Shown in pieces: positions 1-46,353 of a stretch of 46,353 nt of DNA. The stretch spans positions 1 through 46,353 of the forward strand of contig JAKQSZ010000048.1 of assembly GCA_029569475.1 (NCBI GenBank), given 5' to 3'. A program made the position numbers and the translations under genes. Each line of letters opens with the position of its first letter. Position 1 is the stretch's first letter. This stretch comes from Candidatus Eiseniibacteriota bacterium (GTDB lineage Bacteria > Eisenbacteria > RBG-16-71-46 > CAIMUX01). A model generated the notes under the pieces. It was given only the letters and a program-made list of their open reading frames with translations. It was not told the DNA's origin and made no database searches.

Positions 1-98
1 CCGTGGATTTCTGACGCATTGAGGCTAGGACCGGTCGAGACGCAGGCACCCTGCCTGGCTGAAGGAGTCCGGTGTTCTTCCGTCTCTTCGCGGGACCA

Positions 99-1058
99 TC
101 ACGGGGACAGCGACGCGGGCGATCCTTGCCTGTCGCGTTGATCCCAGACCTCCATCAGGAACTCCATGCGGGTCCGCATGAGGCGCGCGATGCCCTTCAG
201 CCTCTCGGGGGTGGGAAAGAGGATGCGATCCTCCGCGAAGCTGAAAGCGCCGGAGCGTCCCTCTCCGTCCTTGTTGTAGCCGAGCGCGAAGCCGACCCAG
301 TTTCCCTCGTGACGGCAGAGCATGAGGCCGGTCACCCTGGTGTCGTCGATGGCGCCACCGAGCAGGCGATCGATCCAGCCGTCGATCTCGAGATTCACCT
401 GGCCCTCCCGCAAACCGAAGAGGTGCACATTCTCCAGCCGCACGGTGTCCAGGTAGGCGCCGCCGCGAGCCTGCCGCTGGAAGACGAACTCGGCCGGACC
501 GAGCATCCACTCCCGGAAAAGGCACTGCTCCGTGGCCGTGAAGCTGCCGGGATTGTAGCCGAGGATGCTGTAGGGAATGGGAAGGTCGAGCTTCCGGTTG
601 AACTCCAGTTCGATCGAGGCGCGCCGGTGACGGCTGACCGGGCGCCGGGTGAGGCTCCGCACGGTTTGATAGGGGAGCTTGCTCTTGGCTCCGGCCCGGC
701 TGAGTTCCGCCTGGAGCCGGTCCCCGGTGATCGTGCCGAAGTGGCCACCGTAGACGAGTCCCAAGAGGAGCGCGAAAACGGGGTCCTTCACGCCCGGCTC
801 GAAAGCCAGTGAATCGGGCAGCGGCGGCAGAGCCGCGAGCGGTGGCGAGAGTGGCCGCGGTGGAGCCGGCTCGGCCGGGCGCGCGCCGGGACCCCGGACG
901 CCGGGCGGCGCATCGATGGTGATGTCCTGGGCGCGACCGCGCGAGGCGATCCCGGGCGCCAGGAGGATCGCCACGAAAGCAGCGAGCAGGGTGACAAGGG
1001 CGGGGTGGATGCGACGGGTCATGGCCCGGATCATGTCACGAGGACGGAGTTCGGCCAA
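99..1058 (-). CDS. exported protein of unknown function
   Basis: I do not recognise this 319-residue protein. A hydrophobic stretch at about residues 19-36, preceded by arginines and followed by a small-residue region ending near RAQ, reads as an N-terminal signal peptide. A Pro/Ala-rich linker follows at about 47-80, and the rest is a mixed alpha/beta-like domain with no catalytic motif I can name. I start it at a TTG (1058) because an AGGGA Shine-Dalgarno lies 8 bases upstream. In-frame ATGs at 1034 and 1022 have no ribosome site. The start lies 2 bases after the stop of the Crp/Fnr gene, so it is probably the last gene of a three-gene unit with the ArfB-like factor and the regulator. It may be an envelope protein controlled with or by that regulator; function is unknown. 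Confidence 0.75.
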   Translation of the reverse strand: MAELRPRDMIRAMTRRIHPALVTLLAAFVAILLAPGIASRGRAQDITIDAPPGVRGPGARPAEPAPPRPLSPPLAALPPLPDSLAFEPGVKDPVFALLLGLVYGGHFGTITGDRLQAELSRAGAKSKLPYQTVRSLTRRPVSRHRRASIELEFNRKLDLPIPYSILGYNPGSFTATEQCLFREWMLGPAEFVFQRQARGGAYLDTVRLENVHLFGLREGQVNLEIDGWIDRLLGGAIDDTRVTGLMLCRHEGNWVGFALGYNKDGEGRSGAFSFAEDRILFPTPERLKGIARLMRTRMEFLMEVWDQRDRQGSPASLSP

Positions 1059-1060
1059 GG

Positions 1061-1906
1061 TCAGGTCCCTGCCGCCTCCGCCCCGCGCTGGGTACGCGTT
1101 CGAGGAGGCGAGGGCGTCCGGGGTGACGTCGGCGCACCGGATGGCTTGCGCGCCGCGGGTGATCCGGGGGTACCAGCTCCCGGTGGTGGGGACGCGGCGC
1201 CACGGGTCAGTAGCCGGTCACCGGAGGCCAGTTCTACCAGCGCGCCGCGATCCAGCAGGCGGATCGCGCCGGGGCCTTCCGCCCGGATCCACCCCTGCGC
1301 CGACAGCCGCGCCAGGGTGCGGGAGAGGGTTTCGGGGATCGTGCCGAGCTGGCGGGCGAGCTGGCCCTTGGGGATGGTCAGCGCGACCATCCCGGTCTCC
1401 CCTTGCTCCCGGTCCACCTCCAGCAGCCACTCCGCCAGGCGGGCCGGCACCTCGCGCAGGGCCACCGACTCGATCAGCCCGACGAGACGCCGCAGCCTCT
1501 GCGAGAGGACCCCCAGCCAACGAAGCGCGAACTCCGGGTCGGTACGGATGAGATCCAGCAGGCCCTGGCGGGAGAGGAACAGGGTCACGCAGTCCTCGAG
1601 CGCCTCGGCGTGGGCCGGGTAACTCCGTCCCTCGAAGACGGCCACCTCACCGACCGGCTCGCCTTTCTGCCAGACGTGGAGGATCTGTTCCCGCCCATCG
1701 GGCGAGAGCTTGTACACCTTGACGCGGCCGCTCAGAACGATGAACAGCCCGAGCGCCGGATCCCCCTCTGTGAAGAGCACATCCCCCTTCGCGAAGGCCT
1801 GCCTCCGCGAGATGGAGATCAGACGGTCGAGCTGGGACGCGCTGAGACCTTCGAAGAGCGGAACCTGCGTGAGCCGGCTCGCGGGAGTCCGAGAAGGCCG
1901 GGTCAT
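1061..1906 (-). CDS. Crp/Fnr-family transcriptional regulator
   Basis: Cyclic-nucleotide-binding-like sensor domain at about residues 12-125 (LFEGLSASQLDRL..., GDVLF.EGD, G.VKVYKLSPDGREQIL, GE...FEG.SYP) followed by the Crp-type winged helix-turn-helix at about 150-225, with recognition region near 179-207 (GQLARQLGTIPETLSRTL). It should dimerise and bind DNA upstream of target promoters. No N-terminal cysteine cluster for an Fe-S centre is present, so it is not a classical Fnr; the effector is unknown. The protein is 281 residues, longer than the usual 220-240, because of a Pro/Ser/Thr/Arg-rich tail from about residue 231. The start ATG overlaps the stop of the upstream ArfB-like gene as ATGA, which indicates translational coupling. 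The frame is open further upstream but lies inside the ArfB-like gene. Confidence 0.93.
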   Translation of the reverse strand: MTRPSRTPASRLTQVPLFEGLSASQLDRLISISRRQAFAKGDVLFTEGDPALGLFIVLSGRVKVYKLSPDGREQILHVWQKGEPVGEVAVFEGRSYPAHAEALEDCVTLFLSRQGLLDLIRTDPEFALRWLGVLSQRLRRLVGLIESVALREVPARLAEWLLEVDREQGETGMVALTIPKGQLARQLGTIPETLSRTLARLSAQGWIRAEGPGAIRLLDRGALVELASGDRLLTRGAASPPPGAGTPGSPAARKPSGAPTSPRTPSPPRTRTQRGAEAAGT

Positions 1907-2250
1907 CCGTCTTGAGGAGCCCGTCGCATCGCTTTCTGTTCCGAGCGCCGGGACTTTTCGACAAGACGCCGTTCCCTCGATGCCAGGGTCGGCTGGGTCG
2001 CCCGCCGAGGTTTGGGACGCCGGTCCCTCGCCTCCAGGGCCTGCCGGATCCGGTCGAGCGCAAGAAGACGGTTGGCCGATTGGCTCCGGCTCTCCGTTGC
2101 GATCCGTATGATGCCGCTGGAACGGTGGCGCGCGCGGACGGATGACTCGGTCTTGTTCTTCTTCTGCCCACCGGGTCCGGAAGAGCGGTAGGCGGTGATC
2201 TCGCACTCTCCTTCCAGGTCCAGCAGTTCCCGTGTCCACCGCAAGGGCAT
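1903..2250 (-). CDS. RF-1 domain (GGQ) peptidyl-tRNA hydrolase, ArfB-like
   Basis: 115-residue protein carrying the class-I release factor catalytic loop: SSGPGGQKKNK, with the GGQ at residues 27-29, then the family's ESRSQ..NR..AL...R segment at about 53-70. There is no codon-recognition domain. A strongly basic tail (RERRLVEKSRRSEQKAMRR region, about 91-110) resembles the ArfB/YaeJ tail that sits in the empty mRNA channel. Known members hydrolyse peptidyl-tRNA on stalled ribosomes or act as release-factor paralogues (COG1186 type). The start at 2250 has GGAGGAGG 7 bases upstream; an ATG two codons earlier sits directly on that Shine-Dalgarno. Its stop overlaps the Crp/Fnr start. It is divergent from an eRF1-like gene at 2534. 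ArfB-like is likelier than PrfH, judged by the short length and basic tail. Confidence 0.88.
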   Translation of the reverse strand: MPLRWTRELLDLEGECEITAYRSSGPGGQKKNKTESSVRARHRSSGIIRIATESRSQSANRLLALDRIRQALEARDRRPKPRRATQPTLASRERRLVEKSRRSEQKAMRRAPQDG

Positions 2251-2533
2251 GGTCATCCTCCTCCGGGCGAGTCTAACCCACCGTGAACCGGCGGACCCAG
2301 AACGTTGACCACAACCCGGCTTGATCCGCGGCGCCAACCCACAGCGGCGGAAGGAGCAGGTCTCTAGCTGGGACAAGTGTTATCGACTATCGGGCCTGGA
2401 GCCCTGGCGCGGCGGAAGCACCCCCTTGGATGAAGACGAGGCGCCGGTCGCGTGTATCCACGGGTAGAAGCCGGTGCTAGTGTCGGACTGACCGCTGGAC
2501 ACCCACGGGCGAACCAACCGCATGGAGCCAACC
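2251..2533. other. divergent intergenic region
   Basis: This 283-base spacer separates the ArfB-like/Crp unit (minus) from the baeRF gene (plus) and must hold both promoters. A TTGACC occurs near 2305, but no convincing -10 element lies at 16-18 bases. I see no gene or clear operator dyad. Confidence 0.4.
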
Positions 2534-3697
2534 ATGAATCAGAGAAACATAGTCACCAGACAGGATGTGATGGAGCTGCTCGATCGTCAATCGGCCACGG
2601 GGTTCCTGTCCGTTCACGTCGGCTTGCCGACGGCCGAGCGCCACGATCCGCAGAGGTTGCTTTCCACGGTTCGAAGCGGCTTGAAGGAATTGACGGCTCG
2701 CACGCCCAACGACCGAGTTCTCGTCCAGATGATGGAGGAGGCTCAGCGGGAGATCGCGGAGCTTCCGCTGGAGGCGCGCCACCGCAGTCTGGTCTACTAC
2801 CGCGCCACCGAACCGGGGTGGTCATTCTGGCGAAGCCTCCAGGCCGACCTGCCCGACTTCTTCGCCTTCGACCGGTCGCCGCAGGTTCGGCACCTGATCG
2901 CCTTGCTCGACGAGTCGCCCAGTCTGGGAGTCGTGGTGGTTTCCCAAGACCGGGCCCGGGCCTTCACCTGGCGCACCGACGTCTGGCAGGAGACGGCTGC
3001 CAGCTCGCTCCGGGAGATGGAAGAGCCGGCGGAGTCCACGGCGGGGACGGCCGGTCAGAACAGGTCCACCGTGCCGGCGAATCGCTCGCCCGATCGAACG
3101 CGGCGGTGGCTGACCCAGGTCTCGGCCTGGACCGGCGAACTCTGTGCCACCTCCGGTTGGGAACGGCTGCTCCTGGTCGGCCCCACCTCCGCCAGCGACC
3201 TCGTGGTGGGGACGTTGCCGGACACCTGCCGGAGGATCCTGATCGGATCGGTGGACCGCAACCTGGTCAACTCCCCGGCGAGTGAGATCCGCGAACTGGC
3301 CGCGCAGGAACTCCACTCCTGGAAGCGGCGGGAAGAACTGGCGCAGGTGGAGAGACTCCTCGATGCCGCCCATAGCGGCGGTCGCGCGAGCGTGGGGATA
3401 GAGCCGTGCCTGGCCAGCCTGCAGGAGGGAAAGGTCGACAGGCTCTACGTGGTGGGGGATCTCCATGCCTCCGGTTACCGGGACCGGAGCGGGCGCATCT
3501 ACCTGCGCCGTCCGTTGTCGGGCGACGGGATCGTCGAGGAGCCGCGACTGGTGGAACGGATGGTGACGCTTGCGCTCGGTCAAGGGGCGCAGGTCATTCC
3601 GCTGGAAGGCGAATCGGCACGCCGTTTGAATCTGATGGGCGGAATGGGAGCGCACCTGCGCTGGAAGAACGGCAGCCCGCCCAGTCTCCGCTCGTAG
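2534..3697 (+). CDS. baeRF-type eRF1-like protein
   Basis: 387-residue protein resembling the bacterial/archaeal eRF1-related (baeRF/VLRF1) families. The N-terminal region (about 1-125) starts with a helix and the 'TGFLSVHVGLPT' strand. The middle region has the typical VVVSQDRARAFTW strand, then W...C.T.GWERLLLVGP. A long helix (ELHSWKRREELAQVERLLDAA) and EG.VDRLYVV follow. The C-terminus ends with the eRF1 domain-3 hallmark, here LMGGMGAHLRW. In these families the fold is that of translation termination/ribosome rescue factors, but the catalytic GGQ of true eRF1 is not present here. The molecular role is therefore inferred to be ribosome-associated, not demonstrated. I chose ATG 2534 because GGAG lies about 7 bases upstream; ATG 2522 is an alternative. 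It is divergent from a GGQ factor. Confidence 0.78.
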   Translation: MNQRNIVTRQDVMELLDRQSATGFLSVHVGLPTAERHDPQRLLSTVRSGLKELTARTPNDRVLVQMMEEAQREIAELPLEARHRSLVYYRATEPGWSFWRSLQADLPDFFAFDRSPQVRHLIALLDESPSLGVVVVSQDRARAFTWRTDVWQETAASSLREMEEPAESTAGTAGQNRSTVPANRSPDRTRRWLTQVSAWTGELCATSGWERLLLVGPTSASDLVVGTLPDTCRRILIGSVDRNLVNSPASEIRELAAQELHSWKRREELAQVERLLDAAHSGGRASVGIEPCLASLQEGKVDRLYVVGDLHASGYRDRSGRIYLRRPLSGDGIVEEPRLVERMVTLALGQGAQVIPLEGESARRLNLMGGMGAHLRWKNGSPPSLRS

Positions 3698-3746
3698 GTT
3701 TTCAAGCCCGCCCGTGGCTCGCGCTCTGCCGTGGCGGACCGGTCAG

Positions 3747-3788
3747 GAAGAAGCCCCCAAGACCGGCGTGGCCGCCGTCTCGGGGGCT
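3747..3788 (-). terminator. rho-independent-like terminator of the 3883-4440 gene
   Basis: AGCCCCCAAGAC (3752-3763) pairs with GTCTCGGGGGCT (3777-3788), 12 bases with one mismatch, around a 13-base loop. On the minus strand the stem is followed by TTCTTCC, a short T-rich tail. It lies about 95 bases beyond the minus-strand stop and also faces the end of the baeRF gene. Confidence 0.6.
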
Positions 3789-3882
3789 GATGCATACCAG
3801 CGAAGTACGAAGTCGCCAAGCGACGCCGTCACGAACCCGTCCTCCGCCGGAGCGGGGGTGGTGGATCGTGCTCGTCGTCAGA

Positions 3883-4440
3883 CTACTTGTACATGTTCTT
3901 GAGCTGGCCCCAGGTCGTCTCCTCGGTCGGGTTCGGACCCTCATCGACCGTCGCGCAGACGTTGTCGATGGAGGTGTTGCCCTCGACGCTGCTCGGGCCG
4001 ATCCAGAAGCGGCCCAGACCATTGGCAAAGTCAGTGCCGTAGACCAGACCAGGGCACGGAGGGAAGGTGCCGTTGCTGACGACGGTGGTCTCGTAAACCA
4101 GGGCATCGCCCAAGTCGTAGAAGCGGATGAGGCCACCCACGAAGGAGACGATCTCCAACTCGAAGTGGCTGACGGTGGCGCCGAAAGTGGAATCGAAGAT
4201 GATGTTGGAAGTGCTGCGGTCGTCGTCGGTGTCGCAAATCCACAGACCGCAGGGATTGTTCCCGCGGTTGTTCTCGTCACCGCCGTTCGGACAAGTGTAG
4301 ACGTTCATCATGTTCGAGTTCTGGGCCAGCCAGCGATCGCGCCAACCGATGAGCGGATCGTCAAAGCCCTCGCAGAGGACTTCCGCGGAGGCGTTGCCGG
4401 CGAAGAGCACGAACAGAGCAAGCAAGAGCAGTTTCTTCAT
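3883..4440 (-). CDS. small exported protein with WGxxKxxY tail
   Basis: 185 residues. A clear signal peptide (KK, then hydrophobic LLLLALFVLFAG, cleavage near ASA at about 19) precedes a secreted domain that starts CEGFDD. The body is rich in Asp, Asn, Gly and Thr and contains SIDNV near its end, as seen in many secreted concanavalin-like beta-sandwich domains. Four or more cysteines may form disulfides. The last residues are TTWGQLKNMYK, separated from the domain by a Pro/Glu/Thr linker, which looks like a C-terminal tag rather than part of the fold. GGAAGGGG lies 7 bases before the ATG. The gene is monocistronic, divergent from the SUF operon, with its own promoter and terminator candidates. 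The function is unknown. Confidence 0.8.
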   Translation of the reverse strand: MKKLLLLALFVLFAGNASAEVLCEGFDDPLIGWRDRWLAQNSNMMNVYTCPNGGDENNRGNNPCGLWICDTDDDRSTSNIIFDSTFGATVSHFELEIVSFVGGLIRFYDLGDALVYETTVVSNGTFPPCPGLVYGTDFANGLGRFWIGPSSVEGNTSIDNVCATVDEGPNPTEETTWGQLKNMYK

Positions 4441-4500
4441 GCCTTACCCCTTCCAAAGGAAATGGCGTAGCGACCTGACTTGCGCATCAGGACGAGATTG

Positions 4501-4529
4501 ATTCTACCAGACGGTGTGCCCGAGGTCCA
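4501..4529 (-). promoter_or_regulatory. promoter for the 3883-4440 gene
   Basis: On the minus strand TGGACC (4529-4524), 17 bases, then TAGAAT (4506-4501). This is a good sigma70-type match and would give a leader of about 50 bases. Confidence 0.45.
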
Positions 4530-4611
4530 TTCGAGACAACATCTCATGGGACTTCCGTGGTTCCTTCGTTTGACCCCCGCCCGGCGAGCCCGGTGGGCGC
4601 TCAGTGGCGTA

Positions 4612-4640
4612 TTGACTTCCCGGAGAAAATACTTTACAAA
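4612..4640 (+). promoter_or_regulatory. suf operon promoter
   Basis: TTGACT (4612-4617), a 17-base spacer, then TACAAA (4635-4640). This is the best sigma70-like promoter upstream of rrf2 and sits in a locally AT-rich patch inside GC-rich DNA. The predicted transcript starts near 4648, leaving a leader of about 130 bases before the rrf2 ATG. Confidence 0.55.
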
Positions 4641-4648
4641 GTTGTATT
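4628..4648. promoter_or_regulatory. candidate Rrf2 operator over the -10
   Basis: AATAC, 11 bases, GTATT form an inverted repeat that spans the -10 element. A repressor bound here would block transcription of the operon whose first gene encodes an Rrf2 regulator, so autoregulation is plausible. Just downstream, ATCGAATC occurs twice (4653-4660 and 4673-4680), exactly 20 bases apart, with ATCGAT between them. That is a second possible binding element on one DNA face. Confidence 0.4.
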
Positions 4649-4779
4649 GGTTATCGAATCATCGATCGCGGCATCGAATCTCGGTGAGAGCCGGCCCCAG
4701 CCGGACAGCGGTCGGCAAGCATCGGCGCAGCGGGGGAGAAGGCGCAGCCATCTACGATCCTTCGGAGGCCTTGCGACAC

Positions 4780-5253
4780 ATGAAGATATCGGCACAAGAG
4801 GAATACGGCCTTCGTTGCGCTCTCCAGCTGGCGCGCATTGGCCCGGAGGAATCTCTCACGATCCCTGAGATAGCTGAGAGAGAGGGTCTCTCCGTTCCCT
4901 ATGTTGCCAAGATCCTCGCCCAGCTCCGCCAGGCAGAAGTGGTGGTGAGCGTGCGTGGGCGAACCGGCGGCTATAGCCTGGCCCGTCCGGCCGATCGGCT
5001 GCCGGTCTCCGCGGTTCTGCGAGCGATGGGCTTCCAGCCTTGGGACGAAGCGGGCTGCAACCGCTTTCCGGGGCCAGCCGGGGTCTGCATCCACTCCTCC
5101 GTATGCGCCATCCGAACCCTCTGGTGCGCGCTCGACAACATGGTGGAACGCTTCCTGGAGAAGACGACCCTGGAGGACCTCCTGCGCGGCCGGGTCGACG
5201 ACGGAACACAGGCCGAAGCAGGGCGGACGGCGCTCGCCGCTCTTGAAAGCTGA
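4780..5253 (+). CDS. Rrf2-family regulator of the SUF operon
   Basis: 157 residues, typical Rrf2 length. It begins MKISAQEEYGLRCALQLA, with the winged helix at about 24-75 (TIPEIAEREGLSVPYVAKIL as recognition region, then the RGRTGGYSLARP wing). The sensor loop has C93, C103 and C109 with H105 between, plus C116, so it probably holds an Fe-S cluster. The C93-x9-C103-x5-C109 spacing differs from the C-x5-C-x5-C of IscR. Known relatives (IscR, SufR) sense cluster status and repress assembly genes. Its position as first gene of the suf operon, behind a dyad-bearing promoter, supports the same job. The ATG at 4780 matches the family N-terminus, with GGAGG about 11 bases upstream; longer in-frame starts would add an untypical 100-residue extension. 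Confidence 0.9.
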   Translation: MKISAQEEYGLRCALQLARIGPEESLTIPEIAEREGLSVPYVAKILAQLRQAEVVVSVRGRTGGYSLARPADRLPVSAVLRAMGFQPWDEAGCNRFPGPAGVCIHSSVCAIRTLWCALDNMVERFLEKTTLEDLLRGRVDDGTQAEAGRTALAALES

Positions 5254-5301
5254 CAAGCAGGAATCGAGGACACGAGGACCTGACATCCGGAAAGGACCGA
5301 C

Positions 5302-6156
5302 ATGGGCAACACCGATTCGACAGGCTCGACGGGCTCGAATGGCTCGACGGGCACGGCAGGTAGGACGGGTACGGCGGGTTCATCGGGTCGCAAACCGGTG
5401 GCGACCGACGTCCTCTTCGCCTGCGAGGACCTCCGCGTGGCGGTCGAGGGCAAGGAGATCGTCAAGGGTGTGACCCTGACGATCCGGCGAGGGGAGAAGG
5501 TCGCCCTCATGGGGCCCAACGGCTCGGGGAAGAGCTCGCTGGCCAATGCCATCATGGGCCATCCCGCGTATGAGATCGTTTCGGGGCGGGTGCTGTTGGA
5601 GGGCGAGGACATCACCGCGCTGCCGCCCGACGAGAAGGCGCGGCGAGGCCTGTTCCTGGCGTTCCAATACCCCGTGGCCATCCCCGGGGTATCCGTGGCC
5701 AACTTTCTCCGGTCGGCGGTGAACGCCCGCCGCGGCAAGGAAGTGCCGATCCGGGAGTTCCGCCTCGAGCTGGTGGACGCGATGAAGTGGCTGGAGGTCG
5801 ATTCCAGCTTTGCCGGGCGGTATCTCAACGACGGGTTCTCCGGCGGCGAAAAGAAGCGGGTCGAGATCCTGCAGATGGCCATGCTCAAGCCGGTGGTGGC
5901 CCTGCTCGACGAAACCGATTCGGGACTCGACATTGACGCCCTGAAGACGGTGGCCGAGGGGGTGAACCGCGTGACCGGCGCCGACACCGGCGCGCTGGTC
6001 GTCACCCACTACCAGCGACTCCTGAACTACATCAAGCCGGACAAGGTCCACGTCCTCATGGAAGGCCGGATCGTCAAGAGCGGCGGACCGGAACTGGCGC
6101 TGGCCCTCGAGGAGCGCGGCTACGACTGGATCGAGCGCGAGCTGGTGGCCAAGTGA
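5302..6156 (+). CDS. sufC: SufC Fe-S assembly ATPase
   Basis: ABC-type ATPase of the SufBCD scaffold. Walker [10 protein letters not shown] at 71-79, Q-loop AFQYP at about 118-122, signature SGGEKKR near 180, Walker [13 protein letters not shown] near 200-210 and the switch His in VVTHY. The [12 protein letters not shown] motif and GYDWIE...AK C-terminus are SufC hallmarks. It works in the cytoplasm, driving conformational change of SufB-SufD during cluster assembly. The protein is 284 residues, longer than the usual ~250, because of a Gly/Ser/Thr extension (residues 6-29) made of 6-residue repeats. AAAGGA lies 7 bases before the ATG. Spacing to rrf2 is 48 bases, so same operon. Confidence 0.97.
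5323..5394 (+). repeat. 18-bp in-frame tandem repeat at sufC 5' end
   Basis: About four 18-base units (5323, 5341, 5359, 5377) with decreasing identity encode [18 protein letters not shown] and GSSGRK. They add a flexible N-terminal extension to SufC that its family lacks. Confidence 0.75.
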
Positions 6157-6201
6157 AAGGGCGAGCTGGCCAGGTGAACGAGCGAGCTGGTGACGAAGTG
6201 A
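6137..6201 (+). repeat. triplicated sufC stop region
   Basis: GCGAGCTGGTGGCCAAGTGA (6137-6156, the last codons and stop of sufC) is followed by two imperfect copies at 6161-6177 and 6182-6201, each ending in TGA. They fill most of the 67-base sufC-sufB gap and look like local duplications of the gene end. Confidence 0.75.
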
Positions 6202-6223
6202 GCACGAGGAGAGGAGCGAACTG

Positions 6224-7669
6224 ATGTCCAACCCCGCGAAAACCGAGGCGCCGAAGCCGGACCGGCGCGACCTGAACATCCGTGACGACTACGCCACGCA
6301 GTGGGGCTTCCGCGACCCGGAGCAGTACTTCCACAAGGGCGCGAAGGGGATCAACCACGAAGTCGTGGAGATGATATCGAGGATGAAGAAGGAGCCCGAC
6401 TGGATGCGGCTCCTCCGGCACGAGGCGCTGGATGTCTTCCTGGCCAAACCGATGCCGACGTGGGGCAACACCGAACTGCTCGGCAGCATCGACTTCGACG
6501 ACATTTACTACTACATCCGGCCGGTCGAGGAGCGGGGGACGAGCTGGGACGATGTCCCCGAGTACATCAAGAAGACCTTCGACCGCCTGGGGATTCCCGA
6601 AGCCGAGCGCAAGTTCCTGGGCGGCGTCTCCGCCCAGTACGAGTCCGAGGTGGTCTACCACTCCATCCGGGAGGACCTGACCAAGCTGGGGGTCATCTTC
6701 CTGGACATGGACTCCGGGCTGCGGGAGTACCCGGAGATCGTCCGCCGGCACTTCGGCACGGTGATTCCGTCGACGGACAACAAGTTCGCCGCGCTGAACA
6801 CGGCGGTCTGGTCAGGCGGATCGTTCATCTATGTGCCGCCGGGCGTGAAGGTCGAGATTCCGCTCCAGGCCTACTTCCGCATCAACGCCGAGAACATGGG
6901 CCAGTTCGAGCGGACGCTCATCATCGCCGACAAGGGCTCACGCGTGCACTACATCGAGGGTTGCACGGCGCCGATCTACTCGACCAACTCCCTGCACTCG
7001 GCGGTGGTGGAGCTGATCGCGATGGACGAGGCCTACATCCGCTACACCACGATCCAGAACTGGGCCAACAACATCTTCAACCTCGTGACCAAGCGGGCCG
7101 TGGCGCAGCGGGGAGCGACCGTCGAGTGGGTCGACGGCAACATCGGATCCAAGCTGACCATGAAGTTCCCCTGCATCTACCTCACGGGCGAAGGAGCCAA
7201 GGGAGAGATCCTCTCGGTGGCCTTCGCCGGATCCGGACAGCACCAGGATGCCGGCGCCAAGGTCATCCACGCGGCCCCCCACACGACCTCGACGATCACC
7301 AGCAAGTCGATCTCCAAGGACGGCGGCCGCGCCTCCTATCGCGGGCTGGTCAAGGCGCATCCCAACGCGCGGGGCTGCAAGGTCAACGTCCAGTGCGACG
7401 CCCTCATCATCGGCGAGCAGGCGCGCTCGGACACCTATCCGACGATGGAGATCGATCAGGAGAACGTCCAGGTCGAGCACGAGGCCCGGGTCAGCAAGGT
7501 GGGAGATGAGCAGCTCTTCTACCTGATGAGCCGTGGGATCACGGCGGAACAGGCCAGGCTGCTGATCGTCAACGGGTTCATCGAGCCGTTCACCAAGGAG
7601 CTGCCGATGGAGTACGCGGTCGAGCTGAACCGGCTGATCGCGATGGAGATGGAAGGGAGCGTAGGGTGA
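6224..7669 (+). CDS. sufB: SufB Fe-S scaffold subunit
   Basis: 481 residues, full length for SufB. The N-terminal [17 protein letters not shown] segment, [21 protein letters not shown] and the long right-handed beta-helix are characteristic. C247 in EGCTAP and C391 in NVQCDALI match the conserved cysteines of the family; the second lies in the region holding E. coli Cys405, implicated in sulfur transfer. SDTYPTMEI and FYLMSRG.....AR.L.V.GF complete the signature. It forms the scaffold complex with SufC and SufD. GGAGAGGAG lies about 7 bases before the ATG. The stop overlaps the sufD GTG start as GTGA. Confidence 0.98.
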
Positions 7670-9075
7670 GCACGGAGATCGTGGCCGCAGCCGGACAGGC
7701 CGATCAGCAGGGGACGCAAAGCGTCGAGCTCATTTCACGCGCGCTGGCGGAACCCCCGTGGCTTCTGCAGTGGCGCCGCCGCGCCTTCGAGACCTTCCAG
7801 GCCACGGCCCTGCCCCATCGGGCGACCCACCTCTGGCGCTACACCGATCCGGCGACGTTTGAGCCGACGCCGGAGCTGTGGGCGCAGGTGACCTCCGCCG
7901 GCTCCGGACCGGGCGGCAGGGAAACGGACAAGTCGGCCTCCGGGAGCCCAGCCTCCGCCGGGCCGGCCTCGGGGAGATCGCAGGCGGAGAGGCCGGAGGC
8001 AGGCGGAGGGGACTCGCGGGGCGTCCAGCCTGTCCTGCCGGATGTCCTGCCGGAGTCGGCCCGAGCGGCCGGGCTCGTCCTGACCAGCATCGCGGAAGCC
8101 GCGCGGGAACACCCCGAGTTGCTGCGGCGGGTCCTGGGACACGCGGTGGGACCGGAGTTCGGCCGGTACGAGGCTCTCAACGCGGCGCTCTTTCAGGACG
8201 GGCTCTTCCTCTATGTGCCGCGCAATGCCCAGGTGGAAACTCCGGTTCATCTGCTCCGTGGTCCCGGAGGGTCCGTCCCCGCGGGCTCGGCTCCGCTTCC
8301 CGGCCGGGGCGCCGCGCTGGCGCGCCTGGCGGTGCTGGTGGAGGAGGGCGCTTCGCTGACCCTGATCGATGAGTGTTCGGGAGATTTCGAAGGGGGGCGG
8401 GGAACGCTTTACGGGGTGACCGAGACGGTGCTCGGCGCCGAGGCCAGGGTGAACCACGCCTTCATCCAGGACCTCGGGGAGCGGGTGCGGTCGCACATCA
8501 CCCAGCGAGCCGTTCTCGATCGTGGCGCCGTGTACCGTCCGGTGCTGGTTTCCTTCGGCGGGGGCTTGTCCAAGGTGGATGCCGGAGCCGTCCTGCAAGG
8601 ACCCGGAGCGGAGAGCGAACTCACCGGTTTCGTCTCCGGCGCCGGCCGCCAGCGCTTCGACCATCACACGGTCCACCACCATGTCGGACCGCGGACACGC
8701 AGCAACCTGGATTTCAAGACGGTGCTCGCCGGACGGGCCCGTTCGGCCTACACCGGACTGATCCGCATCGAGCCGCCGGCCAGTTTCACCGAGGCATACC
8801 AGGAGAACCGCAACCTGCTGCTCTCCGAACATTGCCGGGCCGAGTCCATTCCGGAACTGGAGATCATGACCGAGGAGGTGCAGTGCAAGCACGGGGCGAC
8901 GATCGGGCCGCTCGACCCGGCTCATCTCTTCTATCTGCAAAGCCGCTCCATCCCCCGGCCTGAAGCGGTCAGCATGATCGTGGAGGGGCACTTCGAGTCG
9001 GCCCTTCTGCGGCTGCCCGAGGCATTGCAGGAGAGACTTCGAAAGCTGTTGCGCGACCGGCTACGGTCCATCTGA
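7666..9075 (+). CDS. sufD: SufD Fe-S scaffold subunit
   Basis: SufD partner of SufB. The N-terminal helical region (W.....R..A...F.....P......WRYTD) is followed by the beta-helix core ([24 protein letters not shown]-like strand, YG..E...G..A...H....) and the SufD-type end [19 protein letters not shown]....A....EGHF. The family's conserved His lies near CKHGAT. Length is 469, over the usual ~420-440. A Gly/Ser/Pro/Glu-rich insert at about residues 77-120 separates the N-terminal domain from the core. The GTG start at 7666 overlaps the sufB stop and has GGAAGGGAG upstream. It acts in the SufBC2D complex in the cytoplasm. Confidence 0.95.
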
Positions 9076-9171
9076 GCGCGCGGCTCCCTCAGAGCGTGAG
9101 CGGCATCGCTCATGCCGGGGTGCCGCGAAGCTCCTTCGGCGGTGGCGCCCGACCTGAGCAAGGGGACATTC

Positions 9172-9489
9172 ATGAACAAGCAATTCTTGGTGGTGGCCCG
9201 GGAGGAAGAGATTCCGGAGGGTGAGGCCCGCGTCTTTGATGCCGGAGAAGAACGGGTGGTGATCTGCAAGGTCGGCGGGAAGCTCTATGCCGTGGCCGAC
9301 CTCTGCACGCACGACGACGGCCCGCTCGGCGAAGGTTACCTGGACGGGCACGAGATCGAATGCCCGCGCCACGGAGCCCGCTTCGACGTGAGATCGGGCG
9401 AGGTCCGGCGGATGCCGGCGGCGGCGCCGATCGCGACGTTCCCCCTGAAGGTGGAAGACGGCCAGGTCCTGGTGGAGGTCGAGGTTTGA
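9172..9489 (+). CDS. Rieske-type [2Fe-2S] ferredoxin in the suf operon
   Basis: 105-residue soluble Rieske protein. Cluster ligands are C45-x-H47 (CTHDDGPL) and C64-x-x-H67 (CPRHGARFD), spaced as in dioxygenase-type ferredoxins. There is no signal peptide or membrane segment, so it is a cytoplasmic electron carrier. AGGGG lies 7 bases before ATG 9172. It sits between sufD and sufS, and its stop overlaps the sufS TTG start as TTGA. Rieske-like ferredoxins are found in some SUF operons of Gram-positive and candidate-phylum bacteria. A role supplying electrons for cluster assembly is inferred from position only. An untranslated 96-base gap separates it from sufD. Confidence 0.93.
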   Translation: MNKQFLVVAREEEIPEGEARVFDAGEERVVICKVGGKLYAVADLCTHDDGPLGEGYLDGHEIECPRHGARFDVRSGEVRRMPAAAPIATFPLKVEDGQVLVEVEV

Positions 9490-10886
9490 AACCGTCCCAG
9501 ACCGCATCGGCCGGCACGAAGGCCGCTCGCGCGGTGGCCGGCCAACCTCCGTCCCCAGCCGCTGGCGCGGCGGCCGGCCAACCTCCGTCCCCAGCTGCTC
9601 CGGGCGACCCCGCACCCTCCCGCCCCGAGGCGGCCGGCACTGCGGGCGCGGCGCCGGCGGTTGAGGCGATCAACCTCGCGGCCATCCGGAAGGACTTCCC
9701 CATCCTATCCCGCAAGGTGCACGGGCGGCGCCTGGTCTATCTCGACAGCGCGGCCACCTCGCACAAGCCGCTCGTCGTCCTGGAACGGCAGGCCCACTTC
9801 TACCGCCAGTCCAACTCCAACATCCATCGCGGCATCCACCGTCTGGCCGAGGAGGCGACCTGGCTCTACGAGGCGGTGCGCGAGCAGGCGGCGCGATTCA
9901 TCGGCGCGCCCGAGCCGCGGTCGGTCGTCTTCACCCGGGGAACCACCGAGGCGATCAACCTCCTCGCCTACACCTGGGGGGACGACCTGCGGGAGGGCGA
10001 CGAGATCCTCCTCACCGAGATGGAGCACCACAGCAATCTGGTGCCGTGGTTCCTCGCGGCCAAACGCCGGGGTGCGGTTGTCCGGCACATTCCGGTGGAT
10101 GAGGAAGGCCTTCTGGATCTATCCCGGCTGGGCGAGTTGATCCACGCGCGCACGAAGATCGTCGCCTTGACCCATGTCTCCAATGTGCTGGGCACGATCA
10201 ATCCGGTGAAGGCCATTGTTGAGGCAGCCCGGACGGTGGGCGCCCGGGTGGCCGTCGACGGCGCCCAGAGCGCGCCGCATCTGCCGATCCGCGTCTCCGA
10301 GTTGGGATGCGATGCCTTCGCCTTCTCCGCCCACAAGATGCTGGGGCCGACCGGGGTCGGGATCCTGTGGGTGCGGCCCGAGATCCTGGAGCGGATGGAG
10401 CCGTTCCAGGGGGGTGGCGAGATGATCCGCGAAGTCCGGCTGGACGGCGCGACCTGGTCGGACATCCCGCACCGGTTCGAGGCCGGGACGCCCAACATCG
10501 CCGGCGTGGTCAGCTTCGGTCCCGCCATGGAGTATCTGGAACGGGTGGGGTTCGATGCCCTGCGCGCCCACGACGTCGACCTGTTGGCCTACACGATGGA
10601 ACGCTTGACCGCGCTCGGGCGCATTCGCATCCTGGGCCCTCGTGATCCGCAGGCGCGCTCCGGGTCGGTGGCTTTCACCGACGAGGAGATCCATCCGCAC
10701 GATTTGAGCACGGTGCTGGACCAGTGCGGCGTGGCCATCCGGGCGGGACACCACTGCGCCCAGCCGCTCCATCGCCGGTACGGGATCCCGGCGTCGGCGC
10801 GGGCCAGCTTCTACCTGTACAATGGCCGCGATGACATCGACGCCCTGGTCGAGGCCATCCTGGAAGCGAGGAAGTACTTTGGCTGA
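9486..10886 (+). CDS. sufS: SufS cysteine desulfurase
   Basis: PLP-dependent class II cysteine desulfurase. It mobilises sulfur from cysteine as a persulfide for the SufU/SufBCD system. Landmarks are FPIL...V.G..LVYLDSAATSHKP, TRGTTEAINLLA, EMEHHSNLVPW, the PLP lysine K284 in SAHKMLGPTG, and the persulfide cysteine C424 in RAGHHCAQPLH. The HHCAQPLH context is the SufS type. The TTG start at 9486 overlaps the Rieske stop and has GGAGG 7 bases upstream. It gives 466 residues with an Ala/Pro-rich N-terminal extension of about 55-60 residues before the family's usual start. The extension contains a perfect-looking 12-residue duplication. If the real start is further in, the extension would be untranslated, but no Shine-Dalgarno supports that. 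Confidence 0.96.
   Translation: MKPSQTASAGTKAARAVAGQPPSPAAGAAAGQPPSPAAPGDPAPSRPEAAGTAGAAPAVEAINLAAIRKDFPILSRKVHGRRLVYLDSAATSHKPLVVLERQAHFYRQSNSNIHRGIHRLAEEATWLYEAVREQAARFIGAPEPRSVVFTRGTTEAINLLAYTWGDDLREGDEILLTEMEHHSNLVPWFLAAKRRGAVVRHIPVDEEGLLDLSRLGELIHARTKIVALTHVSNVLGTINPVKAIVEAARTVGARVAVDGAQSAPHLPIRVSELGCDAFAFSAHKMLGPTGVGILWVRPEILERMEPFQGGGEMIREVRLDGATWSDIPHRFEAGTPNIAGVVSFGPAMEYLERVGFDALRAHDVDLLAYTMERLTALGRIRILGPRDPQARSGSVAFTDEEIHPHDLSTVLDQCGVAIRAGHHCAQPLHRRYGIPASARASFYLYNGRDDIDALVEAILEARKYFG
9529..9600 (+). repeat. 36-bp tandem duplication in sufS extension
   Basis: Two nearly identical 36-base units start at 9529 and 9565 (shared core GGCCGGCCAACCTCCGTCCC). In frame they encode two copies of A-A-G-Q-P-P-S-P-A-type 12-residue units. 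High identity suggests a recent event. Confidence 0.85.
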
Positions 10887-11349
10887 CGAGATTCCGGGCC
10901 TGCCGGACCGGTCCATGCCCAAGCTCGACGATCTCTACCGGGAGGTCGTCCTCGACCATTACCGCCGGCCGCGCGGGCGGGCGGCGGTCGATCGTGCCGA
11001 CATCAGCACCGAGGGCTTCAACCCGACCTGCGGCGACCAGGTGCACGTGGCGGTCCGGCTCGACGGCGACCGGCTGGAGGCCGTACAGGTGGACTCGCGC
11101 GGCTGTTCGATCAGCGTCGCGTCCGGGTCGATGATGGCCGAGCTGCTGCGGGGCAAGACGCGCGAGGAGGCGGCGCGCCTGACGGCCGCCTTCAAGGACC
11201 TGATGCACGGCCGGGCGGGCGAATCCCCCGTGGACCTGGGAGACCTCGAAGCGTTGGAGGGAGTGAGCCGCTTTCCCGTGCGCATCAAGTGCGCCCTGCT
11301 GCCGTGGACAACCCTGGAGGGCGCCCTGGAGGATCGGAATCATGCCTGA
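10879..11349 (+). CDS. sufU: SufU sulfur-acceptor protein
   Basis: 156-residue IscU-fold protein of the SufU type. LDDLYREVVLDHYRRPR opens the fold. Zinc/sulfur ligands are C51 and D53 (NPTCGD), C76 (RGCSIS) and C138 (KCALLPW). The extra segment between GKTREEAA and the last cysteine, absent from IscU, marks SufU. In known systems it accepts persulfide from SufS. I chose TTG 10879, which overlaps the sufS stop by 8 bases and has an AGGA-type site 7 bases upstream; ATG 10915 would be 12 residues shorter and has a weaker site. No sufE is present, so SufU is the probable partner of SufS. Confidence 0.95.
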   Translation: MADEIPGLPDRSMPKLDDLYREVVLDHYRRPRGRAAVDRADISTEGFNPTCGDQVHVAVRLDGDRLEAVQVDSRGCSISVASGSMMAELLRGKTREEAARLTAAFKDLMHGRAGESPVDLGDLEALEGVSRFPVRIKCALLPWTTLEGALEDRNHA

Positions 11350-11650
11350 AGTGCAAGACGTGATGCAGGCCCTGAAGGCGGTGACGGACCCGGAGATCGG
11401 CCTCGACGTGGTCGAGCTGGGGTTGGTCTATGGGGTCGACATCGAGGAGGAGGGGCGCAAAGTCCAGGTTCAGATGACCCTGACCAGCCCGATGTGCCCC
11501 TACGGTCCGGAGTTGGTCTCGGCTGCGAACGTGGCGGTCGCGCAGCTGCCCGGCGTGGAGGACGTGAAGGTGAACCTGGTGTGGACCCCCCGTTGGGACC
11601 CGCGTGAACACGCCACGGAGGACGCGAAGGCCTACCTCGGCATCTGGTAG
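11342..11650 (+). CDS. sufT: SufT/MIP18-family (DUF59) protein
   Basis: 102-residue MIP18/PaaD-fold protein. Motifs are DPEIGLDVVELGLVY, MTLTSPMCPYGP with the conserved C52, and a final W. Family members work in Fe-S cluster maturation or transfer. SufT homologues at the end of SUF operons aid cluster delivery to targets. ATG at 11342 overlaps the sufU stop by 8 bases and has GGAGG about 9 bases upstream. It is the last gene of the operon; the next gene has its own promoter 30 bases downstream. Whether it is the longer SufT or a PaaD-like relative cannot be decided from sequence alone. Confidence 0.9.
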   Translation: MPEVQDVMQALKAVTDPEIGLDVVELGLVYGVDIEEEGRKVQVQMTLTSPMCPYGPELVSAANVAVAQLPGVEDVKVNLVWTPRWDPREHATEDAKAYLGIW

Positions 11651-11680
11651 GCGCGGGGACTCCGCGGGGACTCGGTGAAC

Positions 11681-11709
11681 TTGGCACCGCGCTCACGATA
11701 GGCTATCCT
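11681..11709 (+). promoter_or_regulatory. promoter for the OmpA-like lipoprotein
   Basis: TTGGCA (11681-11686), 17-base spacer, TATCCT (11704-11709). Five and four of six positions match sigma70 consensus. The leader would be about 100 bases before ATG 11817. Confidence 0.55.
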
Positions 11710-11816
11710 GCGGCCGATGATTTCACCCGGCGGCGCCCCGGCGCGGAGGGGCATCGTCATGCATGGACTTGGCTGGTTGTGAGTCGGGAACTGGAACCGG
11801 GATAAGGGGGACAACC

Positions 11817-12482
11817 ATGAAGACCTGGGTCGTCGCTTTGTCGTGTGTGGCCTTGCTGTTTGCCTCGGTGACGGGCTGCAGCTGGAGCAACAAGATGAAG
11901 GGCGGGACCGCCGGCGCGGTTGCGGGAGGAGCGGTGGGCGCGGCCATCGGCCATGCCGCCGGAAACACGGCTCTGGGCGCCATCCTCGGAGCGGCCGTCG
12001 GCGGCACCGCCGGCGCCCTGATCGGCCGCAATATGGACAAGCAGGCCGAGGAGATGCAGGCGGACCTGGCGGGCGCCAAGGTTGAGCGCGTGGGTGAGGG
12101 CATCAAGATCACCTTCGACTCCGGAATCCTCTTCGCGATCGACTCGTCAGAACTGCAACCAACGGCGAAAACAAACATCGAGGCATTGTCCCGCGTGCTC
12201 AACAAGTACCCGGACACCAACGTCCTGGTGGAAGGGGATACGGATGCCACGGGCAGCGAGGAGCACAACCAGAAGCTCTCGGAACGCCGGGCCCAGGCGG
12301 TGGCCGACTACCAGAAGCAGCTCGGTGTGGTTCCGTCAAGGATCACCACGATCGGCCTCGGCGAGACCAATCCGGTGGCCGACAACAACACCGAGGAAGG
12401 GCGCCGTCTGAACCGCCGCGTCGAGATCGCGATCTTTGCCAACGAGAAGATGAAGCAGGCAGCGCAGGAAGGGAAGCTGTAG
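11817..12482 (+). CDS. OmpA-family peptidoglycan-associated lipoprotein
   Basis: 221 residues. Lipoprotein signal with lipobox S-V-T-G-C21. Next comes a glycine-zipper segment (about 29-75: GGTAGAVAGGAVGAAIGHAAG and a second similar stretch) that could insert in or associate with the membrane. The C-terminal OmpA domain (about 100-213) has F.IDSSEL.P.A...I..L..VL..YP, TDATGS..HN..LSERRA.AV..Y, and the RRLNRRVEIAI end with the peptidoglycan-contacting arginine. The usual GHTD is GDTD here, so one conserved His is Asp. AGGGGG lies 7 bases before the ATG. Its likely place is anchored in the outer membrane, tethering it to peptidoglycan. It belongs to the glycine-zipper/OmpA class often called YiaD-like. 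Confidence 0.92.
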   Translation: MKTWVVALSCVALLFASVTGCSWSNKMKGGTAGAVAGGAVGAAIGHAAGNTALGAILGAAVGGTAGALIGRNMDKQAEEMQADLAGAKVERVGEGIKITFDSGILFAIDSSELQPTAKTNIEALSRVLNKYPDTNVLVEGDTDATGSEEHNQKLSERRAQAVADYQKQLGVVPSRITTIGLGETNPVADNNTEEGRRLNRRVEIAIFANEKMKQAAQEGKL

Positions 12483-12678
12483 CAGGAAGCTGCGCCGGCG
12501 GGCGATGCCGGAAGCGGCCATCCCGCCGACCAGCGGCGCAGGCAGGCCAGCTTCAAGGACCCAAGCAGTAGCGAGTGCACAGGCCGCCCACGGACGAATC
12601 CGAGAGGATCCGCCGCGGGCGGACCGCGCCGCTACCTCAGAGGCAGCCAGGCTCGAAGACCGTAACCGGAAGGATCCC

Positions 12679-13200
12679 ATGGCCAGCGACATCGACTTTG
12701 CCCGACTGCAGCTCCAGGATGCCCTGGATCTGGCAATCCTGGTGGAGGAAGAGGCGGAGGAGCGCTACCGCGAGTTCGCCACCCAGCTCGAGGAGTTCCA
12801 GACAGCTGACGCCGGCGAGTTCTTCCGGTTCATGGCCGCCAACGAAGCCAAACACGGCGCCGCTCTCTCCGAGCGGCGCAAGATGCGTTTCGGGGATGCT
12901 CCAGCGCGCGTGCATCGCGGCATGCTATGGGAGGTGGAGGCGCCGAACTACGATCGAATCCGCGCCTTCATCACGCCGCGTCGCGCGCTCGAGGTCGCTC
13001 TGGAGTCGGAGCAAAAGGCCTGGGCGTACTTCGATCAGGCGATCCCGCACATCAAGGACCCGGAGGTGAGGCACCTCTTCGAGGAACTCCGCGAAGAGGA
13101 GGTTGAACACCAAAGGCTGGTCCGGATCGAGATCGACCAGTGTCCCCCCGACTCCGGACCCGATCCCGAACTGCGGGTCGACGAGCCGCCGGCGCTCTAG
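12679..13200 (+). CDS. ferritin-like (rubrerythrin-type) diiron protein
   Basis: 173-residue four-helix protein. Helix 1 has LAILVEEEAEERYREFA, helix 2 FFRFMAANEAKHGAAL (E56-x-x-H59), helix 3 ALEVALESEQKAWAYFDQA and helix 4 HLFEELREEEVEHQRLV (E141-x-x-H144). Two ExxH motifs plus glutamates on helices 1 and 3 form the expected diiron site. There is no rubredoxin domain, so it belongs to the erythrin/ferritin-like group and may detoxify peroxide or store iron. GGAAGGA lies 6 bases before ATG 12679. The 196-base gap upstream contains GAAGCTGCGCC and a matching GGCGCAGG...CAGCTTC arm that can pair, possibly ending the upstream transcript. Confidence 0.88.
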   Translation: MASDIDFARLQLQDALDLAILVEEEAEERYREFATQLEEFQTADAGEFFRFMAANEAKHGAALSERRKMRFGDAPARVHRGMLWEVEAPNYDRIRAFITPRRALEVALESEQKAWAYFDQAIPHIKDPEVRHLFEELREEEVEHQRLVRIEIDQCPPDSGPDPELRVDEPPAL

Positions 13201-13226
13201 CGAACGCCGGCGCACCGCCCGGCCGC

Positions 13227-13286
13227 CTCGACCCGGCGCTTCGCCTGGACCGTGGACGCGAGCCACGTGCCTCCGCGCCGGTCGAG
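13227..13286. terminator. hairpin between convergent genes
   Basis: CTCGACCCGGCGC (13227-13239) pairs with GCGCCGGTCGAG (13275-13286), with one bulged C and a 35-base loop. It sits between the ferritin-like gene and the convergent stress-protein gene. No T-run follows on either strand, so a terminator role is only likely. Confidence 0.35.
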
Positions 13287-13296
13287 TGGCGCCGCT

Positions 13297-13815
13297 TCAG
13301 TCGGCGCTCTTCTCTTCGCTGACGCCGACGTGCTCCGCGCCCAGCGACTTGAAGATCTCCTTGGCCCGGTCCCGGTCATCTCCGTTCTCGGTATGGACGG
13401 AGATGAGGATCTTGCCCTGCTTCACTTCGCCCTCGAAGAGCCGCGCCTCGTACTCCGGGATTCCCAGCCCGATGAGCGCGCCCGCCAGGCCCCCGACGGT
13501 CGCTCCCACTGCGGCGCCGCTCAGGGCGGCCATGATGGGGCCGGCGGCAATGAAAGGGCCGAGGCCGGGGATCGCCAGGGAGCCGATGCCGACCAGCCAT
13601 CCCAAGGTGCCTCCCAGGATCCCCCCGGTGCCCGCGCCGGCAGCGGCGCCCTCGGGAGCCTTGGTGTGGTGCTCATGGGCGAACTCCCGCGTACCCCACT
13701 TGTCCGGGAACAGCACGGAGATGTCATTGTTGGAGAAGCCGGACATCTTCAAATCGTCGACGATCGCCTCGGCCTGCGTCGAAGAGCCAGCCAGACAGAA
13801 CACCGCTTTAGCCAT
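13297..13815 (-). CDS. glycine-zipper general stress protein (GSP17M-like)
   Basis: 172 residues. N-terminal alpha/beta segment (AVFCLAGS..QAEAIVDDLKMSGFSNNDISVLFPD) like the general stress protein 17M-type fold. A glycine-rich hydrophobic stretch at about 55-125 follows, with many G-x3-G steps that could span or cap a membrane. The C-terminal strand (G.ILISVHTENGD..DRAKEIFKSLGAEHV) closes the ferredoxin-like fold. Relatives are stress-induced; the molecular role is not established. I start at ATG 13815, with GGAGGA 7-8 bases upstream; a GTG five codons earlier overlaps that site. It is preceded by an unusual control region with a palindrome and direct repeats. Confidence 0.83.
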   Translation of the reverse strand: MAKAVFCLAGSSTQAEAIVDDLKMSGFSNNDISVLFPDKWGTREFAHEHHTKAPEGAAAGAGTGGILGGTLGWLVGIGSLAIPGLGPFIAAGPIMAALSGAAVGATVGGLAGALIGLGIPEYEARLFEGEVKQGKILISVHTENGDDRDRAKEIFKSLGAEHVGVSEEKSAD

Positions 13816-13836
13816 CGTGTCTTCCTCCACTGTTCG

Positions 13837-13910
13837 GGCGGAATTCCGCCGTGGTTTCCAGTTGATATACGAGTGATTCCATGGTTTCCAGTCGATCAGA
13901 AGTGATTCGA
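13837..13910 (-). promoter_or_regulatory. palindrome and direct repeats upstream of stress gene
   Basis: GGCGGAATTCCGCC (13837-13850) is a perfect 14-base palindrome. Beside it lie two direct copies, 30 bases apart, of TGGTTTCCAGTYGAT...AGTGATTC (13852-13880 and 13882-13910). They sit 20-95 bases before the start of the stress gene, where a promoter and operators are expected. Confidence 0.5.
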
Positions 13911-13913
13911 GAA

Positions 13914-13928
13914 TCCCGCGAGGCGGGA
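13914..13928 (-). terminator. hairpin after BON gene
   Basis: TCCCGC, loop GAG, GCGGGA forms a perfect 6-base stem about 55 bases past the BON gene stop. On the minus strand TTCTC follows. This is a weak terminator candidate. Confidence 0.3.
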
Positions 13929-13980
13929 CGGAGCGATGCCGCCGAGATCGAACCGGCTGGCCCGCCCCGGAGCCAGCCTG

Positions 13981-14511
13981 CTAGAGTTTCCCCTCTCCTT
14001 TGACTTCCAGCTCGTTGGTGACCGAGCTCACGCCCGCCACGGTGCGCGCGGCCGCCTCGATGGCGTCCTTCTCCGAGCTGGAGTCAACCGGCCCCCGCAA
14101 CGTGACCACCCCGTCGCGGGTGATGATCTTCACGTTCTTGGCGTTGACGGAGAACGTGTCGTGGCTGGTGACGAGGCGGCGGACCTCCTGGGTGATGGCT
14201 CGATCCGCTTCCGTCTCTCCCTGGTCGAGGGGCGTGAGCGTGGCGTCGGTCGAGTCGCGCCGGTTGACGCCGGTGTTGTCGACTTCGTGTTCCGAGTGTT
14301 CGTCGCCAGCATCGTGGTCATGCCTATCGTTCGTGGCGGAGCTCACCTGCCCGGTGTTGCCACCGGTTCCGACACGATCATGGTCGGTCGTTTCGGACCT
14401 GCCTCCACAACCGGCCAGAATCCCCAGCGGCGCGGCCACCAGCAGCGCAACAGCCATCCACCACCACCGGCTCCGCACGCCCGATTGCGAAGCAGCCAGT
14501 CTCCCGATCAC
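13981..14511 (-). CDS. BON-domain lipoprotein
   Basis: 176 residues. Lipoprotein signal: basic start, hydrophobic WWWMAVALLVAAPLGIL, lipobox L-A-G-C35. A His/Asp-rich linker follows (about 40-85, several HD and DH pairs that could bind metal). A C-terminal BON domain occupies about 100-172 (ADRAITQEVRRLVTSHDTFS.NAKNVKIITRDGVVTLRGPVDSSSEK..I...A..VAGV..V.NEL.V). BON domains bind phospholipid or membranes and occur in osmotic-shock proteins such as OsmY. The start is GTG 14511, with AAAGGAGG 6-7 bases upstream. It is probably an envelope-stress protein, in keeping with its neighbours. Confidence 0.88.
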   Translation of the reverse strand: MIGRLAASQSGVRSRWWWMAVALLVAAPLGILAGCGGRSETTDHDRVGTGGNTGQVSSATNDRHDHDAGDEHSEHEVDNTGVNRRDSTDATLTPLDQGETEADRAITQEVRRLVTSHDTFSVNAKNVKIITRDGVVTLRGPVDSSSEKDAIEAAARTVAGVSSVTNELEVKGEGKL

Positions 14512-14816
14512 TCTTGGCCTCCTTTGTCGATGAACGTCTCTTCCCGGAACGGGAGCGCGAGAACCTACACGAGCACGTGCGCGGGCGCCTGTTCCGGATT
14601 CCGCATACCGGCGCTCCCCTTGGGATCCGGTGGGATGGTGCGTGCATCATTCATGCCACTGAACCTGGGCGTAGTCGTCCGCAACGAACACACGGGCATG
14701 TTTCAGGAGGGCGAGCTGCTCCTGTCGGGAGATGACAGGGAGATCCTCTTGTCGGAGATGATGGATTGCGATAGCGAACGGCGAAACCCTACCGAGGTCG
14801 GGCCACTAACCACTAA
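14512..14816. other. gene-free gap between two minus-strand genes
   Basis: This 305-base stretch must hold the BON gene promoter. I see no coding region, repeat or clear promoter pair in it. Confidence 0.35.
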
Positions 14817-14838
14817 CCCTGCGGGGAAGCCGCACGGG
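14817..14838 (-). terminator. terminator hairpin of the 14845-17970 gene
   Basis: CCCTGCGG (14817-14824), loop GGAAG, CCGCACGGG (14830-14838). On the minus strand the stem begins 6 bases after the stop and is followed by TTAGTGGTTAGTGG, only moderately T-rich. Confidence 0.5.
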
Positions 14839-14844
14839 ACCTGA

Positions 14845-17800
14845 TCAGAAGCCCTGAGTCAGGTTGAACTGCCACTTCCACCCGCGCTCGGGACCGTTCA
14901 GCGCGCGCACGTAGTCGAGTTCGAAGACGACATAGCCGAAGAGCCCGAGTCGAAGAGCCTGGCCGAAGCTGCTCAGGAGGTCTCTATCGCCGCCCAGGAA
15001 CGAGGCCTCATCGCCGCGGCGCCAGGCCACCCCCGTATCGAAGAAGGTAGCGGCTTCCAGCGGAAGGGGCCCATAGAAACCACGGCCTATTCGCAGGAGG
15101 CCGAAGATCGGGTATCGGATCTCCACATTGCCGACCAGCAGCCGCGTGCCGTACAGAGGGTGCGTGCGCTCGTCGTCCTCCGAGTAGTAAGGATCACTGC
15201 CAAAGAGGCTCGACCCGTAACCGCGCACCAGTCCGGCCGAGCCGAGAAAGAGCGGCGAGAGGGCGTCGTCCTCGGCGGACCCGCCGTAACGGCCGTAATG
15301 GAGGAGCCGTCCCGCCAGGGTCACCGGCCGAAACGGCATGATGTACTCACGGTGCTCCGCCAGAAGATCTACCCAGGTGAGCGTGCCGAAACTGGGAAAG
15401 GCGGCTGCGCGGGCCCGCCGCCCCACAATCGGGCTGGTGGCGCCGAGCACCGCGTTATCGTGCACCAACGCCAGCAAACCCGTACCGAGGTTCATGTTCG
15501 CGGGATGGGAAAGGCGGTTCGTCTCCTCGTCCAGCAGCTCTCCGGTGCGCGGCGAGTACCGGCGCGTCTCGATCTCATGACTGAAGGAGATGTTGCGATA
15601 CCCGGCTCCCAGGTCGAGCCGGGTGGCCCGATTGAACGGGTAGGAGACCCGCCCCGAAAGCTCGCGGTCGGTCTCCTTGTACACTTCGTCTTCCTCGATA
15701 TATACCTCTTGCCCCTCGTGGGTGCCGTAACCGGCGGCGGTGGCGGCGTACACATACGGGATTTGCGAGATCTGCCCGCCCCAATAGAGCCGGTGGCCGA
15801 TGTTGTAGTAACCGACGAGGGCGGCTACGTCGATGGCGTTGGAGCGCGACTCCACGCCGAGCGAGGTCTGAAGGTTGCGATTGCCGAGCATGTCGGTCCA
15901 ATAGAGGGTCACCCCCCCTCCGACGGCCGTACCCATCGAACTCGTCGCGATACCGAGGCTGGTCTGCCCGGCTCCCAGAAGCCGGAACGAAGGCCGGTAG
16001 TCGGCCAGCGGATAGTCTTCCGTTGCGGGAGGAAGGCCGTAGTCCGCATTGTCCAGCAGATCGGTGAGGGTGCGGCTGATCCGTTCGCCCGGCGGCAACG
16101 TGGCGGCCCCGGCCAGGTCGAGGGGAACCGGAGAGGCCTTGACGGAGTCCGGATGAAGTTCCCAGATGGAGTAGTTCCCTTCCCGGAAGTGGCTGTAGAC
16201 GAGCCGGTCTCCGGACGCTGCCACGGAGATGGCCGGGCTGAGCGGCGTGATGCCGGCTACCCCGGTATAAAAGCTGGTCAGGCGGCGGACGGTACCGGTG
16301 CCCCGCTCCAAGCGGTAGATGTTGGGAATGCCCCCATGGTTGCTGATCCAGGAGAGATCGCCCGCGGCGGAGTACTGCGGGTTGGTGTTGTCCGAGGCTT
16401 CCAGCGCGGCAATGCGGCTCAAGCGCCGCGTGGAAAGTTCGTAGCTGACGATCTCCAGGTGCCCGTAGTCGAGCCGCTCCAGGTCGGTGGTGAAACGATC
16501 CGAAGCGAACACCACGCGCGCCCCGTCGGGCGTGAACGTGGGATGCAGGTCGGAGAAGGGATCGTCCGTAAGCTGCCGGACCACGCCGTCCCGGAGGTCG
16601 AGCTGGTAGAGGTCGGAGAACCCGCCCCCGATGGCGGAGAAGATGATCGTGCTTCCATCAGGCGACCAGGCGGGGTTGAGCGCCTCGGTCAGCTCTGGCA
16701 GAGGAAACTCCCGCGCCCGGCTTCCGTTCTCGACATTGAGGACTTGCAGGGCCGGCCGGCCCTGCTCGACCACCGGGATGACCACCTGCCGCCCGTCCGG
16801 GCTCCAGCTTCCAGCCGAGCGGATGAACTCCAGGCTCTGGAGATGCGGATCGAGCGCGGTGCTGAAGAGGTTGCGCTCCACCTCGCCGGTTTCCGCGTTG
16901 GCCAGGAAGAGATCGATGGAGAAGAGGTCGCGCGAGGAGAAGAAGATGAACCGCCGGCCGTCCGGGCTCAGGACGGGCGAGACATTGAGCTCGGACTCCC
17001 CGCGCCGGGCGGGAACCAGCTCCCGTCCGTACCGGTCGGGTCCGTCGGTCTGCGAACGGATCGAGCCGTACTGGCTGTGCAGCGCGGCGTGCCAGGCGCG
17101 GGAGACCGAGTCGGAGGAGACCCCGAGCACCGTGTCCATGGCGGCCTTGAGTTCCCCGCTGCGGGAGGCGGAGCGGAAGAGCTCGACGACGGTTCGATCG
17201 CCCCATCGCCCGCCGATGTAGGACATGACGGAGTGGCCGTACCGGTAGGGAAAGTACTCCGGGTCATCCAGGTCGGAAAGGGACGGCAGTTCGCGTTCCA
17301 GGGCGTCGCGCATCCACATGGCCGTGTTGGGATCGGTCGGACCGATCGCGAAGTACTCGGCCATCCCCTCGATGAACCACAAGGGCAGGCTCTCCATCCC
17401 GGAACGTTTCCAGGCGCCGGCCCCTCCTGACATGTCGTACTGGAAGGCGTGCACCAGCTCATGGCCGATCACGTGGTCTGTCTCCGAGAGCGGTCCGGCC
17501 AGCGGAAGCGTGATCCGGCGGAAGGCGCGCTCCGTCACGCCGCCGGTTCCGGTGCCGATCCCGTGGACGACGTTGGTCTGCTCGAAATGCGGGAAGCCGG
17601 CATAGAGGATCAGGGGTTGGGTCCCGTCCAGGCTGTCCAGGAACGACGAGAGACGCGCATACCAGCGCTCGGACATACGGGCGGCCAGCTGGGCGGCGGT
17701 TCTTCCCTCGTTGTAGAAGTACACCGCGAAGTTCGGCGTGTGCAGGATCTGGAAGTCGAACTGCTCGTACTGGATCTTGTTCTGGCCGAATTCCTGGGCG

Positions 17801-17970
17801 TTGGCCGTGCCCCCGCCGAGCGGAGAGGCGAGGCGCGACCGGCCTGGATCCGACGGGCCGAGGTGCAGTGGGCCGAGGAATAGAAGCGCCAGCGACAGGA
17901 AGGCGACGGGGAGCAGGGAGTCGCGAACCGCCCGGATCGGCGAGATCCTGACGGGAAGCAACGCGACCAT
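14845..17970 (-). CDS. metallopeptidase / TolB-like propeller / BamA-type barrel fusion
   Basis: Very large outer-membrane protein (about 1040 residues from ATG 17970). A signal-like hydrophobic segment (LLPVAFLSLALLFLGPL) comes first. Next is a peptidase-MA-type domain with the zinc motif HELVH (His about residue 170) and downstream FIEGMAEYF supplying the third glutamate. The middle is a beta-propeller of TolB/DPP-like blades (repeated SPDGR, SPDGS, TPDGARVVFASDR). The last ~400 residues are a BamA/TamA-like surface-antigen barrel ending in alternating strands and a terminal Phe. Such tripartite proteins are known from Gemmatimonadota and FCB genomes; their substrates are unknown. The start is uncertain: no Shine-Dalgarno stands out. 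The frame stays open to an ATG at 18156, but that would bury the signal sequence. Confidence 0.82.
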   Translation of the reverse strand: MVALLPVRISPIRAVRDSLLPVAFLSLALLFLGPLHLGPSDPGRSRLASPLGGGTANAQEFGQNKIQYEQFDFQILHTPNFAVYFYNEGRTAAQLAARMSERWYARLSSFLDSLDGTQPLILYAGFPHFEQTNVVHGIGTGTGGVTERAFRRITLPLAGPLSETDHVIGHELVHAFQYDMSGGAGAWKRSGMESLPLWFIEGMAEYFAIGPTDPNTAMWMRDALERELPSLSDLDDPEYFPYRYGHSVMSYIGGRWGDRTVVELFRSASRSGELKAAMDTVLGVSSDSVSRAWHAALHSQYGSIRSQTDGPDRYGRELVPARRGESELNVSPVLSPDGRRFIFFSSRDLFSIDLFLANAETGEVERNLFSTALDPHLQSLEFIRSAGSWSPDGRQVVIPVVEQGRPALQVLNVENGSRAREFPLPELTEALNPAWSPDGSTIIFSAIGGGFSDLYQLDLRDGVVRQLTDDPFSDLHPTFTPDGARVVFASDRFTTDLERLDYGHLEIVSYELSTRRLSRIAALEASDNTNPQYSAAGDLSWISNHGGIPNIYRLERGTGTVRRLTSFYTGVAGITPLSPAISVAASGDRLVYSHFREGNYSIWELHPDSVKASPVPLDLAGAATLPPGERISRTLTDLLDNADYGLPPATEDYPLADYRPSFRLLGAGQTSLGIATSSMGTAVGGGVTLYWTDMLGNRNLQTSLGVESRSNAIDVAALVGYYNIGHRLYWGGQISQIPYVYAATAAGYGTHEGQEVYIEEDEVYKETDRELSGRVSYPFNRATRLDLGAGYRNISFSHEIETRRYSPRTGELLDEETNRLSHPANMNLGTGLLALVHDNAVLGATSPIVGRRARAAAFPSFGTLTWVDLLAEHREYIMPFRPVTLAGRLLHYGRYGGSAEDDALSPLFLGSAGLVRGYGSSLFGSDPYYSEDDERTHPLYGTRLLVGNVEIRYPIFGLLRIGRGFYGPLPLEAATFFDTGVAWRRGDEASFLGGDRDLLSSFGQALRLGLFGYVVFELDYVRALNGPERGWKWQFNLTQGF

Positions 17971-18242
17971 CGACCCGTGGAGGGCACGACGTCGGAGGAG
18001 GATCGCCGACCTGCGGACAAGCGCGGGCGACGCTCCGGGCCATCCGCGCTTCCTCGATTGGTGAGCGACGGTTGTTCGCAACGGAAGCTCCTTGGCAATC
18101 CTGGCGGTCGGTTGCCGCGACCCCAGCACGGCTGCCTGGTTCCAATCAAGCGCCATGCCACGGGCGGGCCCTGGGGGTTCCGCGATGACCGCCCCGGGAA
18201 AGACGCTGGATTCAACACAACCCGCCGCGGGCTACGCGACGG

Positions 18243-19841
18243 CTAGCGGTTCTTCCTCTCCATCGCTCTGCGCAGTGCCTCGGCCATCGCCGTGTTGCCA
18301 CCTGCGGAAGCGCTGTTCTCGACCTGGAAGCTCCGGAACTCGGCCTCCTGCGCCCGCGACTGCGCGCGCGTGATGCTGCATCGGATCCGGCCGTCGTTGC
18401 CCACCTCGGTGATCTCGACCTTGAGGGGATCGCCGACCCGGAAGCGGCGCGTCAGGTCGGTTCCGGAACGTTCACCGGTCTCTTCGTGAGGTACGAGGCC
18501 GCGCGCGCGGTGGCCATACGCGGGGAGGTCCACGAATACGCCGTAGTTCTTCACCGACGCCACCCAGCCATCGGCGATATCGCCCGCCTTGGGCGGAGCC
18601 GCGGGCGAACTGCCCGTCAGACCGGTCCCTCGACGAGCGCCATCTTCGGCGGAGCCACCTCCGGCGTCCCCCGCGGCCTGTTCCACGGAGAGCACGTCGC
18701 GGATCGAGAGGGAGATCCGGCGCTTCTCCGGATCCACGCTGTTCACCTTCACCTCGACGACCTGGCCGACGCTGAGGGCGTCGCGCGGGTGCTTGACCGG
18801 CTTGAGGTCGATTTCGCTGACATGGACCAGGCCGTCGATGCCGGGGGCGAGGTTGACGAACGCGCCGAAATCGGCCAGGCGGGCGACGGTGCCGGTCGTG
18901 CGCTTTCCCTCCCAGAACTGCTCGGCGACTTCAGCCCAGGGGTCGGGTTGCGCGGCCTTGATGGAGAGAGAGATGCGGGGGCGGCCTCCTTCCCTCTGGG
19001 CTACATCCAGGACGCGGACACGTACACTCTGCCCCACCTTGAGGACATCGCCCGGGTGTTCGGTGCGCTCATGGCGGATCTCCGATACGTGGACCAGGCC
19101 GTCGACTCCGCCCAGGTCCACGAACGCGCCGAAGGGCTCGATCCGCGCGACCGAGCCGTCGATTTCGAGCCCAGCCCGAAGGCCGGCCAGCAGTTCCCTG
19201 GCACGGTCCTCCTCTTGCCGGCGCAGCAGCGCGCGGCGCGAGACGACCACGCGCTTGCCGCCCTCGCCGATCTCGGTCACGAGGAATTCGAGAGACCGGT
19301 TCAGGTGGACCGACGGATCAGGACAGAAGCCCGCCTCGATCTGGGAAACCGGACAGAACGCTCGTATACCCGCCAGGTCGACCTCCAGCCCGCCGCTGTT
19401 CACGCCGGTCACCTGTCCGGTGATCGGCATGCCGGTGCGCCGCGCCTCCTGCACCTGGGAGAGGGCGAGGCTCGGTTCAGCCCGCATGGATGGGGCGAGG
19501 AGCACCTGGTCTTCGTTGGCCACCACGAACAGATCCACCTCGTCGCCGGTCTGGTAGGTCATCTCGCCGGCATGGTTGCGGAGGAGGGCGGTTTCGATGG
19601 CGCCCTCACTGCGCCCCCCGAAGTCCACAAAGCTGGTGTCCTCGCCGAGGATGACGATCTTCCCCCGAACCTTGCTGCCGACCTCGGGTGTGCCGGCGCC
19701 GCGCGTCTTCTCGAAAGCCGCCAGCATCCGCGCGAACTCCTGGGAAGGACCCTCCTCGTCCTGATCTACCGGCCGGCGCCCTTCCGGGGCCGCCTGCGGT
19801 CGGTCCTTCTTTTCCAGCGGTTCTGGCCGATCAGCGTTCAT
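18243..19841 (-). CDS. S1 RNA-binding domain protein, ribosomal protein S1-like
   Basis: 532 residues with about five S1/OB-fold repeats after a charged N-terminus: about 57-125 (GKIVILGEDTSFVDFGGRSEG), 140-200 (GQVTGVNSGGLEVDLAGIRAF), 225-295 (GSVARIEPFGAFVDLGGVDGL), 312-382 (GTVARLADFGAFVNLAPGIDG) and 425-500 (GWVASVKNYGVFVDLPAYGH). The third and fourth are the most canonical (GLVHVSEI, then RISLSI). The order of two degenerate domains followed by canonical ones resembles ribosomal protein S1, which brings mRNA to the 30S subunit. The Ala/Gly/Ser linker at about 386-418 is lineage-specific. ATG 19841 has AGGGAGA 7 bases upstream. An S1 paralogue with another RNA role cannot be excluded. Confidence 0.88.
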   Translation of the reverse strand: MNADRPEPLEKKDRPQAAPEGRRPVDQDEEGPSQEFARMLAAFEKTRGAGTPEVGSKVRGKIVILGEDTSFVDFGGRSEGAIETALLRNHAGEMTYQTGDEVDLFVVANEDQVLLAPSMRAEPSLALSQVQEARRTGMPITGQVTGVNSGGLEVDLAGIRAFCPVSQIEAGFCPDPSVHLNRSLEFLVTEIGEGGKRVVVSRRALLRRQEEDRARELLAGLRAGLEIDGSVARIEPFGAFVDLGGVDGLVHVSEIRHERTEHPGDVLKVGQSVRVRVLDVAQREGGRPRISLSIKAAQPDPWAEVAEQFWEGKRTTGTVARLADFGAFVNLAPGIDGLVHVSEIDLKPVKHPRDALSVGQVVEVKVNSVDPEKRRISLSIRDVLSVEQAAGDAGGGSAEDGARRGTGLTGSSPAAPPKAGDIADGWVASVKNYGVFVDLPAYGHRARGLVPHEETGERSGTDLTRRFRVGDPLKVEITEVGNDGRIRCSITRAQSRAQEAEFRSFQVENSASAGGNTAMAEALRRAMERKNR

Positions 19842-20004
19842 GTTGGTCTCCCTGCTTCGTAGGGGGTTCCTCGAGCGTCAGCCAGGCTGCGGCGCAATCG
19901 CCCTTGCCCGCGACGGCTCGAGCCTCGGTGTCGTCGCTCGCCGATGTCGTTCTCCCACTCCCTTTCCGCCGGTCCCGCGGGCGCCGGCGGCGTTTCGCCG
20001 GAGG

Positions 20005-20280
20005 TCAGTCGACGGAATCGAACTCCGAGAGTCGCCGGATCGAGGTGATCTCCGACCGGGAGATCTGGATGCGATCGTGGTTGACGAAGATGCCAACCCG
20101 CGCGGCCTTCTCCAGGATCGCCTCCTTGGTTTCGCCCGCGGCCAGATCCCGGACTTCCGCGTGGTTGAGGACCAGGCGGTTGTCGTCCTCGAAATCGTAA
20201 CGGCCCATGTAGATGCGCGGGCCGGCCGTGTCGACGACGACCGTCAGCCCATGAAGAGGTAGATCGCACTTGCCGGCCAT
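20005..20280 (-). CDS. small conserved-looking protein of unknown function
   Basis: 91 residues, no signal peptide or membrane segment. The pattern of short strands (LTVVVDTAGPRIYMGRY, NRLVLNHAEV) and one helix (KEAILEKAARVG), ending in VNHDRIQISRSEITSIRRL, suggests a small beta-barrel such as an Sm-like or PRC-like fold. That is a guess from pattern only. AAAGGAG lies 8 bases before ATG 20280, which gives good support for translation. It is upstream of the S1 gene on the same strand with a 163-base gap. CCGGCG-6-CGCCGG just past its stop may separate the two transcripts. Position next to an S1 protein would fit an RNA role, but I cannot assign one. Confidence 0.7.
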   Translation of the reverse strand: MAGKCDLPLHGLTVVVDTAGPRIYMGRYDFEDDNRLVLNHAEVRDLAAGETKEAILEKAARVGIFVNHDRIQISRSEITSIRRLSEFDSVD

Positions 20281-20321
20281 CCAGATACTCCTTTGAAGTG
20301 AAGGTTCTGCGGTGACCTGCG

Positions 20322-20327
20322 ATTCTA
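20322..20327 (-). promoter_or_regulatory. extended -10 for the 91-residue gene
   Basis: Minus strand TGATAGAAT has the TGn extension and a TAGAAT -10. No good -35 lies upstream. The leader would be about 35 bases. Confidence 0.35.
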
Positions 20328-20368
20328 TCAGCAAAGGCCGCGCTCACCCACTCCGGGCCAGGAAATGC

Positions 20369-20397
20369 GTGACCGGCTTGCAGGCCCGGTCTACAAT
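20369..20397 (+). promoter_or_regulatory. promoter for the sigma2/anti-sigma-like gene
   Basis: GTGACC (20369-20374), 17-base spacer, TACAAT (20392-20397). Four and five of six positions match consensus. Transcription from here favours the ATG at 20479 over an earlier in-frame ATG at 20365. Confidence 0.5.
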
Positions 20398-20478
20398 CCA
20401 AGCCGATCGGAAGAGGATGTTCTTCTCACCGGGCGGCAAGAGACTAGCAGAACCCAAGCCAGGGGCAAAGGCACGCGG

Positions 20479-21573
20479 ATGGTCAACGACGGGATCTCCC
20501 GGGAAGCTACGGTGTCCCGGGCCTCGGAGCGGGATCGTATCCTGGCCGCCGTTGGTTGGGAGACCGATCCCCGCCGGTGCCGCGTGGTTCGGGATCTCCT
20601 GTGGAGCCAGATCCGCCGCGTCTACTTCCACAGCTACGCGCGAATCGGCCGCCGGGCTCCGTCCATCGAAGTCTCGAAGCGGGTGCTGCTCCGCGCGGCC
20701 CGCACGCTGGGTCAAGTTCCCGAGGGAAGCTCCCTGACGGCCTGGATCTACCTCCTGCTCGCGGAGGAGTCCGGGTTGGGCGCCGAGTGTCCGGAAGTCT
20801 GGAGACTCCTGGTCGAGGTCGAGGAGGAGACGGATCGCGCGGCCGACCGCGTGCCGGATCGCCCGGGCGCTCGAGCGGCCGGCGCCGGACCGAGAGCTGA
20901 AGAGCAGGCTCGCCATCTCGAAACGCATCCCGCTTGTCGCAAGCTCGTGGAAGAGTTCGGGCCGTATCTCCATCCGCCCCAGGATGAGGAAACGTTGACG
21001 CGATCGGGGTGGTCGCAAGCGTCCCGTGCCCTGGAGGGTTATCTCCAGGCGCAATTCGCGGACGAACGCACCGATGAGGCCGGCCTCCGCTCCCGCCGCC
21101 ACCCGCACGTATCCCTGCGATGGAAACCCTCCCGCGCGGTAGCGTTCGCCTTCGCCCTGGCGGCGTTTGTTTTTGCGGTCCTCCTGTTCCGGGCGTGGGG
21201 CTCACGCCGCCCAGCCGCTGAGACCACCGCGGTGTCGGAGAACGCTCGCGTCCGGGTCCCCGCCGCCCGGCGGCCGGCGCGGGCCGACCATCACCTGGAA
21301 CCCATACCGGGCGCCAACCTGCGGGACGAACCTGGACAGATGGTCATCTCGTGGAGTCCGCCTCGCGACATCGACGAGTTCCATGTGCTCGTTTTGTCCC
21401 CCAAGCTCGACACCCTCTTTGCGGCGCCGGCCATGAGCCGGACCGGCACGCGGATCGGTCATGAGGAGGTGTCGGGCGCGAGCTCGGGAATGTCGCTTCT
21501 CTACCAGGTGGACGGCGCGCGCGACGGCAAGCTGGTCGCCTCCACCGGCCCTGTGCCGTTCAAACTGCGCTGA
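20479..21573 (+). CDS. membrane protein with sigma2-like and anti-sigma-like regions
   Basis: 364 residues with an unusual order. Residues ~35-97 read like ECF sigma region 2: an R/F/Y-rich helix, then SIEVSKRVLLRAARTL, then SLTAWIYLLLAEE, the counterpart of the usual aWLy.IA.N. Residues 146-153 are H-x3-H-x2-C (HLETHPAC), the zinc anti-sigma H-x3-C-x2-C motif with one Cys changed to His. A single membrane helix lies at about 218-238. The outer part (285-364) is a short beta-sandwich-like domain (VISWSPPRDIDEFHVLVLSP) like the fibronectin-type sensors of anti-sigma factors. The same style of outer domain occurs in the anti-sigma gene at 32777. No sigma region 4 is visible. It is monocistronic. 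The domain reading is inference; a plain membrane anchor protein is the alternative. Confidence 0.7.
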   Translation: MVNDGISREATVSRASERDRILAAVGWETDPRRCRVVRDLLWSQIRRVYFHSYARIGRRAPSIEVSKRVLLRAARTLGQVPEGSSLTAWIYLLLAEESGLGAECPEVWRLLVEVEEETDRAADRVPDRPGARAAGAGPRAEEQARHLETHPACRKLVEEFGPYLHPPQDEETLTRSGWSQASRALEGYLQAQFADERTDEAGLRSRRHPHVSLRWKPSRAVAFAFALAAFVFAVLLFRAWGSRRPAAETTAVSENARVRVPAARRPARADHHLEPIPGANLRDEPGQMVISWSPPRDIDEFHVLVLSPKLDTLFAAPAMSRTGTRIGHEEVSGASSGMSLLYQVDGARDGKLVASTGPVPFKLR

Positions 21574-21620
21574 TCACCCCGGTCGCGTGCCGTTCACGCG
21601 GCACTGACCGCCCCCGGCCG

Positions 21621-22055
21621 TCACTCGGCCCTGGTCCCGGTGCCCCAGGCGTGAACCACGACGGATCTCGTGTGGGGGCGGCGTCGATGCTCGAAGAGGT
21701 AGATCCCCTGCCAGGTGCCGAGACCGAGCCGGCCGTCGATGATGGGGAGCAGCTCCGAGACCGAGGTCAAGGCGGCCCGGATGTGCGAGGGCATGTCGTC
21801 GGGCCCTTCGGCCGTGTGGGTGTAGGCCGGATCGTTCTCGGGCACCTGGCGGTCGAACCATCGCTCCAGGTCACGACGGGCCGAAGGGTCGGCGTTCTCC
21901 TGGATCAGGAGGGAGGCCGAGGTGTGCTGCACGAAGACATGACAGGAACCGGTTCGGATCCCGGACTTGCCGACCACCGCGGCGACCTCGTCCGAGATCT
22001 CGTGGAGGCCGACGCCCCGGGTAGGAACCCGCAGAATCTGCTGCCGATGGATCAC
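21621..22055 (-). CDS. yjbQ: YjbQ-family (UPF0047) thiamin-phosphate-synthase-like protein
   Basis: 144 residues, normal length. Signature blocks are GSCHVFVQHTSASLLIQENAD (conserved His and Glu), then D..RDLERW, YTHTAEGPDDMPSHIRAAL, and GTWQGIYLFEHRRRPH.R. Family members have thiamine-phosphate synthase side activity in E. coli (YjbQ) and are otherwise uncharacterised. I start at GTG 22055, with GGGAG 7 bases upstream; an ATG two bases before it is out of frame. The frame stays open far upstream on this strand, which is a composition artefact. It converges with the sigma2-like gene; a 6-base hairpin (GTGCCG/CGGCAC, 21587-21604) lies between the stops. Confidence 0.92.
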   Translation of the reverse strand: MIHRQQILRVPTRGVGLHEISDEVAAVVGKSGIRTGSCHVFVQHTSASLLIQENADPSARRDLERWFDRQVPENDPAYTHTAEGPDDMPSHIRAALTSVSELLPIIDGRLGLGTWQGIYLFEHRRRPHTRSVVVHAWGTGTRAE

Positions 22056-22284
22056 AGCATTCTCCCGGCGCTCCGAGGAACGCAGTCTTCCTTGTGATCC
22101 GCCCGGCCGCGATTCGCCCGGAGATTGCTGCTGGATGTCAGGCCGATCCGGCCCGCCCGGAACGACACTCCGGCCGAGTACCCTCTCGGTGAACCCACCC
22201 AGGGGACAAACCGGCTGCGCCGGACCGCTTTGGAACCCATCACCCGGATCGCCCTCCAGGGGTGGTGAAATGGAAGAGCATCGC

Positions 22285-22301
22285 GTATCCTTTAAGGATA
22301 C
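22285..22301. promoter_or_regulatory. perfect 17-base palindrome upstream of metalloprotease
   Basis: GTATCCTTTAAGGATAC is a perfect inverted repeat (8 bases each side of one T). It lies 82 bases before the metalloprotease ATG in the 327-base divergent gap shared with yjbQ, in AT-rich sequence unlike its surroundings. The rest of that gap shows no gene. It may be an operator, or less likely a small hairpin in the leader. Confidence 0.5.
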
Positions 22302-22382
22302 ATCCCCCGGGCCGGAGCGGCCTGCCGCTCGCACGCGTGTGCCGGGGGCTTCCCCCCCAACTGAACCCAAGAGGACCAGCCA

Positions 22383-24662
22383 ATGACACGGCCCATGATT
22401 CCAGCTTCCCTCCGGTTGCTGCTCCTTCTGTCCCTGAGCCTGGCGCCGGCCATGGCGCTCGCGGCGGATCTCAATCCCTGGAGCGACATCGCCCCGGAGG
22501 TGATCCCGCCGGTCGGCGAACGACTGATCGAACCGGTGTACTACCGGACGACGGAAGTGGATCTGACGTCCCTGAAGGACCTCCTCGCGACGGCCCCGAT
22601 GGAGTTCTCGGCCGCGGCCGCGAGTCCGGCGGTTCTGGTTCTGCCGCTTCCCGACGGCACCAACGGGAGGTTCGCTCTCGTCGAGTCGCCGGTCATGGCC
22701 GCGGAGCTGCAGGCCAGGTATCCGGAGATCCGTACGTACTCCGGACATGGCCTGGATGACACGTCCGCCCGCACCCGAGTGGACCTGACCCCGCACGGCT
22801 TCCACGCCATCATCTTCTCCGCCGCCGGAACGATCTACATCGATCCGCTGCAGCGGGGGGATGTCGACCACTACCAGAGCTACTTCAAGCGCGACAATCT
22901 GCCCCATCCCAGCGACACGCGCGCGTGCACCATCGTGGACGAGGATGGCATGGGCGAGGAGATCGCCCGCCTGGTCCAGAACATCCAGGGCCGCTCCGGC
23001 ACGCAACTCCGCACCTACCGTGCCGCCGTCGCGGCGACCGGCGAGTACACGACCTTCCACGGCGGAACCGTTCCGCTGGGACTGGCCGCGGTCGTGACCA
23101 GCATGAATCGGGTTACCGGCGTGTACGAGAAAGAGGTCGCGGTGCGGATGGTCCTGGTGGCCAACAACGACGACATCATCTACACGAACGGCGGCACCGA
23201 CCCCTACACGAACAACAACGGCGGGACGATGCTCGGCCAGAACCAGGCCAACCTGGACGCGGTCATCGGCAACGCCAACTACGACATCGGCCACGTCTTC
23301 TCGACCGGCGGCGGCGGCATCGCCGGCCTCGGCGTGGTCTGCCGGACGAGCCAGAAAGCGCGCGGCGTCACCGGGAGCCCGGTGCCCCGCGGCGACAACT
23401 TCGACATCGACTACGTGGCCCACGAGATCGGCCACCAATACGGCTCCAACCACAGCTTCAACGGCAACGTCGGCTCCTGCAGCGGCGGCAACCGCAACGC
23501 CTCCACGGCCTACGAGCCGGGAAGCGGCTCGACGATCATGGCCTACGCTGGCATCTGCGGCGGCCAGAACCTGCAGCAGCACAGCGACGATTACTTCCTC
23601 TGGAAGAGCATCGACGAGATCGTCGCCTACACCACGGTCGGCTCCGGCAACAATTGCCCGACCACGGTGAACACCGGTGTCGTCGAGCCCACGGTCAACC
23701 CCGGCGGCGGCGGCTTCACGATTCCTTTGAACACGCCCTTTGCCCTGACCGGGTCGGCCACCACGACCGGCACGGCCACCTACTGCTGGGAAGAGTCGGA
23801 CCTTGGACCGGCGGGACATCCGAACTCGCCTTCGGGCAATGCCCCGATCTTCCGTTCTTTCGACCCGGTGGCCGGCCCGACGAGGACCTTTCCCAAGCTC
23901 ACCAACCTCCTCAACAACACACAGACGATCGGGGAGATCCTGCCGTCCTATGCCCGCAACCTGACCTTCCGACTGGTCGTGCGCGACACCCAGGCTGGCG
24001 GCGTCGGCGTGAGGCACGAGGGCATCGCTTTCTCGGTCGCCTCGACCGGGCCGTTCCTGGTGACTTCTCCGAACACCGACATCATCTGGCAGGAAGGCAA
24101 CCAGGAGACCGTGACCTGGGATGTGGGAGGCTCGAACAACGCGCCGGTCAACTGCGCCAACGTTCGCATCCTGCTCTCCACTGATGGCGGCAACACCTGG
24201 CCGACGGTGCTGCTCGCCTCGACACCCAACGACGGCTCGCAGGCGGTCACGGTGCCCGGCCCCAACACGACCCAGGCGAGGGTCAAGGTCGAGGCGATCG
24301 GCAACGTCTTCTTCGACATCTCCAACGTCAACTTCCGGATCGAGGGCACCTCGGGAATCGCGGATCGAGGCGTGTCGAGCGGGCAGCAGATCGCGCTGCA
24401 CGCGGGCCGTCCGAATCCCTTCAGCGCCAGCACCGCCATCGGCTTCGATCTGGCGAGCCGCGGAACGGTGTCGGTCCGCATCCACGATCCGGCCGGACGT
24501 CTGGTCAAGACCCTGCTGAAGGCCGAGATGAACGCGGGATCGCACCAGGTTCTCTGGGACGGCACCGACGAGTCCGGCAGGCCGGTCGGCACCGGCGTCT
24601 ACCTCTACCAACTCGACTCCGCGGGCGCGCAGGCGAGCGGTCGCCTGACGCTCGTTCGCTAA
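22383..24662 (+). CDS. secreted M12B/reprolysin-like zinc metalloprotease with FlgD-like tail
   Basis: 759 residues. Signal peptide at 1-28 (LLLLLSLSLAPAMALA). A pro-region runs to about 205. The metzincin protease domain (about 208-425) has the zinc site H347-E348-x-x-H351-x5-H357 (HEIGHQYGSNH), the Met-turn STIMAYAG around M386, and several cysteines. Beta-sandwich modules follow (TVTWDVGGSNNAPVNCANVRI). The C-terminal ~80 residues are a FlgD-Ig-like domain beginning near RPNPFSASTAI and ending YLYQLDSAG...L.L.R, used as a sorting or anchoring tail in FCB-type bacteria. Close in design to proteases of flavobacterial type. GAGGA lies about 7 bases before ATG 22383. Secreted proteolysis is near certain; the substrate is unknown. 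Confidence 0.93.
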   Translation: MTRPMIPASLRLLLLLSLSLAPAMALAADLNPWSDIAPEVIPPVGERLIEPVYYRTTEVDLTSLKDLLATAPMEFSAAAASPAVLVLPLPDGTNGRFALVESPVMAAELQARYPEIRTYSGHGLDDTSARTRVDLTPHGFHAIIFSAAGTIYIDPLQRGDVDHYQSYFKRDNLPHPSDTRACTIVDEDGMGEEIARLVQNIQGRSGTQLRTYRAAVAATGEYTTFHGGTVPLGLAAVVTSMNRVTGVYEKEVAVRMVLVANNDDIIYTNGGTDPYTNNNGGTMLGQNQANLDAVIGNANYDIGHVFSTGGGGIAGLGVVCRTSQKARGVTGSPVPRGDNFDIDYVAHEIGHQYGSNHSFNGNVGSCSGGNRNASTAYEPGSGSTIMAYAGICGGQNLQQHSDDYFLWKSIDEIVAYTTVGSGNNCPTTVNTGVVEPTVNPGGGGFTIPLNTPFALTGSATTTGTATYCWEESDLGPAGHPNSPSGNAPIFRSFDPVAGPTRTFPKLTNLLNNTQTIGEILPSYARNLTFRLVVRDTQAGGVGVRHEGIAFSVASTGPFLVTSPNTDIIWQEGNQETVTWDVGGSNNAPVNCANVRILLSTDGGNTWPTVLLASTPNDGSQAVTVPGPNTTQARVKVEAIGNVFFDISNVNFRIEGTSGIADRGVSSGQQIALHAGRPNPFSASTAIGFDLASRGTVSVRIHDPAGRLVKTLLKAEMNAGSHQVLWDGTDESGRPVGTGVYLYQLDSAGAQASGRLTLVR

Positions 24663-24688
24663 CCGGCCGGATCAGGTCAAGGCAACCC

Positions 24689-24746
24689 CAGAGGGCTCGT
24701 TCCACGCCCAGCCTCGCGCTGCGGCAGCGTAGGGACGGGCCCTCTG
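24689..24746 (+). terminator. long hairpin after metalloprotease gene
   Basis: Positions 24689-24703 pair with 24732-24746 (outer CAGAGGGC/GCCCTCTG perfect, inner part with G-T pairs), and ACGC/GCGT continues the stem. It starts 26 bases past the stop. No T-run follows, so it may be a rho-independent-like block, an RNA stabiliser or an extragenic element. The rest of the 353-base gap to the kinase shows no gene. Confidence 0.45.
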
Positions 24747-25015
24747 ACTATCCCAGGGTTGTCGGGACCGGCCGTCTCTCATTGGAGATGGCTGTTCTCT
24801 CTTTGCTATCCGCTCCTTCGCGGCAAGGAGGGGCCCGCGATGGGCCCACGCCTTTGGGCCGGCTGGCCAGGCGACCAGCTGCTGCGCCGGTTGCTTCGGG
24901 CGGTCCAGTGCCGCGTTGACCTCCGTGGCCCGCCAGTTGATCTACCAATGCGAGATTGAGACGATGTATGGTGCTGCTGGACGGCAGGTCGTTCCAACTC
25001 CATGGTGGGCGCTCG

Positions 25016-27778
25016 ATGACGGGCTTGTTCTTCCGGTATCTCGCATCGGTGGTGGCCTTGGCATTGGTCATCCTGATCCGATGGCTCCTCGACCCAGTCC
25101 TGGAGTCAAGCGTCGTGCTGCTCTGCGTTCCTGCGGCTGTGGCCTTTGCGGCGTGGTTCGGGGGTTTTGGGCCGGCGGTCGTTGTCACCGTCGGCGGCTG
25201 GCTTGCCAGCGCGTGGTTGTTCATGGAGCCACGAGGGGGCCTGACCGTGGACGAGCCGGCGCGCCTGGTGAGCCTGGTGCTCTATCTTGCCACGTGCGGT
25301 GTGATCGTGGCGGCTGCCGTGGTCGTTCGCTCGGTCGCTCGGCGCCAATCGGAGACTCTGCGCATCACGCTGTCCAGCATCGGCGATGCGGTGATCACGA
25401 CCGATGCCCAGGCGCGGGTGATCTTCCTGAACCCGGTGGCTGAGGAACTTACCGGCTGGAAAACCGTCGAGGCCTCCGGACGTGCCGTGGACACCGTCTT
25501 CCGCATTGTGGACGAAGATACCCGGCGACAGCCGGAGAGTCCCGTCGCCCGCGTCCTGCGGCTCGGCCACGTTACGGGGCTGGCTAACCACACCTTGCTG
25601 ATCGCCAGGGACGGGACCGAACGGCCCATCGATGACAGCGCCGCCCCCGTTCGAGATGCCGATGGCCGGCTCACCGGCGTCGTCCTCGTCTTTCGGGATG
25701 TGACGAAGCGCCGTCAAGCGGAGCGGATCCTGCGCCGCAGCGAGTGGGAGCTGACGGACTTCTTTGAAAACGCCCCCATAGCGGTGCGATGGGTAGGAGC
25801 CGACGGCACCATCATCCGAGCAAACCAGGCGGAGCTGAAGCTCCTCGGCTACGCCCGGGAGGAGTACGTGGGGCGCCACTTCGGCGACTTTGCCGCGGAT
25901 GGCGAGGACGCCCGTGAGGTCCTGCGGCGGCTGAACCGGGGCGAGAAGTTGCGGGATCACCCGATCCGGATGCGACGCAAGGATGGCGCCGTCCGCGACG
26001 TGGTCATCGACTCCGCCACCTTTGTCGAGGACGAGAAGGTCAGCCACACCTGTTTCTTCAGCCGGGACGTGACGGACCGGCGGCGAGTGCAGCGCGAGCA
26101 GGCCATGCTCGCCAACATTGTCGAGACATCCGAAGACGCGATTGTCTCAAAGAACCTCGACGGCATCATCCAGAGCTGGAATGCCGCGGCGGAGAGGGTC
26201 TTCGGGTACACGGCGGAGGAAGCGATCGGCCGGCACATCGCGCTCATCATCCCCCCGGAGCGGCGCGAAGAGGAAACGGGCATCATGACCCGGCTCCGCG
26301 CCGGCGAGCGGGTCGAGCACTATGAATCGGTCAGGCAACGGAAGGACGGCGTCCGGATTGACGTATCCCTGACAATCTCTCCCTTGCGCAACGAGGTGGG
26401 TGTCGTGGAGGGCGCGTCCAAGATCGCGCGCGATGTCACCGGACGCAAACAGACGGAACAGCGGCTGATGGAGGCGGACCGCCGCAAGGATGAGTTCCTG
26501 GCGACCCTGGCCCACGAACTGCGCAATCCTCTCGCTCCGATCCGCAACGCGTTGGAGATCATGAAGCGTTCGGAGAGCGAGGTGGAGTTGTCGCTGGCCG
26601 CTCGTGGCATGCTGGAACGGCAGCTCGGCCATCTGGTCCGCCTGGTGGATGACCTCCTCGACGTCAGCCGGATCACCCGCGACCGGCTGGAACTGCGGTT
26701 GGGCCGGGTCGAGCTCGCCTCCATCGTCCGGCAAGCAGTGGAGGCGGGAGAGCCTTTGATGGACGAGCGGCGGCAGAAGCTCCAGGTGGATCTTCCGTCC
26801 GAACCGATCTACCTCCTCGCCGATCCCGTACGGCTGGCGCAGGTCTTCGGCAACCTCCTGAGCAACGCCAGCAAGTACACCGAGCCCGGTGGAGACATCC
26901 GGGTGGGGGCCAGCCGGCAGGATGGACAGGTGACCGTGACGGTCACCGATACCGGGATAGGGATCGGGCCGGACAGCCTGGAGCGAGTGTTCGAGATGTT
27001 TGCCCAGGTGCATGACTCGATCGAACGCGCACAAGGCGGGCTCGGCATCGGGTTGACCCTGGTAAGGCGCCTCGTGGAGATGCACGGCGGCACGATCCGG
27101 GCCTGGAGCGCGGGGCCGGGGAAGGGGAGCGAGTTCACGGTGGTCCTGCCTGAGTTGGTGGACAAGGAGGCTAGCCTCGGGGAGCCGGGGAGAATCCCGG
27201 ACGAGGCGCCGACGGGATCGTTTCACGATGCGGAGGCGGTGACGCCGCGCCGGGTCCTCGTGGTGGACGACAACCTCGACTCCGCCGGGTCTCTGGCCAC
27301 CTTGCTGCGGCTCAGCGGTCACGAGACCCACGCCGCGCACGATGGTCTCCAGGCGGTGGAAGCGGCGCGCGAGCTCAGGCCGGACGTGATCCTCCTGGAC
27401 ATCGGCCTGCCCGGGCTCAACGGGTACGAGGTCTGCCGCGCCATCCGAGGACAGGCCTGGGGAAGAGACATCCGAATCGTCGCCCTGACCGGCTGGGGGC
27501 AACAGCAGGATCGTCGCCGGTCAGAGGAAGCTGGATTCAACACCCACCTGGTCAAACCGGTCGACCCGATTCTCCTGGCCAGCGTTCTCGCCGGCGACCC
27601 CCGGTCCGACCACCCTCCGGGTGGCACGGGGGCGCCGGCCCGCCCTGACAGCGCCGGTGTCGCGGAAGTCGCCGAGTCTCCAAGTGGGACCCACGCCCAC
27701 CCGGGTCCCGGTCCTGACCCATCGATTGTGTCAGGGTTTCTGTTGCGCGAGAGCGATAACCCGTTGCCCTCAAGCTGA
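25016..27778 (+). CDS. hybrid sensor histidine kinase (DUF4118-PAS-HisKA-HATPase-REC)
   Basis: About 920 residues. Membrane sensor with four helices at about 5-105 of DUF4118/KdpD type. Then three PAS domains (ITLSSIGDAVITTD..., FFENAPIAVRWVG..., VETSEDAIVSKNLDG...), HisKA with phospho-acceptor H500 in LAHELRNPLAPIRNALEIM, and HATPase (NLLSNASKY, DTGIGIG, GGLGIGLTLV). A linker leads to a receiver domain with VVDDN and phospho-acceptor D795 (ILLDIGLPGLNGYEV). A Pro/Gly-rich tail of 50-60 residues closes it. No output regulator is adjacent, so it is an orphan hybrid kinase whose partner lies elsewhere. The start is uncertain: ATG 25016 begins just before the first helix, while ATG 24968 and TTG 24956 are longer alternatives with equally weak ribosome sites. 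Confidence 0.93.
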   Translation: MTGLFFRYLASVVALALVILIRWLLDPVLESSVVLLCVPAAVAFAAWFGGFGPAVVVTVGGWLASAWLFMEPRGGLTVDEPARLVSLVLYLATCGVIVAAAVVVRSVARRQSETLRITLSSIGDAVITTDAQARVIFLNPVAEELTGWKTVEASGRAVDTVFRIVDEDTRRQPESPVARVLRLGHVTGLANHTLLIARDGTERPIDDSAAPVRDADGRLTGVVLVFRDVTKRRQAERILRRSEWELTDFFENAPIAVRWVGADGTIIRANQAELKLLGYAREEYVGRHFGDFAADGEDAREVLRRLNRGEKLRDHPIRMRRKDGAVRDVVIDSATFVEDEKVSHTCFFSRDVTDRRRVQREQAMLANIVETSEDAIVSKNLDGIIQSWNAAAERVFGYTAEEAIGRHIALIIPPERREEETGIMTRLRAGERVEHYESVRQRKDGVRIDVSLTISPLRNEVGVVEGASKIARDVTGRKQTEQRLMEADRRKDEFLATLAHELRNPLAPIRNALEIMKRSESEVELSLAARGMLERQLGHLVRLVDDLLDVSRITRDRLELRLGRVELASIVRQAVEAGEPLMDERRQKLQVDLPSEPIYLLADPVRLAQVFGNLLSNASKYTEPGGDIRVGASRQDGQVTVTVTDTGIGIGPDSLERVFEMFAQVHDSIERAQGGLGIGLTLVRRLVEMHGGTIRAWSAGPGKGSEFTVVLPELVDKEASLGEPGRIPDEAPTGSFHDAEAVTPRRVLVVDDNLDSAGSLATLLRLSGHETHAAHDGLQAVEAARELRPDVILLDIGLPGLNGYEVCRAIRGQAWGRDIRIVALTGWGQQQDRRRSEEAGFNTHLVKPVDPILLASVLAGDPRSDHPPGGTGAPARPDSAGVAEVAESPSGTHAHPGPGPDPSIVSGFLLRESDNPLPSS

Positions 27779-27984
27779 TTGCGACTAGAGCAACCCCACG
27801 ATCGCCCCGCCGTGGCAACCCGCGGCCACGACAGCCCTCGGCGGCATCTCGCAACAGAATTCCTTTCACAGACTGTGCGGTTCGGGAGCGTGCGGTCGTT
27901 TCCAGATGTTCGGGCCATCGAACTCCGTCCATCCGCTCCCGAACCGGCCCAGTCCGGGCGGAGATTCCAACGAGGAGGCAAGAG

Positions 27985-28671
27985 ATGTCAGCGATGAGGA
28001 CTCAGCGATGGGTCTGGGCAGCCGCGTGCTGCCTGGCGGCCTGGATCGGGCCGGCCAGCGCGGAGATTACGCCGGGGACGATCAGCCCGCCACCGAGCGT
28101 CCCGACGAGCGAGGGAACCGAGTCCATCCAGCTACCCGCCATCGAGTTCGTGCCGGCTTCCGGGGGCGACGGCGCCCCGACGCCGCTCCGCGCGGCGCCC
28201 GTGGTGGACGCCGATGACAAGGGATCGTTCTACACCGATGCCGGTGGGGGCAGGGGACCGGCGCAGCTCACCCCGGGTGAAGAGGCCAAGCTGGCCATGG
28301 CGCGTGCCGCCGTGGCGGCGGCTTACGCCGCCGGCCACTTGCCCATGGTCCTGCCGGAAGAACTCGGCCCCGCGCTCAGCGAGGAGGAGATCAACACCGC
28401 CAAGCTGCGCTTGCTGAACCAGCCGAGGCCGGTGGATCCGGCTGCCCCGGCCGATCCGGGCCTGGTCGGGCTGGAGAACTTGACGCCGGTCCAGGAGAAC
28501 GGCCCCGACGCCTTGAACGAAGTGGAACGCGCCAAGCTCGAGGGAAGGGAGATCATCGGTCCTGCCGTCGATCCCACTTCGACGGTGCCGCCGGCCGCCG
28601 GGGACGCCTCGCAGCCCGGCCTGGATGCGGACCTCCCCCGCGATCCGCAGGCGACCCAGGAGGTGAAGTAA
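27985..28671 (+). CDS. small secreted Pro/Ala-rich protein coupled to metalloprotease
   Basis: 228 residues, unrecognised. Signal peptide at 1-26 (WVWAAACCLAAWIGPASA). The mature part is acidic and rich in Pro, Ala, Glu and Gly, with a predicted helical segment at about 92-140 (TPGEEAKLAMARAAVAAAYAAG, then EEEINTAKLRLLNQ). It has no cysteine after the signal and no catalytic motif. GAGGAGG lies 8 bases before the ATG. The stop is 1 base before the next ATG, and the Shine-Dalgarno of the protease lies inside this gene. The two are therefore certainly one operon. It could be a chaperone, inhibitor or surface partner of the protease; that is inference from coupling alone. The 206-base gap upstream shows no gene or clear promoter. 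Confidence 0.78.
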   Translation: MSAMRTQRWVWAAACCLAAWIGPASAEITPGTISPPPSVPTSEGTESIQLPAIEFVPASGGDGAPTPLRAAPVVDADDKGSFYTDAGGGRGPAQLTPGEEAKLAMARAAVAAAYAAGHLPMVLPEELGPALSEEEINTAKLRLLNQPRPVDPAAPADPGLVGLENLTPVQENGPDALNEVERAKLEGREIIGPAVDPTSTVPPAAGDASQPGLDADLPRDPQATQEVK

Positions 28672-28672
28672 C

Positions 28673-31600
28673 ATGACCAGCCGAATCGCTTCCCTCCGCG
28701 GCTCCCTCGCGCTCTGCGCCGGGTTGAGCCTGTTGTTCTTCGCCCCGGGCCGGTCCGAGGCCGCCCTGCCGGGTCCGATGGTGGGCACGTACACGGCCGA
28801 GGCGCTGGAACGCGCCCGAGCCGGGTTGCAGGAGCTTCCCCAGGGAAGCGCCCACGCGTGGGAGGACACCGAGAAGATGGCCGAGGACCGGGCCAGCTTC
28901 GAGCGGCCTCTTCTCCTCAACAGCACCGATGACGACGCCTGCCACTACGCCCGCGGCACCACGGCCATCATCCACATCTTCGTCAACCACACCGGGGGGA
29001 CGTGGACCTCGCAGCAGCGGAACGACATGGCCGCGCGGGGACGCACGGCCAAGGACTTCTACACCGACAACGCTCCGGCAGGAGCCAACCTCCGGTTCGA
29101 CCACGAGGGATCGACCTTCTACTACTACTACGAGACCACCCTCAACCAGAACATCCCCGACAGCGGCATGAGCAGCGCCCTGATGGAGACCGTGGCCGAC
29201 GCCATCGGCTTCAGCGACAGTGACGCCGACGGCTCCATCATCGACGACTGGTCCCTCTACCTCATGAACTGGGACGGCGGCTTCGACAACGTCATCCTCT
29301 GCTTCCACCCCAAGCAGACCGGCCGGGCGTGGGCTTCCTACGGGCACGCCAAGACGGCGCTCTACTCGGACGATACCGGCAACGTCTTCGCCCACGAGTG
29401 GGGCCACCTGTTCGGCGCCTGCGACGAATACACCGAGGGGGGCGAGTGCAACGGCGGCATCGACTGCGGCAACTGCCAGAGCACCTACCTGGACGACGTG
29501 ATCATCAACGGCAACTGCCAGCTCAGCGGCTGCCCGTCGGACGTGTCCTGCGTCATGATCAACAACACGTTCAGCAACATCTGCAACTACACCCTGAACC
29601 ACTGGGGCTGGTTCGACGAAGACAACGACGGGTATCTCGATTGGACCAGGCGCCGCACCACCGGCAACAACTTCGTTGAGATCTACCTGATCCCCCACAA
29701 CGGCAACGCCCTGTGGAACAACACGACCGACGGTTATGTCATCGCCCAGCAGTGGAACACCTGGTCAGTAGCCGGCTTGCGCTCGCCGTCCGGCACGGAC
29801 TACGACCTGCAGCTCTACGGCGACAACAACCACAACTACCAGCTCGCCACCTCCAGCTACGCCGGACAGACGGTCGACTTCGTGGTCAGCGACTACAACC
29901 ACGATCGCCCCGGGAACGAGCACCTGCAGGTCAGCCTGTACTCGGGCAACGGGAGCAACAACTATCGTCTGAACTGGGAGAGCGGCACCGGCATTCTCTA
30001 TCCCGACGGCCTTGTCCGCTCGGGAACCTGGGTAGGTTACCAGGTGGTTCGCGCCTGGGACGTGCCGCTCTTCGGGGGCGAGACGGTCACTTTCTCCCTG
30101 GACGTGACTTCGGGCTCGACCGACTTCGGCATGGCCCTCTTCCGCAGCTACGGAGACGTCTACCACGTCGGCCGCTCCTATGCCCAGTGGATCCGGGACG
30201 CTGCCGGGGCCGGCGGCACGGAAACCTACTCCTATACCGTTCCCGCCGACGACGTCTACGGGTTGATCATCTTCGCCAATAACGCCGCCGACGGGGAGTT
30301 CGACATCAAGATCGGGCCGACCCCGTACACGCTCGCCGAGGAGACGCCCTTCAACTCCGGCATCGACCTGCGGCTCTACAACTACGACCCCAACGCCTTC
30401 AGCTGGTCCGTGGCCGGCGTCCGTCCGGCCAGCGGAACCAACGCCTCGATCGGGCTCTTTAGCGACCAGAGCTACCTGAACGAGCTGGCTTTCTCCGACG
30501 ACTACGCGGGCCTGGAGTTCGTGGCGGCGGACTACAACCCCAGCTACAGCACCGACTACCTGCGCGTCATCCGGGAGGCCGGGGACGGCACCCACCGCAC
30601 CGAGTGGGAGCATGACAACGATCTCCTGGAGGCTCCGTTTGCCGGCAACTGGGTGGCCACCCACGTGGCCAAGGTCTGGGACTGCAACCTGACTGGCGGG
30701 CAGCCCTACTTCTTCCGGGAGTACCACACGATCGGCGGCTCCCTGGACACGGGCATCTACCTCTTCGGTTCGGACGACGGCAACCGCTACAAGGGACGCA
30801 ACGAGTACTCCCAGGCCGCCAACTTCAGGCCGGCGAGCGACGGGGGGGAGTGGTTCTACTACACCCCGCCGCTGACCGACTGGTACGGCTTCATCCAGGT
30901 GGTCAACGATGACTCCGGCGGCGCCTACAGCGTCCACATGGGCCCCTACTACGACCTGGCCGAGGACGAGGCGGTCCGGTCGACCAACACGATGAGCTAC
31001 GCTCGAGCGGACGTGGGCACCTCCTACTGGACGATCTTCGCTTGCCGGCCGTACTTTGCCGACAATGCGACGATCACGCTGTACGGCGACAACGGGTTCA
31101 GCACGAACCAGGTGATCGCGACCGACGGGACGAACGCCCGGGTGCCGTTCCTCGTGGGCGATTTCAACCACAACTCCGCCGCGGCCTACTACCCGCGCGT
31201 CCAGCGCACCACGGGCAGCCAGGGGTATGACATCGAGTGGGAATCCGGAACGGAGTCCTTCACCTGGTCGGGCACGCCGATCGTCTCCGACCGGGACTTC
31301 CCTGTGCACGACGTGGCCGACATCTACGACCTGTACGTTCCGGCCGGCCAGCAGCTGGTGATCCGGGTGTCGGACACCAACGGCCAGGTCGACCCCGGCA
31401 TCGCGCTCTTCCGCTCCAACGGCGGCGCCTATTGGGCCAATTCCACCGGAGCGGTCGTGAGCTCGGATGCCACGGGCACCGGCGGTTCCGAGGAAGTCAC
31501 CTATACCTTCCCGGCGTCGGACTGGTACGGCCTGGTCGTCTGGTCGAAGGACGATGTTGACTCCCCCGGCACCTACCGGATCGAGATCTTCGACCCGTCC

Positions 31601-31906
31601 AGCAGCTCGGTGGACACCGAGATCGCGGCGAGCTTCTCGCTGAGTTCTTCCTCGTCCAATCCGTTCAGCGCATCGGCCACGCTGCAGTACTCCCTGACCC
31701 GCCCGGGACGCGCCGACCTTACGATCTTCGACCCGCAGGGACGGCTGGTTCGCTCCCTCGTGTCGGGGGTGGAGCAGGCCGGGCACCACGCGGTGGTCTG
31801 GGACGGGCGTGACGAACGGGGCGAGTCGGTGGGTTCGGGCATGTACTTCGCTCGCCTGGTCACTGCGGAAGGCGAGCGGAAGATCAAGATGGTCAGATCG
31901 AACTGA
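28673..31906 (+). CDS. large secreted HEWGH metalloprotease with three repeats and FlgD-like tail
   Basis: 1077 residues. Signal peptide at 1-30. The protease domain (about 90-345) has H241-E242-W-G-H245-x2-G248-x2-D251-E (HEWGHLFGACDEY), the HExxHxxGxxD arrangement of metzincins with Asp as third ligand; HEW.H....DEY also recalls CLCA proteases. A cysteine-rich loop follows (CNGGIDCGNCQ...CPSDVSC). Three ~210-residue repeats begin near 361 (WNTWSVAGLR), 577 (FSWSVAGVR) and 784 (SYWTIFACR). Each contains a D-x-G-(M/I)-x-LF(R/G)S second module (PPC-like beta-sandwich). The FlgD-Ig-like tail (SNPFSASATLQY... WDGRDERGESVGSGMYFARL) is probably for sorting. AGGAGGTGA lies 8 bases before the ATG. 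Confidence 0.9.
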   Translation: MTSRIASLRGSLALCAGLSLLFFAPGRSEAALPGPMVGTYTAEALERARAGLQELPQGSAHAWEDTEKMAEDRASFERPLLLNSTDDDACHYARGTTAIIHIFVNHTGGTWTSQQRNDMAARGRTAKDFYTDNAPAGANLRFDHEGSTFYYYYETTLNQNIPDSGMSSALMETVADAIGFSDSDADGSIIDDWSLYLMNWDGGFDNVILCFHPKQTGRAWASYGHAKTALYSDDTGNVFAHEWGHLFGACDEYTEGGECNGGIDCGNCQSTYLDDVIINGNCQLSGCPSDVSCVMINNTFSNICNYTLNHWGWFDEDNDGYLDWTRRRTTGNNFVEIYLIPHNGNALWNNTTDGYVIAQQWNTWSVAGLRSPSGTDYDLQLYGDNNHNYQLATSSYAGQTVDFVVSDYNHDRPGNEHLQVSLYSGNGSNNYRLNWESGTGILYPDGLVRSGTWVGYQVVRAWDVPLFGGETVTFSLDVTSGSTDFGMALFRSYGDVYHVGRSYAQWIRDAAGAGGTETYSYTVPADDVYGLIIFANNAADGEFDIKIGPTPYTLAEETPFNSGIDLRLYNYDPNAFSWSVAGVRPASGTNASIGLFSDQSYLNELAFSDDYAGLEFVAADYNPSYSTDYLRVIREAGDGTHRTEWEHDNDLLEAPFAGNWVATHVAKVWDCNLTGGQPYFFREYHTIGGSLDTGIYLFGSDDGNRYKGRNEYSQAANFRPASDGGEWFYYTPPLTDWYGFIQVVNDDSGGAYSVHMGPYYDLAEDEAVRSTNTMSYARADVGTSYWTIFACRPYFADNATITLYGDNGFSTNQVIATDGTNARVPFLVGDFNHNSAAAYYPRVQRTTGSQGYDIEWESGTESFTWSGTPIVSDRDFPVHDVADIYDLYVPAGQQLVIRVSDTNGQVDPGIALFRSNGGAYWANSTGAVVSSDATGTGGSEEVTYTFPASDWYGLVVWSKDDVDSPGTYRIEIFDPSSSSVDTEIAASFSLSSSSSNPFSASATLQYSLTRPGRADLTIFDPQGRLVRSLVSGVEQAGHHAVVWDGRDERGESVGSGMYFARLVTAEGERKIKMVRSN

Positions 31907-31971
31907 CCCCACCCCGGCAGTCGTCCGCAAGGCGCAGGCGGTCTACGCCACGGACTGCTGGCGGGTTGGGG
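31907..31971 (+). terminator. hairpin right after protease gene
   Basis: CCCCACCCCGGCAGTC (31907-31922) pairs imperfectly with 31953-31971 (GACTGCTG then GCGGGTTGGGG). It begins immediately after the stop codon. Confidence 0.4.
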
Positions 31972-31999
31972 CTGACACCAGCCACATGTTTCCAGGGGG

Positions 32000-32018
32000 C
32001 GCGGGCTTGCCCGCGTTT
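32000..32018 (+). terminator. rho-independent-like terminator
   Basis: CGCGGG, loop CTTG, CCCGCG, then TTT (32016-32018). Outer arms CCAGG (31992-31996) and CCTGG (32019-32023) can extend it. It ends the metalloprotease operon before the sigma factor gene. Confidence 0.5.
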
Positions 32019-32049
32019 CCTGGGCCGCGGCGGCAGCACCCGGAGGCGG

Positions 32050-32078
32050 CTCCTTCATCGAAGGAGTCGCTTCTCTTC
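32050..32078 (+). terminator. second terminator-like hairpin
   Basis: CTCCTTC, loop ATC, GAAGGAG (32050-32066), a perfect 7-base stem followed by TCGCTTCTCTTC. It lies in the 289-base gap before the sigma gene, 130 bases before its ATG, so it could also be a leader attenuator. Confidence 0.45.
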
Positions 32079-32195
32079 ATGTGCGCCCGGCAGAGACTCC
32101 CATGGCGTTGCCGAACCGTGCGATGCTCTGTCCTGTGTCCGCCGGAGTTCCTTCTCCGAGCGCGGGAGAACCTTAGCCCCGGGGAAACAACGAGA

Positions 32196-32780
32196 ATGAA
32201 CACGCTCGAGCAGACCGAGCAGGCCCGGCTTGGACTGCTGCGGGAGCGGTTCATGGAGGTGGCCCTCCGCCGCGTGCCGGCTGACGTCGCCGAGGACCTG
32301 GTCCAGGAGGCGCTCCTGGTAGTCGTCGCCCGCGGGCGCGAGGCCGGGTTCGGTCCTTCGGCAGCGAGTGCCGGGGCGGCCGGGCCCGCGGCGGCGCTGG
32401 TGACGGAGGAGGGTCAGGCGTTGCCACCACTGGCCTGGTCGTTCCAGGTGCTGCGCAACGTCATCGGCAACTGGTATCAACGACGGGAGACGCGTGAGCG
32501 CTGGATCTCATCCGCGCCCGCTCCCGAAGTCCCCGGGGCCGGCACTCCCCTCGAGGCGCTCGAGGAAAGCGATGCGCTGTCACGCCTGGAACGCGCCCTG
32601 CGGCTCCTGGCGGACAACGACCCCGCTTGCGGCCGCTACCTGCGGCGGATCGTGGAGGGCGCCGAGCCGTCCGACATCGCCCGGGAGGAGAGGGTCGACC
32701 CCGCGGCATTCTATCGGCGGCTCTATCGCTGCCGAGGGAAGCTGCGCGAGCTGCTGGAACAGGAGGGGGTCTCGGCATGA
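32196..32780 (+). CDS. ECF-like RNA polymerase sigma factor
   Basis: 194 residues. Region 2 at about 17-105 (RFMEVALRRVPADVAEDLVQEALLVVV, then LAWSFQVLRNVIGNWYQRRETR) is split by an Ala/Gly-rich insert at about 50-75. Region 4 at about 125-185 (LSRLERALRLLADNDPACGRYLRRIVEGAEPSDIAREERVDPAAFYRRLYRCRGKLRELL) has the ECF helix-turn-helix. It should direct RNA polymerase to a dedicated promoter set and be held by the anti-sigma-like protein whose ATG overlaps its stop (ATGA). ATG 32196 was chosen since the protein begins directly with region 2; GGGGAAA lies about 11 bases upstream. The frame is open further upstream without coding character. Its own promoter is not evident. Confidence 0.85.
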   Translation: MNTLEQTEQARLGLLRERFMEVALRRVPADVAEDLVQEALLVVVARGREAGFGPSAASAGAAGPAAALVTEEGQALPPLAWSFQVLRNVIGNWYQRRETRERWISSAPAPEVPGAGTPLEALEESDALSRLERALRLLADNDPACGRYLRRIVEGAEPSDIAREERVDPAAFYRRLYRCRGKLRELLEQEGVSA

Positions 32781-33643
32781 CGGGAGACGACCGGCGAGCA
32801 GACTCGGGCGATGGCCGCGGTGGAGAAGCGCCGGGTTCTGGCGACCGCATGGCCGATTACCTGGCCGGGCGGATGACTCCGGCCGAACGGGCATCGTGGG
32901 AGCAACAGATCCTGGCGGATCCAGAGCTCAGCCGTGCTCTCTATGAGGACCTGAGCGTCTCGAGGACTCTCCGGGCGGCTGCTCGCGCGCGGAGCGAAAC
33001 GGAAGCGCGGGCAGGATCGAGACCGTTGGCTGACGCGCCGGCACGGGCAGGACGGAAGCCTCTGCCCGAATCGGCGTCGCTGGCGGGTTCCCGGCAGACC
33101 GAGGACCCGCGAGACCCCACCCCGTCCGGCGCCCGATGGAACAGCGAGCCAGAGCCTCCGCGGGCAGCGCGCGAGAAGCGGTTCCGTTGGCGGGCGTTCC
33201 TTGGCCTTGGCGTGGCGGTTCCCGCGGCCGCCGCAGTACTGCTGCTCGTCGTCCCGTTCTTGTCGTCCCGGGACTCCGCCCGGCGCGCCCCCGCCTTTCG
33301 CGGCGCCGAACCGGCGGTGCGGCTGCTCATCCCGAGCCAGGAAGTCCAATCCAGCCCGTTTCGCTTCGTCTGGACGCGCGACCCTCGTGCATCCCGGTAC
33401 CGTTTTGAGCTGTACGACGAAGCGTTGCGCCGGATCTACCGCACCGTCACGGCGGATACGGCGCTCGTTCTGGCCGACTCGATCGTCGTCGAGAACGTGC
33501 CCATAGGCTCGAGTCCGCGGGCGGTGCCGTCACGGGTCTCGCCGAGCACGCCCCGAGAACGACACTGGCGCGTGTTTCCACTGACCGCGGTGGGACTCGA
33601 ACTTCCAGCTTCGGCGCCGGCGCCGTTCACGGCCTCTCCCTGA
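32777..33643 (+). CDS. anti-sigma-like single-pass membrane protein
   Basis: 288 residues. The cytoplasmic N-terminal part has MADYLAGRMTPAERASWEQQILADPELSRALYED (24-58), the helical pattern of anti-sigma-type domains (DYL.GR....R...E..L..DPEL), without a zinc motif. A disordered basic linker runs from about 70 to 135. One membrane helix lies at 139-163. The outer part (about 180-280) is a fibronectin-like beta domain (FRFVWTRDPRASRYRFELYDEALRRIYR). The start overlaps the sigma stop as ATGA, typical for a sigma/anti-sigma pair. It should sequester the sigma factor at the membrane until an outside signal or cleavage releases it. A TPR-CHAT protease gene converges on it 79 bases beyond its stop. 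Confidence 0.78.
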   Translation: MTGDDRRADSGDGRGGEAPGSGDRMADYLAGRMTPAERASWEQQILADPELSRALYEDLSVSRTLRAAARARSETEARAGSRPLADAPARAGRKPLPESASLAGSRQTEDPRDPTPSGARWNSEPEPPRAAREKRFRWRAFLGLGVAVPAAAAVLLLVVPFLSSRDSARRAPAFRGAEPAVRLLIPSQEVQSSPFRFVWTRDPRASRYRFELYDEALRRIYRTVTADTALVLADSIVVENVPIGSSPRAVPSRVSPSTPRERHWRVFPLTAVGLELPASAPAPFTASP

Positions 33644-33722
33644 TCTGCGCCTCCCGAACGTGGAGGTGTTCGAACAGCCCGCGCCGGACGGGCCCGCGAG
33701 AGCGCACCTCGGGGAGACAGCA

Positions 33723-36095
33723 TCACACGCCGTTCGCGGGAGGACGGCCCCGCCCACGGTGTCGGCGCCGGACGGAGTCGCCCAGCACGCCCAGTATGCC
33801 GAGCACGACCAGCGCGCCGAGCGCGAGCATCGCAAGCAGCGCGAGCAGCATGGAGGGGAGCCCGCGCGGCCTGCCACCTTTGGCGGACTGGCTCAGGCTC
33901 TCCACCGGAAGCTGGCCCGCGCCGCTGATCACGAAGGCCGACCGGTCACGATGCGGCGCGCCCCGACGCGCCATTGCCAGACGCGCGCGGCGCAGGGCCT
34001 CATCACGGGCGACCCCGTCGCGCAGGTGACCGTAGAAGTTCTCCATGAACACCGCCGCCGCTCGATCCTCCACCTCCCAGAGGCTCATCACCACCGACCG
34101 GGAGCCGGCGATCAGGAAGGAGCGGCCCAGTCCGATCACGCCCTCCCCCGCCATCCGATACCCCCCTCCGGTGCGGCAGCCGCTGAGCGTGACCAGGTCG
34201 GCCGACAGCCGCAGGCCCTCGATCCCAGCGGTGGCCAGCCGCCCTTCGTTTCCGGCCAGGAGCAGCGCCGAGCGCTCGGGCGTCCAAGGCGTCACTTCCG
34301 CGTGCGTGGCGAAGTGCAGGACGGCTGCGGCCGTCGTTTCCGGGGAACGCGCGCGCTCGGCGGTCGCCGCCGCTCCCACATGGAGCGTGGCGTCCGCGCG
34401 CGCGATCCTCCTTGCCTCCTCGCGCGCCCCGCTCAGCCTCGTTCGAGGGGTGCCGGTGGTGTCGGCCAGAAGTGGATCAACGAACACGATCATCCCGCGG
34501 CCGGACGCCGGCCGCGTCGCCAGATGTTCGAGAGCCGAAGCGCAGGGGAGATAACACAGCGCGAACTGGTCTCCCAGGGCGAGGTTGCCGGCGGCGTCCC
34601 ACGGGAGCGTCTCGAAGGGGAAACCGGCCAGCTCTGTCGGCGGCACGATGTAGATGCGCTCGGTTCCCGGCGGAATCCATCCGGCAATCGGCGCCAGGAG
34701 CAGCTCGCCCAACCGATGGAGTGGGTCCCGCAACGCCTTGTCGGGCGCTCCGGAAGCCATCAGGTCGATTGCGGTGCGCGCATCGCCCAGTCCCGGCGGC
34801 AGCGCTCCGAGGGGGGCCGCGCGCAGTGTGTCGGGCGTGACGAGGAACACCGCCAGGGGATCGACGACCGGGTCCGTGTACTGCAGCAGGACGGCGCGGC
34901 CCCGGTGGAGAATTAACTGGAGCGAGGCGAGGAAGGTCGCGTTTTCGCTTCCCAAGGCGCGGCGCAGGGCGGGGGCCTTGCCCGACTCGATCACGGTCCA
35001 GGCCTCCTCGATCCTCCCCGAGCCGAGCAGACAACGGCCGAGGGTTGAGTAGAGACCGCCGCCGGAGGCGGAGAGGCCCATCCGGTTGCTCTCGAGCGCC
35101 TGCTGGTCGCGAAGCCCCTCGAAACAACGCAGCGCGGCCCGAAGGAGCAGCTCCGCTTCCGCCGGCCGACCGAGCCGGAGCAGGGCCGCTCCCTCGATGT
35201 TGCGGAGCTGGCAGACCACCACCTCTTCACCGAGCGCCTCGAACCGGGGAACCAGGGATTGCACCTGCTCCCGGGCTTCGCCGTACCGCTCGAGCCGGAG
35301 GAGAATTTCCGCGCGCCGGGAGGCCAGGAGGATCTTCTCGCGCTCCCGGCCGCTTTGCTCCACCGCCGCTGTCGCTTCCTCGAGCGCTTGCAGGGTCGCG
35401 GGGATCCGGCCCGCCTCGAAGAGGAGCGCCGCCTTGCGGGAGAGCACCTTCGACAGATCGCCCAGGTCGCCAACCTCCCGAGCCACGGACTCCGCCGTCG
35501 CGGCGAAGGCCAGGCCGTCTTCAGCACGACCCAGCTCCAACAGGAGTCCCGCGATCCGGTGGTTGTCGGCCAGGACGCCGCGCGGATCACCCACCCGCTG
35601 ATTGAGAACGATCGAGGACTCGCTGGCGGCGAAGGCCTCGGGCAGGCGGCCCAGATGCAGGTAGGTGTTGGCCAGGTTTCCCCAAACCCTGGCCTGGGCC
35701 GCGAGGTCGCCACGTGCTCGATGCACCGGGAGCAGGTCGGCGAAGAGACGCGTGGCCTCCTCGTAGCGCGCGCCGGCCACGAGCAGGATCCCCAGTTGGT
35801 TGCGGATGGCCGCGACCTGCCGGACGTTGCCGTGGCGGTCTGCGATCGGAAGCGCCTGCTCGAGGTCGAGGCGGGCACTGTCATGACGGGCCTGGTTGAA
35901 GTGCGCGTGGGCGGAGCGCCGCAGGCGCTCCACCTCGAGGCTGTCGGCCGTGAAGTCCGCCTGGTCACGGCCCGACCCGGCCGCGAGCGGACCGGCACGA
36001 CCGGGAAGGGCCGGTGTCACCGGAAAGCCCATTGCCAGCAGCACGGCTGTGGTCCACAGCCGGTGGCCTCGCGAGAAAGGAAGCAAACGCGGCAT
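33723..36095 (-). CDS. TPR-CHAT caspase-like protease, secreted and membrane-anchored
   Basis: 790 residues. The N-terminus has a signal-like segment (RLWTTAVLLAMGFPVTPALPG). About nine TPR-like helical repeats run from about 45 to 390 (RNQLGILLVAGARYEEATRLF, GNLANTYLHLGRLPEAFAASE). The CHAT domain occupies about 430-730, with catalytic H598 (LHFATH) and C640 (LSGCRTGGG), and SLWEVED, LRRARLAM. A C-terminal membrane helix lies near 748-772, with a short Arg-rich tail. CHAT proteins are clan CD cysteine proteases related to caspases and separase. Signal plus C-terminal anchor place the TPR and CHAT parts outside the cytoplasm with a cytoplasmic tail. The ATG at 36095 follows GGAGGAG with short spacing; TTG 36086 is an alternative. 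It is convergent with a sigma/anti-sigma pair. Confidence 0.9.
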   Translation of the reverse strand: MPRLLPFSRGHRLWTTAVLLAMGFPVTPALPGRAGPLAAGSGRDQADFTADSLEVERLRRSAHAHFNQARHDSARLDLEQALPIADRHGNVRQVAAIRNQLGILLVAGARYEEATRLFADLLPVHRARGDLAAQARVWGNLANTYLHLGRLPEAFAASESSIVLNQRVGDPRGVLADNHRIAGLLLELGRAEDGLAFAATAESVAREVGDLGDLSKVLSRKAALLFEAGRIPATLQALEEATAAVEQSGREREKILLASRRAEILLRLERYGEAREQVQSLVPRFEALGEEVVVCQLRNIEGAALLRLGRPAEAELLLRAALRCFEGLRDQQALESNRMGLSASGGGLYSTLGRCLLGSGRIEEAWTVIESGKAPALRRALGSENATFLASLQLILHRGRAVLLQYTDPVVDPLAVFLVTPDTLRAAPLGALPPGLGDARTAIDLMASGAPDKALRDPLHRLGELLLAPIAGWIPPGTERIYIVPPTELAGFPFETLPWDAAGNLALGDQFALCYLPCASALEHLATRPASGRGMIVFVDPLLADTTGTPRTRLSGAREEARRIARADATLHVGAAATAERARSPETTAAAVLHFATHAEVTPWTPERSALLLAGNEGRLATAGIEGLRLSADLVTLSGCRTGGGYRMAGEGVIGLGRSFLIAGSRSVVMSLWEVEDRAAAVFMENFYGHLRDGVARDEALRRARLAMARRGAPHRDRSAFVISGAGQLPVESLSQSAKGGRPRGLPSMLLALLAMLALGALVVLGILGVLGDSVRRRHRGRGRPPANGV

Positions 36096-36276
36096 CTCCT
36101 CCGGTCCGACCGCCGGGGCGTTCGCGGACCGCGCGCGCCGGGGTGGTCGGGATCGAGGGAGACTACCGCGCGCGGCCACCGTTCCACAACCGGCCGCCGG
36201 GGCTCATCGCCGCCGCAGCCAGGTCACGACACGGCCGAAGCGCGCCTGTCGAGCTGGCCGGGCCCAGGCGATTCCT

Positions 36277-36340
36277 GGCCAGGGCGAGGCCAGGGTGAGG
36301 CCAAGGTGAGGCCAGGGCGGGCCAGGCCGGGCCAGGGCGA
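36277..36340. repeat. 11-bp intergenic tandem repeat
   Basis: Six units of GGCCAGGGYGA type (start 36277, 36288, 36299, 36310, 36321, 36331; the last two lack one G). It lies in the 256-base gap between the CHAT gene start and the next minus-strand gene end, so it is untranslated. Slippage there would move CHAT promoter elements. Confidence 0.8.
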
Positions 36341-36351
36341 GGGTAGGCGCG

Positions 36352-37749
36352 CTAGGGCCGGCCGGTTACCTGCAGCAGAAAGCGGTAATCCGTCGCCATG
36401 AAGTCGCCATTGCCCGGGACCCAGAGGGAAGTGCGAACTTCGCAGCGGGTCGCGCTGGAGGAGGAGATCCGGACGTTGACCACGTCGTTGGCGGAATAGG
36501 CGATGGCGATCGGAGCGGCTCCGTCCGGAAGGCTGCGCAGATAGGTGACCCGGTACCAGCCCGGTCCCAGGCGAGCGACGCTCGCGATGCCATAGCTGTG
36601 CTCCATCGTGCCGGCCCCGTTGATCTGGCCCCAGGCATATACCACGTTGTCCTCATAGACGCCGCCGGCGTCGGGTGTGGCGGAGCTGCCCAGCGCCGTG
36701 TCGACGCGGATCCGGTCGGCCTGCATGGTTCCCGCCACTTCGAGCTTGGCGGCCGGGTTGACTGTGCCGATCCCCACGTCGCCGTCGGCCTCCACCTGCA
36801 GGCGAACCGCGTTGCCGGTCACCAGGCGGAACGGATGGGCGGAGCTGGTCCCGACGCTCGCGCTGCCGTTCTCGGCCTTGAGCTGGATGCTGCTGCCGCC
36901 GGACTTCTCCAGCGTGATGTCCGCGTTGACGTCGACGGTCTCGAGGATGTGCAGCTCCGAGGCCGGGTCGTCGGTGCCGATGCCCACCCGGCTGTCCGGA
37001 TTCACGCTGAACACGGTACCGTGGGCGGAGTGGTTGAACTGGAGCTTGGACCCGGAGCCGGATGTCCGGCGGCTGATGTCCCAGGCGTCGAACGGGACGG
37101 TGCCTTGGATCTCCACCAGGCTGATCCCCGAACCGGTCGTGCCCGCGCTGTTGCTGTACAGGCCCAGGAACGCGTCGGTCGATTCGATCAGCAGATCGGT
37201 GTTGATCCCCACGTCCAGGCTGTCGATCCCCAGGCTCTGGGTCTGGATGTGGGCTCGAGTCAGCGGCGAGGTCTCCCCGATGCCGACCCTGCCATCGGCA
37301 CGATAGATGTCATCGCCGGAGACGGCCCACGTGTCGCCGCCGCCTCCGCTCAAAGCCACGTCGGCCACGGCCGCGCGCAACGCGTACGGGGTGGAGAGAA
37401 ACTGGCGCCGCGGCGCCAGCGTGCTGCCGTTGACCGCGGTTTCCAGGTAGCGGTCCGGCTGATCGAAGAGATTTCCGGGAAACGGGGTGATCGAACCGAG
37501 CACGACATGGAACACCCCATCGTCCACCGCGACGCCGGAGTGGGCTTCGGTCCACAGGGCCGTCCCGCCGGAGGAGGCGGCAAAGATGCGGAACGTCACG
37601 TTGACCGGCCCCTGGATCGGGTCGCCGTCGTCGTCCTGGAGCACGGACTGGTACTGGATCAGACCGGGCGTGGCCGCGCGAACCGGCCCGGTGGCGAGCG
37701 AGAGAAGACCGAGGGCGATCCAACAGGTGAAACGGCGAACATGCTGCAT
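36352..37749 (-). CDS. secreted tail-fibre-like repeat protein
   Basis: 465 residues. Signal peptide at 1-25 (CWIALGLLSLATGPVRA). An N-terminal beta domain follows (LIQYQSVLQDDDGDPIQGPVNVTFRIFAA). Next come repeated (R/D)VGIGT..P...L.I/V motifs at about 150-350 (GRVGIGETSPL, SRVGIGTDDPASELHI, GDVGIGTVNPAAKLEVAG), the pattern of phage tail-fibre and trimeric surface shaft proteins. The C-terminal ~100 residues form a beta-rich knob (YAWGQINGAGTMEHSYGI...). No chaperone peptidase S74 motif is seen. AAGGAG lies 8 bases before ATG 37749; earlier in-frame ATGs lack a site. Such proteins are common in FCB and candidate-phylum genomes and probably form surface fibres; no phage genes are nearby. Confidence 0.85.
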   Translation of the reverse strand: MQHVRRFTCWIALGLLSLATGPVRAATPGLIQYQSVLQDDDGDPIQGPVNVTFRIFAASSGGTALWTEAHSGVAVDDGVFHVVLGSITPFPGNLFDQPDRYLETAVNGSTLAPRRQFLSTPYALRAAVADVALSGGGGDTWAVSGDDIYRADGRVGIGETSPLTRAHIQTQSLGIDSLDVGINTDLLIESTDAFLGLYSNSAGTTGSGISLVEIQGTVPFDAWDISRRTSGSGSKLQFNHSAHGTVFSVNPDSRVGIGTDDPASELHILETVDVNADITLEKSGGSSIQLKAENGSASVGTSSAHPFRLVTGNAVRLQVEADGDVGIGTVNPAAKLEVAGTMQADRIRVDTALGSSATPDAGGVYEDNVVYAWGQINGAGTMEHSYGIASVARLGPGWYRVTYLRSLPDGAAPIAIAYSANDVVNVRISSSSATRCEVRTSLWVPGNGDFMATDYRFLLQVTGRP

Positions 37750-37913
37750 GACTGGTTCTCCTTGCGGGTATTGCATGGCTGGGTTTGCCAGATGCTCGGG
37801 GACTTTTGCCGCGGCCTGCCTGTGTACATTGCGGTTGCCTGGAAACATCCGGCGACGGCGTCGCGCTCACCTCCGTCGCTCTTTCGAGATGAGTCCCTGG
37901 ATCTGCCGGCCGC

Positions 37914-38555
37914 TCAGCGGGCGGCGACGAGCTTCACGGTCCTGGTGTGAAGCGAGGTCGTGAGGCGGGCGAAGTAGACACCGTGCGCAATGCCACCGGC
38001 GGCGGCACGATCCCACGTCGCCTCATAGAATCCGGGCGCGAGCGCCTCATCGACCAGGAGGCCGGCGCTGCGGCCGGACACATCGAAGATTTCGAGACGC
38101 ACCGGGGTCGTGGCGCCGGCCGTCCCGGAAATCTGGAAGCGCAGCACGGCTTGCGTCGCGACCGGGTTGGGCAGGACCGGTCCGAGCTCGGTGAGTGCCG
38201 GCAGCGCGCCACCCGGGCCGAACCCGGGCACGTCGCTGGTTCCCCTGGTGATCCAGCCCCAAAACCCGGCGATTTCTTCGAAGCCGGTTCCCGCCGCGAT
38301 TCCTGCCAGCGGGAGACCGGCGCTGAAGCCGGCGCGATAGCCTGCGCCGGTCAACCATCCGCCGGCGCCCGGTATCGCGTCCCGAGCGATCGACACCGCC
38401 TGTCCGGTGGAGGAGAACGCACAGAGCGCCGCGATCAGGCCAGCCGTGGCCGACGCGAGCCGCGGCCCCGCGGTGGGTCTTGATCTGACCGATGCGGTGG
38501 CGCACGATCCGACCGGCGCTGACCCTCCAGGGGCGCGCCTCCGAGTGACTCTCAT
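37914..38555 (-). CDS. secreted protein with FlgD-like sorting tail
   Basis: 213 residues. An Arg-rich start and hydrophobic segment at about 35-53 (ASATAGLIAALCAFSSTGQA) form a signal. A short middle region follows (Gly/Ala/Phe-rich, about 54-120; GYRAGFSAGLPLAGIAAGTGF). The C-terminal FlgD-Ig-like domain (about 125-213) reads LPNPVATQAVLRFQI... VRLEIFDVSGRSAGLLVDEALAPGFYEATWDR...GVYFARLTT. The tail makes up nearly half the protein, so the passenger is tiny. GGGAGG lies 7 bases before the ATG. It is preceded by a leader with stacked hairpins. Unknown function; it may be a surface peptide carrier. Confidence 0.8.
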   Translation of the reverse strand: MRVTRRRAPGGSAPVGSCATASVRSRPTAGPRLASATAGLIAALCAFSSTGQAVSIARDAIPGAGGWLTGAGYRAGFSAGLPLAGIAAGTGFEEIAGFWGWITRGTSDVPGFGPGGALPALTELGPVLPNPVATQAVLRFQISGTAGATTPVRLEIFDVSGRSAGLLVDEALAPGFYEATWDRAAAGGIAHGVYFARLTTSLHTRTVKLVAAR

Positions 38556-38871
38556 CTCAACCTCCCTTGTCCCTGCTCTTGCGCTGATGGTGGTTGCGAT
38601 CGGGTCATCGACCCGACATCACCCCGCTGTTTGGGGACGGGGAGGGATCTCCCTCGAAAAGCTGCGATCTCTGGCCGAGAGGCCCTTCCGAGTAACTCGC
38701 CCGTGACAGGAACCGGCGATCCTTCCCTGGTCAGTCCACCGCGGAACGGCGAGTCCATGAGGCTCTTTTGACCCCGCAGGGAGTCGCCTACCCAGGCACG
38801 GTCCAGAAGCCGGGAGGTTCGGACGAGCCGGATCGTGCGGATCAGGTAGATATCAGATAGATGTCACCTCG
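38556..38871 (-). promoter_or_regulatory. structured leader/intergenic region with stacked hairpins
   Basis: Three hairpins follow one another: GAGGG/CCCTC (38642-38655), CCCC/GGGG (38622-38636) and TCGGGTC-ATC-GACCCGA (38600-38616). A competing CTCT-GGCC-GAGAG element lies next to them (about 38670). The last stem ends 45 bases before the minus-strand ATG at 38555. Near the other end, 38842-38866 is AT-rich with AGATATCAGATAGAT just after the stop of the next gene. Confidence 0.4.
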
Positions 38872-40446
38872 TCACCGCAGGACGGCCACGCGACTCGAGG
38901 ACGTGTAACGGTCGGTTCGCATGATGATGGAGTAGACTCCGGCCGGGACCGGCTCCGAGTCGGCTCCGGCAAGATCCCAGGTTGCGCTGTAGTGCCCGGG
39001 GCCGGTCCATCCTCCCTCGAGGCGGCGGAGGCGCCGTCCGGCGGCGTCGCAGACCGAGACCTCGAGGACCGCCACCCCGGGTTCGACTTCGTGGGAGATC
39101 CGAACGAGGCCGGACGCCGGATTCGGCGCGCACCGGACGACGGGGACCTTGCGTGCGGCCGGCGGATTGGCCCGCGTGGGGAGCGGCGAAGCGCCGATGC
39201 CCGCCGGGCACTCGAAACCATGCCGGATCGCGGCCTGGCAGATCTCGCCGTAGTGCGGGGTGCCGTTGCCGAGGTCGCCATCGTCATCGTCCTGCAGGAA
39301 GGCCGCCAGGACCTGTTCCGGCATCGTCAGGGGGAGAAAGTGGCGGCGGCTCAGGTGCCAGAGACGCCAGGCGGTCGCCGCCCCATCCTCGGAGCCAAGG
39401 CTGGCGATCAGCGCCTCGCGGACGTCCCACCAGAAGCCGGAGATGATGAGACCGCTTTCGAAGGGCTGCCCCGGAACGTAGTCCTCCGGCCACCTCTTCA
39501 CCTCCCGCAGGTCGCGGAGCCCTCGATCGCAATCGCCGAGGAAGAAGCCCTCCGCGATGATCGGGTCGTTTCCGAGGAAAGCCGCGGCCACGTCCGCCGC
39601 GCCCGTGGCGACATCGACCGGGTGGCTGCCATAGATCCACTCCGTGAGCGCGTGCGCGTACTCGTGGTAGATCGCGTCACCGAGTCTGGCGATGTTGGCG
39701 CATCCGTTGCCGGCTCGCCCCAGGAGGATGCCGGTGCCATTCCAGCTGGCTCCGCAGGTGAACGGGGCGTTGATCGTGACCGGCATCGGATGGTCGGGGG
39801 GCGACCACTGCGGATCGCAGGCCTTGACGGCGTCGTGGATCCGGTTGACGTGCAGGTAGGCGTCGCGCTCCTCATCGGGAGCATGCTCGTCGGTCCAGCG
39901 CAACTCCAGTGGAATGCCGGGGGTTGCGATCCCGCTGAGCGTGGGATCGTCTCCGAGCAGGTTGGTGATCTCCACCCAGCGGCCATCCAACCCGGTGGTT
40001 ACAACGACCGGATCGCTGCCGTCGTACGGAAGGTTGAACTCGCCCTGATCATCCGAGAAGCCCGTCTCTCCTCCGGAAAGGCGGACCTGCGCATGAGGCA
40101 GGATCCGGTACTGCTCGCCGTCGCAGTAGCCATGGTCCTCGACGTCCGCCGTGGTTCTCCCGACAATCTCGCCGGCCAGGGCCGGCGGCGCCACGCTCAG
40201 CAGCAGCATCTGACCGCAGGTCAAGAGGACGGTTCTCGTCAGGACGGAGCTCGCGAGTCGGTTTCTCCGATGAAACGCACCAAGCCTGGTCCGCGCTCGG
40301 AGAGGTTGGACCGGACGCGAGGAATCGACGATCTGCCGGCGAACCTCCTGCCGGGATGAAGCAGACGGCCGCGAGCCGGTTGCGTGCACGGGTCCCGGAG
40401 ACTCTGCACTCCGAAGGACGTGCGGCATCGTCAGGTGCGTCGTCAT
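38872..40446 (-). CDS. secreted HEYAH gluzincin-like metallopeptidase with FlgD-like tail
   Basis: 524 residues. The zinc motif is H261-E-Y-A-H265 (IYHEYAHALTEWIYG), followed about 35 residues later by IIAEGFFLGDC with E299 as likely third ligand, similar to M36-type (fungalysin-like) peptidases. Before it is a carboxypeptidase-regulatory-like beta domain (about 93-175: HAQVRLSGGETGFSDDQGEFNLPY). The C-terminus is FlgD-Ig-like (VRCAPNPASGLVRISHEV... VCDAAGRRLRRLEGG....WDLAG....PAGVYSI). The signal hydrophobic core is at about 66-92, preceded by an unusual 65-residue Arg/Ser-rich stretch, although ATG 40446 has a good GGAGG 8 bases upstream. Either this is a very long signal or translation starts further in. 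Confidence 0.83.
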   Translation of the reverse strand: MTTHLTMPHVLRSAESPGPVHATGSRPSASSRQEVRRQIVDSSRPVQPLRARTRLGAFHRRNRLASSVLTRTVLLTCGQMLLLSVAPPALAGEIVGRTTADVEDHGYCDGEQYRILPHAQVRLSGGETGFSDDQGEFNLPYDGSDPVVVTTGLDGRWVEITNLLGDDPTLSGIATPGIPLELRWTDEHAPDEERDAYLHVNRIHDAVKACDPQWSPPDHPMPVTINAPFTCGASWNGTGILLGRAGNGCANIARLGDAIYHEYAHALTEWIYGSHPVDVATGAADVAAAFLGNDPIIAEGFFLGDCDRGLRDLREVKRWPEDYVPGQPFESGLIISGFWWDVREALIASLGSEDGAATAWRLWHLSRRHFLPLTMPEQVLAAFLQDDDDGDLGNGTPHYGEICQAAIRHGFECPAGIGASPLPTRANPPAARKVPVVRCAPNPASGLVRISHEVEPGVAVLEVSVCDAAGRRLRRLEGGWTGPGHYSATWDLAGADSEPVPAGVYSIIMRTDRYTSSSRVAVLR

Positions 40447-40884
40447 GTTGTCTGCCTCCAGTCGGAGCTCCTTGTCCTCTCCTCCGCCGGCAATGTTGGT
40501 TGGCGCCGGACGCTGGAAGCAGCGTCCGCCCGTTTCCGGGACCAGCGGCGAGACCGTCCATGGCGCCCGTGGCCTCAGCGCGCGCCTGCCGAAGGCGGTG
40601 CAGCCGCCCTGGGCAGCCTGGATGGCTTTCGGCGCCGGACGAGCGCGGGATCAGCCAGGCCGCAGGTGGCAGCAGTGGGTTGACTGGGTGAACCAGATGC
40701 TCATGATTCTAGCACGCCCCCTCTTCGCGGGTCGCAGGCATCCCCGCGTCTCGATGCCGCCCGCAACCAGGGCCGGCGCGACCTGGCGCTGGAACAGCGC
40801 GGCATGATGATCCGGCTCTCGGCTCCCGCACAGGGAGCCGATGCAGCCGGCGGGCCTGGGAAGAACAGAGGAGGCACAACAGAG
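40447..40884. other. divergent intergenic region with hairpin
   Basis: 438 bases between two divergent genes. It contains a perfect hairpin CGGACGCT, loop GGAAGC, AGCGTCCG (40507-40528), 61 bases before the metallopeptidase ATG, which would lie in its leader. A minus-strand TAGAAT (40711-40706) and a plus-strand TTGACT (40680-40685) are isolated promoter-like boxes without convincing partners. No gene seen. Confidence 0.4.
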
Positions 40885-42384
40885 ATGGATCGCCGAACGC
40901 TCGTCGCGGCTCTCGACTACATCCCCGCCTGGCTGGAGTTCCAGATGCGGCTCTCCGAACAGCCGGGCTGCGCCGTCGCGATTGCGCACCGCGGCAGGAT
41001 CGTGCTCGAACGGGCCTTCGGCCACGCGAACCTGGCGACGGGCGCGGAGCTGACCCCGCGGCATCGGTTCCGGGTCGCCTCGCACTCGAAGTCCTTCACG
41101 GCAGCCGGGGTGATGAAGCTGCGGGAACGCGGGCGGGTGCGCTTGGATGATCCAGTCGGCCGCTACCTGTCGGGCCTGCACCGTGGCGTGGGCGAGGTCA
41201 CGATCGGACAGCTTCTCTCGCATTCCGCCGGAATCGCCCGCGACGGCGCCGATTGTGGTCAATGGGAGGACGAGCGGACCTTCCTGGCCGCCGGCGAGTT
41301 GCTGCACGATCTGTCCCAAGGTCCGGCCATCGTTCCCGGAACCCGCTTCAAGTACTCCAACCATGGGTACGGACTGCTTGGCCTCGCCCTCCAGGAGATC
41401 ACCGGCCAACCCTACGCGGCCTGGATCGATCGCGAGGTCATCCAGCCGGCCGGATTGACTGAGACGAGCCCGGATGTCCCCGGAGCACCGACACGGGCTC
41501 GCGCTGCCGGCCGTGGATCATCCCAGTCCGCCGGGCGTGGACGATCCGAGCCCGCCGCCCGTGGACGATCCCGAGCATCCGTTCGCAGCCGTTCCGCGGT
41601 TCCCATGGCCAGCGGACACACCAACAAGGTCGTGCTGGGCCGCCGTCTCGTGATCCCCGGAGACAACCCGACCAACGCGCTCGCCCCGGCCACCGGGTTC
41701 GTCAGCACCGCGGCGGATCTTGCCAGGTTCTTCAGCCTGCTCCACCCCGAGGCCAAGGGGAGCTTCCTATCGACGGCGAGCCGGTTGGAGATGACACGCC
41801 GCCACTGGACCTGCCCGCACTCCTGCGTGGAACGCCACTATGGCTTGGGGATCATCAGCGGCCGGACCGGCGAGTGGGACTGGTTCGGGCACAGCGGCGG
41901 GTTCCAGGGGTTCATCACGCGTACGGCGGTGGTGGGCGGAGAACGACTGGCCGTCTCGGTCCTCACCAATGCGGTCGACGGCCCCGCCGCGGCCTGGTTG
42001 GATGGGACGCTATCGATCCTTCAGGGCTACGCGCGCCATGGCGCCCCGTCTCGCCGCAACGCGTCCTGGACCGGCCGGTGGTGGACGTTGTGGAGCGCGC
42101 TGGACCTGCTCCCCATGAGAGATCGTGTGCTGGTGGCCGTCCCGTCCGTGGCCGCCAACCCGTTGCTCGACGCGCGCGAGATCGAGGTGACGGGGAAAAA
42201 CACCGGACGCATCGCCCTCGATGGCGGCTTCGGCAGCCATGGCGAGGGGGTTCGCATCGAACGCGATGCTCGCGGCCGGGCCCGTGCGCTCTGGATGGCG
42301 GGCTCACGCTTGCTGCCGGAGCGGGAGTTCACCAGGTCGCTCGAGAAGCGGTACGGCACGGGGCGCAGGCGGGCGCGCCGCTGA
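40885..42384 (+). CDS. beta-lactamase-fold serine hydrolase
   Basis: 499 residues. Class C beta-lactamase/penicillin-binding-like fold with the serine motif S66-H-S-K69, the tyrosine motif Y157-S-N159 (KYSNHGYGLLG) and the third motif H336-S-G338-G. The order and spacing fit serine hydrolases of the Beta-lactamase (PF00144) family, which includes peptidases, esterases and EstB-like enzymes; true drug resistance is not implied. There is no signal peptide, so it is probably cytoplasmic. Residues ~208-231 are three 8-residue Gly/Arg/Ser repeats inserted between the tyrosine and HSG motifs. The C-terminal ~120 residues form a beta domain of unknown role. GAGGAGG lies about 10 bases before ATG 40885. 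Confidence 0.88.
   Translation: MDRRTLVAALDYIPAWLEFQMRLSEQPGCAVAIAHRGRIVLERAFGHANLATGAELTPRHRFRVASHSKSFTAAGVMKLRERGRVRLDDPVGRYLSGLHRGVGEVTIGQLLSHSAGIARDGADCGQWEDERTFLAAGELLHDLSQGPAIVPGTRFKYSNHGYGLLGLALQEITGQPYAAWIDREVIQPAGLTETSPDVPGAPTRARAAGRGSSQSAGRGRSEPAARGRSRASVRSRSAVPMASGHTNKVVLGRRLVIPGDNPTNALAPATGFVSTAADLARFFSLLHPEAKGSFLSTASRLEMTRRHWTCPHSCVERHYGLGIISGRTGEWDWFGHSGGFQGFITRTAVVGGERLAVSVLTNAVDGPAAAWLDGTLSILQGYARHGAPSRRNASWTGRWWTLWSALDLLPMRDRVLVAVPSVAANPLLDAREIEVTGKNTGRIALDGGFGSHGEGVRIERDARGRARALWMAGSRLLPEREFTRSLEKRYGTGRRRARR
41506..41577 (+). repeat. 24-bp in-frame tandem repeat in serine hydrolase
   Basis: Three 24-base units (41506, 41530, 41554) sharing GCCGGSCGTGGAYSATCC-like sequence encode AGRGSSQS, AGRGRSEP and AARGRSRA. 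It is a basic flexible loop insertion. Confidence 0.8.
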
Positions 42385-42460
42385 CGTCCGACATCGGCCG
42401 GCCAGGCACGAGGGCCGCCGGTCGCAGCCCCTCATAGGCTCCAGCATTCGCTGCAGAGCC

Positions 42461-42488
42461 GCGACGCGCCCTGCCTTCCTGCTACAAT
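42461..42488 (+). promoter_or_regulatory. possible leuS promoter
   Basis: TACAAT (42483-42488) is a strong -10 lying 32 bases before the leuS ATG. GCGACG (42461-42466) at 16 bases is a weak -35. The -10 overlaps an in-frame ATG at 42487, which argues against that ATG as the start. Confidence 0.4.
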
Positions 42489-42519
42489 GGCCGGACACGA
42501 GCAAGACAAGGAGCTGCGC

Positions 42520-45420
42520 ATGGACCGTCAGAGCCAACCACCGGCCGGCCGCGAACAGGCCGCGCCCGCCGGCGAAGCACGGCCGGGATCCGCCGACCCC
42601 GCGACGACTTCCCGTCCCGACGACCGGTACGACTTCCGGGCCATCGAGGCGAAGTGGCAGACGCGCTGGTTGGACGAGCGAACCTTCCGCGCCGAGGATG
42701 ACTCGCCCCGACCCAAGCACTACGTCCTCGAGATGTTTCCCTACCCCTCCGGCGCCGGCCTGAGCGTCGGCCACGTGAAGAACTACGTCCCGGTGGACGC
42801 CTACAGCCGCTTCAAGAGCATGAAGGGATACAACGTCCTGCACCCGATGGGCTGGGACGCCTTCGGCCAGCCGGCTGAGAACGAGGCCATCAAGCGCGGC
42901 CGCAATCCACGCGAGATGGTCCCGGAGTACGCGGCCACCTACCGCGCCACGCTTCGCAAGGTGGGGTGCAGCTATGACTGGGACCGCGAGATCGACTCCA
43001 GCCTGCCGGAATACTACCGGTGGACGCAGTGGCTCTTCCTGCTCTTGTACAAGCGCGGCCTGGCTTATCGGGCCACCGCCCCGATCAACTGGTGCCCGTC
43101 CTGCAAAACCGGACTCGCGAACGAAGAGGTCCAGGAGGGGCGGTGCTGGCGCTGCGACACGTTCGTCGAAAAGCGCCCGATGCCCCAGTGGTTCTTCCGC
43201 ATCACCGCCTACGCCGACCGCCTGCTGTCCGATCTGGATCGCATCCAGTGGTCCGAGGGGCTCAAGGAGATGCAGCGCGACTGGATCGGCCGCAGCGAGG
43301 GGGCCGAGGTCGAGTTCCGCGTTCCCATCGACGAGACCTCCGGTGATGAACCCGGCGCACACGGCACACCCGGCCAAGCCAGCGAGCCCGGTGCGCACGG
43401 TACAACCCACGAACGGAGACGATCCGGTGAACGTGACGGACAGCGCGGCGGCAGATTCCACTCGATCAAAGTCTTTACTACCCGTCCCGACACCCTCTGG
43501 GGAGCGACCTTCCTGGTGCTGGCCCCGGAACACCCGTTGGTCTCCGAACTCACCCCGGCCAGCCGGCGGAGCGAGATCGAGGATTACGTGCGCCGTGCGC
43601 AATCGGAGACCGAGATCGAACGCCTGAACACCGAACGGGTCAAGACCGGCGTCGATCTCGGCGTCTTCGCCATCAATCCGGTCAACGGCGCCCGCGTGCC
43701 GGTCTGGATCGCCGACTACGTTCTCACCGGCTACGGAACCGGTGCGATCATGGCGGTGCCGGCCCACGACCAGCGGGACTTCGAGTTCGCGCGCAAGTTC
43801 GGCATCCCGGTCGAGCCGGTCTTCCTCCAACCGGGGGGACCGCAGAAGGGCGCCGACTTCACGGAGGCTCTCCCCGAGGGAGGAGTCATGCGCGCGTTCG
43901 TTCCCGGCTCCGGCGCACGGGTTCCCGACTTCCCCTTCGCCGGCATGCCCAACGCGCCGGAGACGGTCCGCGCCGTGATCGGGTGGCTGGAACGCCATGG
44001 CGTCGGGAGCGGGCGGATCAACTACCGGCTGCGGGACTGGTTGATCAGCCGCCAGCGTTACTGGGGCGCGCCCATCCCCATCATCCACTGTCCTTCCTGC
44101 GGAATGGTGCCGGTGCCCGACGATCAGCTGCCGGTCCTGCTGCCCGTGGTGGAGAACTACCAGCCGTCCGGGACCGGGGAGTCGCCGCTGGCCAACATCG
44201 AGGAGTTCGTCGCGGTCTCCTGCCCCTCCTGTGGCGGGGCGGCCCGGCGTGAGACGGACACCATGGGGGGCTACGCCTGCTCGTCCTGGTACTTCATGCG
44301 CTTCGCCGATCCGCGCAACAAAGAGATCTTCGCGGCGCGCGAGAAGCTCGACCGCTGGCTCCCGGTCGACCTCTACTCCGGTGGGGTCGAGCACGCGCGC
44401 TCCCACCTCCTCTACTCGCGCTTTTGGACCAAGGTTCTCTTCGACGCCGGCTACATTGGATTCGAGGAGCCGTTCCTGACCTTGCGCAACCAGGGGTCGA
44501 TGCTGGCCTGGACGCCCGGCCGCCGGCCGCGCGCCGGCGAAGGCGAGTCTCCCGCCGCCGAGGACGGCGGAGGCGGCGGGGACGACCGGGTGATCGACTG
44601 GATCGTCCTCAAACCCGAAGAGCGCGCCGAGTATCCCGAAGACCAGATCGTCTGGCGCTGGACCCGCATGTCCAAGAGCAAAGGCAACGTGGTCCGGCCC
44701 GACGACATGTGCGAGAAGTACGGCGCCGACAGCCTGCGCCTCTACGAGATGTTCGTCGCGCCTTTCGAGGAGGACGTCCAGTGGAGCGAGGACGGCATCA
44801 ACGGAGCGCATCGCTTCGCGGGCCGGGCCTGGCGTTGGATGGCCGCGGCGCTGCCACAGTACCTTCCGGAGTGGCGCGCCCGAATCCAAGAGGGGGACGA
44901 GAGCACGCGGGCGGTGCGGCGCAAGGTCCACCAGGTCATCCGCAAGGTCGGCGAGGACCTCGAGGACTTCCGCTTCAACACCGCCGTGGCGGCCCTGATG
45001 GAACTGGTCAACGACCTCCACGCGTGGCGTCCGGTGGAAGGGCCCCGCGAGCTACCGCGGGAGTCCGAGAGGGCGGTGCTCTCGGAGGCGCTCGAGAGCC
45101 TGACGCTGCTGCTCGCTCCCTTCGCACCGCACATGGCCGAGGAGGTCCGGGAACGGCTGGGTTACCGCGAGTCCGTCTATCGAGCGGAGTGGCCGGATTA
45201 CGATTCCGCCGTGGCGGCCGAGGACTCGATCACCCTGGTCGTGCAGGTCAACGGCAAGCTCCGCGACCGCATCACCGTTCCGGCGGGCTCCGCCGACGAG
45301 ACGCTCAAGGCCGCGGCCCTGGAGAGCCCGAAGGTCAAGGCGATGCTTGAGGACCAGCAGGTCAAGCAGGTCTTTGTTGTGCGGGGAAAGCTCGTCAACA
45401 TCGTCCTGACGTCGAAGTAG
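42520..45420 (+). CDS. leuS: leucyl-tRNA synthetase
   Basis: 966 residues. Class I synthetase that charges tRNA-Leu. The HIGH-type motif is PYPSGAGLSVGH (H85), the signature KMSKS is RMSKSKGN (K719), and two CxxC zinc-like pairs occur (CPSC...CWRC; CPSC...CPSC). The CP1 editing domain has TTRPDTLWGATF and YGTGAIMAVPAHDQRDFEFA. The C-terminal anticodon domain ends KQVFVVRGKLVNIVLTSK. It is about 100 residues longer than E. coli LeuRS: an N-terminal Ala/Pro-rich extension of ~35, an insert at ~275-312 at the edge of the editing domain containing a 12-residue duplication, and a Gly/Ala/Pro insert at ~667-690 before KMSKS. AAGGAG lies 7 bases before ATG 42520. Confidence 0.98.
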   Translation: MDRQSQPPAGREQAAPAGEARPGSADPATTSRPDDRYDFRAIEAKWQTRWLDERTFRAEDDSPRPKHYVLEMFPYPSGAGLSVGHVKNYVPVDAYSRFKSMKGYNVLHPMGWDAFGQPAENEAIKRGRNPREMVPEYAATYRATLRKVGCSYDWDREIDSSLPEYYRWTQWLFLLLYKRGLAYRATAPINWCPSCKTGLANEEVQEGRCWRCDTFVEKRPMPQWFFRITAYADRLLSDLDRIQWSEGLKEMQRDWIGRSEGAEVEFRVPIDETSGDEPGAHGTPGQASEPGAHGTTHERRRSGERDGQRGGRFHSIKVFTTRPDTLWGATFLVLAPEHPLVSELTPASRRSEIEDYVRRAQSETEIERLNTERVKTGVDLGVFAINPVNGARVPVWIADYVLTGYGTGAIMAVPAHDQRDFEFARKFGIPVEPVFLQPGGPQKGADFTEALPEGGVMRAFVPGSGARVPDFPFAGMPNAPETVRAVIGWLERHGVGSGRINYRLRDWLISRQRYWGAPIPIIHCPSCGMVPVPDDQLPVLLPVVENYQPSGTGESPLANIEEFVAVSCPSCGGAARRETDTMGGYACSSWYFMRFADPRNKEIFAAREKLDRWLPVDLYSGGVEHARSHLLYSRFWTKVLFDAGYIGFEEPFLTLRNQGSMLAWTPGRRPRAGEGESPAAEDGGGGGDDRVIDWIVLKPEERAEYPEDQIVWRWTRMSKSKGNVVRPDDMCEKYGADSLRLYEMFVAPFEEDVQWSEDGINGAHRFAGRAWRWMAAALPQYLPEWRARIQEGDESTRAVRRKVHQVIRKVGEDLEDFRFNTAVAALMELVNDLHAWRPVEGPRELPRESERAVLSEALESLTLLLAPFAPHMAEEVRERLGYRESVYRAEWPDYDSAVAAEDSITLVVQVNGKLRDRITVPAGSADETLKAAALESPKVKAMLEDQQVKQVFVVRGKLVNIVLTSK
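43348..43407 (+). repeat. 36-bp repeat in leuS insert
   Basis: GARCCCGGYGCRCACGGYAC starts at 43348 and again at 43384, exactly 36 bases on. It encodes EPGAHGT twice (residues 277 and 289). It lies in a non-family insert. Confidence 0.75.
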
Positions 45421-45549
45421 CTCTTTTCCGCTCCGCGGCTGTCCGGTCCGGCGGACCGATCAACTCTCTGGAGATGAACAGCACGTCCTACAATATCTCT
45501 TGCCGCAACTCCAGCTCGGCCTGGTGACCCACATCGGCGCGCTCTCCCG
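45421..45549. other. gap after leuS with -10-like box
   Basis: No terminator T-run is visible after leuS. TACAAT at 45489-45494 looks like a -10 element, with no good -35 at 16-18 bases. The bases from here to about 45720 have little coding character in any frame. Confidence 0.35.
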
Positions 45550-46353
45550 ATGCTACTGCAACGACTACTGGCAGAACGAGCTGGGCCCGGCGGACGGGGG
45601 GTGCGACAAACCTCCAAGAACTCACAAGACCTTCGGGGCCGCAAGGCAGCCAGTGTGTGCCACGACGAAAAAGTCGGTGCGAACCGTCCAGCCGTCCGGT
45701 CGGGCCGGCCCCGCCTACCTACCCTGACAGCCAATGGACAGCCGGTGGGAGACGCCCTGGTCTGCCTGCGCCAGGGGGAGGCGACGTACGCGACGCAGCT
45801 CACCAACGCCTCCGGCCAGGCGGAGTTCCGCGGGCTGGCCGTGCTGGACACCACTGATGTGGTCCTCACGGCAGTCCACCGGGACCATCTAAACGGGGTT
45901 TCTTCCGGCCAGGCGGCCATCGTGGTGGTCCATGGCACCAACCCCAACGACAACGTGGTGGGGACCTCCGTGGCCTGGCTGGACGGCGTCAATCAGCAGG
46001 TCGAGACCTGTCAAGCTGCCCCCCTGTTCCCGCTCCGTACCGGTTTGTGCGGCATGAACTGGGAAGGCATCTCGGTGGACCTGGACTTGGACGACCGGCT
46101 CGACGTCGTCGCCTCCGACTGGTGCAACAACGTGTACGCCTGGGAACTCCCGGAAGGAGGAGGCTGCGAGTTGATGACCGGGTGGCCGATCCACTTTGAG
46201 GACACACCGCGCCTCACCTGGGGTGGCATCGACGAGACAACGTCCTACACCGACCTGTTGATCGCCACGGGGGACGGTTTGATCCGCGACGTGATGCTCC
46301 CTCCATATGAACAGCCGGGAGGTGGTTGGGGCACCTACGGCAACGACAACGGA
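45550..46353 (+). CDS. gingipain-type/FG-GAP secreted protein, partial at window end
   Basis: The frame is open to the last base. From about 45720 it encodes LTANGQPVGDALVCLRQGEATYATQLTN-type sequence with ASGQAEF, the Ig-like regulatory domain seen after C25 (gingipain) proteases. It continues with VDLDLDDRLDVVASDWCNNVYAWE and LLIATGDGLIRDV, FG-GAP-like propeller blades. The first 55 or so residues (from ATG 45550, or GTG 45601/45655) are Arg-rich and look non-coding, and no signal peptide is seen. The sequence before 45720 may therefore belong to another frame, an assembly error, or a truncated gene whose protease part is missing. The call from 45720 onward is good; the start is a placeholder. 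Confidence 0.55.
   Translation, partial: MLLQRLLAERAGPGGRGVRQTSKNSQDLRGRKAASVCHDEKVGANRPAVRSGRPRLPTLTANGQPVGDALVCLRQGEATYATQLTNASGQAEFRGLAVLDTTDVVLTAVHRDHLNGVSSGQAAIVVVHGTNPNDNVVGTSVAWLDGVNQQVETCQAAPLFPLRTGLCGMNWEGISVDLDLDDRLDVVASDWCNNVYAWELPEGGGCELMTGWPIHFEDTPRLTWGGIDETTSYTDLLIATGDGLIRDVMLPPYEQPGGGWGTYGNDNG

Follow-up and report, generated by a model that had tools for sequence, protein, structure and literature searches.

The window, by which we mean the whole 46,353-nucleotide stretch analysed, carries a sigma factor gene, an anti-sigma gene and a TPR-CHAT gene next to one another (Table 1). The first-pass annotation had described an ATGA overlap between the first two, a 79-bp gap between the end of the anti-sigma gene and a convergent TPR-CHAT gene, and an intact His598/Cys640 pair in the latter; all of these were confirmed in the window sequence. 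Because the sigma/anti-sigma pair and the CHAT gene are convergent, they do not form a single operon. Start codons and anti-sigma ORFs were picked by custom scripts, with no gene caller.

Table 1 Features of the module and of two distant ORFs in the window
Feature	Position	Strand	Basis or remark
PADLOC mad3 match	5302-6153		E 3e-22; window ORF distant from module
PADLOC ZorB/MotB match	11763-12479		E 1e-14; window ORF distant from module
ECF-type sigma factor gene, 194 aa	32196..32780	+	SigL profile match E 8e-8
Anti-sigma gene, 288 aa, single-pass	32777..33643	+	ATGA overlap with sigma gene
Anti-sigma domain, probably cytoplasmic, helical, zinc-less zf-HC2 relative, residues 21-80	32837..33016	+	AlphaFold pLDDT 80-97; hhalign
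Anti-sigma transmembrane helix, residues 141-159, R/K-rich segment before	33197..33253	+	hydropathy 2.6
Juxtamembrane Phe174-Arg175-Gly176, candidate CHAT cleavage site	33296..33304	+	function inferred
Fn3-like ectodomain of anti-sigma, residues 179-288	33311..33640	+
TPR-CHAT gene, 790 aa	33723..36095	-	convergent to sigma/anti-sigma pair
C-terminal transmembrane helix of CHAT, residues 750-768, positive tail	33792..33848	-	window sequence
CHAT (separase-like) domain, residues 457-714	33954..34727	-	Pfam match
Asp677 in LWEVED	34065..34067	-	alignment of linked CHATs
Catalytic Cys640	34176..34178	-	alignment of linked CHATs
Catalytic His598	34302..34304	-	alignment of linked CHATs
TPR superhelix, residues 50-380	34956..35948	-	helix pairs in model
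Possible signal peptide of CHAT, residues 1-32	36000..36095	-	charged start and moderately hydrophobic stretch; clearer in relatives

The sigma factor belongs to a tight family, the members of which come from MAGs of the Eisenbacteria/Krumholzibacteriota type. Searched as a single sequence, it matched Pfam and TIGR models below threshold, and the profile of its family matched both SigL (Table 1) and SigH (E-values of 1.5e-6 and 1.2e-5). Judged by its sequence, the protein is an ECF-type sigma factor. No relative of it was found in viral contigs. An anti-sigma-like ORF follows the sigma gene in the family loci, and the window anti-sigma displays one strong transmembrane helix. Its family aligned with a zf-HC2-bearing sister family (hhalign E 2e-10). 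This membrane-spanning partner probably holds the sigma factor back. In the AlphaFold model, linker residues 163-176 have a pLDDT below 50, with Phe174-Arg175-Gly176 at the linker end.

The TPR-CHAT protein

The CHAT domain matched PF12770 with 175.6 bits (cut-off of 24), and NCBIfam and PADLOC models gave TPR-driven or weak matches only. The structure model (pLDDT 90) has a separase-like fold and is nearest to DdvA, Csx29 and separase, the last of which is a eukaryotic, cohesin-cleaving enzyme, unlike the window protein. DdvA was the top match in Foldseek (E 1.2e-15, TM 0.56), and it was not among the best 50 matches listed by VIA-align. A sequence search of the PDB with the CHAT half alone gave no match; the family profile did match. 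The His/Cys dyad was kept in 29/29 aligned linked CHATs, and residues E560, H594, H598, C640 and G664 were invariant across 57 diverse CHAT sequences. Asp677 is perhaps the counterpart of the invariant aspartate of separase, given as Asp2151/Asp2070 in the accessible text of PMC10317155. This residue is replaced by Gly in 16/16 clade-B CHATs, the anti-sigmas of which still have the linker Arg.

Signal peptides were flagged in 46/60 other CHATs and in 18/24 family CHATs, the window CHAT, with a moderate signal peptide only, not being among the 18. A C-terminal transmembrane segment was present in 6/8 CHATs from the window's own clade. These sequence features favour an extracytoplasmic CHAT, in agreement with the side of the membrane proposed in the first-pass annotation.

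The CHAT protein could also be a non-proteolytic sensor, its TPR-CHAT body binding the anti-sigma ectodomain and relaying a ligand signal by conformational change, as the TPR-CHAT of DdvA may do. DdvA, the best structural match, carries its TPR-CHAT inside the inhibitor chain, the ectodomain type tracks the CHAT clade (clade A has an Fn3-like domain, clade B a TPR one), and clade B has lost Asp677, all of which speak for such a sensor. However, a pure binder would have no need of the His and Cys that are invariant over the 57 diverse sequences, and this reading gives the Arg motif of the linker no role; we regard it as rather unlikely.

Linkage of sigma and CHAT genes across genomes

Among 33 loci of the sigma family, the window included, a CHAT gene was found alongside 24, a CHAT truncated by the contig end at three and none at four, and two could not be told. 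Linkage was hence observed in 27/31 informative loci, three of the 27 having a truncated CHAT. This rules out a chance neighbourhood, and the conserved coupling on which the earlier proposal depended is borne out in related genomes. The two genes remained direct neighbours even at diverged loci, in three different orientations. In the sigma tree as well as in the CHAT tree, A, B and C were each recovered as a clade, and one genome (G005) holds two modules, one of clade A (L006) and one of clade B (L024).

The association extends beyond this family. With a sigma profile that was iterated on the same loci, an ECF-type sigma gene was detected within 1.5 kb of 30/60 other CHAT genes in the genomes of relatives (2-7% expected) and within 2.5 kb of 37/60; a single-pass ORF 150-350 aa long lay downstream at 21 of these 37 loci. 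All ten sigma proteins near other CHATs that were scanned with NCBIfam matched sigma models, eight of them above the TIGR02937 cut-off. Meanwhile, high-scoring canonical ECF loci, for which flanks were fetched, displayed a CHAT gene in 0/60 cases. The pairing is therefore specific and marks particular sigma subfamilies, and a universal rule of CHAT-sigma pairing is rejected. In Planctomycetota, a sigma factor was found at 3/30 CHAT loci, which span only about 1.5 kb beyond the domain, and among plasmid records from other phyla, 0/4 CHAT loci had a sigma gene within 6 kb. Plasmids and phages yielded no nucleotide relative. Some CHAT modules encode a Ser/Thr kinase as membrane partner and no anti-sigma; thus, cleavage of an anti-sigma by CHAT may be an incomplete account.

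The sigma pair and CHAT might be mere neighbours in an envelope or defence gene cluster, without direct functional contact. DdvS is described, in the available part of PMC12288465, as governing a defence island in Myxococcus xanthus; the window CHAT has a single weak PADLOC match, to BovA (E 5e-4), and PADLOC models are also matched by two ORFs elsewhere in the window, distant from the module (Table 1), all of which would fit such a cluster. Nevertheless, the adjacency held across diverged loci in three orientations, the pairing is specific, and neither a cas match among the 15 ORFs scanned with PADLOC in the 46-kb window nor a spaced-repeat array in a repeat scan of it was found, making mere neighbourhood very improbable. 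Within those 15 ORFs and that repeat scan, a CRISPR-associated system is rejected at the window.

The regions upstream of clade-B sigma genes displayed a promoter-like TGCCAT-N14-18-ATGAT motif (likelihood ratio of 59.3 versus 23.1, sd 2.9, in shuffled sequences), and those of clade A yielded only a GGAGAT motif resembling a ribosome site and no promoter-type motif. CHAT could itself be controlled by the sigma factor as part of its regulon, serving as an effector protease on other envelope targets rather than as an activator of the switch. The divergent sigma and CHAT genes of clade B, the motif 5' of the sigma genes and the pairing of CHAT with sigma/kinase modules too are in line with this. 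Yet the promoter search took in sigma-gene upstream regions only, clade A has no such motif, and this reading accounts neither for the matching clades nor for the motif in the linker; we consider the regulon output unlikely.

An arginine motif in the anti-sigma linker

A motif first spotted by eye, [LFMVIT]-Arg-[Gly/Ser/Ala/Asp], lies in the linker immediately beyond the membrane on its outer side; Arg175 is its residue in the window. For the motif tests, an anti-sigma ORF had to be 150-350 aa long, to have at most two transmembrane segments, at least one of them between residues 45 and 180, and to possess a long enough tail. ORFs failing any of these conditions were excluded before counting, so that the main comparison comprised 29 family, 24 other CHAT-linked and 38 control anti-sigmas. 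The motif was present in 28/29, 19/24 and 13/38 of these, respectively (Fisher p 7e-4 for other CHAT-linked versus controls), the 24 being partly non-independent, as they fall into 6 clusters when linked by BLAST at E 1e-4. Counted by clusters at 30% identity and 60% coverage, it occurred in 13/16 CHAT-linked against 8/20 controls. Among the motif-bearing controls, L210 lies on a contig that also contains a CHAT frame, some 6 kb away.

The variants [LMFIV]R[GSAD] (16/24 versus 11/38, p 4.5e-3), [LMFIVT]R[GSA] (16/24 versus 10/38, p 3.2e-3) and R[GSA] (21/24 versus 22/38, p 0.022) were likewise more frequent in CHAT-linked anti-sigmas than in controls. An initial regex test over 50 residues, which mixed family members into both groups and was superseded by the 29/24/38 split, gave 37/46 linked versus 20/44 unlinked (p 9e-4), and 15/46 versus 8/44 for the [LMFIV]RG-only form (p 0.15). 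De novo motif search recovered a V/T-L-R-G-like motif from the 24 other CHAT-linked anti-sigmas (likelihood ratio of 51.5 versus 39.2, sd 3.2, shuffled); the ratio for control anti-sigmas was 48.6 versus 45.1, sd 2.6. Applied blind to the family set, the search picked other, domain-borne motifs instead, and the lowest p-value among 720 scanned patterns (3.6e-4, for hydrophobic-Arg-any) did not hold up against multiple testing. We consider the linker Arg motif a possible cleavage site.

Further observations count against such a cut by CHAT. Csx29 needs no particular residue of Csx30, in which the cut falls between residues 427 and 429; Asp677 is Gly in clade B; and FRG is retained in the anti-sigmas of L001, L003 and L004, where flanks reaching up to 10 kb revealed no CHAT gene.

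A putative site-1 switch and its precedents

In the DegS/RseA and RsiW systems, a site-1 protease cuts a single-pass anti-sigma outside the membrane, after which a site-2 protease acts. The site-1 enzyme there is DegS or PrsW; in the window that role would fall to a CHAT/separase-type cysteine protease of clan CD. The recurrent adjacency of CHAT to the sigma switch in these little-known bacteria suggests that a CHAT protease cuts the inhibitor from outside and so turns genes on. We postulate that an ECF sigma/single-pass anti-sigma pair is served by a dedicated extracytoplasmic TPR-CHAT protease that cuts the anti-sigma and frees the sigma factor, a reading that we hold to be about evenly poised between right and wrong. 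The CHAT protein would be exported, with its C-terminal helix as a membrane anchor, and its TPR arm would sense either a signal in the envelope or the ectodomain of the anti-sigma. Once activated, CHAT would cut the flexible linker of the anti-sigma, most likely after Arg175 (between Arg and Gly of FRG). This site-1 step would be followed by an intramembrane cut by a resident M50 site-2 protease, releasing the sigma factor. M50 proteases were found in 10/10 genomes searched, and also in 14/14 control genomes.

If true, signals would be relayed to transcription by proteases of the caspase/separase type lying outside the inner membrane of bacteria, with no CRISPR involved and by a simple, testable cleavage rule, namely an Arg in the anti-sigma's outer linker. 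Such a switch would hint at the origin of the Craspase switch and at the purpose of the TPR-CHAT part of DdvA, and direct assay in E. coli would become possible for dozens of pairs of sigma and CHAT from uncultured phyla. More tentatively, and with some doubt, we propose that ECF sigma signalling in Eisenbacteria/Krumholzibacteriota may draw on exported separase-like TPR-CHATs as a general class of site-1 protease. A number of distinct sigma/anti-sigma subfamilies would each have a CHAT of their own, with a juxtamembrane cleavage motif shared by the anti-sigmas (hydrophobic-Arg, cut before Gly, Ser or Ala). Both DdvA and the Craspase switch of CRISPR systems would have branched off from this wider theme.

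The first-pass annotation knew of no description of this arrangement, which is too strong a claim, since DdvA, an anti-sigma with TPR-CHAT in one chain, and the CHAT neighbours of ECF54 precede it. The window module appears to be a variant of a known theme, with a plausible cleavage mechanism. The type III-E Craspase (the TPR-CHAT protein Csx29, Csx30 and CASP-sigma) is a precedent for a CHAT-sigma switch. It is RNA-guided through Cas7-11, whereas the window module is without cas match or array within the scans above; Csx30 is handled as a soluble protein, whereas the window inhibitor is predicted to span the membrane and its CHAT looks exported. The ECF54 group, as presented in the available text of PMC8999054, has CHAT-domain proteins in a conserved genomic context, with proteolysis proposed; it is discussed there as being without an anti-sigma factor, whereas an anti-sigma-like ORF follows the sigma gene in the window family. 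DdvS/DdvA of M. xanthus (PDB 8rot and 8rw5), going by the accessible part of its description, pairs an ECF sigma factor with a transmembrane anti-sigma and a TPR-CHAT, as here. In DdvA the CHAT lies within a 991-aa anti-sigma chain, whereas in the window anti-sigma and CHAT are encoded by two separate convergent genes. DdvA keeps the counterparts of His598 and Cys640 in the aligned stretch.

Genes of the module and their identities

The first-pass annotation had described a sigma and an anti-sigma gene overlapping as ATGA and, 79 bp beyond, a convergent TPR-CHAT gene encoding His598 and Cys640, an arrangement that we confirmed on the sequence. The CHAT protein matched the Pfam CHAT model (E 2e-51) and displayed TPR repeats. 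The sigma protein is divergent, its single-sequence matches all being sub-threshold; a profile of its family matched SigL (E 8e-8). Meanwhile, the window anti-sigma had zero Pfam matches. Profile comparison related its N-domain to that of a sister family (probability 96.8, E 2e-10), in which 16 of 19 members matched zf-HC2 and whose profile matched chain 3hug_B (E 3e-7). We take this chain to be RslA, the partner of SigL, so that both profiles indicate one known kind of pair.

Features of the window and of the fetched loci (L numbers)
Feature	Coordinates	Remarks
ECF-type sigma gene	window 32196-32780	
Anti-sigma gene	window 32777-33643	
TPR-CHAT gene	window 36095-33723	
Large ORF near module	window 28673-31906	C-terminal FlgD-Ig domain; sub-threshold reprolysin matches
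Large ORF near module	window 38872-40446	C-terminal FlgD-Ig domain, sub-threshold
mad3 match	window 5302-6153	PADLOC, E 3e-22; defence gene or general relative
ZorB/MotB match	window 11763-12479	PADLOC, E 1e-14; defence gene or general relative
SufB/SufD-type and class-V aminotransferase genes	window 6224-10886	row resembling a SUF iron-sulfur cluster operon
Two 36-nt tandem copies	window 9522-9593	94% identical; inside aminotransferase reading frame
Membrane Ser/Thr kinase with DUF4384	L104:6205-7860	module with ECF sigma and CHAT
Membrane Ser/Thr kinase with DUF4384	L126:6227-7915	module with ECF sigma and CHAT
Membrane Ser/Thr kinase with DUF4384	L138:1767-3548	module with ECF sigma and CHAT
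Third ORF after clade-B anti-sigma	L024:11299-12021	no Pfam or NCBIfam match
Third ORF after clade-B anti-sigma	L028:11355-12086	no Pfam match
Second, divergent sigma-like gene	L019:9014-9931	E 2e-5; adjoins family sigma, followed by its own 318-aa ORF
CHAT-linked sigma	L151:5487-6014	weak match (E 1.5e-4, well short of cut-off) to NF041236, the model for the sigma of type III-E CRISPR systems

Linkage and co-inheritance of sigma and CHAT genes

A protein search for relatives of the window sigma listed 88 proteins, its own included, and a scan of GTDB 220 with one genome per species yielded 30 sigma loci. Among the 28 close ones, 15 came from Eisenbacteria or Krumholzibacteriota and one from Gemmatimonadales; most of the other 12 were recovered in the phylum search around L028. 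Whole-genome searches in both phyla (E <= 1e-8) gave matches in 11/47 and 32/80 genomes, from which four more close loci were fetched, for a total of 33 including the window. A CHAT gene was the direct neighbour in 24 of these 33, strongly supporting the linkage that the annotation had proposed to tabulate across relatives. In three others (L011, L016, L018), a gene cut by the contig end shared 41-66% identity with the TPR region of linked CHATs, and two contigs (L002, L012) end too soon to judge. A CHAT gene was absent from the fetched flanks of L001, L003, L004 and L019, the last of which stops 0.6 kb beyond the anti-sigma. The second sigma-like gene of L019 and its ORF stand where CHAT lies in other loci. 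Sigma and CHAT are convergent only in the window, point in the same direction in seven clade-A loci and diverge in 16/16 clade-B loci with CHAT.

Apart from L012 and L022, whose sequence breaks off ahead of any visible transmembrane segment, and L017, where our script did not call the start, the close loci have an anti-sigma-like ORF with such a segment that overlaps or adjoins the sigma 3' end; the ORF of L006 displayed a second hydrophobic segment. Distant sigma relatives (L080-L095) had a CHAT gene in 4 of 16 fetched loci.

Trees of 39 CHAT domains and 48 sigma factors both recovered clades A (which includes the window module), B and C, with supports of 0.999, 1.0 and 0.998 for CHAT and 0.986, 0.927 and 0.884 for sigma. 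Further groups match between them, such as L098 with L123; common descent by itself would produce some of this match. In the sigma tree, clades A and B are sisters; in the CHAT tree they are not, which hints at partner exchange. One genome (G005) held both a clade-A module (L006) and a clade-B module (L024), the CHAT of the latter, outside the tree sample, bearing the clade-B signature Gly at position 677.

The pairing extends beyond the family. The 23 genomes first searched contained 142 CHAT matches, one per ~0.7 Mb. Across all genome searches, G002, G147 and G188 displayed large expansions, with 32, at least 33 and at least 33 matches listed. Among the best 60, by E-value, of ~120 CHAT genes outside family linkage, an ECF-like sigma gene lay within 1.5 kb in 30 and within 2.5 kb in 37. 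All ten of these sigma proteins tested matched sigma models, eight over the TIGR02937 cut-off. From the density of Sigma70_r2 (336 occurrences across 65.1 Mb from 14 of these genomes), a sigma neighbour is expected by chance in 1.8% of cases, in 3.6% if half were missed, and in 6.7% at the highest density tried; because the CHATs are mutually related, binomial p values make this linkage look stronger than it is. Conversely, the fetched flanks of 60 high-scoring canonical ECF loci contained no CHAT gene, so the pairing marks certain sigma subfamilies rather than ECFs generally. In Planctomycetota, a sigma gene was seen at 3/30 CHAT loci with short flanks. The sole CHAT match of one planctomycete MAG (L156) is convergent to a sigma gene ~0.7 kb off, oriented as in the window.

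A candidate cleavage site and its possible protease

In alignments of 15 clade-A anti-sigmas and of 19 from clade B, two clade-C members being counted among the latter, an Arg is conserved just outside the membrane, usually preceded by a hydrophobic residue and followed by a small one (clade A: FRG, LRG, LRS, MRG or MRS; clade B: VRA, VRG, LRG and similar). Its window counterpart, Arg175 (PAFRGAEP), falls in the last residues of a stretch (163-176) whose pLDDT is below 50 and which leads on to an Fn3-like domain. In clade B (set A3), the outer part instead has TPR repeats. CHAT-linked anti-sigmas outside the family also displayed the motif, as TLRGGG (L128), RLRGEP (L134), VLRGGD (L147) and TMRGGP (L149).

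Within the first 40 residues past the membrane, [LMFIVT]R[GSAD] occurred in 28/29 family members, with CHAT nearby or not, in 19/24 other linked anti-sigmas and in 13/38 controls (linked vs controls, Fisher p 7e-4). By cluster, the counts were 13/16 vs 8/20 (30% identity, 60% coverage) and 5/6 vs 4/13 (BLAST E 1e-4). Reversed, Lys, Gln, Asp and Pro versions did not differ significantly between linked and controls; a Glu version did (12/24 vs 8/38, p 0.026). De novo motif finding recovered V/T-L-R-G from the 24 other linked sequences (51.5 vs shuffles 39.2, sd 3.2), a near-null score from controls (48.6 vs 45.1, sd 2.6) and domain features rather than the Arg motif from the family. The pattern was originally spotted by eye, and in a scan of 720 patterns the top one failed multiple-testing correction. 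We therefore treat the motif as a lead to a candidate cleavage site. Arg is the P1 residue in substrates of separase, gingipain R and MALT1 (PMC4626109), and an invariant aspartate goes with it in separase (PMC10317155). Asp677 of LWEVED may be the counterpart of this aspartate; position 677 is Gly in 16/16 clade-B CHATs.

A site-1 role for CHAT was already put forward in the annotation. Under the reading we consider most likely, CHAT, predicted to be exported, would act as a site-1 protease on the anti-sigma linker, and a resident M50 protease would take the next step. An M50 protease was found in 10/10 genomes searched and likewise in 14/14 control genomes. The site-1 mechanism is plausible, with the balance about even. 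Three anti-sigmas kept the Arg motif with no CHAT nearby. A CHAT serving purely as a sensor is a less likely reading, and a CHAT that is itself an output of the sigma regulon one slightly less likely still.

In earlier work, Csx29 cuts Csx30, lifting inhibition of CASP-sigma (PMC10028731); DdvS is active once its anti-sigma DdvA is inactivated, the signal being unknown in that work (PMC4374960), and controls a defence island (PMC12288465); and ECF54 has CHAT proteins in its genomic context, proteolysis being proposed without an anti-sigma (PMC8999054). We found no description of an exported CHAT, encoded as a protein of its own, alongside a sigma/anti-sigma pair in the accessible open-licence full-text literature, a restriction that makes this weak evidence of novelty.

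Kinase modules and accessory features

A single-pass ORF of 150-350 aa followed the sigma in 21 of the 37 loci outside the family with sigma within 2.5 kb of CHAT. In six, the next gene encoded 531-594 aa, and all three of these proteins scanned were Ser/Thr kinases with a DUF4384 domain; the remaining loci lacked such an ORF or their contigs end too early. L121, L129 and L155 were assigned to the kinase type by size. The L130 anti-sigma-like protein also carried DUF4384, so both module types seem to have outer domains in common. The kinase modules speak for a broader role of CHAT, acting on or together with membrane signalling proteins in general.

The third ORF of clade B encodes ~240 aa and frequently has a hydrophobic segment at its N-terminus; similar ORFs follow other clade-B anti-sigmas. 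Upstream regions of clade-B sigma genes (19 loci) have in common a promoter-like motif, TGCCAT-N14-18-ATGAT (likelihood ratio 59.3 vs 23.1, sd 2.9, in shuffles), the conservation of which could partly be plain homology. The FlgD-Ig ORFs near the window module possibly reflect an envelope or secretion context.
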